Shown here piece after piece: positions 1 to 64,000 of a DNA stretch of 64,000 bases. Source of the DNA: Schlesneria sp. (lineage in GTDB: Bacteria; Planctomycetota; Planctomycetia; Planctomycetales; Planctomycetaceae). The DNA is taken from assembly GCA_028291515.1 (NCBI GenBank), contig JAQGHU010000044.1, positions 62,001 through 126,000 of the forward strand, written 5' to 3'. Numbering within the stretch: position 1 is the first letter of the stretch; every line of letters begins with the position of its first letter. A program made the position numbers and the translations under genes. The notes under the pieces were generated by a model that worked only from the letters and a program-made list of their open reading frames with translations, ran no database searches and was not told the origin of the DNA.

Positions 1-345
1 CGGGGTCTTGGCGTCTTCCATCAGCGACCCGTCCATCATGACCGACGTGAAGCCGTATTTGATGGCGCTGAAGCAGGTTTCAGGGCTGTTACCGTGATCC
101 TGGTGCATCACGACCGGGATCTCGGGATACAGTTCCGCAGCGGCGAGCATCAGGTGTCGCAGGTAATTGTCCTGCGAGTAACTACGAGCCCCGCGCGAAG
201 CCTGCACGATGACTGGAGAATCGGTTTCCTTGGCGGCTTCCATGATCGCCTGGATCTGCTCCATGTTGTTGACGTTGAAAGCAGCCACGCCGTAGTTATT
301 TTCGGCGGCATGGTCGAGAACGGATCGAAGCGGAACCAAAGGCAT
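1..345 (-). CDS. fba: Class II fructose-bisphosphate aldolase, N-terminal part (gene runs off the window)
   Basis: The first 115 codons are present and the 3' part lies outside the window. The reading begins [20 protein letters not shown] and continues with [17 protein letters not shown] and VVMHQDHG, the usual N-terminal landmarks of class II (zinc-dependent) aldolases; the His of HQDHG is the family's metal-site region. The enzyme splits fructose-1,6-bisphosphate into glyceraldehyde-3-phosphate and dihydroxyacetone phosphate in glycolysis and gluconeogenesis. The start is set by an AGGAG ribosome-binding site 7 nt upstream of the ATG at 345. Family membership is clear; specificity for fructose- versus tagatose-bisphosphate cannot be decided from this fragment. 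Confidence 0.9.
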
Positions 346-580
346 TTGTCGAACTCCTGAAACACAAAACGAAACTGTTATCTGGATCTCGTTTGGCGAG
401 TCCTTCCCCGGGAGGAACTCAAAAAACGATCGAGGGCGTGCAATCTGATGCGTAGACTACCTGAACGCATGGGTTGGCGCGAAGCGTTCGCCACCGAATC
501 CCGGTCGCGGCAGTCAGGATTGATCTGTTGGCTGGCAAAACGTATCGAGAATGACAGTTCTTTGGTTGCCGAGTGGCAAT

Positions 581-1786
581 TCAGTCGGAGTCCGGCGTCT
601 CGTATTCTTCCGCAAGCCCGAAGACGAAGCGACTCCATTCGGGGTCCTGCGGTTCGGCGAGAATCGCGCCAATCCGACCATCGTCGACGGAATTGACCCA
701 TTCCAGAAATCCGGGGGCCGTCTGGACCGTCATTGGCACGGCAGCCAGAGGAATAATCACCCCCAGAACTTCAGCGAGTTCGTCGGCAGAGCCATATCGG
801 TCGCCGGCCTTTTTGGCAAGCAGATATTCGACAACGTCCTGGATTCCCTGAGGGATATCTGGATCAAACTCCGTGACCGGACGTGGGGTCTCCTCTGCAT
901 GACGCAACATCTGGCGCATGGGGTTTTTGTCAGGGAAGGGAACCTGCCCCGTCAAGCAGTGATAGAATGTGCATCCCAGGCTGTACAGATCGTCGTAAGG
1001 GGTTGCCGAATGGGGATCCATCGCTTGATGAGCCGACATGTACGCGTAAGTCCCCAGTACACTCTCAACCTGTTGATTGATGGTCAATTCGTCCTCTTCG
1101 CCGTCGATGGAATCGACAAACGACAGCGCGTCGCGAGCGGCACCGAAGTCCATGATTTTCACGATCCCTTGGTCGGAAATCCAAAGATTTGCCGGACAAA
1201 TATCGCGATGAACAATGTCATTCGAATGGACATGCGCCAATCCCAGCGCGGCCTGCTGGATGACTTGGCAAGCGGTGACATGGTCCAGTCGTCCTTCTCG
1301 ATCTAGCTTCTGTTCGAGTGTTTCACCGTTCAACGCTTCCAGCGCGATGTACGGAATCGTGCCGACGCGGCCAACCTGAAACGTCTTGACCACATACGGG
1401 TTGTCGACCTGCAACGAAACGCGAGCTTCTCGGCCCAGTCGCGCGGTGAGTTCCGGATCCTGATTCAGAGTGGCGGGGAAGATCTTCAGGCTGACGGGTT
1501 GACCGAATTCAGCCTGCTCCGCCTGATAGACGTCGCCGAGACGTCCCGCTGTAATTCGGCCAGTGACTCGATACGGTCCCAGTAGATAAGGGCCGGCAAT
1601 TCCCGCGAGGATGGCCTGAGCCTGGAAATCGGTCAGTTCACGCTCTGCCACGAGCCAACGGACAAACGCGTCTCCTTCCGTCGCCTGACGATTTCCTTCC
1701 AGCCAGCTTTGCTGGAACTCATGGAAACGGTCTTCGGACAGCAGCTGCCCGCCAACAATCAACTCGCGTACTTGGTCCAGATTCAT
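581..1786 (-). CDS. Hanks-type serine/threonine protein kinase
   Basis: A 401-residue soluble protein with a 70-residue N-terminal lead, a protein kinase domain at about 72-345 and a 50-residue tail. Visible kinase landmarks are the VAIK-equivalent lysine in VSLKIF (K101), a Glu at 120 likely to be the helix-C partner, the catalytic loop HRDICPAN (193-200) and DFG (213-215). Two things are odd. The glycine loop is degenerate (GRITAGRLGDVY), and the usual lysine of HRDLKPxN is cysteine. The catalytic Asp, Asn and DFG Asp remain, so activity is possible but weakened. There is no membrane segment or sensor domain. It is transcribed alone, divergent from the DedA gene. Confidence 0.88.
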   Translation of the reverse strand: MNLDQVRELIVGGQLLSEDRFHEFQQSWLEGNRQATEGDAFVRWLVAERELTDFQAQAILAGIAGPYLLGPYRVTGRITAGRLGDVYQAEQAEFGQPVSLKIFPATLNQDPELTARLGREARVSLQVDNPYVVKTFQVGRVGTIPYIALEALNGETLEQKLDREGRLDHVTACQVIQQAALGLAHVHSNDIVHRDICPANLWISDQGIVKIMDFGAARDALSFVDSIDGEEDELTINQQVESVLGTYAYMSAHQAMDPHSATPYDDLYSLGCTFYHCLTGQVPFPDKNPMRQMLRHAEETPRPVTEFDPDIPQGIQDVVEYLLAKKAGDRYGSADELAEVLGVIIPLAAVPMTVQTAPGFLEWVNSVDDGRIGAILAEPQDPEWSRFVFGLAEEYETPDSD

Positions 1787-1944
1787 GATCGGTGGCCCTA
1801 CTGATGACGAATGCTGCGAAGTATCGAAAACAATCTACCGAGTTTGGTTCATGACGCATATCGTTTCGCGAAATTGAGGAAATCGCCGCCGAAATCGAGG
1901 TTGTGTCACTTGCTCGGCCATTTCAATCACGAGACGATTCGACC

Positions 1945-2586
1945 ATGAAGCCCGCTCTGAAAGCCGCTGGATTTCTGATCCTCTTATTTGCGATTCCGAT
2001 CATCCCTTTTCTTTGGCTGGGCGAATCGTTCGAACAGAGTTTGCTGGATGCACTGCGGCAACCGCGGTCGCCGGGTGTGGTCTCTAGCTGGGTCATCGGA
2101 TTGCTGGCGGCGGACATGTTTCTGCCCGTTCCTTCGAGTGCCGTCATTACCTATGCCGGTGGAATCTTGGGGATCATGTGGGGGACGCTCGTCGCCTGGG
2201 TCGGACTGTCTGTGGGCGCGGTGGGTGGCTTCTGGCTGGCGCGGAGGTTTGGCGAACCGCTGGTTCGGTGGTTCAGCGATGCGGACGATGTCGTCAGGAT
2301 GGGCGACTATGCTCGCCGTCACGGACCGGCTGCGATCTATCTCACGCGAGCCCTGCCGATCCTGGCCGAAGCCTGCATCTTGATGCTGGGAGCGGGTCGC
2401 CTGGAATGGGGCCGGTTCCTGGGGCCGATGTTCATCAGCAATGGGCTGCTGGCCCTGACATACTCGGCCTGCGGTGCCTGGTTTCGCGATTCGAATTCAT
2501 TCCCCATTGCAATCGTGGCTTCGGGTGCCATCCCGTTGATTGTGGCGCTGGTGCTGCGCCGCTGGTGGAAGCCGACGAGATCGTGA
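1945..2586 (+). CDS. DedA-family (VTT domain) membrane protein
   Basis: About 213 residues with several hydrophobic segments: an N-terminal anchor, a reentrant-type stretch around FLPVPSSAVITYAGGILG, a Gly-rich helix ending FWLARRFG, and C-terminal helices. This is the layout of the DedA/SNARE-associated family, whose members act at the inner membrane in lipid (undecaprenyl phosphate or phosphatidylethanolamine) translocation and envelope homeostasis. The ATG at 1945 was chosen because it opens directly into the first membrane helix; an in-frame GTG at 1903 would add 14 unconvincing residues. The ribosome-binding site is weak. The substrate cannot be inferred. Confidence 0.75.
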   Translation: MKPALKAAGFLILLFAIPIIPFLWLGESFEQSLLDALRQPRSPGVVSSWVIGLLAADMFLPVPSSAVITYAGGILGIMWGTLVAWVGLSVGAVGGFWLARRFGEPLVRWFSDADDVVRMGDYARRHGPAAIYLTRALPILAEACILMLGAGRLEWGRFLGPMFISNGLLALTYSACGAWFRDSNSFPIAIVASGAIPLIVALVLRRWWKPTRS

Positions 2587-2642
2587 TGTCATCGATGCTC
2601 AATAGCTGCGTGCGATGATGGTTATTGAATAGGGAAGAATTT

Positions 2643-2683
2643 TAACGCAAAGCCGCGAAGGTATAGAGACGCAAAGAAGGTAA
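2643..2683. repeat. Intergenic repeat of the 'cgcaaagccgcgaagg' type
   Basis: Purine-rich text with acgcaaagccgcgaagg followed by gacgcaaagaagg lies in the convergent gap between the DedA and sulfatase-like genes. It resembles the copies at 35378-35420 and 36298-36355. No reading frame crosses it convincingly. Confidence 0.5.
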
Positions 2684-2689
2684 GGCCAA

Positions 2690-4849
2690 TCAATACGGTT
2701 CGTTGACGGCCCATTGATGCAGTCGCTGCAGTCGCACCGGTTTCTCGGCGGGTTTGGCGACATGAAAGAGTTCGATCTGACTCGGGATCGCGGCGACGGC
2801 TGATTCAGGCAGCAGGAATTCGAAGCCGTGGGATGCGCGGTCTCTGGCGAATGTCGGGCCCGAGTCGCAAATGACTCCGTTTACTGCGACAACAAGGTTA
2901 ATTGGCTCTTGAAAATCGCGTGGGTCAAGGCTTCCAGCGACCAGGCACGGCACAAACGGGGGGCCCAATTCGGTCGAATTACGGGCCGGGGGAATAATGT
3001 GCAGGCTCGACACGTGCCGTTCTTCGATGACAAATTCCGCGGTGCGTCGTCCACGCCATTCCGGGTGAGTGACTGACAACAACGGAGGCTGGTCGAACGG
3101 GATCCCATCGAAAAGATCACGATGCCGATTGATCGCGGCACTTAATTGAGGAATAGCCGGTTCGATGGCCGTCATGGTGTGGTCATAATACAGCGTCTTG
3201 CGTGGGCGGCGAGTTGCTTGCGAGACGGACGTTCCGTCAATGGATTGGGAAAGTTCCATTCCCAGCACGTCTGCGATCGTGGGCAAGACGTCTACAGATT
3301 CGATGTTGTCATCTGAAATGTGACCACTCGTTTGATCGGGCAATTTGATGAACAGCGGAATACTGAGCAGGTCCGCGAGATTCGTTGCATCGGGGACTCG
3401 TCGCGAGTGCCCGGGTCGATACGAGACCCCGTGGTCCGCTGTGACAATCAACAGGCAATGATCCAGCAAGTCGATCTCTTGCAATAGATCCAACAGTTGA
3501 CCGAGAAAACGATCTGTGAATCCGACTTGTTGCAGATACCGGTGCTCGTTCCTGGCGATGAGCCCCGCGTCGTTGGTCCACGATTCCCAAATCTCACCCT
3601 CACCGCCAGGGGGTTGAAATGAACTCGCTTCATCGAAGTTATAGGTGTGGCCCGAGGGAAGCAGGCACCAGGGAAGATGAGGGACTTCCGCATGCAGGAA
3701 ACAGAATTTCGGCTTTCTCGAGGCTGTTTGCAGGCTTTTTAGAAAGGACTGCAATTGCTCGTCACGTTCGACAAATGGATTTGGACGATGCAGGCCCGTC
3801 GCAAAAGTCGATTTTTGATCGGCCTTTTCAGGCAGGCCGAACCAGAGTTTCGAAATGGGAGGGAAATCGAGTGGTGTGTCGTTGGGGAGGATCAGTCGCG
3901 GATAGACGGCGATCAGGGTCGACATGATCAGCCGGAGTTTTTCCAGGCGAGTTCGCCGGATCACTTCGCGATGCATCAGTTCCGGCGGACATAATCGCGT
4001 CACCGGTTCGTAGACCGTCATGTCGTAGGCCTGAGTTCCGTGAATCACTCGAAACAGGTTCCCAGGATACTCTCCATCTAAAGGGGGGCGAGCGGCAGTT
4101 GGGAATTGCCCCGAGAGCAATGCTGGAACCGCGATATCGGTGCGCGTGTGTACGGTCGAAGCCTGTCGATACCATGTCGACATTCCCGCCAAGCGTGCAA
4201 ATTGAGGGAACCGTTGCGAGTCAATCTGCAAATCGCGATTCATCAGCGTCGTCCCGCTGAATTCGTCGAACACAATCATGACGACTGGAACGGCATTGCT
4301 GATCGCGACGGAAGTCGGATGGGCTTCGGCCTTTCGGAGGCTCGCAAATTGCCAGACAAACATACCGGGGAAACAGATCATTCCCACGGCGGCCACTGAC
4401 ACCCAGCCACGGACCCACCAGAGTCGCGCGTAGAGCAAAGAAGATAGTACGGCACCCGCGATGGCGATTGGAAAGCTGACCAGGAAGATGAGTGCGCGGA
4501 CTTCGAGATAGTCGAATCGCATAAAGGGACGCATCAGCGACAGCCAGACCAGGACGAGCAGCAATGTGAAGACCGCGTCTTGGCCACGACCGCCAAAACG
4601 AGCCGTGCCGAGGATGGCGAGTTGATCCAGCAAGACCCATGTCAATGGGACGACGACCGTCAGTAGTAGCAAGACGGACCCAATTTCGAACCATCCCGCC
4701 TGCAGATCGTGCAGATAAACAAATTGCTGAGTCAACGCCGCAAATAGAGGTTCGCTGAAGGCGAAGGCGCACAGCACACCAATGTGCAGGGCTCGCTCCC
4801 ACCGAGGTCGCGTTGATGCTGCGGCAGCGGGTGCTACCTGGGAACTCAT
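2690..4849 (-). CDS. Membrane-anchored sulfatase-like protein (alkaline phosphatase superfamily)
   Basis: 719 residues. The N-terminal 170 residues hold about five membrane helices, and the rest is an extracytoplasmic hydrolase domain. Superfamily marks are VVMIVFDEFSG (189-199, first metal-binding acid), a Thr/Ser-rich nucleophile region near 231-247 (STVHTRTDIAVPALLSG), HAEVPHLPW (386-394) and TADHG (470-474) with a further His at 481. Relatives include LTA-synthase-like and phosphoethanolamine-transferase-like enzymes acting on envelope sugars or lipids. The start overlaps the upstream methyltransferase stop in an ATGA (4846-4849), implying translational coupling. It is the third gene of a cassette with the genes at 4846-6342 and 6261-6443. 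The true substrate is unknown. Confidence 0.82.
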   Translation of the reverse strand: MSSQVAPAAAASTRPRWERALHIGVLCAFAFSEPLFAALTQQFVYLHDLQAGWFEIGSVLLLLTVVVPLTWVLLDQLAILGTARFGGRGQDAVFTLLLVLVWLSLMRPFMRFDYLEVRALIFLVSFPIAIAGAVLSSLLYARLWWVRGWVSVAAVGMICFPGMFVWQFASLRKAEAHPTSVAISNAVPVVMIVFDEFSGTTLMNRDLQIDSQRFPQFARLAGMSTWYRQASTVHTRTDIAVPALLSGQFPTAARPPLDGEYPGNLFRVIHGTQAYDMTVYEPVTRLCPPELMHREVIRRTRLEKLRLIMSTLIAVYPRLILPNDTPLDFPPISKLWFGLPEKADQKSTFATGLHRPNPFVERDEQLQSFLKSLQTASRKPKFCFLHAEVPHLPWCLLPSGHTYNFDEASSFQPPGGEGEIWESWTNDAGLIARNEHRYLQQVGFTDRFLGQLLDLLQEIDLLDHCLLIVTADHGVSYRPGHSRRVPDATNLADLLSIPLFIKLPDQTSGHISDDNIESVDVLPTIADVLGMELSQSIDGTSVSQATRRPRKTLYYDHTMTAIEPAIPQLSAAINRHRDLFDGIPFDQPPLLSVTHPEWRGRRTAEFVIEERHVSSLHIIPPARNSTELGPPFVPCLVAGSLDPRDFQEPINLVVAVNGVICDSGPTFARDRASHGFEFLLPESAVAAIPSQIELFHVAKPAEKPVRLQRLHQWAVNEPY

Positions 4850-6342
4850 GCGTCACCAGCCACGGACTGATTCGGAGTCAGAAATAACAACGTCCGGTCA
4901 CCCGATGGCAATTCAATCCGCTTCTGAATCTGAAAAGCACGGTTCGCCAAGGCCACTTCCAGTGCCGCCAACGAGTAATCGTCGTACTGATCGTGTTTGT
5001 GTCGCAGCAGGCTCTTCACCATCGGATCACGCTTACTCGGAAATTCCAGGATGACTTCCGCCTGCAAGCTGGCCAACCAGTCGACGACTTCCGGCAACGG
5101 GATGTTGCCCGCGATCACGAGATGATGAATCAGTCCCAGGCAGAGGATCAGTTCCGGCTGGCCGCGATTTTCCAGACGCAATCGTTCGCGACCACGCCAG
5201 CCGAGCGCGGGAGAAGGGTTTAACAGATCGATGCAGAGTGGCACGATGTTCTGGTGCGTTTTGTCCGTCACCAGCTTGCAATAGAGCCGTTCGACGCAGC
5301 CATGATCCTGATCCATGGCGATGACCGTGTTGGCATGCGCTGCAGCAATCTGCGAGAAGTGTCCGTCGTTGCAGCCCAAGTCCCAAACAAGGCTGCGTCG
5401 TCGCGCCTGGCAGACCTCCGCCACGAATCGCTGCTTGGCCTGAACGTCGCGGACGACGTGGGGTTTGTCATGGCGGTAGTTCGACCACTGGTTGTTCGCG
5501 GGAGTCCATTTGAGCCGTCGAATCAAACGAGTCAATTGCTTGAGGTTATTCTGGATCAGACTGCGATCGAAGCCGCTTGATTTCAGTACCCCAATCGTAT
5601 CGGTCTCGACAGTCGACGCCTGTCGTTCCAGTACAGACTGCAACCAGCCGTGCGTGAAGACCCCGGGGCGCAACATGTCACGCCACGCGAGCGGCCGCAG
5701 AAATTCGGCGGCCGAGATTCCATCCAACTTCACTCGCAAGACCGGCTGAACATCGATCTTGCGATACGCTTGCAAGAGTAAGGGGAACAACATCAGTTCG
5801 CAAAACTGCCGATAGCCGGCCCATGGTTCTCCGGTCGCATGCGACACAAACGATCCGACATCGATGAAGACGGGCCGCGTCCCGCAAAACTGGACATTGT
5901 AGGGCGACGAATCTTTCAAGATCGTGCCGACCTTGATCGCCTCGGTGAGTATTTCCAGATGTAGCAGCGCCGCATCCTGCAGCATCGAAAACGACCATTC
6001 GTACGGATACGTCACGAACGGGATTCGTTGATGCCGAAGGATCGCAGCCGCTTTCAATGGCAATTGAAGCTGCTGGATTTGTTGTTCGGTCAATTGCTCG
6101 GTCGGAACGACTCTTCCCGATGAGAGCAACTGTTGGAAATACGGTTCGCCAGAAACCTGGCGCCATTCGTTCAACGCTTGCATCGAGAGGGCGCGAAAGA
6201 CTTCGCCCTGATGAAAGAAGACACGCGCCGTGCGATCTCGAAACGATCCTGAATCAAATGTCAGTTCATCTGAACGGGCATCTCGGTAGACGACAACTTC
6301 ATCGCTGTCTGAACTGGCTTCCGCGTCACGTACTGAGTCCAT
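4846..6342 (-). CDS. Two-domain protein: kinase-like N-terminal region and SAM-dependent methyltransferase
   Basis: 498 residues. The C-terminal half carries a Rossmann methyltransferase motif I, VWDLGCNDGHFS (319-330), followed by an acidic strand end (AMDQD). The N-terminal half has KDSSPYNVQF and FIDVGSF (143-165), which look like the catalytic loop (Asp144, Asn149) and metal-binding Asp (161) of a small-molecule or protein kinase fold. Proteins of this build are usually annotated only as methyltransferase or nodulation NoeA-like. The gene overlaps the tiny membrane protein upstream by 82 bp and the sulfatase-like gene downstream by 4 bp, so all three are probably made together. A start at 6342 is assumed; conserved text begins near residue 30. 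Confidence 0.75.
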   Translation of the reverse strand: MDSVRDAEASSDSDEVVVYRDARSDELTFDSGSFRDRTARVFFHQGEVFRALSMQALNEWRQVSGEPYFQQLLSSGRVVPTEQLTEQQIQQLQLPLKAAAILRHQRIPFVTYPYEWSFSMLQDAALLHLEILTEAIKVGTILKDSSPYNVQFCGTRPVFIDVGSFVSHATGEPWAGYRQFCELMLFPLLLQAYRKIDVQPVLRVKLDGISAAEFLRPLAWRDMLRPGVFTHGWLQSVLERQASTVETDTIGVLKSSGFDRSLIQNNLKQLTRLIRRLKWTPANNQWSNYRHDKPHVVRDVQAKQRFVAEVCQARRRSLVWDLGCNDGHFSQIAAAHANTVIAMDQDHGCVERLYCKLVTDKTHQNIVPLCIDLLNPSPALGWRGRERLRLENRGQPELILCLGLIHHLVIAGNIPLPEVVDWLASLQAEVILEFPSKRDPMVKSLLRHKHDQYDDYSLAALEVALANRAFQIQKRIELPSGDRTLLFLTPNQSVAGDA

Positions 6343-6443
6343 AGATACCGTCCCAGCACCACGATTCCGCTGAAACCGCCCACCAAAGCTTGGAGGATCA
6401 AGCTACCGCTACCAGGATCAAGATACGCAAATATTGACATCAT
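6261..6443 (-). CDS. Tiny membrane protein with a YLDPGSGS motif
   Basis: 60 residues: a short start, the motif FAYLDPGSGSLILQALVGG, a single hydrophobic helix, then a basic and polar tail. The start is the first ATG of an ATGATG pair (6443), 8 nt after an AGGAG ribosome-binding site; the longer upstream reading frame has no such site. Small proteins of this type with LDPGSGS are, as I recall, found beside the methyltransferase and sulfatase-like genes in many unrelated bacteria, but their role is not known to me. The tail overlaps the next gene by 82 bp in another frame. Confidence 0.75.
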   Translation of the reverse strand: MMSIFAYLDPGSGSLILQALVGGFSGIVVLGRYLWTQYVTRKPVQTAMKLSSTEMPVQMN

Positions 6444-6734
6444 CGCAGATTCTCCTGAACCGCCGCCGCCTGCAGACCTTCGCAGGAAGAGCAACGTTCA
6501 GCGGAAAAGATAGAGAGGTCACTCTTAAGGGAAGGTGAAGTTTTAACGCAGTTTTCATGGAACAACTGAGATTCTTCTTCGGCGCCATACCACACTCAAA
6601 CCAGTAACGTAGATAAACAGCGCCGATCAACGAAAGTTCTGCTCGTTCTCGCTGAATTCCGCGAAAGCCTGTCACGCTCCAAACTTAAAAGTCTGTTTGC
6701 ATGTCTGATACCACCTACCATTTCTGATGGGTCG

Positions 6735-8135
6735 TCAACCGTCCGCATGCTCCGTGGCACGCCGGGGATCCGTCGCGGCGATGATCTCGCTGATCCCTTT
6801 CTGATTGAATCCTTTGTATCCGTCCTCACGTTGCAGAATCTCAAGGTGCGACCCCAATGCCCCTTTTTGTAAAAACTGCCGTGCCTGTTCATCCGTAATC
6901 TGCCCGGCGCTGCGCAATCGTTCTACTCGGACCGGATCAACATTCCATTGCTCACCGCGAGTGAACGCCTGACGTAAATGAGGCAGATCGGTGAAAGGGG
7001 GCATCGTCTCAATCCCTGCTTGCTTCAATTGATCTCGGGTGGCCGCGAAATCGAACTGGCATTCCAGATGATGCATTCCCGCCTGCAGAAACGCTTCGCC
7101 ATGCAAAGCACACCACAGTCCCACGGTTCCCAACTGATCCCGCTGTCGCAGGCCATCATGCGAAAAGTCCTGCGAAACCTCTTCGGGTGACATATCAACA
7201 TCGGCGAAGATGGTCACGCCTGTCACAGGATGCTCGATCACTTGAGCTCCCCAACCGGCTTCCATTCCCGCATAAAAGCGCTCGCGGCACTGGAAACCGA
7301 GTCGTTCGAGGAACGCAATCAGCAGCGAAAAGTTCGCGCGGCTGGATCGGTAAGTGTGGTGATCGTGATTGGCCCAGCCGAGCCCCAGCAGATCCTGTCT
7401 CGCTTTTTGCATGCGGCCGGCGGTATTGCGACGCAGCCAGTATTCGCGTTCGGCCGCAAAAAAGATCTCGCACGCTCGATCGCGACCCACGTCGACGATG
7501 GTTTCTTCGATCAACTGAATCGCGTGGATGAACCCGTCGTCGTCGCTAGCGAAGCTACGGCGGCGTAATCTTACTGATTCGGTTTGACGAAGGATTGCCG
7601 CCAGTGGCACCTGTTCATGCGGATTCGGATCAAAAGCCAAAGATCCATGCCGCTCAACCGCGAGCACTTCGACCAACCCTTCGTATGCGATCGGGGCCAC
7701 ACGGACACTAGCTAAGGGTGGCCCTTCGATCTCGATTGATGCGAGCTCATTGGCGGCCAGGAAGTCGGTAACCGATTCGACCTTGATCGCCAACTGTCGC
7801 GCGAGTCCGCGATGAATGCGAATCCGTGGGAACAGTCCTTGCCGATGTTCAAACGCCACGACCCCGTGTTGATCGGCCCGCGTATATCCGATCGCATCCA
7901 GTTCCTGCAGCGCCGGATCATTCTCTGGAAGGCCAAAGTGATCGATCCAGTCGAGCAACCTGGTTCCCGTTTTCACATGCATGCGTTCGGACAGGCTGGC
8001 CGCAAAAGGCGATTGAGCAACGCACTCTTTTAAGAGACGCTGAACAAAATGAGCGGGCTCGGGACGTGGTGACCATGTAAACGCGGTGAGTGCGGTCAGC
8101 GTGTCATCGGCCGTTTGCAGGGCAGTGTCTGGCAT
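6735..8135 (-). CDS. Protein of unknown function, possible VOC-type metal-binding fold
   Basis: 466 residues, soluble, no signal peptide. The start is the ATG at 8135 with GGAG 8 nt upstream; an upstream in-frame TTG adds ten residues without support. The middle part (around WANHDHHTYRSS, then LGFQCRERFYAGMEAGWG, then VTIFADVDM) reads like a vicinal-oxygen-chelate module, with clustered histidines at the first strand and a long helix. This is a weak structural guess, and relatives such as the DUF1338 oxoadipate dioxygenases are only one possibility. It is divergent from the LRR gene and not in an operon. Function is not recognised. Confidence 0.6.
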   Translation of the reverse strand: MPDTALQTADDTLTALTAFTWSPRPEPAHFVQRLLKECVAQSPFAASLSERMHVKTGTRLLDWIDHFGLPENDPALQELDAIGYTRADQHGVVAFEHRQGLFPRIRIHRGLARQLAIKVESVTDFLAANELASIEIEGPPLASVRVAPIAYEGLVEVLAVERHGSLAFDPNPHEQVPLAAILRQTESVRLRRRSFASDDDGFIHAIQLIEETIVDVGRDRACEIFFAAEREYWLRRNTAGRMQKARQDLLGLGWANHDHHTYRSSRANFSLLIAFLERLGFQCRERFYAGMEAGWGAQVIEHPVTGVTIFADVDMSPEEVSQDFSHDGLRQRDQLGTVGLWCALHGEAFLQAGMHHLECQFDFAATRDQLKQAGIETMPPFTDLPHLRQAFTRGEQWNVDPVRVERLRSAGQITDEQARQFLQKGALGSHLEILQREDGYKGFNQKGISEIIAATDPRRATEHADG

Positions 8136-8252
8136 GTCATCAACTCCGTTAGCGCTTCTAATCAATTCGCGTGGGAATTATTGTGTATTGGCTCTCGTTT
8201 GACGAGATGACATTCGCGAAAGAGCAGTGGAAACCTATCAGGAACGAATCCG

Positions 8253-9461
8253 ATGTGGTTGCGAATCTGTTCCCGACTGCGGCGAGCCTGGCCCTCTGTT
8301 TTCCATTGGAAGCGGGTTGTCGTTACCTCGGTTTCGGTCTGCGTGATCATTCAGATTTGGTTTGGATGGACGCTGTGGCATGAGGCAAGGATTCGCGAGA
8401 GATTTGCTGGGAAAGCAAAGCTTCTGTTAGGCAAGTCGATGTTGCCACCAACTCTTGAAAGCTCGTTGAGTCGATTTGTTACACCGGACATGCTTGCCTT
8501 GCTACATCCGATCGAGATGGTCTCTATCCAGCATCCGACTACGGATGACCTTCGCCTCCTCTCGCGCCTGAAATATATTAAGCACCTCAGCATCCATTCT
8601 GGCAAGCTTAGCGAACCGCAACTCAGGCAGATCGGGTTGCTTTCGCAATTGGAAGAGCTGCACTTGGAGAGTGAGTGTACTGATCCGAAGTTGCTTGCGG
8701 CACTTCCCGAATGCGCAAAGCTGCGTCGATTGAGGATCGAAGGTGAAGTCCTCCCCGAAACTCTGGAACCGTTGCGACATTCCGTCGCGCTCAGGTCATT
8801 GCACCTTTCGACTGACTTCGATGAACCGATTACTGGTGGACATTTGGCGGTCGTGGCGCGAATCCCGAACCTTAAGCGTTTGGTTATTGAATCGCATGCT
8901 ATTTCGACCACCGACTTGAATCGATTGGCCGAATCGCAATGCCTCGAAGAACTGTTTGTTCAAGAACTATTCGTGTACACGGCTCCGCCTCAGGATGGAC
9001 CGCTGATAGAACTGGGACGGATACCCCGACTCAAGTTGCTGTCGCTCAATTTCGACGCTGTTCGCTACATCGAACCTCTTGAAGGTTTTCCGGCCCTGAC
9101 GACGCTGGCGTTACATAAAACGGCAATTTCACCCAATTTTCTTTGGAGCCTACGGCAATTGCCCTGCCTCGACACGTTGTCTCTCGAACGATGCTTGGTG
9201 AATGACAGTTTGTCCGCTTTGGCGGAGAATTCAAAATTGGAGCGGCTAAATTTGGAAGCCTCAGACGCCAACGTCGAAGGCATTCGTCGAATCGGACGTC
9301 TCGAAGCTTTAGAAATGCTAGCGATGCCCGGTGTCCAAGATCCGGGAGAGTTTCGAGACTTGTTTCCACGCTTGCGCACAATTTCAAAGTTTAGCTGGGA
9401 TACCAGTGTAGAACGAGATGCTTGGACAGGCAGTTTCGGCAGCGGTACGGGCTTCTTCTAG
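8253..9461 (+). CDS. Leucine-rich-repeat protein with N-terminal membrane anchor (copy 1)
   Basis: 402 residues. A basic N-terminus leads into one hydrophobic helix (about 18-38). From about residue 80 the rest is irregular leucine-rich repeats of the LxxLxxLxLxx kind (for example LEELHLESE, LRRLRIEGE, LKRLVIESH, LKLLSLNF). The start ATG has AGGAA 8 nt upstream. It is a clear tandem paralogue of the gene at 9555: the N-terminus, the phrase VEGIRRIGRLEALEML and the glycine-rich C-terminus GSGTGFF all have counterparts there. Such proteins are usually protein-protein interaction scaffolds; the partner is unknown. Confidence 0.78.
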   Translation: MWLRICSRLRRAWPSVFHWKRVVVTSVSVCVIIQIWFGWTLWHEARIRERFAGKAKLLLGKSMLPPTLESSLSRFVTPDMLALLHPIEMVSIQHPTTDDLRLLSRLKYIKHLSIHSGKLSEPQLRQIGLLSQLEELHLESECTDPKLLAALPECAKLRRLRIEGEVLPETLEPLRHSVALRSLHLSTDFDEPITGGHLAVVARIPNLKRLVIESHAISTTDLNRLAESQCLEELFVQELFVYTAPPQDGPLIELGRIPRLKLLSLNFDAVRYIEPLEGFPALTTLALHKTAISPNFLWSLRQLPCLDTLSLERCLVNDSLSALAENSKLERLNLEASDANVEGIRRIGRLEALEMLAMPGVQDPGEFRDLFPRLRTISKFSWDTSVERDAWTGSFGSGTGFF

Positions 9462-9497
9462 TGCACTGTGACTGGCGGTGGGTTATGTTGCTCGCAA
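9460..9497 (+). repeat. Duplicated 3' flank of the tandem LRR genes (copy A; copy B at 10774-10808)
   Basis: The text right after the first LRR stop (tagtgcactgtg...gtgggttatgttgct) reappears after the second LRR stop as tagtgcagtctgcg...gtgggttatgttgct. The duplicated unit therefore includes non-coding DNA downstream of each gene. Confidence 0.7.
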
Positions 9498-9554
9498 GCG
9501 TCAATAACTCATTTTTCGCGAAGCATTAGTGGTGAGGCTTCCGGGACTAACCAA

Positions 9555-10775
9555 ATGTCGCTGCGAATCTTCTACCGACTGCGACAAGCCTGGGGCCGGT
9601 TCGCACTTTGGAAACGTGCTGTCGCAATTGCGATCAGTCTCTGTCTCCTGATCCAGTTTGCATTTGCTTATTCTCTCTGGCGTGAGTCAACGCTGCGTCA
9701 GCAACTTGCGGGGAAGACAATATTCTACCTGGGTAAATCGCCATTGCCTCCGAATGTTCAGCAGCAACTGCAACGCTTTATCTCTCCAGAAAGGCTTCAG
9801 TTGTTGGCTCCGATTGAAACGGCCGTCATCAACTGGCCCACTGACGATGACCTTCGTTTGATTTCGAGCCTCAACATCAAGCACCTGACAATTCTGTCCG
9901 ACAATCTCAATACGATAGAACTCAAGCCACTCCGCGCAATTTCTCGATTGGAGGCACTCGAGCTTGAGGGCAATTTCGTTGATGCGAAGGCTCTTGCTCC
10001 GCTTACTGATTGTCGCAAGTTGCGCAGCTTGAAGATTGTCGGATGGCTGGCCGCGGAATCATTGAACCCACTTCACGGTTGCCGCTTACTCGATGAATTA
10101 CACGTCTCGGCGACAAGTGCTTATGTCAGCGAATCGGAAGATTTATTTGGCCCGATTACCGAGTCGCACCTTGCCGCAATAGCCCGAATCCCGAACCTGC
10201 AGACTTTAGTGATCCACTCGCCTGGAATGCCGATCAAGGTCATTGATCGGTTGGCCAGTGCGCAACGCCTCGAAGGGTTATATCTGAAAGACGTCGATCT
10301 TCAGAACGGATTGCTGAACGGGTTAAGTGAGATGCCGCAGTTGAGGCTGTTGTCACTGAGTTCAGATTCTTCTCAACGCGTTGAACCTATTCAGGGGTTT
10401 CCTGCTCTGACGACTCTCGCGCTGCACGGAGCACGAATTTCGCCTCAGTTTATCAACAGTCTCCAGCGTGTTCCTCGTCTCGAAACACTCTCTTTTTCAG
10501 GAAGTTGGGTGAATGAAAGTTTGTTCGCGCTGGCGAAGAATCCGCGGATAAAGCGATTGGATCTGGAAGGATCAGATGCCGATGTCGAAGGAATTCGACG
10601 AATCGGGCGACTCTACTCGTTGGAAGTGCTCCAGACTTCCGGGTTTCAAGATCCCGAAGAGTATCGGGATTTGTTCCCTCGATTACAGTCGAGACCTGCT
10701 TTCGCTTGGAATTTTGGCCTGGACAAAGGGACTTGGAGGTATGGTGCTCCGATGGGTGGCGGCGGCTTCTACTAG
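9555..10775 (+). CDS. Leucine-rich-repeat protein with N-terminal membrane anchor (copy 2)
   Basis: 406 residues, collinear with the neighbour at 8253. MSLRIFYRLRQAWGRFALWK corresponds to the start of copy 1, followed by the same membrane helix, LRR body and a glycine-rich end (GGGGFY). The start at 9555 is chosen by alignment with copy 1; an in-frame GTG at 9468 would add 29 residues with no counterpart. The DNA just after the stop codons is also duplicated (see the repeat at 9460-9497). The copies have diverged strongly at the residue level, so the duplication is not recent. No enzymatic motif is visible. Confidence 0.78.
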   Translation: MSLRIFYRLRQAWGRFALWKRAVAIAISLCLLIQFAFAYSLWRESTLRQQLAGKTIFYLGKSPLPPNVQQQLQRFISPERLQLLAPIETAVINWPTDDDLRLISSLNIKHLTILSDNLNTIELKPLRAISRLEALELEGNFVDAKALAPLTDCRKLRSLKIVGWLAAESLNPLHGCRLLDELHVSATSAYVSESEDLFGPITESHLAAIARIPNLQTLVIHSPGMPIKVIDRLASAQRLEGLYLKDVDLQNGLLNGLSEMPQLRLLSLSSDSSQRVEPIQGFPALTTLALHGARISPQFINSLQRVPRLETLSFSGSWVNESLFALAKNPRIKRLDLEGSDADVEGIRRIGRLYSLEVLQTSGFQDPEEYRDLFPRLQSRPAFAWNFGLDKGTWRYGAPMGGGGFY

Positions 10776-10808
10776 TGCAGTCTGCGTGGCTGTGGGTTAT
10801 GTTGCTGG
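10774..10808 (+). repeat. Duplicated 3' flank of the tandem LRR genes (copy B)
   Basis: This is the second copy of the LRR 3' flank, with about 15 nt of exact match (gtgggttatgttgct) and similar text before it. It marks the right end of the tandem duplication. Confidence 0.7.
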
Positions 10809-10881
10809 TCGAAGGATAAGAAGCCATCGACTTCGCGATCATTTCGACACCGAAAACAATGCTGAATAACGGAGTAGAAGC

Positions 10882-11991
10882 ATGACCAATATCTTGTTGC
10901 TCGGAGCAGGGACCATTGGCCGGATGATCGCGCTCTTGCTGACGCGATCGGGTGACTATCGCGTTCGCGTCGGCGATACCGACGCTGAGGCTCTGAGCCG
11001 TCTGCAAAAGAAGCTGGGTGTCGAAACGATGGTGGTCGATGCCGCCGATTCCGCTCAACTGGCAACCGCAATGAACGGCATGAACGCGGTAATCTCCGCG
11101 CTGACGTTCAGCCTGAACCCTTCGGTCGCCAGCGCGGCCCTTGCCGCAGGGATCAGTTATTTCGATCTGACCGAAGACGTCGAAACGACGATCGCCGTTC
11201 GCGAACTGGCAGGGCGAGCCAAGCCCGGCCAGATCTTCATGCCACAATGCGGACTGGCCCCCGGCTTCGTCGGGATCGTGGCCAATCATCTGGCTCGTCG
11301 CTTCGAGTCGTTGGACTCGCTGTTCCTGCGAGTCGGTGCCTTGCCCGAGTTTCCGACGAACTCATTGAAATACAATCTGACTTGGTCGACCGATGGCCTG
11401 ATCAATGAGTACTGCAATCCTTGCGACGTGATTCATCAAGGCAAGCGAGAAGACGTCTGGCCGCTGGAAGGGTTGGAACATCTGTCGATTGATGGCGTCG
11501 AATACGAAGCCTTCTCGACATCGGGCGGATTGGGGACACTCTGCGAGACTTATCAGGGACAGGTTCGCGAGTTGAACTACAAAACCGTTCGCTACATCGG
11601 CCATCGCGACCGCATGCTGTTCCTGCTCGATGAACTGCGACTGCGGGAACGACGCGAACTGCTCAAGGAGATTCTCGAAAACGCCTTGCCTCGCACGCTG
11701 CAAGACGTCGTCATCATCTTCTGCACCGCGACCGGCATGCGCGATGGGCAACGAGTGCAATTGTGGGATGCTCGTAAGGTCTACCATCAACAAAATGGCG
11801 ACGAAGTCTGGAGTGCCATCCAGATCACCACCGCCGCCGGCATCTGCGCTGTCGTTGACATGCACGTACACGGTCAACTGCCGAGCAGCGGATTCGTCCG
11901 ACAGGAACAAGTCGAGTTCCCAACGTTCCTGGCCAATCGCTTCGGCAAGAACTACGTCGGTCCTGGAACTAAGTCGGACATCGAACGGTAA
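10882..11991 (+). CDS. Saccharopine dehydrogenase-like NAD(P)-binding oxidoreductase
   Basis: 369 residues. The N-terminus MTNILLLGAGTIGRMIA contains the GxGxxG dinucleotide-binding turn at 8-13, followed by an Asp at the end of the second strand (VGDTDAEA), which suggests NAD. The layout (Rossmann domain, inserted catalytic domain with MPQCGLAPGFVGIVAN, then a return to the Rossmann fold) is that of the saccharopine dehydrogenase/LYS9 family. Relatives include lysine-metabolism enzymes and carboxynorspermidine synthase, and the sequence does not separate these. GGAG lies 8 nt before the ATG. It stands alone between the LRR pair and the convergent ferredoxin gene. Confidence 0.85.
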   Translation: MTNILLLGAGTIGRMIALLLTRSGDYRVRVGDTDAEALSRLQKKLGVETMVVDAADSAQLATAMNGMNAVISALTFSLNPSVASAALAAGISYFDLTEDVETTIAVRELAGRAKPGQIFMPQCGLAPGFVGIVANHLARRFESLDSLFLRVGALPEFPTNSLKYNLTWSTDGLINEYCNPCDVIHQGKREDVWPLEGLEHLSIDGVEYEAFSTSGGLGTLCETYQGQVRELNYKTVRYIGHRDRMLFLLDELRLRERRELLKEILENALPRTLQDVVIIFCTATGMRDGQRVQLWDARKVYHQQNGDEVWSAIQITTAAGICAVVDMHVHGQLPSSGFVRQEQVEFPTFLANRFGKNYVGPGTKSDIER

Positions 11992-12098
11992 AGGTTGGAA
12001 CCAGGGGATACACTGAACACAGAAAATAGTGAAGAAGTGCCTTTACTCGTTTAAGGTCTTCTCATTGCTTTCATTCCGTGTGTTCCGTGGTTATTTCT

Positions 12099-12362
12099 TC
12101 AAGCTTTCCTTTCAGTGATTGCGGGGCACTGCGCGACCATTTCGGCGTTGAGAGCGATGTAGTCGTGCCATTGTTTTGGCACGTTGTCCTCCTGAAAGAT
12201 GGCTTGCGTCGGGCATTCGGCCACGCACGCGTCGCATTCGATGCACGAGTCCGGATCGATAAACAGCATCTGCTCTCCTTCATGAAAGCAGTCGCAAGGG
12301 CAGACGACGACGCAGAGTGTATGTTTGCACCCAAAACAGGGTTCTGTCACGACCATGGTCAT
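12099..12362 (-). CDS. fdxA: Seven-iron ferredoxin ([3Fe-4S][4Fe-4S])
   Basis: 87 residues matching the Azotobacter ferredoxin I type almost position by position: VTEPCFGCKHTLCVVVCP supplies the first cysteines, CIECDACVAECP the second group, and QAIFQEDNVPKQW the conserved linker. It is a soluble low-potential electron carrier. It lacks the roughly 20-residue C-terminal extension of the Azotobacter protein, which is common in other bacteria. GGAG lies 7 nt upstream of the ATG. It is divergent from the sigma-kinase gene and convergent with the saccharopine-dehydrogenase-like gene. Confidence 0.93.
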   Translation of the reverse strand: MTMVVTEPCFGCKHTLCVVVCPCDCFHEGEQMLFIDPDSCIECDACVAECPTQAIFQEDNVPKQWHDYIALNAEMVAQCPAITERKA

Positions 12363-12475
12363 AGTGGTTCTCCAGACGGGGTATAAAGTCTCCCGGAGTG
12401 AATGCCCGAGTCAGTCGGTTGGCGGGTGTCTAAAATGGGATGAGAGGCACTTTTTTCTGGAATGGTGATGGCCTG

Positions 12476-13912
12476 ATGCCAGACGAGTCAAATCGCGAAT
12501 TGATGAACGCATGGCAGCGCGGCGACGAATCGGCCGCAGCGGTGCTGTTTCATCGTTATCAGCGTAGACTGTTCGCTCTGATTCGCTCACGAATGGCTCG
12601 CAAGTTGGCTCGGCGAGTCGACCCCGAAGATGTCCTGATGTCGGCTTATCGAAGTTTTTTCGTCGCTGCCCGAAAAGACCGAATGGTGGTCAACGCCGAC
12701 GATGATTTGTGGCCGCTATTGCTCACGTTCGCGATGCGGAAGTTGGGTCGAGCGAACCGCCAACATACGGCGGATCGCCGTTCCGTCGATCAAGAAGATC
12801 ACGCCAATTCGAACTGGGCGACCTTTCCTGATACGGCGGAACCAGAGGCCGAAGACGTTGCCGTCGTCTCAGAAGAACTGGAACATTTGCTAACGCGACT
12901 CGATGAGACCGCGCGCGAGGTGATGGTTCGCACGCTGCAGGGTGACGATGTCGCAAAGATTGCGAGTGTTCTCGGCATCAACGAGCGAACTGTTCGACGA
13001 GCTTTAGAGCGGATTCGCGAAGCCATGCCTGTTGGCGACAAGCAACCGTGGCTGCGTGTGCGACCGTCACAGCTCCGGTCAGTTCGTCCCCCAACCGCTT
13101 TAGCAGGGACGGTGAAATACGAACAGTATCTACTTCAACAATTCGTCGGAGCAGGGGCGTTCAGCAAGGTCTACCGCGCCGTCCATCGTGCCACGAGTGA
13201 ACAGGTGGCGATCAAATTTCTGCGAAAAGAATGTTGGAGTGATGCTCGAGCAACCAAGGCGATGATCTCTGAGTTCGACATCTTGAAGCTTCTGAGGCAT
13301 CCAAACATCTTGCGCATGCATGATTGGGGAGTGACGCGGCGCGGCGGTTTGTTCCTGGTGACGGAATTCATTTCAGGTGTCAGTCTTTCCACATGGCAAT
13401 CACAGCAGCAGCAATCACCAGCAGACGTAGTTGCAATCACGCTGCAAGTAGCTGAAGCCATTTCAGCAGCGCACGAGGTTGGCGTTTTGCATTGCGATTT
13501 GAAACCCTCCAACGTGATGTTGCGGCATGATGGTCGTATCATTTTGTGCGACTTCGGTCTCGCAAGGCATGCCGTCGATCCCGAGGAAGTACCTCGCGGT
13601 GGTACGGCAGGCTTTCTATGTCCCGAGCAGATCTCGGATTCGTTCGGTCCGATCACGGTCAAGTCCGATGTTTACGGTTTAGGGGCGCTTCTGTACTGCC
13701 TGTTGACAGGGCGCGCGCCGATGTCCGGTCGCGACCTACCAGAGACGATGGGGAATGTGTTGTCGGCGGCTATGCCAGCTGCTCCGAGTCAGCTTTGTGC
13801 ATGTTCCTCTCTGGAGCTTGATGCAATCGTGCTCCGATGTTTGGCGAAAGCTCCGGACCAACGATTCGGTTCGGCCCGAGAATTCGCGGCAGCACTGGCC
13901 GTCCGCAAATAA
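12476..13912 (+). CDS. ECF-type sigma factor fused to a serine/threonine protein kinase
   Basis: About 478 residues. Residues 8-100 read as sigma region 2 (AWQRGDESAAAVLFHRYQ, then DPEDVLMSAYRSFF), and 135-185 as sigma region 4 with a helix-turn-helix (VAKIASVLGINERTVRRAL). From 218 onward there is a protein kinase: GAGAFSKVY (225-233), VAIK with K247, HCDLKPSN (339-346) and DFGLAR (359-364). The catalytic loop is HCD instead of HRD, so it is a non-RD kinase. There is no membrane helix, so kinase and sigma domains share the cytoplasm. ECF-kinase fusions are known in planctomycetes. The start at 12476 is preferred over the ATG at 12440, which has no ribosome-binding site. Confidence 0.9.
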   Translation: MPDESNRELMNAWQRGDESAAAVLFHRYQRRLFALIRSRMARKLARRVDPEDVLMSAYRSFFVAARKDRMVVNADDDLWPLLLTFAMRKLGRANRQHTADRRSVDQEDHANSNWATFPDTAEPEAEDVAVVSEELEHLLTRLDETAREVMVRTLQGDDVAKIASVLGINERTVRRALERIREAMPVGDKQPWLRVRPSQLRSVRPPTALAGTVKYEQYLLQQFVGAGAFSKVYRAVHRATSEQVAIKFLRKECWSDARATKAMISEFDILKLLRHPNILRMHDWGVTRRGGLFLVTEFISGVSLSTWQSQQQQSPADVVAITLQVAEAISAAHEVGVLHCDLKPSNVMLRHDGRIILCDFGLARHAVDPEEVPRGGTAGFLCPEQISDSFGPITVKSDVYGLGALLYCLLTGRAPMSGRDLPETMGNVLSAAMPAAPSQLCACSSLELDAIVLRCLAKAPDQRFGSAREFAAALAVRK

Positions 13913-13959
13913 ATTCATGCACGCATTCATGCAATCCGCGACATTTGCGGTGGTGCGCG

Positions 13960-14045
13960 AAGAGCGCGTTTCATTTCATGAGACTTTCATTGCTCTTGCC
14001 TCCTTTCGTGCATTTTCGTGTGTTCCGTGGTTCACTTCTTCAGAC
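13960..14045. repeat. Intergenic repeat of the 'ttcgtgtgttccgtggtt' family
   Basis: The text ttttcgtgtgttccgtggttcacttcttc recurs with small changes near 12070-12105 and 29180-29210, and in reverse orientation near 29115 and 58040. It occupies most of the gap between the sigma-kinase and DUF1592 genes; I see no gene there. Confidence 0.65.
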
Positions 14046-14187
14046 TTTCTTCAGGTACCTCAAACTGGCCTCACCACCGGAAAATTTGCTGGTAGACAGC
14101 AACGTTTTCCGATATATTCCGGTGTCGATCCCGCCTTGATCGCTGCTTCGAATGCCCGCCTGAACCCTTCGCCAGTTGACGCAACTC

Positions 14188-16674
14188 ATGATCATGCGCC
14201 TTTGCATCCCCTTGCTGTCGTTGTGCCTGGCCGCGTCTGTGACAGCTGCGGCTGATGATTCGGCGGTGCTCGCGAATCGATTTGCTGGCGAAGCCATTCC
14301 GTTCGTCAAAAAGCATTGCGTGGAATGTCACGGCGCCAAAGAACCGAAGGCAGATCTGTCGCTGACGGGGGACCTGGATGTCAAAGCGTTGGTCACTCGA
14401 CGGGGCGTCTGGGAAAACGTGATCGACATGGTCGAAACGGGCCAGATGCCGCCCAAGGAAGTGGCGAAGCCCGATCCCACTGAAGTCGACAAGTTTGTGA
14501 CATTGGTAAAGGCGATCTTTGATGACGCCGATCGGCATGCGAAACCAGATCCGGGACGAGTCACCGTTCGTCGACTGAATCGCGTCGAATACAACAACAC
14601 GATCCAGGATCTGGTCGGCGTCGACTTCAATCCTGCCGAAGACTTTCCGTCGGATGATATTGGCCATGGGTTCGACAACATCGGCGATGTGTTGACCCTG
14701 TCGCCTGTGCTCATGGAACGATATCTGTCAGCCGCCGAATCGATCGTGAATCGCGCGATCGTGCCGAATCCTCCCAAGCCATCTGATCGAGGCATGGGAG
14801 CACGGTATCTGGAGCCAGCCGGGCAGGGGGTCACGGAAAGGAAGTGGCGCGGCATTTCGACCAAGCCGAATCCGAACGCGATCTTCACCGGCCCTCTGCA
14901 CACCAAGTACTCGATTCCCGATGACGGAGAATACAATTTCAAGCTGAATTGCTACGCCGAGACGACCACTGACGGTCCTGTTCAGATTGCGATCCTCGTC
15001 TGCGGCAAGAACGTTCCGGGCCGAGTCAGCGACGAAGAAGCTGGCAAATTGTCGGGCTTGGCTGTTGCGGGACTGCGGCCGTTTACAATTCTGCAAACGG
15101 TCGAAGTGACCGCTCGATCGGCCGACAAGGCGCAGCACATTGTCGTGAAGGTTCCGCCGACCAAGGGGATTGAGCGGATGGCCGTGGCGATCGTGAAGCC
15201 TGCAATTCCTCCGAGTCGCGAACGAGCGGCCGATGAACCGGCAGATGCATCGAGCCCCGATCAAGCCGATCCTGAAACGAAACTCTATGTCGACTACTTC
15301 GGGATGGAAGGGCCGCTGGATGGGCGACCTGCTGCGCATCGTCGGTTGCTGGCTGTCGCGCCCAATCAGTCGAAGGAAGATCAGTCTCGCGAAGTGCTGA
15401 ACCGATTCGTTTCCCGCGCCTATCGTCGACCTGCGACGCGTGACGAGATCGACCGCTTAATGGCGATGGCTACGATTGCTCAGAACGATGGGTTGAACTG
15501 GGATGGTGCGATGCAACGAGCGTTCATGGTGGTGCTGGTGTCGCCCAAGTTCTTGTTTCGGCTCGAATTGAATGATCGTGCGTCGCATTCGGAAGGTGCG
15601 GAATCAGTGCCGCTCGACGAATACCAGTTAGCGTCGCGTCTGTCGTATTTCTTGTGGAGCAGCATGCCGGACGACGAATTGTGCGACCTGGCTCGCCGTG
15701 GCGAACTGACAAAGAACCTCGATGCCCAAGTCAAGCGGATGCTCGCCAGCCCTCGATCAAAGGCGCTCGTCGACAACTTCGCGATGCAGTGGCTGCAGCT
15801 CAAGCGGTTGAAGACCTACGCACCCGATCCGAAGTTGTTCCCCTCGTTCAACGAACAACTACGCAATGCGATGGCGAAGGAAACGGAACTGTTTTTCGAA
15901 TCGATCGTGCGTGAAGACCGCAGCGTGCTCGAACTGCTCGATGCCGACTACACATATTTGAACGAAACGCTTGCTCGACATTACGGAATTGCAGACACCG
16001 CAGGGAACTGGATCGGACAGAAAGCCGAGCGACCCAGCGGGAATTCGATTCCGCGTCGTGAGTTCGTGCGAGTCAACCTGCCCGAAAAACTACGCGGCGG
16101 CCTGCTGACTCAGGCGAGCATTCTGACGGTGACCTCGAATCCAACTCGCACCTCGCCTGTCAAACGAGGCCGCTGGGTGCTGGAACAGATTCTGGGGGCA
16201 CCCCCTCCGCCACCGCCGCCCGATGTGCCCGAGTTGCCTGAAGGGAAGGAGCAACTGGTCGGTTCGCTGCGTCAGCGGATGGAGCAGCATCGGGCGAATC
16301 CGGCTTGTGCCAATTGTCACGCCAAGATGGATCCTATCGGTTTTGCCTTTGAAAACTACGACGCGATCGGCGCTTTCCGCACCAAAGACGGCGAATTCGC
16401 CATCGAAACGGCCGGAGTTCTGCCGGACGGGAAAGCGTTTCAAGGCCCCGGCGAACTGAAGACGATCCTGATGGAGAAGCGGCACCAGTTCACGAGGTGC
16501 CTGACCGAAAAGCTAATGATCTACGCCTTAGGGCGAGGTTTGGAGTACTACGACCGACGACCCGTGATGCAGATTCAGGAAGTGTTGGCCAAGCAAGATT
16601 ACAAATTCTCGGCCCTGGTGGCCGAAATCGTGAAAAGCGAACCATTCCGCCTGCGACGAGGAAAAGAAGAATAG
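14188..16674 (+). CDS. Planctomycete cytochrome-type secreted protein (DUF1587/1595/1592/1588/1585)
   Basis: 828 residues with a signal peptide (LCIPLLSLCLAASVTAA). A haem-c-like site CVECH (44-48) is followed by the DUF1587 text VRRLNRVEYNNTIQDLVGVD, then DUF1595 (FVSRAYRRPATRDEI), DUF1592 (LSYFLWSSMPDDEL), DUF1588 with a second CANCH site (707-711) and DUF1585 (LTEKLMIYALGRGLEYYD). Proteins of this kind occur in large numbers in planctomycetes, almost always upstream of a DUF1552 gene as here; a redox or polymer-degradation role has been suggested but not shown. The start is taken at 14188, where the signal peptide begins; an upstream TTG is less likely. Confidence 0.9.
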   Translation: MIMRLCIPLLSLCLAASVTAAADDSAVLANRFAGEAIPFVKKHCVECHGAKEPKADLSLTGDLDVKALVTRRGVWENVIDMVETGQMPPKEVAKPDPTEVDKFVTLVKAIFDDADRHAKPDPGRVTVRRLNRVEYNNTIQDLVGVDFNPAEDFPSDDIGHGFDNIGDVLTLSPVLMERYLSAAESIVNRAIVPNPPKPSDRGMGARYLEPAGQGVTERKWRGISTKPNPNAIFTGPLHTKYSIPDDGEYNFKLNCYAETTTDGPVQIAILVCGKNVPGRVSDEEAGKLSGLAVAGLRPFTILQTVEVTARSADKAQHIVVKVPPTKGIERMAVAIVKPAIPPSRERAADEPADASSPDQADPETKLYVDYFGMEGPLDGRPAAHRRLLAVAPNQSKEDQSREVLNRFVSRAYRRPATRDEIDRLMAMATIAQNDGLNWDGAMQRAFMVVLVSPKFLFRLELNDRASHSEGAESVPLDEYQLASRLSYFLWSSMPDDELCDLARRGELTKNLDAQVKRMLASPRSKALVDNFAMQWLQLKRLKTYAPDPKLFPSFNEQLRNAMAKETELFFESIVREDRSVLELLDADYTYLNETLARHYGIADTAGNWIGQKAERPSGNSIPRREFVRVNLPEKLRGGLLTQASILTVTSNPTRTSPVKRGRWVLEQILGAPPPPPPPDVPELPEGKEQLVGSLRQRMEQHRANPACANCHAKMDPIGFAFENYDAIGAFRTKDGEFAIETAGVLPDGKAFQGPGELKTILMEKRHQFTRCLTEKLMIYALGRGLEYYDRRPVMQIQEVLAKQDYKFSALVAEIVKSEPFRLRRGKEE

Positions 16675-16689
16675 CTGACTGCTTTCTGA

Positions 16690-16730
16690 GCGGGGCGGCG
16701 TAAGCCGGCGTAAGCCCCCTGGCTCTTCGG
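16690..16730. repeat. Short GC-rich repeat 'ggcgtaagcc'
   Basis: Two adjacent copies of ggcgtaagcc are followed by a partly self-complementary arm ending in gtgagccc. It lies in the spacer between the DUF1592 and DUF1552 genes and may fold as a hairpin. Confidence 0.4.
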
Positions 16731-16897
16731 ACGTGAGCCCTCTGTGGGTTGAATTGAAGCGTAACCAACAGACTTGGATTTTCCGAAAAGGCCAAAACTT
16801 CACCACAGAACGTCCGATAGTTCAATGGATTTTGATGCCTTAGTCTGCTCAGATTGACTGACTGTTTCCGACCGGGTGAGAGACGAAGGAGTTGCCA

Positions 16898-18244
16898 ATG
16901 CCAAAGCCGTTTGTTTCGCGACGTACTGTGCTCAAGGGTTTGAGTGCTGCGGTGGCTTTGCCCTGGATGGAATCGATGGGGCCGATCGCCGCCTGGGGGG
17001 CTGACGCGACGCCGGTCAAAACGGCGACGGCTCCCAATCGCATGGCCTTCCTGTACGTCCCGAACGGCATCAACATGGCCGACTGGACACCCAAGAGCGA
17101 AGGGACTGGCTACGAACTCACGCCCGTCCTGGAAGCCTTGGCTCCGGTGAAGGACGACTTCTCGATCCTGACCGGCCTGACCGCCGACGGAGCTCGTCCG
17201 CATGGTGACGGTGGCGGCGACCACGCGCGAGCGTTGGCCTGCTACCTGACGGGCGCTCATCCTGTCAAAACAGACGGCACCGACATCCGCAACGGCATCT
17301 CGGTCGATCAGGTCGCAGCATCGCGCATCGGCGATCAGACACGATTGGCTTCGCTGGAAATTGGTTGTGAACCGGGAGCGATGGCCGGCAACTGCGACTC
17401 GGGCTATAGCTGCGTTTACTCGTCGACGATGGCCTGGCGATCGGCCACTCAGCCATTGCCAAAAGAAGTGAATCCCAAGCTGGTCTTCGAACGTCTGTTC
17501 GGATCGGGCGGCAACGACGACCGAGCACAACGCGACAAACTGCGCCGTAGCGTGCTGGACTATGTTCGCGACGACACGCGCGATCTGCAGTCGAAACTCA
17601 GCAAGAACGATCAGCGAAAACTGGACGAATACTTCTCGTCGGTCCGAGATATTGAACAACGCATCGAACGAGCGACTCATCTACCCGAAGTGAAGGCTCC
17701 CGATTACCCTGTTCCCGCCGGGATTCCCAAGGATTTCCCAGACCATATCAAGCTGATGTGCGACCTGATGGTGCTGGCCTTCCAGGCTGACGTGACTCGC
17801 ATCAGTACGTTCGTCTTCACGAACGAAGGGAGCAATCGCTCGTATCCGTTCGCGGGTGTCTCCGAAGGACATCACGATCTGTCGCATCACGGCAACGACG
17901 CGAAGAAGAAGGAAAAGATCCGCGACATCAACAAGTTCCATGTCGCTCAATTGTCGTACCTGCTGCAGAAGCTGAAGGCGATTCCCGAAGGAGAAGGGAC
18001 GCTGCTGGATCACTGCATGATCGCCTACGGCAGCGCGAACTCCGACGGCAACGCTCACAACCACGACAACCTGCCGATCCTGTTGGCAGGGAAGGGTGGA
18101 GGCACCATTCAGACCGGTCGCCACATCGTCTACCCCAAGGAAACGCCCCTCAGCAACCTCTGGCTGTCGATGCTCGAACGAGTTGACGTCAAAGTGCCAT
18201 TCCTGGGTGACAGCACCGGGGCTCTCTCGAGCCTGATGGGTTGA
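16898..18244 (+). CDS. DUF1552 family Tat-exported protein
   Basis: 448 residues. The N-terminus carries a twin-arginine signal (SRRTVLKGLSAAVALPW). The body has the DUF1552 hallmarks: FLYVPNGINMADWTP, HGDGGGDHARALACYLTGAH, and near the end MIAYGSANSDGNAHNHDNLP followed by GGTIQTGRHI. It belongs to the same structural group as DUF1501 (alkaline-phosphatase/sulfatase-like), but its activity is unknown. AGGAG lies 6 nt upstream of the ATG. It follows the DUF1592 gene in the same orientation, the standard planctomycete pair, and is probably co-expressed and exported to the same compartment. Confidence 0.9.
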   Translation: MPKPFVSRRTVLKGLSAAVALPWMESMGPIAAWGADATPVKTATAPNRMAFLYVPNGINMADWTPKSEGTGYELTPVLEALAPVKDDFSILTGLTADGARPHGDGGGDHARALACYLTGAHPVKTDGTDIRNGISVDQVAASRIGDQTRLASLEIGCEPGAMAGNCDSGYSCVYSSTMAWRSATQPLPKEVNPKLVFERLFGSGGNDDRAQRDKLRRSVLDYVRDDTRDLQSKLSKNDQRKLDEYFSSVRDIEQRIERATHLPEVKAPDYPVPAGIPKDFPDHIKLMCDLMVLAFQADVTRISTFVFTNEGSNRSYPFAGVSEGHHDLSHHGNDAKKKEKIRDINKFHVAQLSYLLQKLKAIPEGEGTLLDHCMIAYGSANSDGNAHNHDNLPILLAGKGGGTIQTGRHIVYPKETPLSNLWLSMLERVDVKVPFLGDSTGALSSLMG

Positions 18245-18319
18245 GAATTTCGCCACGGGTTGAACACGGATTTTGAGAGGAGAGATAGGAAGGTCCGGTC
18301 GGAGTAGGAGGAAGAGAAA

Positions 18320-18535
18320 TTGAGTGACGAACTGCCCGAAGAAGAGCTACGATGGGACAATTGGCTGGGGTTGGATCGCAGATCCTTGAAGGAACTCACT
18401 CATCTTCCCACTGGACTCGTTGTTCGTGACGAACATCACGACTGGCCCTTTCTGAAGCGAAGGGCTGGACTACTGGAGGCGCTAAAAGAGCTCCTCCGGC
18501 AGTCACGAGCTGCGCGCAGCGACACGGCATCGTAA
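18320..18535 (+). CDS. Possible small protein of unknown function
   Basis: 71 residues with a TTG start, preceded by a very strong purine-rich ribosome-binding stretch (aggaggaagagaaa). The peptide is charged (ELPEEELRWDNWLGLDRR at the N-terminus, ALKELLRQSRAARSD at the C-terminus) with no membrane helix or motif. I do not recognise it. The ribosome-binding site is the main support; the codon pattern is not distinctive, and the DNA just beyond is repeat-like. It could be spurious. Confidence 0.3.
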   Translation: MSDELPEEELRWDNWLGLDRRSLKELTHLPTGLVVRDEHHDWPFLKRRAGLLEALKELLRQSRAARSDTAS

Positions 18536-18614
18536 ACCCTTTCGGACAATGGGGTCGCCATTGTTCCAGGCTCGCGGCCGCAGGCAGGATCTCAATTTCT
18601 GGCCGTTTGGCTGC

Positions 18615-18660
18615 TGATCCGTGTTCCATCCGTGTTCCATCCGTGGCTAAGCCCTTCTAT
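18615..18660. repeat. Short tandem repeat 'gtgttccatcc'
   Basis: Two direct copies of gtgttccatcc are followed by gtggct, a member of the 'ccgtgttccgtgg' intergenic family. It lies in the leader region of aspS. Apart from the doubtful small ORF, the 18245-18749 gap holds nothing else that I can see. Confidence 0.5.
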
Positions 18661-18749
18661 AATCGCCGCTTCGAACCTCAGCCGCTTGTCGCCTGTCTGG
18701 TGCTGCGGCTGGTTTGTTTTGCGGACCTCTTCGATTCAAGGATACTGCG

Positions 18750-20513
18750 GTGCTACGGACTCATACCTGCGGCGAATTGCGCTCGACTCACGTAGGACAA
18801 GCGGTGACGCTATGCGGCTGGGTCGATACCTACCGAGACTTTGGTGGGCTGGTGTTCATCGATCTGCGCGATCGCTATGGATTGACGCAAGTCGTTTTTA
18901 GCCCTTCATTTGCTGAAATACACGAAATTGCCCGCTCGCTTCGCAATGAGGACGTGATCCGTATCACCGGTGAAGTGGTCGCTCGTCCGGCAGACATGCA
19001 GAATCCTAAGCTGGCCACGGGCGACATCGATGTCCGCGGCCGCCAGTTGGAAGTGCTGAACAAGAGCAAGACGCCACCGTTCTTTCCGACTCAGCCTGAT
19101 CTGCCGAACGAAGAACTGCGGTTGAAGTACCGCTTTGTCGACCTGCGACGCCCCGCCGTTCAGCAGGCGCTGATCCTGCGTCACAAGATGTGCAAGGCGA
19201 CTCGCGACTACTTCGACGAAAGAGACTTCCTGGAAATCGAAACCCCCATGCTGGGCCGCAGCACGCCGGAAGGGGCTCGCGATTACCTGGTCCCCAGCCG
19301 CGTACACGAAGGCTGCTTCTACGCGTTGCCACAGTCGCCCCAGATCTACAAGCAGATCCTGATGGTCGCGGGTTACGACCGGTATTTCCAATTGGCCAAA
19401 TGCTTCCGCGACGAAGACCTGCGAGCCGACCGGCAGCCCGAGTTCACGCAGATCGACGTCGAAATGGCGTTCGTGCAGCAGGAAGATATCCTCAGCACGA
19501 TCGATGGCTTGATGGCTCGTCTGGTGAAGACGCTGCGCGGAGCCGAACTCCCGCTGCCGCTGCTGCGGCTGACTCATCGCGAAGTGATGGAACGGTTCGG
19601 CAACGACAAGCCAGACCTACGGTTCGGCTTGGAACTGACCTGCCTGGGCGACATCGCCAAGGAGTGCGACTTCGGCGTCTTCAAGACGACGATCGCCAAT
19701 GGCGGACGCGTCCGCGGCTTCTGCGTTTCTCAAGCAGCCGACAAGTACAGCCGCAAGCAAATCGACGAACTGACCGCCTTCGTGCAGCAGTACGGAGCCA
19801 AGGGGCTGGCGTTCTTCCGCGTGAAGGATGGAGAACTCGATTCTCCGATCGCGAAGTTCTTCAGTGCTCAGCATCAGCAGGAAATGATCGCACGATTCAA
19901 CGCGAAGCCAGGTGACTTGCTGTTCTGCGTGGCTGACACATTCAAAGTCAGTTGCGCTGCGCTGTCGGCCCTCCGCAACCGATTGGGAAAAGAGCTCGGC
20001 CTGTACGATCCTCAAGAACTGAAGATCGCCTGGGTCCTCGACTTCCCGATGTTCCAATGGAACGACGAAGAGAAGCGCTGGGACGCCGAACATCATCCGT
20101 TCTGTCAGCCGGTCGAAGAGGACATTCCGTTCCTCGAAAGCGATCCCGGCAAGGTGCGAGCTCAATCGTACGACCTCGTCTGCAACGGCTACGAAGCCGC
20201 CAGCGGCAGCGTCCGTATTCATGATCCCGCAGTGCAGCAGAAGATCTTCAACCTGCTTGGCATCAGCAACGAAGACGCCGAAGCTCGATTCGGCTTCCTG
20301 CTCGAAGCCTTGCGTTACGGAGCCCCTCCGCACGCCGGTGTGGCCCTGGGGCTCGACCGCTGGGTAATGCTCTTCCTGGCCTCCGACAACATCCGCGACG
20401 TGATCGCATTCCCGAAGACGCAGAAGGCAGGCGACATGCTGACGGGAGCACCGGCCCCCGTCGACCTGCGGCAATTGCGTGACCTGCATATCAAGGTCGA
20501 TGTTCCCAAATAG
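18750..20513 (+). CDS. aspS: Aspartyl-tRNA synthetase
   Basis: 587 residues, the full length of the bacterial-type enzyme. It starts with the typical [17 protein letters not shown] and the OB-fold anticodon-binding domain; class II motif 2 is [18 protein letters not shown], and motif 3 is in [12 protein letters not shown] near the end, with the bacterial insertion domain between. It charges tRNA-Asp (and, in organisms lacking a separate AsnRS route, possibly tRNA-Asn). The start is GTG at 18750: AAGGA sits 7 nt upstream and the next residues match the family N-terminus. Longer readings upstream are not supported. Confidence 0.95.
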
Positions 20514-20521
20514 GATCCACC

Positions 20522-21937
20522 ATGCACTACGTGCTTCTCTTCGTCATCGCGAGTTTGGGTCACAATGTCCCAACCGACGAAGAGGAGTTCGTCGCCAGCG
20601 CCATTCGTCCCAGCAATGGGGTCGAATGGTGCACGATGACCGTCAAGGTCGTCGACCCAGACGGGCGTGCCATTGAAGGTGCCAGTGTCAAACCATGGGC
20701 TCTTCAGATTGGAAATGGCCACGGCCCTTGGAATGACGAACTTGGTTCGCCGCGAGAGACAGTTAGCGGCCGTGATGGCGAATCGATTGTTGTCTATCCG
20801 AAGGCAACAAATTGGGGTGATGGAAAATTAGAACGCGTGACCAGCGTTTCGATGATCGTGAACCACCCTCAGTTCGTCAGCAGAAATATTCATGTCAATG
20901 TTCCGTCCAGCGAAAAGCCACTCGTTCCCGAGCTTACTCTGAAGCCGGGGGTGCGACTGCGAGTTGCTGGCGTGGAACCTGGCACCGAGAAACCATTGGA
21001 TCATTGCCACTTGTTCATCGAAAACCCCGATGCAGGTGGCCAGGAGTTTGTGCGAGAAGCCGATGGCTGGCTGCAGTCGCCCCCGATCAGTGAAGATCGC
21101 CGCCGGTTTCGCATCATTCACGCCGAGCCAGGCAGGCCACCACGGTTCAGCCAACTTGTAGCCTGGACACCCGACGATCCGGCGTCACGCGAGCAACGCC
21201 TGGAAGTGCGAGCGGGGACACGGGTGCAGGGAAGAATCTCTGATGATGTTGCGCGTCCGATCGAACGGGGGCATGTCGTTGCGTGGTGCGGATCGCCGAT
21301 TCGAAAAGACGATCCGGATCAGGGACGAACACGCCCGATCATGTGGCTGGAGACAGCCGCGATCGAACGTGACGGGACGTTCGTCTTCGAATCGTTACCA
21401 TCTGGATATCTGGCTCAGTTCTATGCCTTCGCAAATGACTCTATTTCTGCGCAACCCACCGATGCGGCCTACGAACTGTGCTGCAAGTGGTTCAATGTCG
21501 AGCCACAGAAACAGTTTGTTTTCCGGTACGGGCAAGTCTTGCGTATAGCGGGAACCAAGTCAGCGTTGACACTCGAAATGGAACCTGCCGGAGAGGTCCG
21601 GGTGAAGTGTCTTGGCCCCGAAGGAAGGCCCGTGCGTGGTGTGACGGTCAGTAGTTGGCCCAATCAATTCGTCGTCGGTGCTGGATCCACAGTCTTTTGC
21701 GATCGACGTTCGAGTCTTAGCCGATTGGGTTCCGTTCCTCCATCATATGATTGGCGAGACACCAGTCCCTACGTTGCGAAAACGGATGCGGAAGGTATGG
21801 CAGTCATCCGCAATTTGCCCACCGGAAATCAGTCGTTTATGGCGAGTAGCGATGTGTGGGTGAGCGATGAGGTGCGTGCCGAAGTCGTCCCCGGAAAGAG
21901 AACTGAATCAGTCATCAAGCTGCGACGTACCCCTTAA
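20522..21937 (+). CDS. Secreted protein of unknown function with carboxypeptidase-regulatory-like repeats
   Basis: 471 residues beginning 8 nt after aspS. A short signal peptide (MHYVLLFVIASLGHN) precedes beta-rich text with repeated phrases such as VKVVDPDGRAIEGASVKPW, VRLRVAGVEPGT, RVQGRISDDVARPIERGHV and VRVKCLGPEGRPVRGVTV. Each of these resembles a carboxypeptidase-regulatory-like (transthyretin-fold) module, three to four in all. No catalytic motif is visible. Proteins like this are abundant in planctomycetes and are probably exported. The close spacing suggests read-through from aspS, but the functions are unlikely to be linked. Confidence 0.75.
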   Translation: MHYVLLFVIASLGHNVPTDEEEFVASAIRPSNGVEWCTMTVKVVDPDGRAIEGASVKPWALQIGNGHGPWNDELGSPRETVSGRDGESIVVYPKATNWGDGKLERVTSVSMIVNHPQFVSRNIHVNVPSSEKPLVPELTLKPGVRLRVAGVEPGTEKPLDHCHLFIENPDAGGQEFVREADGWLQSPPISEDRRRFRIIHAEPGRPPRFSQLVAWTPDDPASREQRLEVRAGTRVQGRISDDVARPIERGHVVAWCGSPIRKDDPDQGRTRPIMWLETAAIERDGTFVFESLPSGYLAQFYAFANDSISAQPTDAAYELCCKWFNVEPQKQFVFRYGQVLRIAGTKSALTLEMEPAGEVRVKCLGPEGRPVRGVTVSSWPNQFVVGAGSTVFCDRRSSLSRLGSVPPSYDWRDTSPYVAKTDAEGMAVIRNLPTGNQSFMASSDVWVSDEVRAEVVPGKRTESVIKLRRTP

Positions 21938-21991
21938 CTCAACGACGTTTCGCCGTATTTGGCGCGAATCTGCATTGTATTGGAGTTTCGA

Positions 21992-23512
21992 TTGAGACAT
22001 CTTGCATTGGTCGCCGCGTGGATGATGTTCGCGGTTGTGCTGCAGGCCGCATCGCCCGACGCGTTCGAAATCCGCGTCCTCGACGAAGAGACCGGTCGCG
22101 GTGTGCCGCTGGTCGAACTCAAGACGGTGCATGACACTTGCTTCTTTACTGATTCCGCGGGGTATGTCGCTGTTCGCGATCCAGAATTGCTGGGTCAGAA
22201 CGTCTTCTTTTCCGTTCGCAGTCATGGCTATGAATTTCCCAAAGACGGTTTTGGGATTCGTGGACGAGCGTTGAAGGTCACGGCGGGCGGTCATGAAACG
22301 TTGAAGATCAAGCGGCTGAATATTGCCGAGCGGCTGTATCGAGTCACTGGCGCTGGGATCTATGCGGACAGTGTTGTGCTGGGGCATGACTCCCCGATTC
22401 AACAGCCGTTGTCGAACGCTCAAGTGATGGGTTCCGACAGCGTCGTGATGACCAGATATCGCGACAAGATTTGTTGGTTCTGGGGTGATACGAATCAGTT
22501 TCGTTATCCGCTGGGGAACTACAACGTGACGGGGGCGACATCAAAGCTCCCCGGCGATGGTGGCCTCGATCCTGCTGTCGGCGTCAACCTCGACTACTTC
22601 AAGGGAGAGGACGGCTTCGCCAAGTCGGTCGCCAAGCTGCCAGGAGACGGTCCGACGTGGATTTTTGGCATTGTCATTCTGAAAGACCAAAGCGGCCGCG
22701 AACGGATGTTCACGGGCTACGAAAAGATTCGCGGCAGCCTGGAGGTTTACGAGCGAGGCATCTGCGAATTCGATGATGACCGCGAAGAGTTTGCGAAGTC
22801 ACTTAGCTTCGCGCCGGACGTGCCGTTGCATCTACATGGACATCCCTTCTTCCACCGTGATGGCGATGTCGACTATGTCTACTTCGGTGACCCCTACCCC
22901 GTGATGCGAGTGAAAGCGACGCCTGAGGCACTGCTGGATCTCAGCCAGTACGAAGGCTTCACCTGTCTGGTTCCCGGAGATCGCAAGAAGTCGGCCAAGG
23001 TCGAACGAGGCTCGGATGGGAAAGTTGCCTGGGGTTGGAAGCGCGACACCGCGGCGATTTCGTTTGGGATCCAAGAGTCACTCCGTAAGCAGCAACAACT
23101 GAAACCGGACGAAGGGTGGTTGAATCTGACAGATGTCGACAGCGGCAAGGTCATCGAAGCACATCGGGGTTCGGTCACCTGGAATCAGCACCGCCAGAAG
23201 TGGATCTTGATCACAACGCAGATTCGCGGGACATCGATGCTTGGTGAAGTTTGGTACGCCGAAGCGGATCGTCCGGAGGGGCCGTGGGTGAAAGCGAAGA
23301 AGATCATGACTCACGACAAGTACAGCTTCTACAATCCCAAGCAGCATCCGCAATTCACGTCGGTCGACGGCCGATACGTGTTCTTCGAAGGGACGTACAC
23401 ACAGTCCTTTTCGGGGAATACCGATCCTACGCCGCGCTATGAATACAACCAGATGATGTATCGGTTGGATCTGGATGATTCACGATTATCGGTCGTTCTT
23501 GGTGCGCCGTGA
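21992..23512 (+). CDS. Secreted protein, possible beta-propeller with N-terminal regulatory-like domain
   Basis: About 506 residues. The TTG start at 21992 has GGAG 6 nt upstream and opens directly into a signal peptide (LRHLALVAAWMMFAVVLQAA); a first ATG at 22022 would cut the signal. Residues to about 90 form a carboxypeptidase-regulatory-like domain (IRVLDEETGRGVPLVELK). The rest has repeated WFWGDTN, HPFFHRDGDVDYVYFGDP, SVTWNQHRQKWILI and GRYVFFEGTY phrases, as seen in five-bladed propeller glycoside hydrolase-like (DUF4185-type) proteins. No catalytic residue can be assigned. Sugar-related binding is an inference only. Confidence 0.7.
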   Translation: MRHLALVAAWMMFAVVLQAASPDAFEIRVLDEETGRGVPLVELKTVHDTCFFTDSAGYVAVRDPELLGQNVFFSVRSHGYEFPKDGFGIRGRALKVTAGGHETLKIKRLNIAERLYRVTGAGIYADSVVLGHDSPIQQPLSNAQVMGSDSVVMTRYRDKICWFWGDTNQFRYPLGNYNVTGATSKLPGDGGLDPAVGVNLDYFKGEDGFAKSVAKLPGDGPTWIFGIVILKDQSGRERMFTGYEKIRGSLEVYERGICEFDDDREEFAKSLSFAPDVPLHLHGHPFFHRDGDVDYVYFGDPYPVMRVKATPEALLDLSQYEGFTCLVPGDRKKSAKVERGSDGKVAWGWKRDTAAISFGIQESLRKQQQLKPDEGWLNLTDVDSGKVIEAHRGSVTWNQHRQKWILITTQIRGTSMLGEVWYAEADRPEGPWVKAKKIMTHDKYSFYNPKQHPQFTSVDGRYVFFEGTYTQSFSGNTDPTPRYEYNQMMYRLDLDDSRLSVVLGAP

Positions 23513-23533
23513 TCATTGGATGCGAGGTGCGTC

Positions 23534-23764
23534 GTGTTACGAGACGGAGATCTGATATTGTGGGTTGGTCGCGCGAGCCACGGTGGTGATTTTCTGCAGT
23601 TGATGCACGTTCCGACGGGTCTCAGTCGCTACCATCCCGGCCCGATGAAGGGTGTCAATCAGACTGAATTGAAGCGGCGCTGGGTAACAGAGATTGAAGC
23701 GGAAATCGTCGATCGTGGTCTGACTCAGTACATCGTTCCGGAGGATCGTCAGAGCCATCAATGA
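23534..23764 (+). CDS. Small protein of unknown function
   Basis: About 76 residues, beginning a few bases after the preceding gene. A GTG at 23534 preceded by gaggtg is the best start; a TTG at 23516 is the alternative. The text reads like a folded small domain (LRDGDLILWVGRASHGGDF, then HPGPMKGVNQTELKRRWVTEIEAEIVDRGL) with a Pro/Gly-rich turn and a C-terminal helix. No family is recognised. Tight spacing suggests co-transcription with the propeller-like gene. Confidence 0.5.
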   Translation: MLRDGDLILWVGRASHGGDFLQLMHVPTGLSRYHPGPMKGVNQTELKRRWVTEIEAEIVDRGLTQYIVPEDRQSHQ

Positions 23765-23972
23765 TCGCACCAATTGCCATGCCCTCGTCGTGATGCTGGT
23801 GATCGCTATTGGTTTTCTCAGCCGTGTTTCTCGCATCGCTATGGGACGCGTGTGACCGAGGGGACGGATGAGAGATCATCGCTGGTGAGAGTCCAGCTGA
23901 TGCGCGGGGCGGTGCCCACGAGGTTAAATTAGGCTTAGGCGCACCGATCCTTTGAAGTCATTCTCAGTCAGT

Positions 23973-25073
23973 TCACGCCGGCTGAAGTATCGGGCTGCCT
24001 TCCAGGATCTCGTGGTACAGCGCGGCTGTTTGATCGATCATCCCTTCGACGCCGAATTCACGTTCCACCAGGTCTCTCGCGGCGCGGCCGATCGTTTGAG
24101 CTCGCACGTGATCGTCGAGCAACTCGGTGATTCGGTCGGCCAGCGCCTGGCTGTTTGAGGGAGGAACCAGCAGACCAGTTTCATTGTCGCGAACGGCGCT
24201 ATAAACGCCGCCCACTCGAGTGGCGATGACTGGCCGGCCCATCGCCATGGCATCCAGCATGATCGTGCCGAGGCCCTGTTGCAGCGAGGGCAGGACGAAG
24301 ACATCCATTGCTGCCAGGGCGTCGTCGAAATCCAGCAGGTTCGGGACGAACGTGACTTTGTTATTGATCCCAAGCTCGCGCGACAATCGGCGCAGGTTGA
24401 TCTCCTCAGGGCCGGCACCCGCGATCAGGAATTCGACTTCACGCCCAGTCGCCAGGACTCGCGCGGCGGCTCCCAGAAAGAAAGGGAATCCTTTGACCGC
24501 TTCGAGCGCGCCTGCGGTGCCGATCACGGGGACTCGGTTCGGGGTGAAGACCTTCAGCGCTTCGCAGGACGCCGATCGATCGACGCCGCTATGAATCGTG
24601 GTGACGAGTTTCTCGGGCAGCTTCGTTCGATGCAGCAAGTCGTCTCGAACGGCATCGCTGACCGCCACGATCCGCTGGCACCAGCGAGTGTCGATACACA
24701 GTCGTTCGTTCGGTTGCAGATAATCGTGAACGGTCAAGATGAACGGACGCTGCAGATGCCTGGCGATCCAACTCCCCTGGCACATCACGCCACGCGACTG
24801 AATGTGAATCAGATCTGGCGGCTCTTGCCAGAGCTGACGTAGCAACAGGCCTCGCACGACGCTGCCCCAAACGGGCCAGTCGAGTTGCGACAGTTCGTTG
24901 ATATGCAACTCGCGGCGGCGTTCGCGATCGATCAAGCGGGCATCGGGGCAGACGACGCTGGTTCGGAAGCCGCGCTGCGGCAGATGTTCGGCCAGTCGCA
25001 GCGTATAAGAACAACTGCCGCGGACGGAAAATCGTCCGGCGATCAGTAACACCGAAGGTTCAACAACCGACAT
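23973..25073 (-). CDS. Glycosyltransferase family 4 (GT-B fold)
   Basis: 366 residues. N-terminal Rossmann half: LLIAGRFSVRGSCSYTLRLAEHL and LIHIQSRGVMCQG. C-terminal nucleotide-sugar half: VIGTAGALEAVKGFPFFLGAA, FLIAGAGPEE, VTFVPNLLDFDDALAAMDVF, then LPSLQQGLGTIMLDAMAMG. In most GT4 enzymes the last phrase carries the EX7E pair; here the positions read Gln and Asp, which is unusual and may alter catalysis or simply be a conservative variant. Fourth gene of the nfeD-floA operon, 33 nt after the Pro-rich membrane protein. The acceptor is unknown. Confidence 0.85.
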   Translation of the reverse strand: MSVVEPSVLLIAGRFSVRGSCSYTLRLAEHLPQRGFRTSVVCPDARLIDRERRRELHINELSQLDWPVWGSVVRGLLLRQLWQEPPDLIHIQSRGVMCQGSWIARHLQRPFILTVHDYLQPNERLCIDTRWCQRIVAVSDAVRDDLLHRTKLPEKLVTTIHSGVDRSASCEALKVFTPNRVPVIGTAGALEAVKGFPFFLGAAARVLATGREVEFLIAGAGPEEINLRRLSRELGINNKVTFVPNLLDFDDALAAMDVFVLPSLQQGLGTIMLDAMAMGRPVIATRVGGVYSAVRDNETGLLVPPSNSQALADRITELLDDHVRAQTIGRAARDLVEREFGVEGMIDQTAALYHEILEGSPILQPA

Positions 25074-25106
25074 ACATTTTACCGCTGGATAAACCAGTGG
25101 TACCTC

Positions 25107-25748
25107 TTACCGCAGGGACTTGGGACGAGATAGAACCTCGTTGAGCAAGATGGCTTGCCGAACTCCCTGCGGGTTGCGTAACGCTTGAATGAGCGGGTGG
25201 ACCGCCTGAACCTGGACAGCGCCCAGAGTTCCGTCCGTTCCAATATCGTTTCGCACGGCATCAGTGATATCTCGCTGAACGGCCGTATCGACATCCTTTT
25301 TGACATTTGCGTCAACAGATTTGGGGCCGATACTACTGCGGCCCCCTTGTCCCATCGCGGTTTGAGCCAGATGCGTCTGCGCCAGGCGATTGCCAGGCCG
25401 ATCGGGCTGTGTGGGACGTTGCTGTGCTGCAGCCGGCCGTTGCGGTTGTGTTTGTTTGGGTTTGTTCGGTCGCTTGTCACCGGCGGGGCGAGTCTGTCGA
25501 GCGGGGACTGGGCGTTTTTTCTCGCGTTCGCGCTCTCGTTCCGGTGCCGGAACGGGTTTCGACGCCTCCAGAAACTGCTCCTGATCAATCGGCTGTTGGG
25601 GGCGAGGACGAGGAGTGACGGGCTTTCCCTTAGGAGTGTTGCCCTGAATCAGATTCACAATCCAGCTGATCACCGAAATGATCAGCACGATTGCCATGAC
25701 GACGCCACCTTCGGCAGCCGCGACGACAGTGATGAAATCGGTGTTCAT
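25107..25748 (-). CDS. Single-pass membrane protein with long Pro/Arg/Gln-rich cytoplasmic region
   Basis: 213 residues from the ATG at 25748; a GTG at 25787 would add 13. One hydrophobic helix (about 17-35) leads into a low-complexity linker with PRPRPQQP, EREREREKK and QRPAAAQQRPTQPDRP, then a more ordered C-terminal 60 residues (KKDVDTAVQRDITDAVRNDI, QALRNPQGVRQAILLNEVL). It sits 38 nt after floA and 33 nt before the glycosyltransferase. Position alone suggests that it works with the flotillin-like FloA in membrane microdomains. No enzymatic motif and no recognised family. Confidence 0.7.
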   Translation of the reverse strand: MNTDFITVVAAAEGGVVMAIVLIISVISWIVNLIQGNTPKGKPVTPRPRPQQPIDQEQFLEASKPVPAPEREREREKKRPVPARQTRPAGDKRPNKPKQTQPQRPAAAQQRPTQPDRPGNRLAQTHLAQTAMGQGGRSSIGPKSVDANVKKDVDTAVQRDITDAVRNDIGTDGTLGAVQVQAVHPLIQALRNPQGVRQAILLNEVLSRPKSLR

Positions 25749-25786
25749 GATCGTGATCTCTGGAATCGAACCAAGTCCGATCGCCA

Positions 25787-26869
25787 CTATTTTCCAACAC
25801 CCGTGCCGGCGATCGCGGATCGCATCTGCGTGTCGGCCTGGACGTTCTTCAATTCATAGTAATCGACCAGTCCTAATGACTGATTGCGGAACGCTTCCGC
25901 GATGGCCACCGGAACCTGGGCTTCGGCGAGCACCACTTCGGCTCGATTCTTCTGCACGTTCGCAACCATTTCCTGTTCGCGAGCGGTAAAGTCGGCTCGG
26001 CGTTGTTCGGCCTTGGCCTGGGCAACTCGCATGTCGGCTTCGGCCTGATCGGCCATCAAGCGAGCCCCAATGTTTTCTCCCACATCAATATCGGCGATAT
26101 CGATCGAGACGATTTCGAAGGCTGTTTGCGCTTCCAACCCTTGATTGAGCACCGTTTCCGAGATCATCTCGGGGTTTTCGAGCACCATTTTGTACGAAGC
26201 TGTTTTGCCGATCGCCTGCACAATCCCTTGGCCGACGCGTGCGATAATTGTTTCCTCTGTCGCCCCGCCGATCAACTGGCGAATGTTTGTACGGACTGTC
26301 ACGCGGGCACGAGATCGCAGCAGAATGCCATCAGCGGCGACGGCGTCGAGCGTACCAGCCCCTTTTTTCGGATCGGGACAGTCGATCACCTTGGGATAGA
26401 CACTGGTACGGACGGCTTCGAGCACATCACGACCAGCGAGATCAATCGCCTGAGCGGTCTGCCAGTCGAGATCAATGTTCGCTCGATGAGCCGCCACGAG
26501 CGAGCGAATGACGTTCGGCACATTTCCACCAGCCAGGTAATGCGATTCAAGGTCTCGTGTCGAGATCGGATAGATCTCTGTCAGTCCTGCCTGAACCGCC
26601 GTGATTTTGGCTCGCACAATCACCGTCGGATTCACACGTCGGATCGACATCAAGACCAGTTGCAGGAACGAGATTCCTGCGTTGGTCATATAGCATTGGA
26701 TCCAGAGTCCGATGTACCTCGCGAAGATCGCAAAGAAGATCAGGACGACAAAGAACAACACGGCGGCAACGCCAATGAGCGCTCCCGTGGGAAGCTGAGC
26801 CAGGATCAGCGAATTCGGCATGGGGAACTCGTCTGCTTTCAGGTAGTCGATAAAAGTTCGGTTCGGCAT
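25787..26869 (-). CDS. floA: Flotillin-like protein FloA (UPF0365/YqfA family)
   Basis: 360 residues. One N-terminal hydrophobic helix (about 28-52) is followed by the FloA signature [22 protein letters not shown], then [43 protein letters not shown] and a charged heptad-rich helix ([20 protein letters not shown]). Flotillins organise functional membrane microdomains and are usually encoded beside an NfeD protein, as here (nfeD starts 0.7 kb upstream). The length exceeds the usual 330 mostly at the N-terminus, so the second ATG at 26821 is a reasonable alternative start. Neither start has a strong ribosome-binding site. Confidence 0.92.
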
Positions 26870-26994
26870 TCAGCAGGATCACAAGGCGTGCGCCTCGTCG
26901 ATCCCATCACCATCTATCATAGGGGAACGCGTCTCATTTGTGGCGCACTGCTAGTCAGTTTATCCCTGAGATTCGGCGATTGTGCTCGAATTCA

Positions 26995-27606
26995 TTAACC
27001 CTGCGGGATCTCAAAGTCAAGCCGCGACGGAGGTTCTGTCGAGGTGCCGGCATTGACAGCAGGCCGTTCGGCGGGTCGGACCAACAGACGAGTACCGTGG
27101 ACTTCAATCACTTCCACCGACTTTTCGGCGTCGATGATGATCCCTTCCGAAATGGCATGCAGTCGTTCGCCATTGACCACGACCAGTCCACCTGGCGTTA
27201 GTGGCGAGACCGTCTGACCATACTGGCCAATTAATTCTTGCAAGTGTCTGGTTCCGGCAGCGAATGGCGTCAGGTGTTCGGCATCCGGACCTTCGAGCAA
27301 GATCTTCTTCCCCATCGATGTTTTGGGAAGAACATAAAAGGCCGTGCCGAGAGCCGTCGGGACCAGGACCAGGATCGCTCCGCAAAATGCAATGAAGTAA
27401 TTCGGATGAGTCGTTCCCCACGCGCGGTAGGCGAAGACCACCGACATCACTAGCGAGACGAACGTAATGATCCCGAGCAGACCGCCGGATGGAATGAATA
27501 CTTCGGCGACCAGAATGCCAATGCCGGTCAGCAGCAACAAAATCGCAAAGGTGGCGTTCGAGTCCATGACGTTCGGAAGCAACTCTGCAAGATCGGAAAC
27601 CCGCAT
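26995..27606 (-). CDS. nfeD: NfeD-family membrane protein, short form
   Basis: 203 residues. Three hydrophobic helices in the first 110 residues (FAILLLLTGIGILVAEVFIP, IITFVSLVMSVVFAY, NYFIAFCGAILVLVPTAL) are followed by a soluble domain with GQYGQTVSPLTPGGLVVVNG and IIIDAEKSVEVIEVHGTRL, the NfeD OB-fold. It lacks the ClpP-class protease domain of long NfeD proteins. It pairs with FloA downstream (125 bp spacer). The start at 27606 opens an operon of four genes. Confidence 0.88.
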   Translation of the reverse strand: MRVSDLAELLPNVMDSNATFAILLLLTGIGILVAEVFIPSGGLLGIITFVSLVMSVVFAYRAWGTTHPNYFIAFCGAILVLVPTALGTAFYVLPKTSMGKKILLEGPDAEHLTPFAAGTRHLQELIGQYGQTVSPLTPGGLVVVNGERLHAISEGIIIDAEKSVEVIEVHGTRLLVRPAERPAVNAGTSTEPPSRLDFEIPQG

Positions 27607-27693
27607 CGCGACACGCGTATCACGGTACGTCGTAGTTTAGCCGACACAAAGGCGGAGACAACTGCGGAACGCGACTTGGGTTTGTATGGCAGG

Positions 27694-27780
27694 TTAAAAT
27701 TAAGACACAGAGACAGGAAGGGCGCAGAGAAGAACTCTGTTTTCTCCGTGCCCTTCCTGTCTCTGCGTTTCAATTTTAAC
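27694..27780. repeat. Large palindromic intergenic repeat ('acacagagacaggaaggg' family)
   Basis: Two arms of about 38 nt (ttaaaattaagac... and its near-complement ...gtttcaattttaa) surround an 8-10 nt loop. The arms read acagagacaggaagggc and gcccttcctgtctctg. It would fold into a long hairpin and lies between the convergent-side ends of the Gfo/Idh and nfeD genes. A related family is found at 29076-29251 and 55833-55928. Confidence 0.85.
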
Positions 27781-27802
27781 CCCATGAGTTTCGGGATCTC
27801 GT

Positions 27803-29038
27803 CTAACTCTTAACAGGAGGAGCGAACTGATCGGCCCAGCGTGCCGCTCCGTTGTGTCGCATCGCCATGTTCGCCAGATGAGCCGCCGATGCAGCGGAAA
27901 CACCGGCTTCAATCGGGGCAGTCGGTTGCTTGCGACTGCGCAGGCAATCGACCCAGTTGGTCAGATGGACCATTTCTCCGTCGGGCTTGTCGTAGAAGTC
28001 GGCTCCGCGTGGTCCTGTGCCGAGAATTAACTCAGAGGCCGGCACCTTCGACTTGCGCTCGGGGATCACCATGTACCCACCGCGGTCGACATGGATCGAC
28101 GCTTCGGTTCCCTGGAATTCGATCCGCGCTCCATTGCGAGCGTTCGAGAACATCCCTTCGAAATGCATCTGGATGTTGCCGGGATACTTCAGCAGCGTCT
28201 GCACGGCATCAGGCGTTTCCCAGATCCCTTCGCTGTTGATGTGCTGGCCGATGCTGACCGCTTCGTCGGGATGATCGACATTCAGCACCCAATGGGCGAC
28301 ATCAATCCAGTGGACCATCAGATCGGTGAAGATCCCGCCCCCGAAGTCCCAGAACCAGCGCCAGTTGAGCATGCGATAGGCATCAAACGGTTGGTTCTTC
28401 GCATTCCCCACGAACATTTTCCAGTCGACGTGATCGAAGTCGAGCATCGGGACAATCTTCTTGAAGCGATCCTGGTTGCGGTTCCAACTCATGTGAACTC
28501 GCACGATCTTGCCGATGTGTCCCCCCTGAATCAGATCGCGCGCGGCGACGATATGCGGCATCGATCGCTGCTGCATGCCGACTTGAACGATCCGCTGATA
28601 CTTCTTCGAAGCTTCCAGCAGCATCGGCCCTTCAGTGATGTCGTGCGTCACGGGCTTCTCGACATAGACATCTTTGCCGGCGGCACAAGCGGCAACGGTC
28701 AGCGGGGCATGCCAGTGATCCGGAGTCCCGATGACCACCGCGTCGATGCTCTTGTCGTCGAGAACCTTTTGCCAGTCCTTGGAGATCGTCGCTTTGGCAT
28801 CGGCTAGTGGCTTGGCGAGTCCAATCGGGTGATCCCAGACATCGCACAGAGTCGTGATCTTCACCCCGGGAATCAGGCGCAGCGATTCCATCAGTTTGCG
28901 ACAGCGACCGCCGACACCAATGCACGCAATGCTGATCTCGTCATTCGCGGCGAAGGCGCTCGTCGGAGAGAGCAGGGCGGATGATGCTGCTAACAGACAT
29001 GCGGCTTGCAGGAATTCGCGGCGAGTCGGATCGATCAT
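27803..29038 (-). CDS. Tat-exported Gfo/Idh/MocA family oxidoreductase
   Basis: 411 residues. The N-terminus RREFLQAACLLAASSALLSP is a twin-arginine signal. Then IACIGVGGRCRKL gives the NAD(P)-binding turn and DVYVEKPVTHDITEG the family EKP motif, with a conserved C-terminal region (WRWFWDFGGGIFTDLMVHWID). Exported Gfo/Idh proteins are typical of planctomycetes and probably act on sugars or sugar acids at the cell exterior with the cofactor folded in before export. The substrate is not predictable. Transcribed alone. Confidence 0.9.
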   Translation of the reverse strand: MIDPTRREFLQAACLLAASSALLSPTSAFAANDEISIACIGVGGRCRKLMESLRLIPGVKITTLCDVWDHPIGLAKPLADAKATISKDWQKVLDDKSIDAVVIGTPDHWHAPLTVAACAAGKDVYVEKPVTHDITEGPMLLEASKKYQRIVQVGMQQRSMPHIVAARDLIQGGHIGKIVRVHMSWNRNQDRFKKIVPMLDFDHVDWKMFVGNAKNQPFDAYRMLNWRWFWDFGGGIFTDLMVHWIDVAHWVLNVDHPDEAVSIGQHINSEGIWETPDAVQTLLKYPGNIQMHFEGMFSNARNGARIEFQGTEASIHVDRGGYMVIPERKSKVPASELILGTGPRGADFYDKPDGEMVHLTNWVDCLRSRKQPTAPIEAGVSAASAAHLANMAMRHNGAARWADQFAPPVKS

Positions 29039-29075
29039 GGTGATGTCTCTTGATGTGATGTCGGGAAGAAAGAGA

Positions 29076-29251
29076 TTTGAAACACAGAGGCACAGAGGAA
29101 ACAGAGAAGAAAGAGTGTGGAACCACGGAAGACACGGAAATCACGAAATGAAAACGGACAGGAAGGATAGAAATCTTTTCACTTTCGTGTGTTCCGTGGT
29201 TCAATCCTTCTTCCCACTTTTCTCCGTTTCCTCTGTGCCTCTGTGTTTCAA
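29076..29251. repeat. Nested palindromic repeat element ('acacagaggcacagagg' outer arms, 'ccacggaa' inner arms)
   Basis: Outer arms read tttgaaacacagaggcacag and, reversed, ctgtgcctctgtgtttcaa. Inner arms read aaccacggaagacacgg and its complement-like tgttccgtggttc. The whole 176-bp spacer between two genes is therefore a double-layer inverted repeat. The outer arm is nearly identical to that at 55833. Confidence 0.85.
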
Positions 29252-29261
29252 CCTCTTACTC

Positions 29262-30032
29262 TTAATTCAGTCGACCGAAGTAAAGCTCGGTGTCGTATTC
29301 AAAGCGGACTTTGTTATCAGACTGATGTTCGCGATACAGGCGCTCTAATTCCAGCAACATCGCTTCATGACGCGGTTGCCCGACCGCAGGGGCATAGGAC
29401 GATGACAGCAAGCGGCCTCGCAGGCCTTCAAAGTCAAAGTCCTGGGAACTGGGGAACGACCGAGTTTCAAACGGCCTACCTGCGAAGAACTGAGCGATGA
29501 CCGCTTTGTCGATGTTGGTGTGGTTGATCTGCTGATAGTCCGTCGCGAACTCGTTCAACAGGGCTTCATACGCTCTAAGAAACGGCGTCGATTCGGTCCG
29601 GCGTGAATTCCAGAACAGTGCGACATAGCCATTGGAACGCAGAATTCTGGAGAACTCAGCGCGAGTGCGGTCGCGATCAAACCAGTGAAATGCCTGCCCC
29701 GCTGCAATGAGATCCACAGATGCGCTGGGTAACGACGTCACCTCGGCGGTTGCATTGGTGCTGCGGAATCGGGACTCGCCCGCGAATCGAGCTTCCGCGG
29801 CACCGCGCATGTCGGCGTTGGGTTCAATGCCATAGACCGTGCATCCCAATCGCAGGAAGAGATCAGCCGAGATCCCCGTTCCCGATCCAACATCCGCCAC
29901 GATCGACTGCGGAGTGAGTCCCGCCTCCGCCTGAAGTGTCTGGATCAATTCGGCCGGGTAACTGGGGCGATAACGAACGTAATCGGCGACTCGATTGGAG
30001 AATCGGGTCGTGGAATCAGCGGCCGGTGACAT
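29262..30032 (-). CDS. Class I SAM-dependent methyltransferase
   Basis: 256 residues. Motif I is VADVGSGTGISADLF, followed by VYGIEPNADM (motif II), ATAEVTSLPSASVDLIAAGQ (motif III/IV) and FHWFD. This is the pattern of small-molecule methyltransferases of the UbiE/TAM group (Methyltransf_11). N-terminal TTRFSNRVADYVRYRPSYP is also typical of that group. Start: an ATGATG pair at 30030-30035; the second (30032) has GGAG 6 nt upstream. The substrate is unknown. A repeat of the 'ccacggattgaacacgg' family sits just upstream. Confidence 0.88.
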   Translation of the reverse strand: MSPAADSTTRFSNRVADYVRYRPSYPAELIQTLQAEAGLTPQSIVADVGSGTGISADLFLRLGCTVYGIEPNADMRGAAEARFAGESRFRSTNATAEVTSLPSASVDLIAAGQAFHWFDRDRTRAEFSRILRSNGYVALFWNSRRTESTPFLRAYEALLNEFATDYQQINHTNIDKAVIAQFFAGRPFETRSFPSSQDFDFEGLRGRLLSSSYAPAVGQPRHEAMLLELERLYREHQSDNKVRFEYDTELYFGRLN

Positions 30033-30049
30033 CATGAGCTCCAGACATA

Positions 30050-30095
30050 GGCCCGCCACGGATTGAACACGGACGAAACACGGATTCGGTAAGTC
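30050..30095. repeat. Intergenic repeat of the 'ccacggattgaacacgg' family
   Basis: The text gccacggattgaacacggacgaaacacggat resembles the piece after the DUF1552 stop (18254-18275) and, reversed, that before aspS. Confidence 0.5.
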
Positions 30096-30109
30096 ATCCG
30101 CTCAAGACG

Positions 30110-31102
30110 TCATTCGACTGCATCCTCGAAAAGGAGCGAGGCTGATTGGGTGGCCGGTTTCTTCTTCGATTTCTTTGGCTTCTCCAGCAGCTTGCCACTC
30201 GTGTCTGGAGTCACTGACGACTTCGCGATCGCGATTCGACGCTCCCTTTTGATGGGCACATCAGGGGTCGACGGGGCGCTGTACTTGGGTTCGGCTGCCC
30301 CATCCAGAGGATCTCCAGGTGTGATCCCTGCCAATCGTGACAATCCGCGAGCGATGTATTCTTCGCTGATGTCAAACGCGACGAATTCGCGGCCGAGTTT
30401 TTTCGCGACGGCGACCGTGGTGGAGCTGCCGCTGAACGGGTCAAGTACTAGTTCACCTGGGTTTGAGCTGACTTTGATGATGCGGCCCAGCAGTTGTTCT
30501 GGCATCTGGCAACCGTGGAAGCCTTCGCGTTCTTTGAATGTGCCAGCAACGCGCGGGAAGTACCAGGTGTCATCGTCGGGATTGAAGCCTTCCGTCAGAT
30601 CCTGGGGCCGCAGAATCCAGGTGTCGTCAGGTAGGCGTCCGGCGGCGGCTCGTTTGTCGGCATAGACCAGTTGGCGCGCTGAAGGAACCAAGACCGCTTC
30701 GCGGTTAAAGGTGAACTGCTTGCTGTCTTTGACAAAATGGAAGATGTGTGTGTGCGAGCGACTGAATTTGAATTTGCAGTTCACGCCGAAGGTGTAGTAC
30801 CAGATCACCCAACTGCGGCAGTGGAAGCCAATCTCCTGGCTGAGCACCTTGAGTTCGGCGGCGTAATCGTCACCGATGGCGAGCCAGAAGGTCCCATTTG
30901 GCTTCAGGACGCGATGAACTCCCGAGATCCATTGTCGTGACCAGTCGAGGTAGGCCTTCGGATCTTTCTTGTCCCGGTAAACATCGTATTCGAACCCGAT
31001 GTTGAACGGGGGATCGGCAAATGCCAGATCGACGCTCCCTTCGCCCAGCGCCTGCATCGCTTCAATGCAGTCGAGCCGGTGAATTGTATTGAGCGGCAAC
31101 AT
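30110..31102 (-). CDS. Site-specific DNA methyltransferase (adenine-N6/cytosine-N4, beta-class order)
   Basis: 330 residues. Motif IV is DPPF (30-33) within [14 protein letters not shown]; motif I is at the C-terminal side ([12 protein letters not shown], 219-229), followed by [14 protein letters not shown]. Catalytic before cofactor motif is the beta-class order, as in CcrM and HinfI. A basic tail (PKKSKKKPA) follows. The start is ATG 31102, set by GGAGG 8 nt upstream; a longer in-frame reading adds 54 residues that look untranslated. No restriction endonuclease gene is adjacent, so it may be an orphan methyltransferase with a regulatory or phage-derived role. The recognition site cannot be read from sequence. 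Confidence 0.9.
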
Positions 31103-31349
31103 CAGGCAGGCCTCCGTGCGATCGGTCGGGAATCGGTCCCCGACAGGGGATGGGTCGACCAGTATCCTGCCAGATTCCGAGCAAATTTTCACGTCGACAC
31201 GAAAGTCTGACTTTGCGGGCTTGGTTCCTGTGGAAGACCGGAAACGGCGATGACTGGACGACATTTTGCTGGCAATCGTGTTGCCAGGGGTTTATGCTTG
31301 ATCTCCTCTTCCTTTCTCACGTCTGGTTCGCGCTCAATCGAGACTTATC

Positions 31350-31748
31350 ATGATGAAGAAACTGCGCATTCTCGCGCTCGGTGTCGTCATTTCCACCGCC
31401 GTTTGGCCCACTTCCTGTGAGGCGTATGTGCGTCATCTGCGTCTGCCGCTGGCAGGATGTCACAAGTACGCAGTCGGCAAAGGGTCTGTCACTTTTGCTC
31501 AGAATTACAGCGATGCGGTACGCGATGGCGGAGGCAGTTTGATCGTGGAAGTCAGCAACGTCCCGCTTCCTGCTGGAACGAACCTGGAAGTCCTGGTTCA
31601 TGGCAAGCAAGTCGGCACGTTGATGCTAGACAAAGAACGAAACGGCCGCATGGTCCTGGCATCGACAACGAAGCAGGGGATCCCGCAATTGACGGAAGCG
31701 TCCATTGTGACGGTCAGACTGCCCGCCGGCGTGCGGGTTCTGTGGTAA
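31350..31748 (+). CDS. Small secreted protein of unknown function
   Basis: 132 residues with a signal peptide (MKKLRILALGVVISTAVWP) cleaved near TSCEA. The mature part is beta-rich (LRLPLAGCHKYAVGKG, NLEVLVHGKQVGTLMLD, ASIVTVRLPAGVRVLW) with one Cys after the signal. No family is recognised. It lies 0.2 kb upstream of the ATPase-HflK fusion in the same orientation; whether the two are co-transcribed is unclear. Confidence 0.65.
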   Translation: MMKKLRILALGVVISTAVWPTSCEAYVRHLRLPLAGCHKYAVGKGSVTFAQNYSDAVRDGGGSLIVEVSNVPLPAGTNLEVLVHGKQVGTLMLDKERNGRMVLASTTKQGIPQLTEASIVTVRLPAGVRVLW

Positions 31749-31938
31749 TCGCCGACGGACTCATCTCTCTTAATCTGTGTCTTTCTGCGAAATCTGTGGT
31801 TCAAGAACTTCTCCGCAGATGGCGCGCATTGCGTGTTGACGATTGCGCCGTTGACCAGTTCAGTTCTTGAAGACACCAATCAATTTGCGAGATTGCCATC
31901 TGGCACGCGCCCTGATGCAGCTTTAGACTGCATCGGCT

Positions 31939-34900
31939 ATGCACTACATCCCTGAATCCACTTGCGAGATGCTGCGCGGCGATCCGACGGCGACCGGCAG
32001 TCAGACTCGCAGCAATTTTCATTATCTCTCGGCGCCGCTGTATGTTCTGACGGCGATCGTCGCTGCGCTACTGGTGGCCGACTGGCTGCTCGGGAACGGG
32101 GCGCCGGTCGCGTCGAGAACTGCAGGTTGGCTGCCGGCGGGGTGGCCGAACACACTGTTTGGCTATCGGCTGGCCTTGGTGGCGGCGGTGCTGGGCGGGG
32201 CACGGATCCTGTATCACGCGCTGGATGGGCTGCTGTCCGGACGAGTCGGGGCCGATCTGGCCCTGACGATTGCGTGTCTAGCCGCGATTGTGTTGGGCGA
32301 GCACCAGACCGCGGGATTGGTCGTGGTGATCTCTCTGATTGGCGAAAGCCTGGAGGGGTACACGATCGATCGGGCTCGGTGGGCCGTAAGGCAGACGTTT
32401 GCGCTGCAGCCCGCGATGGCTCATCTGACGCAGGAAGGCCGCGAGAGGGACGTGCCGATTGCGGAAGTTCGCGTCGGCGATTTTGTCGTAGTCCGACCGG
32501 GCGAACGGATCCCGGCAGACGGCAAGGTGGTGTCGGGAGCATCCGCTGTCGACCAGAGTGCCTTCACGGGTGAGAGCCTGCCAATCGACAAATCTGCCGG
32601 GGACAAAGTCTTCGCCGGGACACTTAACCAGTTCGGTTCGCTCACCGTCGTCGCCGAACAAATCGGTATCAACACGGCGCTGGCTCGTGTGGCGGATCTG
32701 GTGGGATCTGCTTCGTCTCGCAAAGCGGATCTAGAACGGATCGTCGACAAGCTGGCTCGTTGGTTTTTGCCCGCAGTCTTGTTGGCGGCGTTCTTCACGT
32801 TGGTTGGTTGGCGAATCGGCGCTGGTTCGTGGCAGCGCGGTGTGATCCCGGCCCTTAGCGTGTTGGTCGTGGCGTGTCCTTGTCCGCTTGTCCTGGCGAC
32901 GCCAGCTGCAGTCATGGCGGCGCTGGCCTGGCTGGCTCGACGAGGCGTTGTCGTGCGCGGCTCGCAGTCTCTGGAGAGACTGGCTCGCGTCGATACGTTT
33001 GCCTTCGACAAGACGGGGACGTTGACTCAGGGAGCGTTGGCACTCGGCGAGATCGTTCCGACAGCCGGGCTTTCGGCGGAAGAAGTCTTGCGAGTTGCCG
33101 CGATTGCGGAGCGGCAAAGCGAACATCTGTTGGCGCGGCTACTTGTCTCCACAGCAGATCAGCGCGGACTGACTACTGTCGCGCCGGTCGAGTTTGAGTC
33201 GTTCGCTGGGGCGGGTGTGGTCGCGAAGGTGCGTGATCATGATTTGGGCGGAACGGGCGACGCTTCGTCTCTTCGAACTGTCGTGGTTGGCAATCGACGG
33301 ATGCTGGATCGCGGCGAGATCGCGTTCTCGGTCGAGATTGCCGCGTTGGTGAAGAGTCGCGAAGCGGCCGGGGAGTCTCCCCTCGTCGTCGCGATCGATG
33401 GTCAGGTTGTCGGTGTGATTGGGGTACGAGAGACCGTTCGCGCGGAATCTCAGCAGGTGCTGCAGGATCTGGCGGCAGCAGGGATTACTCGATTCGCTCT
33501 GCTGACGGGTGATAGGCCTCAACCCGCGGATGCCGTGGTCGTGGCGATGGGGTTGTTTGATCATGTCGCGACCGAGCAGCTTCCGGCGGATAAGGCCAAG
33601 TGGATCGAAGAGACGCAAAAGGCAGGTCACCGCGTGGCAATGGTCGGCGACGGCGTCAACGACGCTCCGGCGCTCGCCACTGCGGACGTGGGCCTGGCAC
33701 TCGGCCGAGCGGGTGCGGACCTCACTGCGGAAGCGGGTGATATCCTGTTGTTGGGCGATCCGCTGCGTCCGCTGCCCGGGTTGCTAAGGCTGTCACGAGC
33801 TTTGGTTCGCAACATCTGGCAAAGCATCATTCTGTTCGCGTTCGGCTTCAACGGGCTGGGTGTCTTGGCGAGTTCGCTGGGGTGGCTCAGTCCTGTTGGC
33901 GCGGCGTTGTTTCACGAGCTGGCGTCTTTAGCCGTGATGGCGAACGCTATGCGGCTATTGTGGTTTGACGGCTGGTCCAATACCGCCACCGTGCGCTGGC
34001 AGTCGGGCTTGCTCACCGCGGCCGATCGCTTTGCCGAAGTCCTATCGCCGTCGCGCTGGATCTTCTGGTTCATCGAGCACTGGCAGGTGACTGCCAAGCT
34101 GACCGGAGCCGCGGCCTTCGTACTGTGGATGCTGTCGGGAGTGGTCCAGGTCGAAGACGACCAGCAGGCGCTGGTCACGCGATTCGGACGCTATCGCGCC
34201 ACACTCGATGCGGGACTCGCCTGGCGCTGGCCGTGGCCGCTCGAACGAGTCACTCGCGAACCGGTCGATCGAGTCCACAGCGTGGGGATCGGGTTTCGCA
34301 CGACGGACGTATCGCCGAGTCGTAAACGGACGGATGCTTTGGGGCCGGGGATCGTGGAGTGGACCAGCTCGCACGACGATCGCGAATCAGCAGCATCGGC
34401 GGATGAATCGCTGCTGTTAACGGCGGACGAAGTCCCAGTCGAACTGACTGCTGAAGTGACGTATCGAATTCGCGATCTCAAGCAGTACACGTTTGGCGGC
34501 ACTCGCCGGCCCGAGAGTGTCGTGCGAGCCGCGGCTGAAAGCGTGTTGCGCGACCTGGCGGCGCAATCGTCGCTGGATCAATTGCTGACGGATCGCCGCG
34601 CGGCGCTGGAGCGGAAATCGCTGGTCTGGCTGCAGGAACGAATCGACACCTACGGCCTGGGCGTGCAGGTGCTGGACCTGCAGTGGTTGGACGTGCATCC
34701 TCCCAAGGGAGTCGTTCCCGCGTATCGACAGGTGGCGGATGCACTGGAAGAACGCGAACTGCTGATCAATGAAGCCGACGCGTACGCCGACCGGATTTTG
34801 CTGGGAGCAGTCGGCGAAGCAGCCGTCCGCCAGTTGAAGCAATCGACGCAGCCACCCGTCGACGGAACGACGCGTCACGAATGGAAATTGGATGACACCT

Positions 34901-35241
34901 TATGGCAGCAACTGATGCAAATTCAGACGGATGGCCAAACGCTGCTGTCGGGGAACGCCGCCGCGATACTGAATGAGGCCAGAGCGAATGCCGTGAAGCG
35001 GACATCCTCGGCGGAAGCGGATGCAGGCCGACTGCAGAAGTTACTCGCCCAGTATCGCAAGTCTCCGCAGTTGACGATGTCGAACTTGTACTGGGACGTG
35101 GTCACGCAAACCTTGGCGTCGCGTCCGTTGACGATCATCGATCCCCAAGCGGCAAACCGACAGCAGATCTGGTTAGGCGAACCGCCAGTCGCGTCGCCGC
35201 CATTGCCAGTAGCGCCAACGGTCGAGCCTGAGCCCGAGTGA
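31939..35241 (+). CDS. Fusion: P1B-type metal-translocating ATPase with C-terminal HflK-like SPFH domain
   Basis: 1100 residues in one uninterrupted frame. Residues 30-680 form a heavy-metal P-type ATPase without an N-terminal metal-binding (CxxC) domain: TGES (210-213), transmembrane CPC (313-315), DKTGT (357-361), GDGVNDAPAL (570-579) and a late helix with HE (659-660) before MANAMRLL. The nucleotide-binding HP motif reads SEHLLA, with the Pro lost. After a new membrane helix (720-737) comes an HflK-type domain: VEDDQQALVTRFGRY, GLAWRWPWPLERV, LLTADEVPVELTAEVTYRIRD, then a helical stretch and a Pro-rich tail. HflK normally controls the FtsH protease with HflC; neither partner is in the window. 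The metal cannot be fixed. No strong ribosome-binding site precedes the ATG. Confidence 0.9.
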   Translation: MHYIPESTCEMLRGDPTATGSQTRSNFHYLSAPLYVLTAIVAALLVADWLLGNGAPVASRTAGWLPAGWPNTLFGYRLALVAAVLGGARILYHALDGLLSGRVGADLALTIACLAAIVLGEHQTAGLVVVISLIGESLEGYTIDRARWAVRQTFALQPAMAHLTQEGRERDVPIAEVRVGDFVVVRPGERIPADGKVVSGASAVDQSAFTGESLPIDKSAGDKVFAGTLNQFGSLTVVAEQIGINTALARVADLVGSASSRKADLERIVDKLARWFLPAVLLAAFFTLVGWRIGAGSWQRGVIPALSVLVVACPCPLVLATPAAVMAALAWLARRGVVVRGSQSLERLARVDTFAFDKTGTLTQGALALGEIVPTAGLSAEEVLRVAAIAERQSEHLLARLLVSTADQRGLTTVAPVEFESFAGAGVVAKVRDHDLGGTGDASSLRTVVVGNRRMLDRGEIAFSVEIAALVKSREAAGESPLVVAIDGQVVGVIGVRETVRAESQQVLQDLAAAGITRFALLTGDRPQPADAVVVAMGLFDHVATEQLPADKAKWIEETQKAGHRVAMVGDGVNDAPALATADVGLALGRAGADLTAEAGDILLLGDPLRPLPGLLRLSRALVRNIWQSIILFAFGFNGLGVLASSLGWLSPVGAALFHELASLAVMANAMRLLWFDGWSNTATVRWQSGLLTAADRFAEVLSPSRWIFWFIEHWQVTAKLTGAAAFVLWMLSGVVQVEDDQQALVTRFGRYRATLDAGLAWRWPWPLERVTREPVDRVHSVGIGFRTTDVSPSRKRTDALGPGIVEWTSSHDDRESAASADESLLLTADEVPVELTAEVTYRIRDLKQYTFGGTRRPESVVRAAAESVLRDLAAQSSLDQLLTDRRAALERKSLVWLQERIDTYGLGVQVLDLQWLDVHPPKGVVPAYRQVADALEERELLINEADAYADRILLGAVGEAAVRQLKQSTQPPVDGTTRHEWKLDDTLWQQLMQIQTDGQTLLSGNAAAILNEARANAVKRTSSAEADAGRLQKLLAQYRKSPQLTMSNLYWDVVTQTLASRPLTIIDPQAANRQQIWLGEPPVASPPLPVAPTVEPEPE

Positions 35242-35377
35242 ACTCCTCAATGTAGACGGCACTCGCCGAGCGCCGCATTCGGCATACGGAGTATGTCTTC
35301 TACATTGCAGAATCAGCGTGTCGTGACACTGATCGCATCAGGTTTGCCGCGCTAACTCAGCATGCAGACGAATTAGA

Positions 35378-35420
35378 AAAAAAGAAATTCTCACGCGGAG
35401 GCGCGAAGTCGCGGAGAAGG
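35378..35420 (+). repeat. Intergenic repeat 'aaattctcacgcggaggcgcgaag', copy 1
   Basis: It reads aaaaagaaattctcacgcgg followed by aggcgcgaagtcgcggagaag. A related copy in reverse orientation is at 36298-36355, so the two flank the small secreted gene between them as inverted repeats. The 35242-35575 gap holds nothing else that I can assign. Confidence 0.7.
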
Positions 35421-35575
35421 GAATGCATAGGGAGGCAATCAATCCGCTTCTGCAGTTCTTGTCGACGAGTGGAGTGGCAGTTCTGGCCGATTCCGATTGA
35501 CCGTTTTGTTGCAATCATCTACATCCGTTTCTCGTATCTTGCATCTCACAAATGCCGCTTTACGGGAAGCCGATT

Positions 35576-36256
35576 ATGTGCATTCACCCATCAGTTGCTG
35601 TGGCTATCGGATTCATGCTCACATTCGTGGCGACCGTTAAGGCCGACACGTTGGAAGAACGGATCCTGCTCAGAGACAGTCTGAAAATGTTCGAGGAGCT
35701 TGGATGTCAGGTAAACCAAACGCCGACGACACTGTACTTTGATAGTGGTCGCGACAACATCACTATTCATCGGGAACTCCGTTCACTTCCGGAAGGCCTT
35801 CGACTAGCACTCGAGGACAATCCCGACGCAATTGATGATCCTGCGTCGGCCCAAGAGCCAAGCAACCTGCGTGAGCCAATGATCCATCCTGAGGCGATTG
35901 TGAAATCGTTGCAGGAATCAATCGATCGTTTGTCGGCCGCGGGGCTGAAAGCAGAAGCAGCCGAGGCAGCGCAATTGTTGAAGAAGTTTGAACAGAACCA
36001 TCAAGTTCGCTTGTTGATGGAGCGGCAGGACGCCGATTTCGCAAAACATCGATCTGCACTGGATCGTCTGCAGCGAAGGCTGGGACAGTTTGATATCGAC
36101 ATCGAATTGGAACGCCGGCTGACACTCGCTGCAAAGCTGCGAGCCTATGAAGTGACCTTCCCCCCTATGATGAATAGCCACAGCATTGATGATGGACGCG
36201 ACAACCTCCGCTCACCACGAGAACGCTCACTCAACCACTTCGGTGAGTGGCGTTAA
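35576..36256 (+). CDS. Secreted protein of unknown function with C-terminal coiled-coil tendency
   Basis: 226 residues. The start at 35576 has gggaag 6 nt upstream and opens into a signal peptide (MCIHPSVAVAIGFMLTFVATVKA). The mature part begins LEERILLRDSLKMFEELGC, has a loop rich in Asp/Pro, and then long amphipathic helices (SLQESIDRLSAAGLKAEAAEAA, DRLQRRLGQFDIDIELERRL) suited to coiled-coil packing. No family is recognised. It is flanked on both sides by inverted copies of one intergenic repeat. Confidence 0.6.
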   Translation: MCIHPSVAVAIGFMLTFVATVKADTLEERILLRDSLKMFEELGCQVNQTPTTLYFDSGRDNITIHRELRSLPEGLRLALEDNPDAIDDPASAQEPSNLREPMIHPEAIVKSLQESIDRLSAAGLKAEAAEAAQLLKKFEQNHQVRLLMERQDADFAKHRSALDRLQRRLGQFDIDIELERRLTLAAKLRAYEVTFPPMMNSHSIDDGRDNLRSPRERSLNHFGEWR

Positions 36257-36297
36257 TCGATAGAACAGCAGATGGGCGGATACTCGAGAGAATGTTC

Positions 36298-36355
36298 CCA
36301 CGCGGAGACTTTTTTTCTTCGCGACTCCGCGTCCTCGCGTGAAAATTTCTTTTTC
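36298..36355 (-). repeat. Intergenic repeat 'aaattttcacgcgaggacgcgg', copy 2 (inverted)
   Basis: On the minus strand it reads aaaaagaaattttcacgcga, then ggacgcggagtcgcgaag, matching copy 1 at 35378 with few changes. It has internal dyad symmetry and a T-rich loop and could also serve as a terminator. Confidence 0.7.
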
Positions 36356-36387
36356 GCTATCTGCGAAGCGTAGGTCGCTGCCTCGAC

Positions 36388-38484
36388 CTACTTAGGCGTT
36401 GCTTCCAGCGTGACGGGTTTTGCTTCGCCGTCGTCGCTCAGTTCGACGGGGACCTTGAACTTCAAGCTGTCGATCTTGCACAGGCCCCCTTTGCCGTCGC
36501 GGCAGTAGCCGTAGGTGATCGAGACCAGCAACGTGCCACTGCCTGTTTTCTTGGTCACGGGCAGTTTGAATTTAGCGGTGGCACCGTCGTCGCTGGTCGC
36601 TTCCAGCCGCGTGTCATGATGGCCTTCGGCAATCAGTCCGGCGTCGCCGGTGACTTTGTATTTGACGGGGAGCAGCGGGTTCAGTTTGAAATTGGGGGGC
36701 AGCTTGAAGCTGATGTTGAAATCAATCCCGTCGTCGACTTTCAGCTTTTGAGCATCCACCGCGATTTCGCGAATCTGAGTGGAATCGGCCATTTCGGCGG
36801 TGATTGGTTTGGGTGGAACCAGCCCTTCGATCACCAGTTCACTCGCCTGCTTGGTGGCCAAATTCACGACGACGATCCGGTTGTTGTTCGTGTCGGCGAT
36901 GTACATATTCTTGCCGGCAATAGTCATCCCGGCCGGTTCAGCGAATTGAACTGGATCAAGGCTCGTGCCTGGTTTGCCTGTTCCCAGCCATGAGGTGACC
37001 TTGTGGCTCTTCAGATCCACCTGCTTGATCTTGTGGTTATAGCTGTCGGCGACAAACGCCGAGCCCTCGTGCAGGACGATGCCCAGCGGATGTTGGAAGC
37101 GCGCCGCCGACCCTTCGCCGTCGACATCGCCGAACGCGAACAGGCTGGCTCCGCGTGGCAGATCGTGAGTTCCTGCGATGGTCTTGATGCTGCCTGTCGG
37201 CTTCGTCAGATTCGCTTTGGGTTTGGTCGAGATGCGACGCACCGCCGAACCTTCGCTGTCGACGACGTACAGCACCGTGCCGTCGTTGACGATTCCCGAA
37301 GGCTGAGCCAAGGCTCCACTATCGAGATCCCCGTCGGTGATATCTTCGCGACCTGATCCGGCATACTGCTGAATGGTTTGCGAACCGAGCTTGTGCGACC
37401 AGAGTTGGTGCGGACCAGCCATGGCGATGTACAGCACTTCGTCGACCACGCACAAATCCCAAGGGCTATTGAGTGCGGTCGCCAACAGCTTTCCGCCGGG
37501 GGCTCGCGAATGAGATTGTTCGCCCGTTCCTGCCAGCGTCGCGACTTCCTTCTTGGCGAGATCGACGGTGCGTAACAGATGATTCTCGGTGTCGGCGACG
37601 TACAGAATGTCGTCGACCAGGGTCATCCCTTGTGGATGATCGAACTGAGCGTCGGCATAGCTGCCATCCTTCGCTCCGATCTGACCGCTGCCGATGACTT
37701 CGATCAGCTTGCCTGCGAGCGTCGTGATGACGATGCGGTTGTTATTGCTGTCCGAAATGAACAGGCGATCGTTCGGTGTGTCGGCCAGGATCTTACCGGG
37801 GAAACGCAGTGGGGTCGCGGCAGCGCGGTTCCGTTCCAGATCGAAGCGGATCGGAGTCTCGTCCAGCGTCCCCTTGGCCTTGTGGTAGGCGATCAGCTTG
37901 CCGACGACCCCATCGAGCAGCTCTCGATTTCCTTCGCCCGGGGCGACACCGCAATAATTTCCTTCGGGATCGATCAGCACCAGCGACGGCCAGGAGCTGA
38001 TCTGGAATTTGCGCCAGACCGTCATATTCGCATCATTGATCACCGGGTGTTCGATCTCATAACGCAAGATCGCCTTGCGGATGTTGCCCGTTTCTTTCTC
38101 GTTGTCGAACTTGGCCGAGTGGACGCCGATCACGACCAGTTCTTTACCGTACTTCTGCTCCAGGTACTTGAGGTCTGGCAGGACGTGCATGCAGTTGATG
38201 CAGCAGAACGTCCAGAAGTCCAAGATCACCACTTTGCCGCGGAGATCCTTCATCGAGATCGGGCCGCCCACGTTCAGCCATTCGACACCCCCTTCGAGTT
38301 CCGGCGCGGGGAAGGCCTTGGGGAATGGATTTTCAGCTTGCTGCTGCGGCTTGTCGGCTTCTGGCTTCGCCTCTTGAGCGGAAAGAATCGCTGGCGAGCA
38401 GGCGACGCAAATCAGCATTCCCGCCAGGATTCGTGTTGCAAAAGAGACGAATCGCAAGCTTGAGTCAGACGACGCAGACAGCAT
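36388..38484 (-). CDS. NHLRC2-like protein: secreted thioredoxin-like domain plus NHL repeats
   Basis: 698 residues. A signal peptide (to about residue 37) is followed by a thioredoxin/TlpA-like domain with WTFCCINC (91-98) and then several NHL propeller blades (for example NDRLFISDSNNNRIVI, DDILYVADTENHLLRTVDL, GKNMYIADTNNNRIVVVNL) and a C-terminal beta domain. The CCINC active site plus NHL repeats is the arrangement of animal NHLRC2 and its bacterial relatives, whose biochemical role is unsettled; a redox function at the cell surface is an inference. Start ATG 38484 has GGAG 9 nt upstream; the longer frame lacks support. Confidence 0.88.
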   Translation of the reverse strand: MLSASSDSSLRFVSFATRILAGMLICVACSPAILSAQEAKPEADKPQQQAENPFPKAFPAPELEGGVEWLNVGGPISMKDLRGKVVILDFWTFCCINCMHVLPDLKYLEQKYGKELVVIGVHSAKFDNEKETGNIRKAILRYEIEHPVINDANMTVWRKFQISSWPSLVLIDPEGNYCGVAPGEGNRELLDGVVGKLIAYHKAKGTLDETPIRFDLERNRAAATPLRFPGKILADTPNDRLFISDSNNNRIVITTLAGKLIEVIGSGQIGAKDGSYADAQFDHPQGMTLVDDILYVADTENHLLRTVDLAKKEVATLAGTGEQSHSRAPGGKLLATALNSPWDLCVVDEVLYIAMAGPHQLWSHKLGSQTIQQYAGSGREDITDGDLDSGALAQPSGIVNDGTVLYVVDSEGSAVRRISTKPKANLTKPTGSIKTIAGTHDLPRGASLFAFGDVDGEGSAARFQHPLGIVLHEGSAFVADSYNHKIKQVDLKSHKVTSWLGTGKPGTSLDPVQFAEPAGMTIAGKNMYIADTNNNRIVVVNLATKQASELVIEGLVPPKPITAEMADSTQIREIAVDAQKLKVDDGIDFNISFKLPPNFKLNPLLPVKYKVTGDAGLIAEGHHDTRLEATSDDGATAKFKLPVTKKTGSGTLLVSITYGYCRDGKGGLCKIDSLKFKVPVELSDDGEAKPVTLEATPK

Positions 38485-39371
38485 GGGCGGGTTCTCCGGT
38501 TGGCAGATGAACTCATCGCGGCGCCGCAAAGAACGCGAACACCGGAAGGATCACTTGGAATCGTATCAGACGCGGTGGCGACTTCCAACGAGATCGAATG
38601 GTCGTAGCACAATTCACCTGCTTGACGTAACCAGTCACACCTCGCGCACACCTACTCCGTGGTTCAACTTCTTGAGGATGAAGAGTGGGCCACGCATCTC
38701 AAGAATTCGCACGAATCAGGATGAGGCTGTTGTGTGAAGCGTTTGCTTCGATCGGTGGAGATTCGTCTGATGCGTGGTCCCTTCTTCTCGCGCCGCGAAA
38801 GAAGCCTGTGAGACAATCAGCGATGCCACGGCTCGACCCGGGAAGACAGTGGATCTCAGTTGGCATAACCAATTGTCCGGCGGCTGTATTAAAGGAATCG
38901 CTTTTCCCCAGTACTTCTGATTCCACCGTGGTCGGGCCAAATTGGCCAAGGAGAGCCTTCTGAAGCTGTTTTCATAGTGATTCAAATCTGGGCTCGTGTC
39001 GGTCAGATTTTGATCGGTCGCATTCTCGCCCAAGCGGACTACACGTCCTTCGACCGCCAACGAATAATGACATGATGGGAATCGCGTTGTTGACCACGGA
39101 AGCGACGCAACCTGTGAGGGGGGGACTTAGAACGAATCCCTCGGATTAATCGGATTTCTTTATCAACAGGTTGCGCTTTTCAGTCAAACTCATGGTTCGC
39201 AACTGCGTAAATTAAATAAGAGATTTGTACGAGAAAAAGGACGCTGGCTCCTTACTCGCCGCAACCTGCGAAGAAGCAGAGGTTGCGAATATCTGTCAGC
39301 GGTTCAAACGTTCGCTTACGGTCATCAGGGCGACCCGCACAGAGAACGCGAGAGAAACAGGGGAGGTCATG
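38485..39371. other. Long intergenic region with no supported gene
   Basis: 887 bp between divergent genes. The short open frames here have no ribosome-binding site and read as unnatural peptides. It holds scattered repeat-like text (gaattcgcacgaatcagg near 38700, related to text near 58098). The last 200 bp, around 39150-39230, are AT-rich and probably carry the promoter of the glycine-rich protein gene. No element could be defined. Confidence 0.5.
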
Positions 39372-41345
39372 ATGGTATCTCGACTCGTTCGCAATTGTGG
39401 ATTGGCGCTCGCGATGGTCTGCGCAATACCCGGTTTGACCCTCGCACACGGTGGTGGTGGACACGGTGGCGGAGGCGGGCATGGGGGAGGCGGCGGCCAC
39501 GGTGGTGGCGGTGGACATTTTGGAGGCGGCGGCGGCCACATGGGCGGTGGTGGCATGCACATGGGTGGCGGCGGAATGCATATGGGCGGCGGTCATATGG
39601 GTGGCGGGGCCATGCACATGGGCGGTGGTGGGATGCATATGGGTGGCGGCAACATGGGCGGTGCCCGTGTTGGCGGCATGGGTGGCGGTGCCATGCATAT
39701 GGGCGGCGGAATGAACCATGGGCTCGGTGGATCGAATATTCATAGTCTAGGCGGAGCACGAATCGGTTCCAATGCCGGTGTCGGCCGCGCTGGCGGTTCG
39801 TTCCTCGGAAACCACGGCAGCATGGGGAATGCTGGTGGCCTGCGATCCACAAACTTGTCGCACATGAGTGGTGCAAATGGTCTTAATCGCGGCGGCTCAT
39901 TCCTGGGTAACCACGGATCGGTCGGCGGCATGTCGGGTGCCAGACTGTCGACCGCCATGCATAATGGGAATAGTGGTTCGTTCCTCGGTAATCACGGAGG
40001 AATCGGTGGTGGACGCGGCGGGTTGGCCTTGGCGTCTCATAGTGGGGCCGGTGGATTCGGGAACCACGGACTTGGGGGAGTCGGCGGCAACTCGTTCGCG
40101 GGTCGTCACGGCGGCTCATTCAACGGTGTTGGTAATAGCAATCGACTGAACAGCACCAGCTTCAACCGAGTGAACAACACGAACGTCGTCAATAACTCGT
40201 TCGGGCGCGGTGGGAACTGGGGTTACGGTGGCTATGGTGGATACGGTCGTGGCTATGGTGGTTACGGCGGCTACGGTCGAGGTTTCGGATATGGGGGATA
40301 TGGCCTCGGCCGCTATGGCTACGGATTTGGGTATCCGTATGGCGGCTATGGTTACGGTGGATATGGCTATGGGCGTGGTTTCGGCGGCGGCTTGCTGACC
40401 GGCCTGCTGTTCGGGCTTGGTTATGGTGGCTACGGATACGGTGGATATGGGGGATACGGTGGCTATGGCTACGGAGGGTACGGCGGATATGGGGGCTACG
40501 GTGGGTATGGAGGATATGGATCAGGTTACGGCTATGGTGGCTACGGCTATCCGTCATACGGATACAGCAACTACGGCAATGGATACGGATATGGGAGCAG
40601 CTATGGCTACGCCCCGTATGCCACGGTCGTAAACCCAACACCAGTTGTGGCTGCTTCTGTCGATCCTTCGTTGACGAATGTCGCCGCGACAACGCCAAAC
40701 AATACCTCGACGGCCGCGAATAACTTTGCCGACCAGGGTGAAACCGCGTTCAGGAACGGCGACTACAATGCCGCCGCCTACTCACTGCAGCATGCAGTCG
40801 TCGATAATCCAAGTCCCGTTCTAATCCTGATGCATGCTCAAGCCTTGTTCGCAACCGGCAAATATCCGGAAGCGGCAGGTGCGACGCAGGCCGCGATGAG
40901 CCAACTGCCGAAGGATCAATGGGGCGTTGTCGTGAAGAACTACAAAGAGCTATACGGCAAGGTGGGCGACTACACAAGCCAACTGCGAGGTCTGGAAGCG
41001 GCTGCCAAGGACAAGCCAAGCGACCCAGCCCTGCGGTTCCTGTTGGGTTACCACTACGGCTACCTGGGATATCCTCAGCAGGCCGTCGATCAGTTGAATC
41101 AGGCCGTTGGGTTGTCGGCTCAGGACGAAATGGCCAAGCAACTGCGAGACGAAATGCAATCCAAGTTGCCGGGCGCAGCGGTCACGGTTCCTGTTCCGTC
41201 CGCGGTTCCTTCAGCCCCAGTAGTTCCACCATCTCCGACGCTGACACCGCCCGCATCGGCTGCATTGAAGAAGTTTGGGTTGAACCTGTCGGCGCTAATG
41301 CCGAATGGAGCTGCTCATTCCCTTTCAGGAGCATTGGCAAGCTAG
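39372..41345 (+). CDS. Secreted Gly/His/Met- and Gly/Tyr-rich protein with C-terminal TPR-like domain
   Basis: About 657 residues. Start: the second ATG of a pair (39372), 5 nt after GGAGG. A signal peptide ends near LTLAHG. Then come about 100 residues of HGGGG, HMGGGG and MHMGGG units; three GSFLGNHG units spaced 30-40 residues apart; about 130 residues of GYGG and YGRGYGGYG repeats; and a Ser/Thr/Pro linker. The last 200 residues form a TPR-like helical domain (ANNFADQGETAFRNGDYNAA, LGYHYGYLGYPQQAVDQLNQ). The dense His and Met suggest metal (copper or nickel) binding; the Tyr/Gly part resembles surface or spore-coat low-complexity proteins. Both are inferences. Confidence 0.85.
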   Translation: MVSRLVRNCGLALAMVCAIPGLTLAHGGGGHGGGGGHGGGGGHGGGGGHFGGGGGHMGGGGMHMGGGGMHMGGGHMGGGAMHMGGGGMHMGGGNMGGARVGGMGGGAMHMGGGMNHGLGGSNIHSLGGARIGSNAGVGRAGGSFLGNHGSMGNAGGLRSTNLSHMSGANGLNRGGSFLGNHGSVGGMSGARLSTAMHNGNSGSFLGNHGGIGGGRGGLALASHSGAGGFGNHGLGGVGGNSFAGRHGGSFNGVGNSNRLNSTSFNRVNNTNVVNNSFGRGGNWGYGGYGGYGRGYGGYGGYGRGFGYGGYGLGRYGYGFGYPYGGYGYGGYGYGRGFGGGLLTGLLFGLGYGGYGYGGYGGYGGYGYGGYGGYGGYGGYGGYGSGYGYGGYGYPSYGYSNYGNGYGYGSSYGYAPYATVVNPTPVVAASVDPSLTNVAATTPNNTSTAANNFADQGETAFRNGDYNAAAYSLQHAVVDNPSPVLILMHAQALFATGKYPEAAGATQAAMSQLPKDQWGVVVKNYKELYGKVGDYTSQLRGLEAAAKDKPSDPALRFLLGYHYGYLGYPQQAVDQLNQAVGLSAQDEMAKQLRDEMQSKLPGAAVTVPVPSAVPSAPVVPPSPTLTPPASAALKKFGLNLSALMPNGAAHSLSGALAS

Positions 41346-41434
41346 TTGATTCATTGATTGACCTTCGTTGGCTGTTCGAGCAAGTTTTGGACTCTCCGCT
41401 TGTTCGAGCAGGCTAACGAGGGGTCTCCCCAGCC

Positions 41435-41478
41435 CGAGGCACCGGTGATGATTTTCATTGCCGGTGCCTCGAGTTTTT
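41435..41478 (+). terminator. Rho-independent terminator of the Gly-rich protein gene
   Basis: An 11-bp perfect stem (cgaggcaccgg / ccggtgcctcg) with a 15-nt loop is followed by agttttt. It lies 90 nt after the stop of the Gly-rich gene. Confidence 0.85.
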
Positions 41479-41574
41479 GGTGCCCCGTAGCCCAGACCTT
41501 GGGGCGAGCGTCAGTCGAGGTTGATCCCACATCGACATCCCCCCAAGCTCTCGGCGAGATTGGCTACAGTATCA

Positions 41575-41967
41575 CTACGACTTCAAGTCGAGCTTCACTT
41601 CGTTGGTACCACCCGTGATCTTGCTCGTCAGATCCGTTGTTTCCGGGGCTCGGTACTTCTCAGGCACCTTCGAAACGGGGGGAGTGGGATTCTCTGGCGT
41701 GGGCGTTGGGGGAGTCACGCTCACTTTATATGTGCCGGGGACCATTCCCCCGGTGACGACGAACTTACCGTCGGCCACCAAGGCGATCGCGGCGTCACCC
41801 GTCGAGGAGGATGAGAAATTGACAACACCTTCCGGCAACACTTGGCCATCGAGTGTGACGACTCCGCGGACTGTCGAAGGGGCGGTGGGGCGGGAAGAAT
41901 CTCCGCACCCAAGCGTCGCCATCACGCAGAAGGCGGACGCAAACCATGCCAGGCTCGAATTCTTCAT
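41575..41967 (-). CDS. Small lipoprotein accompanying a DUF1559 gene
   Basis: 130 residues. The signal peptide ends in a lipobox (ATLGC, Cys21). The mature part is a compact beta-domain (VRGVVTLDGQVLPEGVVNF, then GMVPGTYKVSVTPP) with a Pro/Thr-rich loop, the usual build of planctomycete carboxypeptidase-regulatory-like lipoproteins found downstream of DUF1559 genes, as here (99 nt spacer). Function is unknown; co-expression with the pseudopilin-like protein is likely. Confidence 0.82.
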   Translation of the reverse strand: MKNSSLAWFASAFCVMATLGCGDSSRPTAPSTVRGVVTLDGQVLPEGVVNFSSSSTGDAAIALVADGKFVVTGGMVPGTYKVSVTPPTPTPENPTPPVSKVPEKYRAPETTDLTSKITGGTNEVKLDLKS

Positions 41968-41993
41968 GCTGTTCTCCAGGAACTGATCTGAAA

Positions 41994-42024
41994 TCGGGGG
42001 TCAGCGGGTTTTCCGAGACCCCCG
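41994..42024 (-). terminator. Hairpin between the DUF1559 and lipoprotein genes (partial terminator or processing site)
   Basis: A 9-bp perfect stem (tcgggggtc / gacccccga) with a 13-nt loop. On the minus strand it is followed only by ttt, so it may reduce rather than stop transcription into the lipoprotein gene. Confidence 0.5.
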
Positions 42025-42066
42025 AGGTGGGTAGAGATAACGTTGGATCCTCAACACCAGAGCCGG

Positions 42067-43017
42067 TTAGAAATCGCCCACTGGAATGCCATCGTTTCGC
42101 GAGCACAGGTTGGCCAGTGTATTGAAGTCGATGTTGTTGGAGATGAATCGCACGGAACCGTCAGACAGCAAGACGTGGATGCCGCCCGTGTGAAACGAAT
42201 TGTAAACCGTGTTGGCGTCGTAGGGGCTATTGGAGCCACCTGCCGTTGTTGGCGAGTTGATCTTGTACTGCAGGCCAGACAGCCCTGTACTCCAGGAATC
42301 AATCCCGGCGGGATTCGATGCCGTAACGGCGCCGGGGAAGTTCGTTCCGATGTAGCCACCATAGTAACCGCTGCGAATGTCCGACGTTCCAATCTGACCC
42401 GATTGTTCCGCAACCATGATCGTATTGGACGATCCGTCCACCGCGTCACGCATGCGCGTCAGTTCGTTGTGCAGCAACATTCCGTTATTGGTGTAGAAGC
42501 CACCGTAGTTGCTGTTTGAGCCTACGACACGTCCTGCCACATCCGGGTTGGCTCCCGAGACTCCGACGTACATCGGGGTTTGGATAAACTGAGTGTTGCC
42601 TCCCAAGTTAGCGCAAGGATTGAGCGGGCTCGATGGGCAGACATAGGCGGATAACACTTTATTCGTCAACGCCGCGGTATTCGTGTTAGACACATTTCCT
42701 GCGAAGGAAAGTGTGAAGTTCATGCTGTTGAACATAGGTCCCTGATCGAAATACGGAAAAATCTGCAGACGCCAGTTGGGGATCATGTAGGGGTTTTGTG
42801 ACATCCCGTACGATCCGATGGGCCAGCAGGTATACGAGCTTTCGTAGTTGTGCATGGCCAGGCCCAACTGTTTCATGTTGTTCTTGCACTGTGTTCGGCG
42901 AGCAGCCTCACGGGCTTGCTGTACGGCGGGCAACAGCAATGCGATCAGCACGGCGATGATGGCGATCACCACCAACAGTTCGATTAACGTAAAGCCCTTA
43001 CGAAAACGACGACTCAT
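42067..43017 (-). CDS. DUF1559 family pseudopilin-like protein
   Basis: 316 residues. The prepilin-type N-terminus [20 protein letters not shown] has the G|F cleavage site and Glu at +5 of a type IV pilin-like or type II secretion pseudopilin. The planctomycete-specific body includes [38 protein letters not shown] and, at the end, [16 protein letters not shown], the H-X9-DG element of the family. Dozens of paralogues per planctomycete genome are usual; the role is unproved, probably a surface or secretion-apparatus component. It heads a two-gene unit with the lipoprotein at 41575-41967. Confidence 0.93.
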
Positions 43018-43883
43018 ACAATTCCTTCAAAAGAAATCTGCAACGTAATTGACAAGATGGCGGAGGAACATTCAGTCCGACCGGGCGTAGACAAGTGCGA
43101 CGGCGATTCACGCCTTTCGAAGGATTTAGAATTTTGATCCGCATGAACTGCAGATCACCTTCGTATGCCGACACTCAGTGAGATGGCCCAATGGCATGAA
43201 AAGCAACTCGCATGCCCGATGTCATCGTCGACTTTGCTGCGAGGCACGTCGAAAGATTGCTTGTGTCCGAATGGGGGCTTTTTTCGACACACGCCGCTTT
43301 CTTTACGACGAGTGGTTTACGTAAACCGTGTTCAAATGCCTCGGATCTTGGCAAGTCGGTCTGGTACGGTGTGAGAATCCGAAGCCGCGGGATTGTTCTT
43401 GAAATCGGGCGAGCGAGTCATGTCGGCACGCGTATCACTCGTGCAGCGATGTCGCGCGCGAATGCAGACAAACTGATTTCTGATCGCAATGGTGCCTTCG
43501 GATAAGCGAAAAAATTACGGAGACCACAGCAGTGCGAGAAGTCTACTGATGCGACAGACCGTGTTACTCGAATCGTTCATGACGGAGGTTCCCGTTTTCG
43601 TCATTCCCGCGCAGGCGGGAATCCAGCGAGTCTTGAGACAGTATCGATACGAGAATCTGGAATCTCGTATGGCTTCCAGCATTGGCTGATTCGGTGCAAA
43701 TGAACTGGATTCCCGCCTGCGCGGGAATAACGGGAGGCGCAGCCCAGGCGACCGTCGACTGGCTCATGAATAATCCGGGCTAACTCGATCCGCGACATTT
43801 CCCTCGATATACTCCGCAGCACTGAATCCATGGCGGCGATGGACAGGCGTTCGTCAAATACGTTGCAGGGAAGGCATACCGGG
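43018..43883. other. Intergenic region, MITE-like element included, no supported gene
   Basis: 866 bp between divergent genes. Short open frames at 43165-43505 have no ribosome-binding site and no natural-looking composition. The only definable object is the inverted-repeat element at 43600-43731. The stretch 43240-43330 has some dyad symmetry (ttacgacgagtggtttacgtaa) that could be an operator. Confidence 0.5.
43600..43731. mobile_element. MITE-like inverted-repeat element (copy 1)
   Basis: 132 bp bounded by inverted arms gtcattcccgcgcaggcggg and cccgcctgcgcgggaataac, each arm itself a hairpin (cccgcgcaggcggg). The arms are of the widespread REP-like class often written attcccgcnnnngcgggaatccag. 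The core between the arms (about 75 bp) is unlike that of copy 2 at 57319. There is no transposase gene, so mobility would depend on another element. Confidence 0.8.
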
Positions 43884-46037
<2,154 letters not shown>

Positions 46038-46079
46038 TCGAACGATCAGTTCGGTGGTCTTCGAAAGTAGCAGCCGCTG

Positions 46080-46457
46080 ATGGACTCCCGATCCTCAACT
46101 TCACAACCCGACGAAACCGCATCCAAATCGCGGATGCGGTTCGTCGATGTTGTCCGGATCGCTGCGTTTGGAATTCTCGGCGCCGCGAGTCCCTGGATTG
46201 TGTGGGCTCTAGTGAGTGCAGTCCTACCGCTACTGGGATACCGGTGGGATTTCTTCCGCCACTTTCCAGCCGCGAAGATCTCAATCCCGACTTCCGTAAT
46301 TTGCGGCGTGTTGCACGCCTTGGCCGAGTGGCGATCGCTCCATCGGCGGTCACGGTCGAGTGATCCAGCAATCGAAGCCGCCGCCCGCCAGCAATTCGAT
46401 TCGCATGACCATGCTGATTTGCATCGTGAACGGTCAAGATCCGAAGTGAAGCACTAG
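46080..46457 (+). CDS. Small membrane protein of unknown function
   Basis: 125 residues. A polar N-terminus leads into one or two hydrophobic helices (VVRIAAFGILGAASPWIVWALVS and ISIPTSVICGVLHALA), followed by a charged tail. It starts 43 nt after glgP, but its ribosome-binding site is weak. No family is recognised; it may be spurious, though the hydrophobic segment is convincing for a real protein. Confidence 0.45.
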   Translation: MDSRSSTSQPDETASKSRMRFVDVVRIAAFGILGAASPWIVWALVSAVLPLLGYRWDFFRHFPAAKISIPTSVICGVLHALAEWRSLHRRSRSSDPAIEAAARQQFDSHDHADLHRERSRSEVKH

Positions 46458-46614
46458 CAGTATCTCTCGCCAATTGTCCGCGACTTCACTTGGTGCCCTG
46501 CCAATTCTGTGAAAGTCTCGGGACAACATCACAGTGCTGCTCGGATCGGCAAAAAGAGTGCATGACTCGTCGGGCGGGCCATGGTAAGATGAGAGACTGA
46601 AAAGGAGTCCTCAG

Positions 46615-46864
46615 ATGAATGTCAGTATCAATTTCCCAGACGAACTCGAAAAGGCCTTGCGTCTCACGGCAGCCGCAGCGGGCACGGATATCGGAACGTT
46701 CGTCAAACAAATTGTTGCTGAGCGATTGGCAGAGGGGGACCTGCCATCAGATCAAACCGCCGCAAGTTTTTGCGGAGCGGCAAGCGGCGTGGGTCAAGTT
46801 GCATCCGGTGTTAGACCATGCAATCGATGATAGCCGAGAGTCCTTCTACGCAGGTCGCGATTGA
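46615..46864 (+). pseudogene. Antitoxin of a VapB-like type, frameshifted
   Basis: The frame opens as MNVSINFPDELEKALRLTAA and continues TDIGTFVKQIVAERLAEG, a ribbon-helix-helix-like antitoxin start with AAAGGAG 7-8 nt upstream. It then loses frame near 46750-46775, around the run agtttttgc. The normal C-terminal half (VFAERQAAWVKLHPVLDHA, DDSRESFYAGRD) is in the +1 frame and ends with a stop overlapping the toxin ATG (46862-46866, tgatg). One extra T in the T run would explain it. A sequencing error, decay or a programmed shift are all possible. Confidence 0.75.
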
Positions 46865-47317
46865 TGCGGATTTTGGTCGATACCAATATTTTGCTGCGTC
46901 GGGCTCAACCGGCGAGCGCACACCATCAAATGACGCTTGATGCACTGACAGCGTTGGTGCGTGTGAAAGTCGATCTCTGCCTGGTGCCGCAGGTGATCTA
47001 TGAATTTTGGGTGGCGGCAACTCGTCCCATCGAAGTCAATGGGTTGGGGCTCGATGTCGCGACGGCAGTCTGTCGACGCACTGCTGCGTGACTTTGTGCT
47101 ATTCAGGGACGAGCGAGGAATTTTCGATAACTGGCGAACGCTCGTCATCGCTGAGGCAATAAAAGGGAAGACGGCCCATGACGCCCGGCTGGTTGCGGCC
47201 ATGCATCGACACGGACTGACGAACGTCTTGACATATAACACGCCGGACTTCGCTCGCTTCCGGGAGATCAACGTTTTTGGCCCAGGGGAAGTCTTAACAG
47301 GACGGCTACCCGTCTAA
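46864..47317 (+). pseudogene. PIN-domain toxin of a VapC-like type, frameshifted
   Basis: It opens MRILVDTNILLR (first PIN Asp in VDTN) and continues VPQVIYEFWVAATRPIEVNG, then runs into an early stop at 47091. The remaining half (VDALLRDFVLFRDERGIFDN, KGKTAHDARLVAAMHRHG, LTYNTPDFARF, which supply the other PIN acidic residues) is intact in the +1 frame from about 47065 to 47317. One extra base near gcagtctgtcgac would explain it. As written, no complete toxin is made. The antitoxin upstream is broken in the same way. Confidence 0.78.
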
Positions 47318-47446
47318 AACTTACGGGACAATTGGTGACTTCAGTCAGCTAACCGTACGTCTGCAATGTCATTGAGCGACACCCACGGCCAAATGCAAGG
47401 TTCCTTGACGATCGATCATTGGCCGCTCCCTCTCCACCAACGAAAA

Positions 47447-47474
47447 GAGCCCCGCTTGCGAACAAGCGGGGCTC
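47447..47474 (-). terminator. Rho-independent terminator (minus strand)
   Basis: A 12-bp perfect stem (gagccccgcttg / caagcggggctc) with a 4-nt loop. On the minus strand it is followed by ttttcg. It sits just after the stop of the gene at 47502-48113. Confidence 0.88.
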
Positions 47475-47501
47475 TGGTGTTTAGTTGGTTGGCGTTGCGA
47501 C

Positions 47502-48113
47502 TTATTGAGCGGTCGCTGGGCCGGTGCAGCGGATCAGGTGATCGTGGTCGATGTAGACGACCTGAATCGTTTCGTCCTTGTGGTAGAACGGAACCGGCCA
47601 GTCGGATCGAATCACCTTGTCATAATACACGGTGCACTTGTAGTGGCAGTGATGCAGACGAGCGGGGCCGACCAGTGGGTAGAACCGGCAATCATCCATG
47701 CGGTCTACGATTGGTTCGACAACCATCTTGACGTTGCTTCGCTGAGTTTCTGCGATGAACGAGTTACCGCCCGATGTTTCATTCGGCAGGGCTCGCATGA
47801 CTTCGTCGGGATACGGTGGATCCTGGCAGAAGGTCGGTGCGTGTTCGCCTTCGACGGGGTCCAATACTGGAACCTTGTCGTAGCGTTCTTCACGGATATA
47901 CGCATCCTCAATCAGTTCGCTGTAGTACGGACTGACGGGGATCAACGGCGTCGTTCCGAAGTAGCCGCTCAGTTGGAAGGCATCGTACATCAGGCCGGCC
48001 ATCAAGCCAAACCCTGTCATCGCGCCCAAGATGCAGCCGCTATTGGTCATTGTCATCAGACCGAGGCCGACCATGAGACTGATGCGTTTGAGCAATGATC
48101 CTGGCTTCATCAT
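47502..48113 (-). CDS. Envelope-associated protein of unknown function
   Basis: About 203 residues. The start lies in an ATGATGATG run at 48108-48116; the ATG at 48113 is best spaced from ggag. The N-terminus is hydrophobic (LLKRISLMVGLGLMTMTNSGC) with a Cys that might be a weak lipobox, then a second hydrophobic stretch (GAMTGFGLMAGLMYDAFQLS). The C-terminal 120 residues are Tyr/Pro/His-rich (SPYYSELIEDAYIREERY, RLHHCHYKCTVYY, IQVVYIDHDHLIR). No family is recognised. A terminator follows directly. Confidence 0.65.
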   Translation of the reverse strand: MMKPGSLLKRISLMVGLGLMTMTNSGCILGAMTGFGLMAGLMYDAFQLSGYFGTTPLIPVSPYYSELIEDAYIREERYDKVPVLDPVEGEHAPTFCQDPPYPDEVMRALPNETSGGNSFIAETQRSNVKMVVEPIVDRMDDCRFYPLVGPARLHHCHYKCTVYYDKVIRSDWPVPFYHKDETIQVVYIDHDHLIRCTGPATAQ

Positions 48114-48573
48114 CATTCCTCTCCGGGAATTCGCTGACTGTCGACGTCGAGCCGAAGTTGGCTTTAAGACGCCATCAGGGGGTGACTCATGAACTGAGCC
48201 GTCTGATGGTTTCTCATGTGTTTTGCAGATCATCAACTGATGATCCTCGTCACACCCAGCGACCACCCGACCTGAACGGTTATGCTGTATGTATCGAGTC
48301 TTTCAGGTCAAAACTTGTGAAAATCTTCCGACTTTACCGATTATGGCGATCAGGTTGTTGACCCTGGTCATTAAATGGAAACAGCGTCTGCGAAAGGGTT
48401 CGCAGACGCTGAGCCATTCATCGGCAGCCAGATCACGGTCAACTGGCCGCCTTGCAGCAGATAGAGCTGACGCTATGTCTTAAAGGTTCTCGAAGCGAGC
48501 TTGTTTGTGGGCCCATGACAGACCGACCGTGTGAAGCGTCGCGTGTCCTCAGGGCAAGCCCCAGGACATCCGA
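48114..48573. other. Intergenic region with one hairpin, no supported gene
   Basis: 460 bp between the unknown envelope protein and the BON protein, both on the minus strand. Apart from the hairpin at 48382-48411, no gene, repeat or promoter could be defined. Confidence 0.5.
48382..48411 (-). terminator. Probable terminator of the BON-protein gene
   Basis: A 13-bp perfect stem (cagcgtctgcgaa / ttcgcagacgctg) with a 4-nt loop. On the minus strand it is followed by tttcc then attt, a weak U-tract, 160 nt after the BON gene stop. Confidence 0.55.
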
Positions 48574-49854
<1,281 letters not shown>

Positions 49855-50487
49855 GGAATGGTTCTCCTTCGATTCCTCGCTGACCGTCTTCGAATCTGCT
49901 GGGACGGGCTCATCCGGCGACAAAACATTCGAGAATGGCATCGAATGGACTTCATCGGAACTCCGGACGACGAATCAGCTGTTTGGTGGACCACATGGTC
50001 CGGCCAGAATTGCCGAGGAGACGGAACTAGTGCTCCGCCAACCCAGGCGCGCTGATTCCCCGTTCCATCTATTCATCGGTCGGGAAAGTCCGAATACACA
50101 AACTATTCTGGTTGTTTCGAGAAAATGAGTTCTAACGAAGAGGCCGGTTGAATCGAGTTCAGCGAATTTCGGGCAGTCAAGATCACCTCACTCCAGCGCC
50201 AATCCACCTGACACGGTTCAGAAATGAAGTGGCTTAAGGTGTTTTTGGGTAATCTGTTATGTGTCTTGATTCGCCGAATTTCGACAGCAGCCCGACCCAT
50301 AGATCCCGACGATCCAATAAGAATCGTTTCCCAAATTCTGCAGACTGCCAACTCGATTTCGCCGTGAAACGCTGCGGCGCTGGTTATCAGCTGCTGGTCG
50401 CAGTATACTCCCGACCCCGATTTACGTGCTGGTCGCGGATCGGTAACGGAAAAGCTGCTCGGGATTTAAAGAGACTCAGGAACGGCG
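49855..50487. other. Intergenic region, nothing definable
   Basis: 633 bp between divergent genes. No long frame, no clear repeat and no hairpin with a U-tract was seen. Promoters for both flanking genes presumably lie here but could not be assigned. Confidence 0.5.
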
Positions 50488-50940
50488 ATGGCTCGTAAAA
50501 CACCCAGTCGATTGGAATTGCGAAAGCAAGCCGAAGCGGTCGAAGCCGCGGGCGGCGAAAAGGGCAGCGAAGAAAAAAAGACGCGCGCTAAGTCGACGAA
50601 GGCGGCCGTCCCTCGCGCGAAACGCACCAAAGAAAAGGTGCAGGCGCGCAAGCGACTGGTTTGGGTCGTCTACAGCGGCAGCATGAAAGAAGAAGGGCGG
50701 TTCGCCTACGACCAGCTGGAAGCGGCTCATGAAAAGATCGAGCAACTGAAGCTGAAGTCCAAGAAGCTGTACTTCATTCAGCCTGTCAAAGAAATCCTCG
50801 GCGAAGGTGGTGTGGTCATCGCCAAGTCGGCAGTGATCGATTTGGATGACGAACCTGTCAAGCCAAAGAAGAAGCCAGTTCGCTCGGAAGATGATGAAGA
50901 AGAGGAAGAAGAAGAGGCGGAGGAGGACGACGACGAGTGA
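50488..50940 (+). CDS. Small charged protein of unknown function (basic N-terminus, acidic C-terminus)
   Basis: 150 residues. Lys/Arg-rich N-terminus (about 1-55), a folded central part (RLVWVVYSGSMKEEGRF, then LYFIQPVKEILGEGGVVIAK), and a tail of nearly pure Asp/Glu. The bipolar charge is reminiscent of nucleic-acid-associated proteins or histone-like factors, but no fold can be named. AGGA sits 6 nt before the ATG. Transcription ends at the hairpin at 50967-51004, shared with the convergent transporter gene. Confidence 0.7.
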   Translation: MARKTPSRLELRKQAEAVEAAGGEKGSEEKKTRAKSTKAAVPRAKRTKEKVQARKRLVWVVYSGSMKEEGRFAYDQLEAAHEKIEQLKLKSKKLYFIQPVKEILGEGGVVIAKSAVIDLDDEPVKPKKKPVRSEDDEEEEEEEAEEDDDE

Positions 50941-50966
50941 TTCGTGTCGTGATTGACCGCAAGAAT

Positions 50967-51004
50967 AAAACGCCCCTGCTTGATGATTCAGGCCGGGGCG
51001 TTTC
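50967..51004. terminator. Bidirectional terminator between convergent genes
   Basis: The stem aaacgcccc / ggggcgttt is followed by cgcttta on the plus strand and preceded by a run of A on the left, so it works in both directions, for the genes at 50488-50940 and 51008-52081. Confidence 0.8.
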
Positions 51005-51007
51005 GCT

Positions 51008-52081
51008 TTATCTGTCGGCATTATTCTCGACCGAGATTGCGGTCACTGGATCCGGATTCAATCGATGATTGCCTCGGCTGGCCAGCCGATCTGCGATCGC
51101 GGAATCCAGTAGTAACTGGCAGGCATGAAAGATCAGTATTGGAAAGGTGATGAACGGCAGGCTGCGTCCATGAGTGATTGCAGGCATTGCCGCCACCAGT
51201 AAACCCACGGGAAGCGTCTTCTGACTTCCCGCGAACAGGGTCGCGATTCGATCTTCGCGAGCGATGCCCGAGAGGCGTCCGCCGATGTGGGCTACTAACA
51301 TCGCGGCGAGATGCACGACCACACAGGCCATTACCAGTGCCACGAATTCGAATCCCGCGGGCCAGACATCGTGATCCTGTAGCCGTCCACCGGCATCGAT
51401 TGCCGCTTTGAAGACGATCAGCAATACCAGGCACTGCGCCAGAATGCCGATCTGAAAACGGTAAGCTTTCGCGATCGGTCCGATCAGCGGCGCGAATCGC
51501 GCGGCTTGGCCGATGATGGTCGGCAGCAAGACAGTACGAGCCAGATTACCAATGACCGGCCACGGATCGATGTCCGCTTCCATCGAGATCGTCCACTTCA
51601 GCCACAGCGGCGTCAGGAAGACCGAAGCGAGATTGGTGACCAGCGTAATCAATAGCGAGATCGCATCGTTCCCCTTGGCCTGTCTCGTCGACACCGAGGC
51701 TGTCGCCAAAGTGCAGGGGACGACCGCCGCTATCATTAACCCCAGCGCGAAGTCGGGCAATGAGAACCACAGCGCGACAGGCCATGCCATCAATGGGATC
51801 AGGCCGATGTTGACGACCGTTCCCCAGACGACAGGGATCGGCGATCGAAACGCCTCCCGCAGGCGACTGCTGTCCAAACTGAACGCCATCAGAAACAGAA
51901 TGGCGATCGTCGTCGGGCCTGGCTGGATTCGGCCCGAGATCGCTTGTTGCCACTCAGCTCCTACCAGCAATCCGTAACCCATTCCGCCGGGAAGCACGAT
52001 CAATAGCGTCAGCAGAAACCACGACTGAACTATCCATCGCATGGAAGAGGCCTGACCGTTGCTCATACCAAGTATCGACAT
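51008..52081 (-). CDS. Bile-acid:sodium symporter (BASS) family transporter, YfeH-like
   Basis: 357 residues with about nine to ten membrane helices. Typical BASS phrases are IAILFLMAFSLDSSRLREA, LMIAAVVPCTLATASVSTRQA and GSQKTLPVGLL (crossover helices). Eukaryotic relatives move bile acids; bacterial members move organic anions such as pantoate or are of unknown substrate. It starts immediately at the stop of the downstream GTPase gene (taa at 52082), so it is translated in series with the GTPase pair. The functional link is unknown. Confidence 0.85.
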   Translation of the reverse strand: MSILGMSNGQASSMRWIVQSWFLLTLLIVLPGGMGYGLLVGAEWQQAISGRIQPGPTTIAILFLMAFSLDSSRLREAFRSPIPVVWGTVVNIGLIPLMAWPVALWFSLPDFALGLMIAAVVPCTLATASVSTRQAKGNDAISLLITLVTNLASVFLTPLWLKWTISMEADIDPWPVIGNLARTVLLPTIIGQAARFAPLIGPIAKAYRFQIGILAQCLVLLIVFKAAIDAGGRLQDHDVWPAGFEFVALVMACVVVHLAAMLVAHIGGRLSGIAREDRIATLFAGSQKTLPVGLLVAAMPAITHGRSLPFITFPILIFHACQLLLDSAIADRLASRGNHRLNPDPVTAISVENNADR

Positions 52082-53872
52082 TTACGCCTTCACCGCACCC
52101 AGTTCGCTGGTGCCGGTATATTGGCTGCGAATCGAATCGATCTTCATCAGGAATGCATCCAGTCGATTTCGTTCCTCGCTGAACTGTCGACAGTCATGCT
52201 CAATCTCGGGGAACAAGCCTGCCCCCATTTTGGCTGCGGCTAATTCACTGGCGAGTTCCTGGACTCGCCGCGTCAGTCCGCTGCGCAGCCGAGCCGTAAA
52301 CATCATGACCAGCAGGGCAGACCACAGCACCAGGAACAGCGCCGCTGGAATGTAGAAGTTCGCTTCCAGATGCGGCTTGCCCAACCAGAAGGTGTCGTAG
52401 AAGAAATTGCGTCCGACTCGATAGAGCAGAAAAGCGGGTAAGCAGGCGAATAAGATTTCAAAACGAAACCGTGTGAACCAGTGCGAGTGCCGCCGCGCTG
52501 TCTCCAGGATCAAATCGTCGATTCGACGAGCCGCATCAGTGATGAATTCGTCCTGCACACCGGCGGCCGCTTGTCGCAACCGGTCGAAGGATTGATCCAT
52601 CAGCATCGAACGCTGCAGGCGTGCGGTATGAACATGTCCCGCGATTACCAATTGAGCTTCGCGCAGATCCGCGTCACTCAGGCTGAGCGTCGCGACATCT
52701 TCCAGTCGTCGATCAGCTTCGCTCGATTTAGATCGAGACGCGAGCCAGCGCGAACCGTGGAACGCGCCAACCAATGCTATCTGGGCTGTCGACTTCGCTC
52801 GCATCAGCGTGTAGGACGCCAGCAGCGCGGCTTGGCTGTGCCAAAGTCGCAAGACCGAAGCGAACGGGCTGTAGCCCCACAACTGAGTGACCTGGCCGAG
52901 CAGTCGTTGCTCCCACAACCCACGACTGACCAGCAGTTCGTCCTGCAGCCGAGCGGCCATGCGCTCGGTGGCGTGCTTGCGTTGATAGATCAGCGCCTGC
53001 TCCAGCTGTTCAACGGCCGGGGCATTCCCGGCAATCGTGTCACGCGCCCGTTCGACCACTTCGTGAACCAGCCCCAGCAGATTGGCTCGTCGAATACGGA
53101 CGCGTTGCGCTGCCGAGAGTTCGCGAAACAGCAAATCGATCAATCGGCCAAACTCACCGGTCGGCCTGACTCCGGCTCGTTGCTCTTGAATGGCTTGTTT
53201 GGAATCGACGAAGAACAAATCGTTCACCGAGTACTTTGCACTCAGTTGCTTGCGCCAGTCGTCGCGAATGTCCTCATCGAGATCGGCGTGAGTCTGAACG
53301 AACACCAATCGACAGCCGCTGGCCGCCTGCAACAGCTCATCGCTGACTTTGGCCGAGCGGTACTTCTGCTGAGTACTGACATACAGCAGCACATCACAGT
53401 ACGGTAGCAGGCGATGCAGTCGGGCGAGGTTACTTTCCGCTGTTTCACCTTCAGTGGTGTCCGGGTCGGGGCAATCGATCAGCACGATGTCGCGTAACAG
53501 CGGTACATCGCGAGTCACGACTTTCAGGTCCGCCAGCGGCAGGTCGTAGGCGGAAAGGTCCGTCTGAGGATGTGCCAGCACGATCGGGTTGGTCGTTGTC
53601 GGACGCTGCCGGCCGGCCATTGTCACTTCTTCGCCGATCAATGCGTTCACCAGTGAACTTTTGCCGACACCCGTGCCGCCAAATGTGGCGACGACCAGCG
53701 GGGCTTCGACGCGAGCGCGCAACGGTTCGATCCGTTGCAGCAGTCGCTTCACCAGCGATTTGCCATGACTGACAGTCTCCCATGGCGATGATGTTGCGGA
53801 CCACGTCGATAACTGCGTCACCAGTTCGTCGATATGCGCCAGCAATTCGAGTTGAGCCAATTCTGTCGTCAT
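52082..53872 (-). CDS. Dynamin-like membrane-associated GTPase (second of a pair)
   Basis: 596 residues. G1 is GGTGVGKSS (65-73), G2 Thr cluster TTT (92-94), G3 DCPDPDT (133-139), and a G4-like QTHADLDED. Long helices follow, then two membrane helices near residues 485-545 (LFACLPAFLLYRV and FYIPAALFLVLWSALLVMMF). The build is that of bacterial dynamin-like proteins, which remodel or tether membranes. The start overlaps the upstream GTPase stop in an ATGA (53869-53872). It shares the phrase TQQKY after the G3 region with its partner, so the two are paralogues. Confidence 0.85.
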   Translation of the reverse strand: MTTELAQLELLAHIDELVTQLSTWSATSSPWETVSHGKSLVKRLLQRIEPLRARVEAPLVVATFGGTGVGKSSLVNALIGEEVTMAGRQRPTTTNPIVLAHPQTDLSAYDLPLADLKVVTRDVPLLRDIVLIDCPDPDTTEGETAESNLARLHRLLPYCDVLLYVSTQQKYRSAKVSDELLQAASGCRLVFVQTHADLDEDIRDDWRKQLSAKYSVNDLFFVDSKQAIQEQRAGVRPTGEFGRLIDLLFRELSAAQRVRIRRANLLGLVHEVVERARDTIAGNAPAVEQLEQALIYQRKHATERMAARLQDELLVSRGLWEQRLLGQVTQLWGYSPFASVLRLWHSQAALLASYTLMRAKSTAQIALVGAFHGSRWLASRSKSSEADRRLEDVATLSLSDADLREAQLVIAGHVHTARLQRSMLMDQSFDRLRQAAAGVQDEFITDAARRIDDLILETARRHSHWFTRFRFEILFACLPAFLLYRVGRNFFYDTFWLGKPHLEANFYIPAALFLVLWSALLVMMFTARLRSGLTRRVQELASELAAAKMGAGLFPEIEHDCRQFSEERNRLDAFLMKIDSIRSQYTGTSELGAVKA

Positions 53873-55779
53873 GACTCGATCTCTCCCATGCGGCGCGTCA
53901 GATCTTGTAGCAGTCGCGCCGTCTCGTGGAACGGGGGCGATTCGGCCACGGTGGCTCCGGCTTCCAATTCGGCCAGCAGTCCACCCAGCAAGTGTTGCTT
54001 CAACTGATCCAGCAGCCAGACTTCGCGTCGTTGAGTGAACTTTCCTTGCAGACGGAGCAGGGATGCTTTGGCCTGTCCCAGCATTCCCGTCGCCGCATCC
54101 ACAGCCGCTTCACCGGCGACCGTGGTGGCAGCGACAGCCGAGGCATCGACGGCCATATGAGTCAGCGTGTGAGTCGCAGCGTTCACCAGAAAGTGCTCCG
54201 CCCCGACACCGCCGCTGAGGGCGAATCCTACAGTGAAGACCGGGCGAAACACTGCGGTGGCTCCGTCGACTTTTCGCAGTAAGTCGAACAGCGGCTGGCG
54301 CTCAGTCCGCAGCCACTCCATCTCGGTGCTGACGAGTTCATGAATCAGTCCCTCGAAATCGAACTGGTCATGCTCTTGCTGCAGGCGACTTAGCAGGGCT
54401 TCGCATGACGTGCCTGAGAGCAAGTGGTTCAATCGCGCTGTCAGCAATGGATTGTTGAGCGTCGTGATGATGTGCAACTGCTCGTACAGTTGCTGTAGCA
54501 CTCGCACGATCGCCGCCCACTCCTGCTTGCGATACGCACTGATCGGCTCGACGGCGGTGTGGCCAAGGCGCGATCGAACGGCTTGCCAGCCCGTTCTTAC
54601 GGCGCCGCCAATTCGTCCGTAGAACCCATGAATTCCGGCGGTCCAGGCTTCGCGGTGGTTTCGCCACCAGGCCCACATGTCGTTGATGATCAGTGAATTC
54701 GGCGGCGTCGGCCAGTCGGCGTTCTGGACCATGCTGCGTCGCAGGAAGACTCCGGCAGCATCGCGAAACTGCTGGCCTTGCGAGCGAATCTGTTCCAGAT
54801 AAGCAGGGGCTCCGCTTCGACTGTCGAGGACGAACTGCAACGATCCGCGCAGGGTTCGCAGTTTGATCTCTGCGAATCGTAGTCGCGAGAGAACTTCCGA
54901 TAGTGAACCGCGTTGGGTCAGTTGCGGACCCGTCGTTCCTTGCCATTCGCGTTCTTCGAACTCGAGGGCGATGGCTTCGGCGGCTTTGCGATTGTTCGGA
55001 GCGAGGTAGACGTATTCCGGCTTCAGGCCCGTTTCGCTGCAGAAGGTGTTCAACCAGACTGGCCAGTACTCTTCGTCGTCGGGCAATTCGACCTGATTGA
55101 AGACAATGATCGCGGCTTTGTCTTCGGTTGCGGCTTTGCGAAAGAACTGTTTGACCGCGGCGTCGTTGTACTTCTGTTGAGTCAGCACCGCGACCAGCAC
55201 ATCCGCCGCCTGGCGAACGGCGTCGGCTCGTTGCCAGTTGATGGGGGCATCGCTATCGACGTCGGGAGTGTCGAGGATCACCAGGTTGTCGGGGACTCGT
55301 TCGTGCGACCGCCAGAACAGGCAGTTTTCGGGGATGCTCTGCAGAGCTTCATCACCGCCTGCCCAGGGACGCAGCTCAAATGAGGGGAACAGCGTCTGCA
55401 GATCGTGAGTCTCAGTGAACTGCTCGGGGACCAGGCAAACAGGGTGTTTGGTGCCGGAAGCTAGCGGGCTGCTGGCGCTTGCTCGAAAGCCTGCGATGTG
55501 ATTGAACACGACACTCTTGCCGATGTTCGTGCCGCCCACAACCGCCACGATCAGGTAGGCACCGTCTTGAAGTTGTGGGAGCAACTTTCGTTGTAAGAGG
55601 TCGAACCATTCCCGACCGGCGAGGGCTGGCAGTTGCAGGGCAACAGCGGCGTTCTCCAGCTTCGACAAGGAGGCTGCCAGCTGTTGAACCAGTCCGCCAA
55701 GTTCCTGCAGCGCACCACTCGAAGGGCTGGTTTGCATCGGTACGACATCGCGAAGACCATCAGCCACGAGTGATTCCAC
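53869..55779 (-). CDS. Dynamin-like GTPase (first of a pair)
   Basis: 636 residues with a GTG start. G1 is GGTNIGKS (82-89), G3 DTPDVDS (170-176), and G4 NQVE (228-231) in place of NKxD. The C-terminal half is helical, with a hydrophobic Ala-rich part (about 510-590: FTVGFALSGGVGAEHFLV and VDASAVAATTVAGEAAVDAA) that may enter the membrane. Pairs of dynamin-like GTPases that form hetero-oligomers are known in bacteria. It is the first gene of a three-gene operon with the second GTPase and the BASS transporter. Confidence 0.83.
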   Translation of the reverse strand: MESLVADGLRDVVPMQTSPSSGALQELGGLVQQLAASLSKLENAAVALQLPALAGREWFDLLQRKLLPQLQDGAYLIVAVVGGTNIGKSVVFNHIAGFRASASSPLASGTKHPVCLVPEQFTETHDLQTLFPSFELRPWAGGDEALQSIPENCLFWRSHERVPDNLVILDTPDVDSDAPINWQRADAVRQAADVLVAVLTQQKYNDAAVKQFFRKAATEDKAAIIVFNQVELPDDEEYWPVWLNTFCSETGLKPEYVYLAPNNRKAAEAIALEFEEREWQGTTGPQLTQRGSLSEVLSRLRFAEIKLRTLRGSLQFVLDSRSGAPAYLEQIRSQGQQFRDAAGVFLRRSMVQNADWPTPPNSLIINDMWAWWRNHREAWTAGIHGFYGRIGGAVRTGWQAVRSRLGHTAVEPISAYRKQEWAAIVRVLQQLYEQLHIITTLNNPLLTARLNHLLSGTSCEALLSRLQQEHDQFDFEGLIHELVSTEMEWLRTERQPLFDLLRKVDGATAVFRPVFTVGFALSGGVGAEHFLVNAATHTLTHMAVDASAVAATTVAGEAAVDAATGMLGQAKASLLRLQGKFTQRREVWLLDQLKQHLLGGLLAELEAGATVAESPPFHETARLLQDLTRRMGEIES

Positions 55780-55832
55780 AATAGTGCTGACTGTCGAATC
55801 TCACTGTCATTGGAACGCGAGGGGAGAAGAGA

Positions 55833-55928
55833 TTTGAAACACAGAGGCACAGAGGAAACAGAGATAAGAAAGATTCATTTATCATCTCTCATTTTCCTCT
55901 GTGTTTCTCTGTGCCTCTGTGTTTCAAA
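55833..55928. repeat. Palindromic repeat of the 'acacagaggcacagagg' family
   Basis: Arms tttgaaacacagaggcacag and ctgtgcctctgtgtttcaaa form a hairpin of about 35 bp per arm. Nearly identical to the outer arms at 29076-29251. It separates the GTPase operon from the glucose-dehydrogenase-like gene and may work as a terminator for the latter. Confidence 0.85.
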
Positions 55929-55948
55929 AACTCTTCTGTTGTTTGCAA

Positions 55949-57073
55949 TTATTGCGAGACGTTGACGAAGACCTTCAACGCGTCTTTGTCTTCGACCAGC
56001 AGTCGCATCATTTCTTTGTAGTTGTCCAAGCCATCGACAGGGTTGGTCAGGATTCGTTCAGTCACGCCGGGGTAGGTCAGTTCGCCGTGCGACAGGGCTT
56101 GGATCCCTTGCTCGAAGTGGCTGCGATTGCCGTTCACGCTGGAGACCAGCAGTTTGTTGCCTAGCACCCATTCAAGGTTGATCTTCGCGGCATCGATCTC
56201 GACCTTATGACTGCCGCCGGTGATACTGGTCCAGACTAGGGCTCCGTTCAGGTTCAGAACTTCCATCGATCGGAAGCAGGCTTCGGCATTGCCGGTGCAT
56301 TCGAAGATGATGTCCGGACGACCGACCTTCTTAGCCAAGTCATGCAACGAGGTCTGCTTCGTGCTGATATATTTCGCGCCATAGGCTTCGGCGATCTCGG
56401 ACTTGCGATGCGGACCTGGCTTGGTGGCGAGGGTGTACACGTCCAGACCGCGCAGTCGCAGCATCATGGTCGCCAGTAGCCCGATTTGGCCCGAACCCAT
56501 GACGAAGGCCAGTTTCGGTTTCCAGACCTGCAGACGCTGCTGAGCCAGAAAAACCTGTTCGAGGGCCTTGGCACAGACGCTGGCGGGTTCGGAGAGAACA
56601 CCCAGATGCTTCAGCTTGACGGGAACGTGGACCATGTATTCGGCGTCGTCGACGAAGTACTCGGTCATATAACCGTGGCACAGGTTGATGCCGCGTTCGT
56701 AATAGACTTCTTCGCTGGTGATGTCGTTGCGTCCGATTTTGTCGAACAGCGACCCGCCCGGTCGGCGAACGGTGCAGGAAACATAGTTGCCGACCTTGAA
56801 CTCGGTCACCTTATCGCCGATCTCGACGACCTGACCGAAGCTCTCGTGGCCGATGACCAGATGTTCACCACCCGGAGGTGCGTTTCCGTAGAGTGCTTCG
56901 TTGATTTCCCGGTCGGTCGCGTCGACGCCGATTTGCAAGGTTTTCACCAGCACGGCGCGGCCTTCAGGGATCTTCGTCACATGCGGATGTGGCTGATCAT
57001 TCAGCTTGGGCTGAGGGATTTCGCGGAGGTGGACGCTGTTTGGCTTACCAGGCAGAACGGCAACGGCTTTCAT
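55949..57073 (-). CDS. Zinc-dependent glucose/aldose 1-dehydrogenase-like (medium-chain dehydrogenase)
   Basis: 374 residues of the MDR superfamily. The zinc-site region reads [10 protein letters not shown] with Asp where most alcohol dehydrogenases have Cys, then [10 protein letters not shown] supplying His-Glu; this Asp variant is typical of the archaeal glucose dehydrogenase group. The Rossmann turn is [12 protein letters not shown]. It probably oxidises glucose or a similar aldose with NAD(P), the first step of a non-phosphorylating sugar route, but the sugar is inferred. No other gene of such a route is nearby. Confidence 0.85.
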
Positions 57074-57318
57074 GGTGCATCGCTTACGGAGAAGACGGAA
57101 ACGGACTTTTCCAGCGGGACGGAAACGAAGCCCAAAGTGTATCCGACTAGGCGGCGTGTCACCACGAATGGGGCGTGTCAGGGGGAGGGGAATTGCAAAT
57201 TGCGAAGTGCAAATTGAAAAGTGAAAATTGATGAATCAGGAGGAGTGGAGGGTGGCTGAGGGCGAAGGGCTGAGGGCCAAGCGACGGAATGCATTCGACA
57301 TCGCCTTGTCTGACGCTC

Positions 57319-57449
57319 GTCATTCCCGCGAAGGCGGGAATCCAGCGATCTGTCAGGGAGCGATATCGGGGATCATCTGACAGGATGTCCGCGGCTGGAC
57401 GGGGGAGTCCAACGCCCTTTCTCTGGATTTCCGCCTTCGCGGGAATGAC
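57319..57449. mobile_element. MITE-like inverted-repeat element (copy 2)
   Basis: 131 bp bounded by gtcattcccgcgaaggcggg and cccgccttcgcgggaatgac-type arms. The same arm class, arm size and total length as copy 1 (43600-43731), but a different core sequence. Confidence 0.8.
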
Positions 57450-57647
57450 GGCATGGTGGTCGCGCATGACACAACTGCGCAGATGTTTAGGTTGAGGCAG
57501 TGCCCTCGGCGTCTCGAACCTTACGAAATGGCAGAATTTGTCAGTCCATGGCAGGGTTTTGCGGGGGTACCCGATTTTGTCAGCGAGATGTCTAGCGGGA
57601 TTTCGTGATTGGGGGTGTAGCGCCTGACACATGGATCTGCCTCCAAC

Positions 57648-57698
57648 AAAAAACGGCCACACGTGTCGACCGGTTTGGGGTCAACAGGTGTGGCCGTT
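57648..57698 (-). terminator. Minus-strand terminator with no protein gene upstream
   Basis: An 11-bp perfect stem (aacggccacac / gtgtggccgtt) is followed, on the minus strand, by six T. The plus strand has no U-tract. The nearest upstream minus-strand protein gene would have to start beyond 57700, and none is supported; see the candidate RNA at 57648-57862. Confidence 0.75.
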
Positions 57699-57862
57699 GG
57701 TTACGGTCCACTGAAATCTCGTTACATATTGATTGCGTCGTTATGCCATTTCGGGGTGCGCGGAGCTAGATGGTGTTTTGCCTATTTCGGCAATTTGCGG
57801 TGAAAATGTCCGGCGAGGGCCTCGTCGGACCTTCAGATGAGCCGCACTGCGTGGCATGTCAT
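57648..57862 (-). ncRNA. Candidate small RNA (minus strand), unconfirmed
   Basis: Between operator-like repeats (57870-57908) and the terminator (57648-57698), the minus strand carries a second palindrome (gtccggcgagg / cctcgtcggac, 57808-57830). A transcript of about 200 nt with two hairpins would fit. There is no promoter that I can pin down and no known RNA family that I recognise. Confidence 0.3.
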
Positions 57863-57869
57863 TGACAGA

Positions 57870-57908
57870 TTTTGACACCCACGGACAATTTTTGACATTG
57901 GGGGACAA
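57870..57908. promoter_or_regulatory. Tandem operator-like repeats, unit TTTTGACA-N5-GGACAA
   Basis: Two units start exactly 20 bp apart (57870 and 57890). Each reads ttttgaca, five variable bases, ggacaa, and is an imperfect palindrome. Spacing of two helical turns suggests binding of a dimeric regulator on one face of the DNA. Confidence 0.55.
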
Positions 57909-58162
57909 AATCGGCCTGTTTTCGGCAGTTTTCCTCAAAAAAGTGCGTGTTTTGTGACAACGCCATCTTGAGAGCGTTCCCAAGGATTCGTCATCGCTTC
58001 GAACCCGATCCAAGCAGGGGCAAGGCGCAGGGAAGAGATGAACCACGGAATACAGTGAAAGCACGAAAATAGGAGAGGATGTGGACTGCGAATCGGACGA
58101 ATTCACACGAATCAAGAACAGCGGCGATCATTTCGGAATGTGAATGCCAAGTGGGTTGTCGA

Positions 58163-58208
58163 CTTGACCCCCGGTCGGTGGCGGTTCAGTGTGTTGGCGT
58201 GTTGATCG
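58163..58208 (+). repeat. Repeat A, copy 1
   Basis: Text of the type cttgacc...ggtggcggttcagtgtg followed by ttggcgtgttgatcg. It is followed by a hairpin (gtgttgatc / gatcaacac, 58199-58235). Other copies: 59584, 60017, 61795. Confidence 0.75.
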
Positions 58209-58276
58209 ACTGAGTAGCCAGGGCTGGATCAACACCAGCCGTCGAAAATAAAATGCCACTGATCAAAGGCACGACC

Positions 58277-58666
58277 ATGGACGTCAAGACTGTGATATCC
58301 GACGCGTCAGATGAATGTCGTTTTCAAATCGATAGTAAGGGACGAGGCATTGACCACTGCTGGTTTCAACTGATTCTAATTGCGTCCGCCGCTATATGGG
58401 CGGTCGGTTGCGAATCTTCCGATATACAACGAGCGCAGCCAAAAGGGACTCTCGCTGGCGGTGTAGATGCAAGTTACTTTGTCGATATCGACGGCGCATT
58501 GTTTGTTACGGAACGTAGCGCCATGATCGAGAAGGGGCGTCGTGATGGCACACTCAAAGCGCAGGATCCGACCGTCAAAATCATTAGATTTGACAATACG
58601 GATGCTGTCGTGGAGATAGACGGTGAGACCTTAGATGCAAGACGTATGCAGCCGACAACGAAATAA
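58277..58666 (+). CDS. Small membrane-anchored protein of unknown function
   Basis: 129 residues from the ATG at 58277 (AAAGG 7 nt upstream); an ATG at 58253 adds eight. One hydrophobic helix (FQLILIASAAIWAVG, with a Cys after it) is followed by a soluble part with ASYFVDIDGALFVTERSAM and VKIIRFDNTDAVVEIDGETL. No family is recognised. First ORF of the small-ORF cluster. Confidence 0.5.
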   Translation: MDVKTVISDASDECRFQIDSKGRGIDHCWFQLILIASAAIWAVGCESSDIQRAQPKGTLAGGVDASYFVDIDGALFVTERSAMIEKGRRDGTLKAQDPTVKIIRFDNTDAVVEIDGETLDARRMQPTTK

Positions 58667-58670
58667 CGGG

Positions 58671-58745
58671 CGGTGAGTGTTACACAGACGCAGTTCCTGA
58701 ATCGACTGTGGGTGACGAAGCGTCGACCGCGGCCACACCGCTGAA
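58671..58745 (+). repeat. Repeat B, copy 1
   Basis: About 75 bp including cgactgtgggtgacgaagcg and an internal dyad (gacgaagcgtc). A diverged copy lies at 60893-60970. Confidence 0.75.
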
Positions 58746-58796
58746 GTACACAGAAAATATTGTATCCCATTACAGTTTGGTGGAGCAGTCATTGCG

Positions 58797-59249
58797 ATGC
58801 GATCTGCGTTTCCCGGATTCGCGACAGTTCGAGCGGTTTGCTATCGCTGCGGTTGGTATCGGCTCCTTGGTCCTATCGGTACTTCGGGGACCGATCGCAT
58901 TCTGATACGAATCGAGCGAGCCCGCAGTTCTTGTAACTTCCTCTGGTCTAAGGTCATCAGAGTGCCGCGAGACCAGCATCTGGCGATCGTCGCTCGTGAC
59001 TTTCCGCAGTACCATGATCTTGAATACGAATGTGATAGGCTGCGCAACAGTGATCGCGAACTTGATGCGGCGAAGCTTCGATGCTGGAATCTAACCAAAG
59101 ATCTGCCATGTCCGCGCTGTAAACAGACCGGAGAAGTCTGTGTAGAGGTTTTTCGTGAGCTGGCCGACGGACGGAGTTCGCATGTCCCTTTTGAACTCTA
59201 CTCTGATCGCGCTGGATTCATAAAAAAGTCGAAAAGAGTTGATGAGTAG
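58797..59249 (+). CDS. Small protein with two CxxC pairs (possible zinc ribbon), unknown function
   Basis: 150 residues. CYRCGWYR near the N-terminus and CPRCKQTGEVCVEVF later could form a split zinc ribbon. The middle (DFPQYHDLEYECDRLRNSDR) is helical. The ribosome-binding site is poorly placed, so the start is uncertain. Not recognised; composition is compatible with a real protein. Confidence 0.5.
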   Translation: MRSAFPGFATVRAVCYRCGWYRLLGPIGTSGTDRILIRIERARSSCNFLWSKVIRVPRDQHLAIVARDFPQYHDLEYECDRLRNSDRELDAAKLRCWNLTKDLPCPRCKQTGEVCVEVFRELADGRSSHVPFELYSDRAGFIKKSKRVDE

Positions 59250-59268
59250 TTCAATGCCGTAGCTGGTG

Positions 59269-59540
59269 AGTCGTTGCTTCCGTGCGGGCGAGCCGGCACG
59301 GAGAGCAGGAGACGTTGAGGAAGAGTTGGCTTGTAGCTTGTTAGTTGTGATCCCGACCGGGGCGAGCCCGGCGGAAATCTGGTCGTTGTCAACATCTGAG
59401 CGGTGTTGCGGGTGAGGCTACGAAAGTGTTGTTTCTGGTTTCCGTTGGACTTGTTCCAACGGGACCGACAACTGACAGTTACAGGCAATCACGCTTTATC
59501 CTGCGCTCCGTGCCGGTTCATCTGGACGGAAGCAACGACT
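59269..59540. repeat. Inverted-repeat element of 272 bp without gene
   Basis: The ends match perfectly for 15 bp (agtcgttgcttccgt and its complement acggaagcaacgact) and imperfectly for about 40. Inner parts are also partly self-complementary. It fills the gap between two small ORFs; no coding frame is convincing. Confidence 0.75.
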
Positions 59541-59571
59541 GTGGGCTACGCGATTCAAGTTCGAGGTCCTG

Positions 59572-59967
59572 ATGAGTGATCCACTTGACCCGCAGTCGCT
59601 GGCGATTCAGAGTGTTGGCCTCTGTATTGCAGGCCCGTTGTTCAAAAGCGGGCGAACAACCTTTGGTGTCAGACGGGGGAAAGCTATGCTTCAGGTCGTG
59701 CCGGAAGTCTGGAGGTCACACATTCGGAAGCACCTTCGTGAGGACCGCGATCGCCTCTCGGCCGGCGATTTTCGAAGTGATCAGAGCGTCATCATCCGCT
59801 TTCCTGATGGTTCGCATGTTCTCTTCCGGTATGCGTTCGCTCTCAAGGATGAGTTGGCGGGCGAGGTTGCTGTCTTCACGGAGCATTGCGGGTATCATGT
59901 CTTTCCTTTGGGCGAAGCAGAAGTCGAAGTACTCCGGTCCATATGGCCAGACGACCGTTCCGAATAG
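59572..59967 (+). CDS. Small protein of unknown function (start uncertain, repeat A inside the 5' end)
   Basis: 131 residues from the ATG at 59572 (GAGG 5 nt upstream). Conserved-looking text starts near TTFGVRRGKAMLQVVPEVWR and continues SDQSVIIRFPDGSHVLFRYA and VFTEHCGYHVFPLGEAEVEV. The first 20 residues are encoded by a copy of repeat A, so the gene may have captured the repeat or may really start at 59686 (MLQVVPEV). No family is recognised. Confidence 0.6.
   Translation: MSDPLDPQSLAIQSVGLCIAGPLFKSGRTTFGVRRGKAMLQVVPEVWRSHIRKHLREDRDRLSAGDFRSDQSVIIRFPDGSHVLFRYAFALKDELAGEVAVFTEHCGYHVFPLGEAEVEVLRSIWPDDRSE
59584..59652 (+). repeat. Repeat A, copy 2 (inside an ORF)
   Basis: The text cttgacccgcagtcgctggc and gattcagagtgttggcc, then gcccgttgttcaaaagcggg, matches copy 4 with about 75-80 percent identity by eye. 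It is read in frame by the ORF at 59572. Confidence 0.7.
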
Positions 59968-60016
59968 TTCGGCTGCAAGAGAGTAGCAATGGAGCCTGAC
60001 GTGTCGGTTAACGTGG

Positions 60017-60063
60017 CGCAGAGCCGTTGGCGGTTCATAGTGTTGGGGTGTTGATCGGAAGCC
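60017..60063 (+). repeat. Repeat A, copy 3
   Basis: The text gagccgttggcggttcatag and tgttggggtgttgatcggaa, then gcc. It precedes the small ORF at 60106. Confidence 0.8.
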
Positions 60064-60105
60064 TGAGGTTGCTTGCGGAAAATTTGCCTTGTTGGTTCCA
60101 CGGAA

Positions 60106-60390
60106 ATGGAAGAACTCGCGATACAACCATGCGATGGATTGATCATCCTAATTATGCGCGTTCGTGATCCCGACCGCCGCGAACAGGTCGTTGATCGCTT
60201 GACAGATATCGGGGCGGATCGCGTCGCCCAAAATGCCTTCGAACTGAGCACCGCGGACTGGGATGCTGGCCTTTGGGACGATGAGGTTGAGTGGTTCTCG
60301 GATCTCCTGGAACTCACCCGCGACTCATTGATTGTATGGCGATTTACCGCGAACTCCTTTGTTCGATTCACTATTGGAGAAGGCGGTTAA
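60106..60390 (+). CDS. Small protein of unknown function with ferredoxin-fold-like pattern
   Basis: 94 residues from the ATG at 60106; an upstream TTG at 60073 would add 11. Strand-helix-strand text (GLIILIMRVRDPDRREQVVD, then RLTDIGADRVAQNAFEL) resembles the start of Cas2/VapD-like folds, with a second helix (EVEWFSDLLELTRDSLIVWR) and a last strand. The similarity is by pattern only; no catalytic Asp after the first strand can be proved, and no cas gene is nearby. Confidence 0.5.
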   Translation: MEELAIQPCDGLIILIMRVRDPDRREQVVDRLTDIGADRVAQNAFELSTADWDAGLWDDEVEWFSDLLELTRDSLIVWRFTANSFVRFTIGEGG

Positions 60391-60477
60391 CTTCACCATG
60401 AATGCCACATCAAAGACCAGGCGGGCAATAGTTATACCTACCAAGGCACTGAGCTTGAGTGCTAGGCGGAAGAGGCG

Positions 60478-60891
60478 ATGATTCGGATTTCTTATTCAGA
60501 CAAGCCGTTTCATGAACTCAACCTCGAAGGTTCAAATCTCGAGTTGAGTCAACTGCAAAGCGACATCGACCGATTCTGTGGAGCGGCAGAACCGTCTATC
60601 GAATTCGCTGCAGACTCCGATTTCGATCCTCATCCTTACACACATCGATTGTCACGACTTCGATTGTCAAAAAGCATCGACAAGCTCTTAGTTGCGGTGC
60701 AGCACGACTGCCTTATGATTTCTGGCCGGCCCGACCTTCTTGAACTATTTGCCACCAATCTTCCGTATGACGCACAGCATACGTCAACAGTACCCTATCA
60801 TGTCCACTTTCAGCACCTCGGTTGCGAGGATTACATCTCTGAGCAATCTCTCGATATCATTTTATCGCTGGCCAAGCAATTGCTAACGTGA
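60478..60891 (+). CDS. Possible immunity protein (Imm32-like)
   Basis: 137 residues. The last third, PYHVHFQHLGCEDYISEQSL followed by DIILSLA, resembles the HxHFE...S signature of Imm32-type immunity proteins. The first part (MIRISYSDKPFHELNLEGSN, HRLSRLRLSKSIDKLL) is beta-rich. Such proteins neutralise polymorphic toxins delivered by neighbours. No matching toxin gene is in the window. It lies between copies of repeats A and B. The family call is from memory and should be treated as tentative. Confidence 0.55.
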   Translation: MIRISYSDKPFHELNLEGSNLELSQLQSDIDRFCGAAEPSIEFAADSDFDPHPYTHRLSRLRLSKSIDKLLVAVQHDCLMISGRPDLLELFATNLPYDAQHTSTVPYHVHFQHLGCEDYISEQSLDIILSLAKQLLT

Positions 60892-60892
60892 C

Positions 60893-60970
60893 CCCAGTGA
60901 ATGTAATACAGAGGTCGTTCCTGCATCGACTGGGGGTGACGAAGCATCGACCACAGTTACACCGCAGAGG
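60893..60970 (+). repeat. Repeat B, copy 2
   Basis: Diverged copy of 58671-58745 (about 77 percent identity by eye over 65 bp), including cgactgggggtgacgaagca. It starts right after the stop of the Imm-like gene. Confidence 0.75.
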
Positions 60971-61070
60971 TTTCGCGAAGACGCTCCAACCACCGGCCAC
61001 CTCGACCGCGCGATGCCAGTTGCATGGGATGACTCGTTGAGTTTGGTGACTAATTTAAAGGCGGCCAGCA

Positions 61071-61760
61071 ATGCTTCGATTGTTGCGACTTTCGCTGTGT
61101 GTGGGGATTGGACTGCTCTCGCTGTCGCATCAGGGGTTTGGTGATGAGTCGCCCTCTGAGAAGAAATTAGCCGAGAAATATAAGGGCCTCATCGACCAAC
61201 TCGCGAGCCCGAACAAAGTGCCGACAGTGGTGAATCGCGAAAGCGGTTCAGTGACGTTCCCCGCTGACTATGATGCGAAAACTCAGCTTCGCATTGAGAC
61301 GGTACGCCAAGAGTTGTGCGATCATTTCCAGAAAGCGCTGCCTTTTCTGATCGAAGCAGTGGACGATAAGCGTTATTGCATGACCATCAGATGGGGTGAG
61401 GGACCGCAGGCGTACCATAATCGCTCGGTTGGCGAGATCTGTGACGACCTGATTCGATCTCATTTGGAAATCTATCGAGACAGCATTCGTTTCGCGGGGC
61501 CGGACCACTGGTATCGATATTCGTACGATGTTTCCAATGAATGGTGGCAGATGCGGAAAGGAAAGTCATTGGCCGAGCTTCAGATCGAGTCAATCAATTG
61601 GGCAATTGAGCTGCGTCAAGCAGAAGGTGAGGGTCGAGACGGAAAGAGAGCTGCCGCTGATATCGCCGCTCTCAAGAAGCTTCGAGACGGAATTGCTAGC
61701 ACTCGAAAGCCGGTCAAAGGTGACGGGATGGAACGCATGGCGACGCCCAATAAGAAGTGA
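61071..61760 (+). CDS. Secreted protein of unknown function
   Basis: 229 residues. The signal peptide MLRLLRLSLCVGIGLLSLSH ends near GFG. The mature part is helical, with QLASPNKVPTVVNRESGSV, RIETVRQELCDHFQKALPFL, DDKRYCMTIRWGEGPQAYHN and DVSNEWWQMRKGKSLAELQI. The phrase around SVGEICDDLIRSHLE and WW suggests a conserved domain, but I do not recognise it. AAAGGCGG lies upstream. It is transcribed like its neighbours. Confidence 0.6.
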   Translation: MLRLLRLSLCVGIGLLSLSHQGFGDESPSEKKLAEKYKGLIDQLASPNKVPTVVNRESGSVTFPADYDAKTQLRIETVRQELCDHFQKALPFLIEAVDDKRYCMTIRWGEGPQAYHNRSVGEICDDLIRSHLEIYRDSIRFAGPDHWYRYSYDVSNEWWQMRKGKSLAELQIESINWAIELRQAEGEGRDGKRAAADIAALKKLRDGIASTRKPVKGDGMERMATPNKK

Positions 61761-61794
61761 ATCGAACGCGGCAAACGCTGAACGAAACGGTCGC

Positions 61795-61838
61795 CTTGAC
61801 CAGCGGGTGTTGGCGGTTCAGAGTGTTGATCGGAAGCC
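61795..61838 (+). repeat. Repeat A, copy 4
   Basis: The best-preserved copy: cttgaccagcgggtgttggc, ggttcagagtgttgatcgga, agcc. It lies in the leader of the next membrane-protein gene. Confidence 0.8.
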
Positions 61839-61893
61839 CGTTGTCAATCTCGGGCAAGGCTGAGGGTGGTTCGCATCAGTGGAGGTAGTTTGA

Positions 61894-62490
61894 ATGCCTA
61901 CTGCGATGAAATCCGGGGCGGCAGCCAATGGCTCAGCCGGGAATGACGACAAGATCCTTCGCGAAGAGATCATCGAGTCTCAGAAGAGTCAGGCCGACTT
62001 CCTCAAATGGAAGCTGATTTCGGTTGCGGCTGTGGCGTCCGCCTCGCTCGGGTTCTCGTTGCCGAGCAACTCGGCGACTGATAGTGCCAGGCTACTCCTC
62101 TGTCTGGTGCCATTAATCTGTTCGTACGTGGATCTCATCAGTCTGCACCTCATGATTCGCATCCTCACGATCGGCATCTTCTTGAAGCTGTCAGGAAACC
62201 AGTACGAGCGTTTCGTGTTCGAGGTACGCAAGTTGTCGGCAGCCAACCCTTTCGTGTTCGAGGCAGTGGCTCTGCACGGGTCGAGTCTGGTCTTCAACAT
62301 CATTATCTTGGGTCTGGGATTTGGACTGCAGGGACCGAACTGGCCCCAGCACCTGCTGATGGCGTACATGGTGGCTGGCGGGTTGGGGGTCGGGGCAACA
62401 GTGTTATTGTGGGTCCAGTACGCCAGTCGGGCGAAAGAAGTCGTTCGCGAGGCAGAATTGGCGTTTCAGGCGAGTCAGAAAAGCATATAG
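61894..62490 (+). CDS. Small multi-pass membrane protein of unknown function
   Basis: 198 residues with four hydrophobic helices (about 38-54 WKLISVAAVASASLGFS, 68-96, 128-150 and 162-180). GGAGG sits 9-10 nt before the ATG. Polar N-terminus (ILREEIIESQKSQADFLKWK) and C-terminus (AKEVVREAELAFQASQKS) are helical and likely cytoplasmic. No family is recognised. Last ORF of the repeat-punctuated cluster. Confidence 0.6.
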   Translation: MPTAMKSGAAANGSAGNDDKILREEIIESQKSQADFLKWKLISVAAVASASLGFSLPSNSATDSARLLLCLVPLICSYVDLISLHLMIRILTIGIFLKLSGNQYERFVFEVRKLSAANPFVFEAVALHGSSLVFNIIILGLGFGLQGPNWPQHLLMAYMVAGGLGVGATVLLWVQYASRAKEVVREAELAFQASQKSI

Positions 62491-62574
62491 GTCTTATTTG
62501 ATGGTACGACCACATGTAAAACGGCATCGGCGGCCGATTGGAAGAGCAATTCGGTGTGCGGAGGACGACCACTG

Positions 62575-63597
62575 ATGACATTCCGACGATGGTTCGACAA
62601 CCTGATGCCGATGAAATCAGCGAAATATGGCACTGCCTCAGATTGGGCGGCCGCTCATTTTCCAGCGGATCAACGTGACATCGCGGCTCGTATTGCCGAG
62701 ATCCTGGTCAACCAACTGAACGTCAGGTTTGACGAACTTGATGGAACCACGCAGTTTATCAAAGATCTGCGCATGGACGACCATGAACCGGGTGAAGTTG
62801 TGGCCGCGGTCGAGAGTGCATTTGAAGTCTCGCTGCCTGCTAAAGACACAGCGTCGATGGAAACGGTTGCGGATCTTGTGCGGTACGTCGCCGGCTCGCA
62901 GTTGCATGCCACTTGCCTAGCCTGCATGCGGCAGGTCCGAGTTCCTGTTTCTGAACGCGGGCGAATCGTCGACTGCCCAAACTGCTACGGTTTGGTCGAT
63001 GTCCCTGAACATGATCCACTGCCTGACAAAGTCGCGTCGATTGAGAATACGCTGCCAATCCCCGTCGATGAACTGATCCTTCGACGAGTGAAATATGGCG
63101 ACAAGTCTGATCTGTTCGAAATCTATTCCCACCCGGACGTGGTGCGCTATCAGCTGTTTGAAGCTTGGACCTTGGAACAAGCAGAGTGGTTGGTCTGCTC
63201 TCAATACGAAATCAAGGCGGGTGATCCCGGTGTTCCATTCTTTTTGGTCGCCGTATACGTCCCTGATGACAAGGTCATCGGCGACTGCCAACTGACGATC
63301 AGTAGTGCGCCCGATCGACAAGGTGAAATTGGTTTTGCGCTGAACCCCAATTATGGCGGGCGGGGACTGGCGACCAAAATGGTGGGCACGGCGCTTGGAT
63401 TCGCGTTCAATCACCTCGACTTGCATCGGATCATCGCCTCGGTTGATGTCCGCAACGAACCGTCATGGCGATTGATGGAGCGGGTCGGAATGCGGCGGGA
63501 GGCCCATTTTATCCACCGCAATTTCGTGAACGGAGAATGGATCGATGACTATGTCTACGCCATCCTGGACGAGGAATGGCGGGCCAGAAATAGTTAA
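62575..63597 (+). CDS. Fusion: degenerate acyl-carrier-like domain, zinc ribbon and GNAT acetyltransferase
   Basis: 340 residues. Residues about 30-112 are ACP-like (IAARIAEILVNQLNVRFDEL, then FIKDLRMDDHEPGEVVAAVE and METVADLVRYV), but the serine that would carry phosphopantetheine in DSL is replaced (DLRMDDHE). A CxxC...CPNC zinc ribbon follows (CLACMRQVRVPVSERGRIVDC and PNCYG). From about 165 there is a RimJ/RimL-type GNAT acetyltransferase (IGFALNPNYGGRGLATKM, LDLHRIIASVDVRNEPSWRL). The ATG at 62575 lies 10 nt after GGAGG. The likely role is N-acetylation of a protein or amine; the carrier domain would be structural or regulatory. Confidence 0.75.
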   Translation: MTFRRWFDNLMPMKSAKYGTASDWAAAHFPADQRDIAARIAEILVNQLNVRFDELDGTTQFIKDLRMDDHEPGEVVAAVESAFEVSLPAKDTASMETVADLVRYVAGSQLHATCLACMRQVRVPVSERGRIVDCPNCYGLVDVPEHDPLPDKVASIENTLPIPVDELILRRVKYGDKSDLFEIYSHPDVVRYQLFEAWTLEQAEWLVCSQYEIKAGDPGVPFFLVAVYVPDDKVIGDCQLTISSAPDRQGEIGFALNPNYGGRGLATKMVGTALGFAFNHLDLHRIIASVDVRNEPSWRLMERVGMRREAHFIHRNFVNGEWIDDYVYAILDEEWRARNS

Positions 63598-63671
63598 AGG
63601 AGCCGCTAGTGCGTCTTTCATCCGTGCTGAGTGTGGCGGTGACCGAGTGGAACAATCTGAGGACCCGGAAC

Positions 63672-64000
63672 ATGCGACTCTCTGACTATGCTTGCTTGAC
63701 CGTACTGCTGCTTGTGGGATGCGATGCGTTTGGAAACGGCCCGAGGCCACTTTCGAAGACCGCCGCTCTCGATGTCTACATCGTATCTCCCACGAAGACT
63801 CCAACTGCCAAGGTGGTTGTCCAGCCCGGTACCAAAGGCCCGGTCTATCTGGTGACGCCGCCGTTCATTTCTGCGGTCGATGTGGAATCGGTTCAGCGGT
63901 CCAAGGACAGCAATCAGTCGCCATCGCTCAGCGTCAGGCTGACTCCCGCTGGCGCCACGAAAATGGCGAATGCGACCGCCAATGCTGTGGGAACCCAGGT
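63672..64000 (+). CDS. Lipoprotein with SecDF-head-like stretch, 5' part only
   Basis: The first 109 codons are in the window. A signal peptide with lipobox LLVGC (Cys17) is followed by VYIVSPTKTPTAKVVV, GPVYLVTPPFISAVDVES and SPSLSVRLTPAGATKMANAT, the last phrase resembling the P1-head domain of SecDF-type proteins. GAGG lies 9 nt before the ATG at 63672. The gene continues past the end of the window, so its full build is unknown. Confidence 0.7.
   Translation, partial: MRLSDYACLTVLLLVGCDAFGNGPRPLSKTAALDVYIVSPTKTPTAKVVVQPGTKGPVYLVTPPFISAVDVESVQRSKDSNQSPSLSVRLTPAGATKMANATANAVGTQ

Follow-up and report, generated by a model that had tools for sequence, protein, structure and literature searches.

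A P1B-type metal ATPase fused to HflK in planctomycetes, a putative pump within an HflK/HflC cage

Within the window, the whole 64,000-nucleotide stretch of Schlesneria sp. DNA that was analysed, a single gene encodes a full P1B-ATPase core that lacks a metal-binding domain at its N-terminus, followed by a membrane helix and a full-length HflK. The fusion is conserved, stands in other genomes in operons with hflC and a plain hflK (hflK_B), and has equivalents in which other metal transporters are joined to HflK. We think it fairly probable that the protein is a transition-metal P1B pump with an HflK subunit as its C-terminus, covalently part of an HflK/HflC cage. The preliminary description of this DNA had described a single fusion, which appears from the evidence to be one member of a family in which transporters are joined to HflK.

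31939 to 35241, plus strand: P1B-ATPase-HflK fusion gene, 1100 residues (open frame, Pfam and NCBIfam matches, 20 more fused relatives)
31939 to 31959, plus strand: conserved N-terminal peptide MHYIPES, residues 1-7 (Y.PES in 16 of 17 aligned fusions, absent in L025)
32254 to 33957, plus strand: P1B-ATPase core, residues 106-673 (TIGR01525, AlphaFold2 helices)
32875 to 32883, plus strand: CPC metal-site motif, residues 313-315 (invariant in 21 of 21 fused ATPases)
33007 to 33021, plus strand: DKTGT phosphorylation motif, residues 357-361 (column count covers the first three residues)
33646 to 33669, plus strand: GDGVNDAP motif, residues 570-577 (column count covers residues 570-575)
33913 to 33918, plus strand: H659-E660 in the last pump helix (H in 21 of 21, E in 18 and Q in 3; differs from E. 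coli CopA and ZntA)
34090 to 34146, plus strand: predicted ninth membrane helix, an HflK-type anchor (AlphaFold2 helix 715-732, E. coli HflK alignment)
34147 to 34782, plus strand: SPFH (Band_7) domain, residues 737-948 (Pfam, sequence and fold matches to solved HflK)
34360 to 34374, plus strand: WTSSH, residues 808-812, the W-x3-H motif (loop adjoining the FtsH-contact site of E. coli HflK)
34783 to 35238, plus strand: HflK coiled-coil arm and C-terminal region (E. coli HflK alignment)

The fused protein and its domains

Translation gives 1100 codons in one open plus-strand frame (31939-35241); on the opposite strand, the single reverse frame translated is interrupted by stops. Pfam places E1-E2_ATPase at residues 156-335 (4.5e-55), Hydrolase at 351-583 (4.6e-26) and Band_7 at 737-948 (5.4e-21). 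The NCBIfam model for heavy-metal P-type ATPases (TIGR01525) scores 523 bits against a cut-off of 346, and that for HflK (TIGR01933) scores 164.5 bits over the whole protein against a cut-off of 159.4; when TIGR01933 was run in a six-frame search the top single piece reached 134.8 bits, below that cut-off. The preliminary description of one frame joining a metal-ATPase core, a second membrane helix and HflK is thus borne out by the frame, Pfam, NCBIfam and alignment, and the TGES, CPC, DKTGT and GDGVNDAP motifs that it listed are all present. The N-terminal metal-binding domain that it found missing is absent from the Pfam matches, with no hit to HMA. It was also right that the HP motif reads HL, but within this clade the reading is ordinary: H396 is invariant among the 21 fused ATPases, followed by L in 11 of them, by P in 8 and by V in 2.

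The ATPase part has the hallmarks of a P1B-type pump (TGE, DKTGT, GDGxND and a CPx motif in a membrane helix). CopA-like P1B-1 pumps carry YN in M5 and MxxSS in M6, ZntA-like P1B-2 pumps a lysine in M5 and DTG in M6, and P1B-4 pumps SPC in M4 with HEGxT in M6. With E. coli CopA as yardstick the P1B-1 signature is absent (M5 reads FAFGFNG, M6 FHELASLAVMAN), as is the P1B-2 signature with E. coli ZntA as yardstick, and in place of the P1B-4 signature the protein has CPC and HELAS. It resembles CopA and ZntA in its catalytic motifs, CPC and eight helices, but lacks their M5/M6 signatures and an HMA domain and, unlike them, is fused to HflK. Its best PDB matches are 3rfu and 3j08 by sequence and 4umw and 7r0g by fold. 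AlphaFold2 predicts eight pump helices (28-53, 78-99, 105-119, 122-154, 276-295, 299-311/315-334, 611-646 and 652-675), two of them upstream of residues 106-673; plain hydropathy detected six of the protein's nine helices.

The C-terminal half has the architecture of HflK by alignment and fold search, with anchor helix, SPFH domain, arm and C-terminal region, and relative to E. coli HflK a tryptophan-containing segment is inserted in the coiled-coil arm. That this part aligns with SPFH proteins, a point on which the preliminary description had staked its reading, is confirmed by the TIGR01933 score, the Band_7 match and the E. coli HflK alignment. Solved HflK structures are its best matches (7vhq and 7vhp by sequence, 9cz2 by fold), with fold TM-scores of just 0.41/0.58. 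In E. coli, in contrast, HflK is a separate protein with FtsH as its known cargo. The ninth helix is predicted to place the SPFH domain in the periplasm, in a model whose AlphaFold2 confidence is low (pLDDT 65.8 and pTM 0.38 at full length; 71.7 and 0.45 for the HflK part).

Conservation, spread and gene neighbourhood

A search of planctomycetes for proteins with both domains, as the preliminary description had proposed, found the join conserved. Beyond the window there are 20 more full-length fused frames, 16 on named planctomycete contigs and four others, one of these a single 7.28 Mb contig, which makes an assembly error very unlikely. All 21 fused frames compared are planctomycete, and within the sample taken the join is confined to that phylum. 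The catalytic and CPC columns checked are invariant in 21 of 21, V573 excepted (V in 13, I in 6, T and L in 1 each). The window fusion is 96% identical to its relative L009, with dS of about 0.5, and dN/dS, at 0.029 in the ATPase part and 0.051 in the SPFH part with arm, indicates purifying selection on both halves. A pseudogene was dismissed on the evidence of conserved relatives and this selection, and a chance frame because the domain matches are significant and conserved.

The fusion is rare, being found by profile search in 5 of 392 genomes of the phylum. Among the best 5000 plasmid records none covered 80% of the query, and no match at E <= 1e-170 was found in 299 Pseudomonadota genomes, a sample without a known positive genome searched with a profile that does match in planctomycetes. 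No transporter-HflK fusion was found in the literature searched, by the titles and abstracts of top-ranked papers, and the main text of a 2009 SPFH survey contains no occurrence of 'P-type', 'ATPase' or 'metal'.

All 22 fusion genomes encode hflC, 19 of them in single copy. In 13 it adjoins the fusion, and in 11 of these 13 a second hflK is there too; in the other nine, including the window's own genome, hflC lies elsewhere. Gaps between genes of the fusion-hflC clusters range from -11 to 79 bp (12 loci measured). In the clusters read no separate ATPase gene was seen, the ATPase itself being fused to HflK. Across the phylum hflC is present in 132 of 392 genomes, and in 5/5 of the fusion genomes within that sample (Fisher p 0.004). 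The preliminary description had suggested looking for hflC and ftsH elsewhere in the genome: hflC is present in every case, and the window's genome holds two full-length FtsH genes.

Other transporters joined to HflK

In other planctomycetes HflK is joined to an SO_0444 Cu/Zn permease, a CDF transporter or an unnamed membrane domain (X), together with hflC and hflK; at the CDF-HflK and X-HflK loci a separate P1B-ATPase is also nearby. The layout X-HflK/HflC/HflK/P1B is present on proteobacterial plasmids as well. A P1B-ATPase or an SO_0444-HflK fusion is found at 17 of 20 divergent hflK loci and at none of 20 canonical ones; the canonical hflK/hflC pairs likewise had no P1B-ATPase, SO_0444 or ZIP gene (0/20) in the stretch examined. 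Two canonical loci (L193 and L202) have a separate CDF gene nearby, identified by Pfam, on the strand opposite to hflK/hflC. Counting both, the contrast is 17/20 against 2/20 (Fisher p 3.4e-6; 2.6e-8 without them), with the proviso that the local CDF profile derives from two fused proteins, detects separate CDFs poorly and may have overlooked others in either group; our assessment is the same with either count. The ZT_dimer domain is absent from all three CDF-HflK fusions and present in the separate CDFs of L193 and L202. Hydropathy gives 6+1 helices for CDF-HflK and 8+1 for permease-HflK which, with the 8+1 predicted by AlphaFold2 for the window protein, would put SPFH on the same side across the fusions. 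The joining of HflK to P1B pumps and to two further kinds of metal transporter suggests that protein cages incorporate certain metal transporters.

In the sequences compared, a W-x3-H loop beside the FtsH-contact residues is a mark of pump-linked HflKs. It occurs in 32 of 37 of these (20 of 21 P1B fusions; 12 of 16 hmtA-type X-HflKs) against 1 of 107 other HflK/HflC. A His-rich SPFH loop was rejected as a general metal sign, as at least four His occur in just two of 16 hmtA-type X-HflKs (L152 and L178) and in 0/21 P1B fusions. The SPFH tree places the HflK parts of the P1B fusions together with those of 12 SO_0444 fusions (0.612) and of two more (0.907). For the P1B-fusion HflK two signals thus disagree, the tree pointing to the SO_0444 fusions and the W-x3-H loop to the hmtA-type X-HflKs.

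A pump in an HflK/HflC cage, and alternatives

In the arrangement that we favour, the eight pump helices would end in the cytoplasm and one further crossing would carry the SPFH domain to the periplasm, as in HflK. The fusion's most likely partners in a ring or dome would be HflC and the plain HflK_B that its own genome encodes. Since a ring with twelve pumps would be too crowded, HflK_B would occupy the HflK positions left over, and a few pumps would thereby be anchored at or in an enclosed membrane patch. The periplasmic chamber and the W-x3-H loop may govern how metal reaches or leaves the pump, with Zn or Cu the most likely metal. In favour of this arrangement stand the conserved fusion under purifying selection, its linkage to hflC and the kindred CDF and permease fusions; against it count the nine genomes, the window's included, in which hflC does not adjoin the fusion, the low AlphaFold2 confidence, the modest fold TM-scores and the rarity of the fusion. 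The earlier suggestion that the pump is assembled in a microdomain is compatible with the hflC/hflK operons. Stomatin domes lie on the cytoplasmic face. Precedents for caged cargo are found, in the parts of the published accounts available, in the HflK/C cage around FtsH and in stomatin domes, which enclose a transporter or channel (AQP1, UT-B), although the latter are eukaryotic and non-covalent. It is possible, if somewhat doubtful, that at least three unrelated families (P1B-ATPase, CDF and SO_0444 permease) are welded to HflK so that the transporter sits in the HflK/HflC dome, the loop beside the canonical FtsH-contact site having turned to the handling of cargo or metal; the dome would then serve as an antechamber on the periplasmic side, where metal is filtered or passed on.

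The idea of the preliminary description that the HflK arm recruits FtsH, with proteolysis controlling the level of the pump or damaged neighbours, seems unlikely. HflK is known to bind FtsH in E. coli, as far as the published accounts available go, and the window's genome has its two FtsH genes, but the loop beside the contacts is longer and different, and transporter-linked HflKs group apart from canonical HflK in the SPFH tree. The contact residues themselves (R141, E142 and R185 in E. coli) are H, S and R in the window protein; one canonical planctomycete HflK, however, also differs (L, K and R), and R141 and R185 are both present in the four further P1B fusions that were compared. We regard as improbable a role of the HflK part as a mere oligomerisation or stability tag with no cage. 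The CDF-HflK fusions without the CDF dimerisation domain and the P1B fusion without HMA mean that SPFH may simply stand in for a soluble domain with a regulatory or dimerising role, yet HflK is retained as far as its C-terminal region, arm included, and many genomes keep hflC and hflK_B next to the fusion.

A further reading concerns direction only and is compatible with the cage: an hmtA-type importer fused to a scaffold, taking up zinc or copper under scarcity, is a real possibility that falls short of probable. In the ATPase tree the fused ATPases are sister to those of the X-HflK/HflC/HflK/P1B operons (0.784), and both kinds have the W-x3-H loop. The operon layout resembles the zinc-linked P. 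aeruginosa hmtA cluster (PA2434-PA2439), where SPFH genes annotated HflK and HflC adjoin a P1B-ATPase; in the portions of the descriptions available the ATPase is its own gene and no transporter-HflK fusion appears. Those sources report a 5.6- to 14.4-fold rise of PA2439-PA2435 when znuA is mutated, cluster proteins increased under zinc depletion, and Zur binding at the PA2439 promoter. Against this, node support is moderate, one sequence from a clostridium falls next to the clade of operonic ATPases, the likeness to the hmtA cluster is one of layout, and the fused ATPases keep CPC where CPS or CPG is frequent among the operonic ones. The same partial sources report no repression of hmtA mRNA by zinc, and a review holds that import by HmtA, described as an importer, still needs confirming. 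The nearest clade hints at import, so that the metal export of the preliminary description becomes just one option; overall, import would be about as likely as export.

A covalent link between transporter and SPFH across three transporter families directly identifies cargo, which bears on the role of SPFH rings for bacterial membrane proteins. The fusions are single-gene objects for testing cage-cargo coupling, and offer a rationale for the HflK/HflC genes by hmtA, which the accounts available otherwise note in passing. Among the genes adjoining the fusion, no metal clue was noticed in the window's frame lists. FloA/NfeD-like genes lie on the other strand, about 4.3 kb upstream of the fusion gene.

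Architecture and conservation of the fused protein

The fusion of a P1B-type metal ATPase with HflK in one frame, which the preliminary description had reported, was confirmed. The frame at 31939-35241 (forward strand) runs for 1100 codons without a stop, its Pfam domains follow in the order E1-E2_ATPase, Hydrolase and Band_7, it scores above the curated NCBIfam cut-offs for both heavy-metal P-type ATPase and HflK, and 21 complete fused frames, the window's own among them, were compared. No HMA domain was found in the window protein by family scan. In sequence searches of solved chains the pump is nearest to CopA, then ZntA, and the C-terminal half to HflK (7vhq, 7vhp). The pump retains CPC, and its M5/M6 residues are unlike those of both CopA and ZntA. 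The C-terminal half, which the preliminary description had called HflK-type, can be aligned with E. coli HflK; the alignment starts at the anchor helix and runs through the whole coiled-coil arm, which contains an extra segment. AlphaFold2 gave a low-confidence model of the whole protein (17 sequences; pLDDT 65.8, pTM 0.38); the HflK part modelled separately (21 sequences) reached pLDDT 71.7, and its top solved match is HflK of the E. coli cage (E 1.4e-20, TM-scores 0.41/0.58).

The join between the two parts is conserved in planctomycete genomes. The fusion gene is present in 17 of the 78 loci retained by a scan of genome contigs (L009-L025, all planctomycete), being full length in one frame in 16 and ended by the contig in L022. 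A profile search in which two candidates were scored per listed genome found it in 5 of 392 planctomycete genomes, including the window's own, with unfused ATPases above threshold in ten more. The checked catalytic and CPC columns, together with N638, H659 and S663, are identical in all 21 fused ATPases; V573 and E660 vary. Relative to L009, dN/dS is 0.029 for the ATPase, 0.112 for the 55-codon join and 0.051 for the SPFH domain and arm; for the join it is 0.29 to 0.41 against more distant relatives, where unsaturated.

Several features near or within the fusion were also observed in the window:
31939-31959 (+), N-terminal peptide Y.PES of the fusion, present in 16 of 17 aligned fusions (not L025)
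31350-31748 (+), small gene with a signal-like start immediately upstream of the fusion, alike by eye to L013 5476-5901 (+), which is similarly placed
25787-26869 (-) and 26995-27606 (-), FloA-like flotillin gene adjoining an NfeD-like gene (both named by eye), about 4.3 kb upstream on the strand opposite to the fusion, a second raft-type system nearby
39225-41345 (+), 706-residue protein in which long repeats are rich in Gly/His/Met or in Gly/Tyr and the C-terminal part differs from them, possibly a metal-binding protein

Partner genes and phylogeny

As the preliminary description had proposed, hflC and ftsH were sought elsewhere in the window's genome, and both are encoded there. The genome has four Band_7 matches (the fusion, HflC, an HflK-like protein and one further SPFH protein), with HflC and the HflK-like protein neighbouring each other on a different contig from the fusion, and two full-length FtsH proteins. 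All 22 fusion genomes carry hflC (E <= 1e-20), in single copy in 19 and adjoining the fusion in 13, against a background of 132 of 392 phylum genomes; as the fusion genomes are related, these linkages are not independent events. Three gene orders occur, hflC-hflK-fusion (L010, L011, L012, L014, L022), fusion-hflC-hflK (L017, L018, L019, L021, L141, L142) and fusion-hflC (L024 and L025, the latter close to a contig end), with intergenic gaps of -11 to 79 bp at the 12 loci measured. Six of seven putative hflC genes scanned exceed the HflC cut-off, the seventh, cut by a contig end, falling below it. The best match of nine adjacent second SPFH genes is HflK in eight and HflC in one (L025), all under cut-off. 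Adjacent Band_7 pairs in frames of about 515-590 residues also recur in fusion-bearing genomes (genome:contig G393:C229, G394:C46, G395:C122, G405:C176, G396:C26, G400:C80).

A tree of 81 ATPases, built without stretches of <=380 residues such as the cut L022 and L168, unites the fused ATPases, 21 in number, in one clade (support 0.875; 1.0 without L141). This joins at 0.784 a second clade (0.999), made up of 18 operonic ATPases with three proteobacterial plasmid sequences among them; a clostridial sequence branches beside this second clade. ATPases from the CDF clusters L157, L158 and the Aquibium plasmid are placed near ZntA. In a tree of 144 SPFH sequences, HflC, represented by a selection of 19, forms a single group (19/19), canonical HflK and E. 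coli HflK fall together (0.988), and 16 X-HflK (HflK fused to another membrane domain) from operons of the hmtA type form a separate group (0.966). The 21 P1B-fused HflK (0.903) group with 12 SO_0444-fused HflK (0.612), and with two more (0.907).

Other transporter-HflK fusions and hmtA-type operons

The window fusion is one of a family of transporter-HflK fusions, of which no description was found among top-ranked literature search results. At least 119 of 392 phylum genomes carry hflK (E <= 1e-30), with other long HflK frames among the matches listed. Of 18 regions with such frames retrieved from this survey, 15 (all except L162, L163 and L164) are clusters of a membrane-domain-HflK fusion with hflC and hflK, the membrane domain being SO_0444-like in 10, CDF in 2 and unnamed in 3. 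Pfam gave ArsP_1 and Band_7 in four of nine X-HflK proteins, Cation_efflux and Band_7 in two, and Band_7 only, behind a membrane domain, in three; NCBIfam cut-offs were exceeded for the SO_0444 family Cu/Zn efflux transporter in 4/4 and for CDF in 2/2.

As a control, 20 lower-scoring hflK loci, chosen non-randomly by score from the listed matches before their neighbours had been seen, were compared with 20 high-scoring canonical loci. By local profiles made from the same kind of cluster, 17 of the 20 lower-scoring loci (not L184, L185 or L186) are metal clusters: a separate P1B-ATPase lies in 13 of them and an SO_0444-HflK fusion in 4. The same profiles found no P1B-ATPase, SO_0444 or ZIP gene at any of the 20 canonical loci within up to about 6 kb per side (less at contig ends); at two of these, L193 and L202, the opposite strand carries a separate CDF gene. 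Fisher's test gives p 3.4e-6 with these two loci counted as contrary and 2.6e-8 with their CDF genes disregarded. ZT_dimer is present in both separate CDFs and missing from the three CDF-HflK fusions scanned (L157, L158, L207), as if the SPFH part had taken the place of the CDF dimerisation domain.

His-rich stretches occur in the X-HflK of L152 (2294-4288; 15 His within a 61-residue SPFH loop) and in the SO_0444-HflK fusion of L150 (1599-3815), and their composition suggests metal binding. A ZIP-like gene lies immediately upstream of the SO_0444-HflK fusion at L148 (3-776), L153 (6502-7362), L156 (655-1548), L180, L182 and L183, assigned by Pfam for L156 and by eye or local profile for the others.

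Similar operons occur on plasmids outside the planctomycetes. The operon's ATPase was also matched in all 10 plasmid records found with the long X-HflK of the Klebsiella aerogenes plasmid type, and in the three regions inspected the annotation lists four neighbouring genes: HflK, two SPFH/HflC/HflK and a P-type ATPase. On the Aquibium plasmid (L207), 4291-14840 is an envelope metal island, where a CDF-HflK fusion, hflC and hflK stand in one row with genes for a peptidylprolyl isomerase, a P1B-ATPase that has HMA domains, PCu(A)C, SCO and a DsbB-type protein. Tistrella and Azospirillum plasmids carry hflK-hflC pairs, with no metal transporter among nearby annotations.

By layout and annotation, these planctomycete and plasmid operons resemble the Pseudomonas aeruginosa cluster PA2434-PA2439, which contains HmtA, described as an atypical importer, and genes annotated as HflC family, HflC and HflK (PMC4542158). 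In a znuA mutant the listed genes of this cluster show 5.6 to 14.4 fold higher expression (PMC4542158), and zinc depletion raises the cluster's protein levels, significantly for PA2438 and PA2439 according to the authors (PMC11761036). Zur bound the PA2439 promoter; zinc did not repress hmtA mRNA (PMC8531726). A review considers that import by HmtA is still to be confirmed (PMC10393844). The three SPFH genes paFlo5-7 share an operon, and their deletion gave mild phenotypes in a 2026 study (PMC13086221), in whose main text the name HmtA does not appear; from gene number and layout we infer that paFlo5-7 are PA2437-2439.

Pump, proposed cage and the W-x3-H loop

HflK/C forms a cage that encloses FtsH, and stomatin forms domes around AQP1 and UT-B. 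The low-confidence model gives the pump of the window protein eight membrane helices, with a ninth ahead of the SPFH domain (8+1); hydropathy gives 6+1 for CDF, 8+1 for SO_0444 and 4+1 for the unnamed domain. In the fusions examined the helix count before the single anchor is even, which would put the SPFH part at the periplasmic side of the membrane. Metal export and a tie to FtsH, both put forward in the preliminary description, are hypothetical. On the simplest reading the pump would be part of the HflK/HflC cage wall, and the retention of plain HflK beside the fused form suggests that the two may share mixed rings.

The FtsH contacts of E. coli HflK include R141, E142 and R185 (PMC13220708), and directly after the positions of R141/E142 the pump-linked HflKs have a loop with a W-x3-H motif. 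This is present in the loop of 20 of 21 P1B fusions (not L142) and 12 of 16 hmtA-type X-HflK (not L152, L159, L178 or L179), where shuffled loop residues would give 0.61 and 0.34, respectively, and in 1 of 107 other HflK/HflC, an HflC (4 of 107 if anywhere in the region). Loop length is 10 residues in E. coli, 54 in P1B fusions and a median of 31.5 in canonical planctomycete HflK, whose long loop does not contain the motif. Relatedness inflates these counts, yet the motif is common to planctomycetes and proteobacteria.
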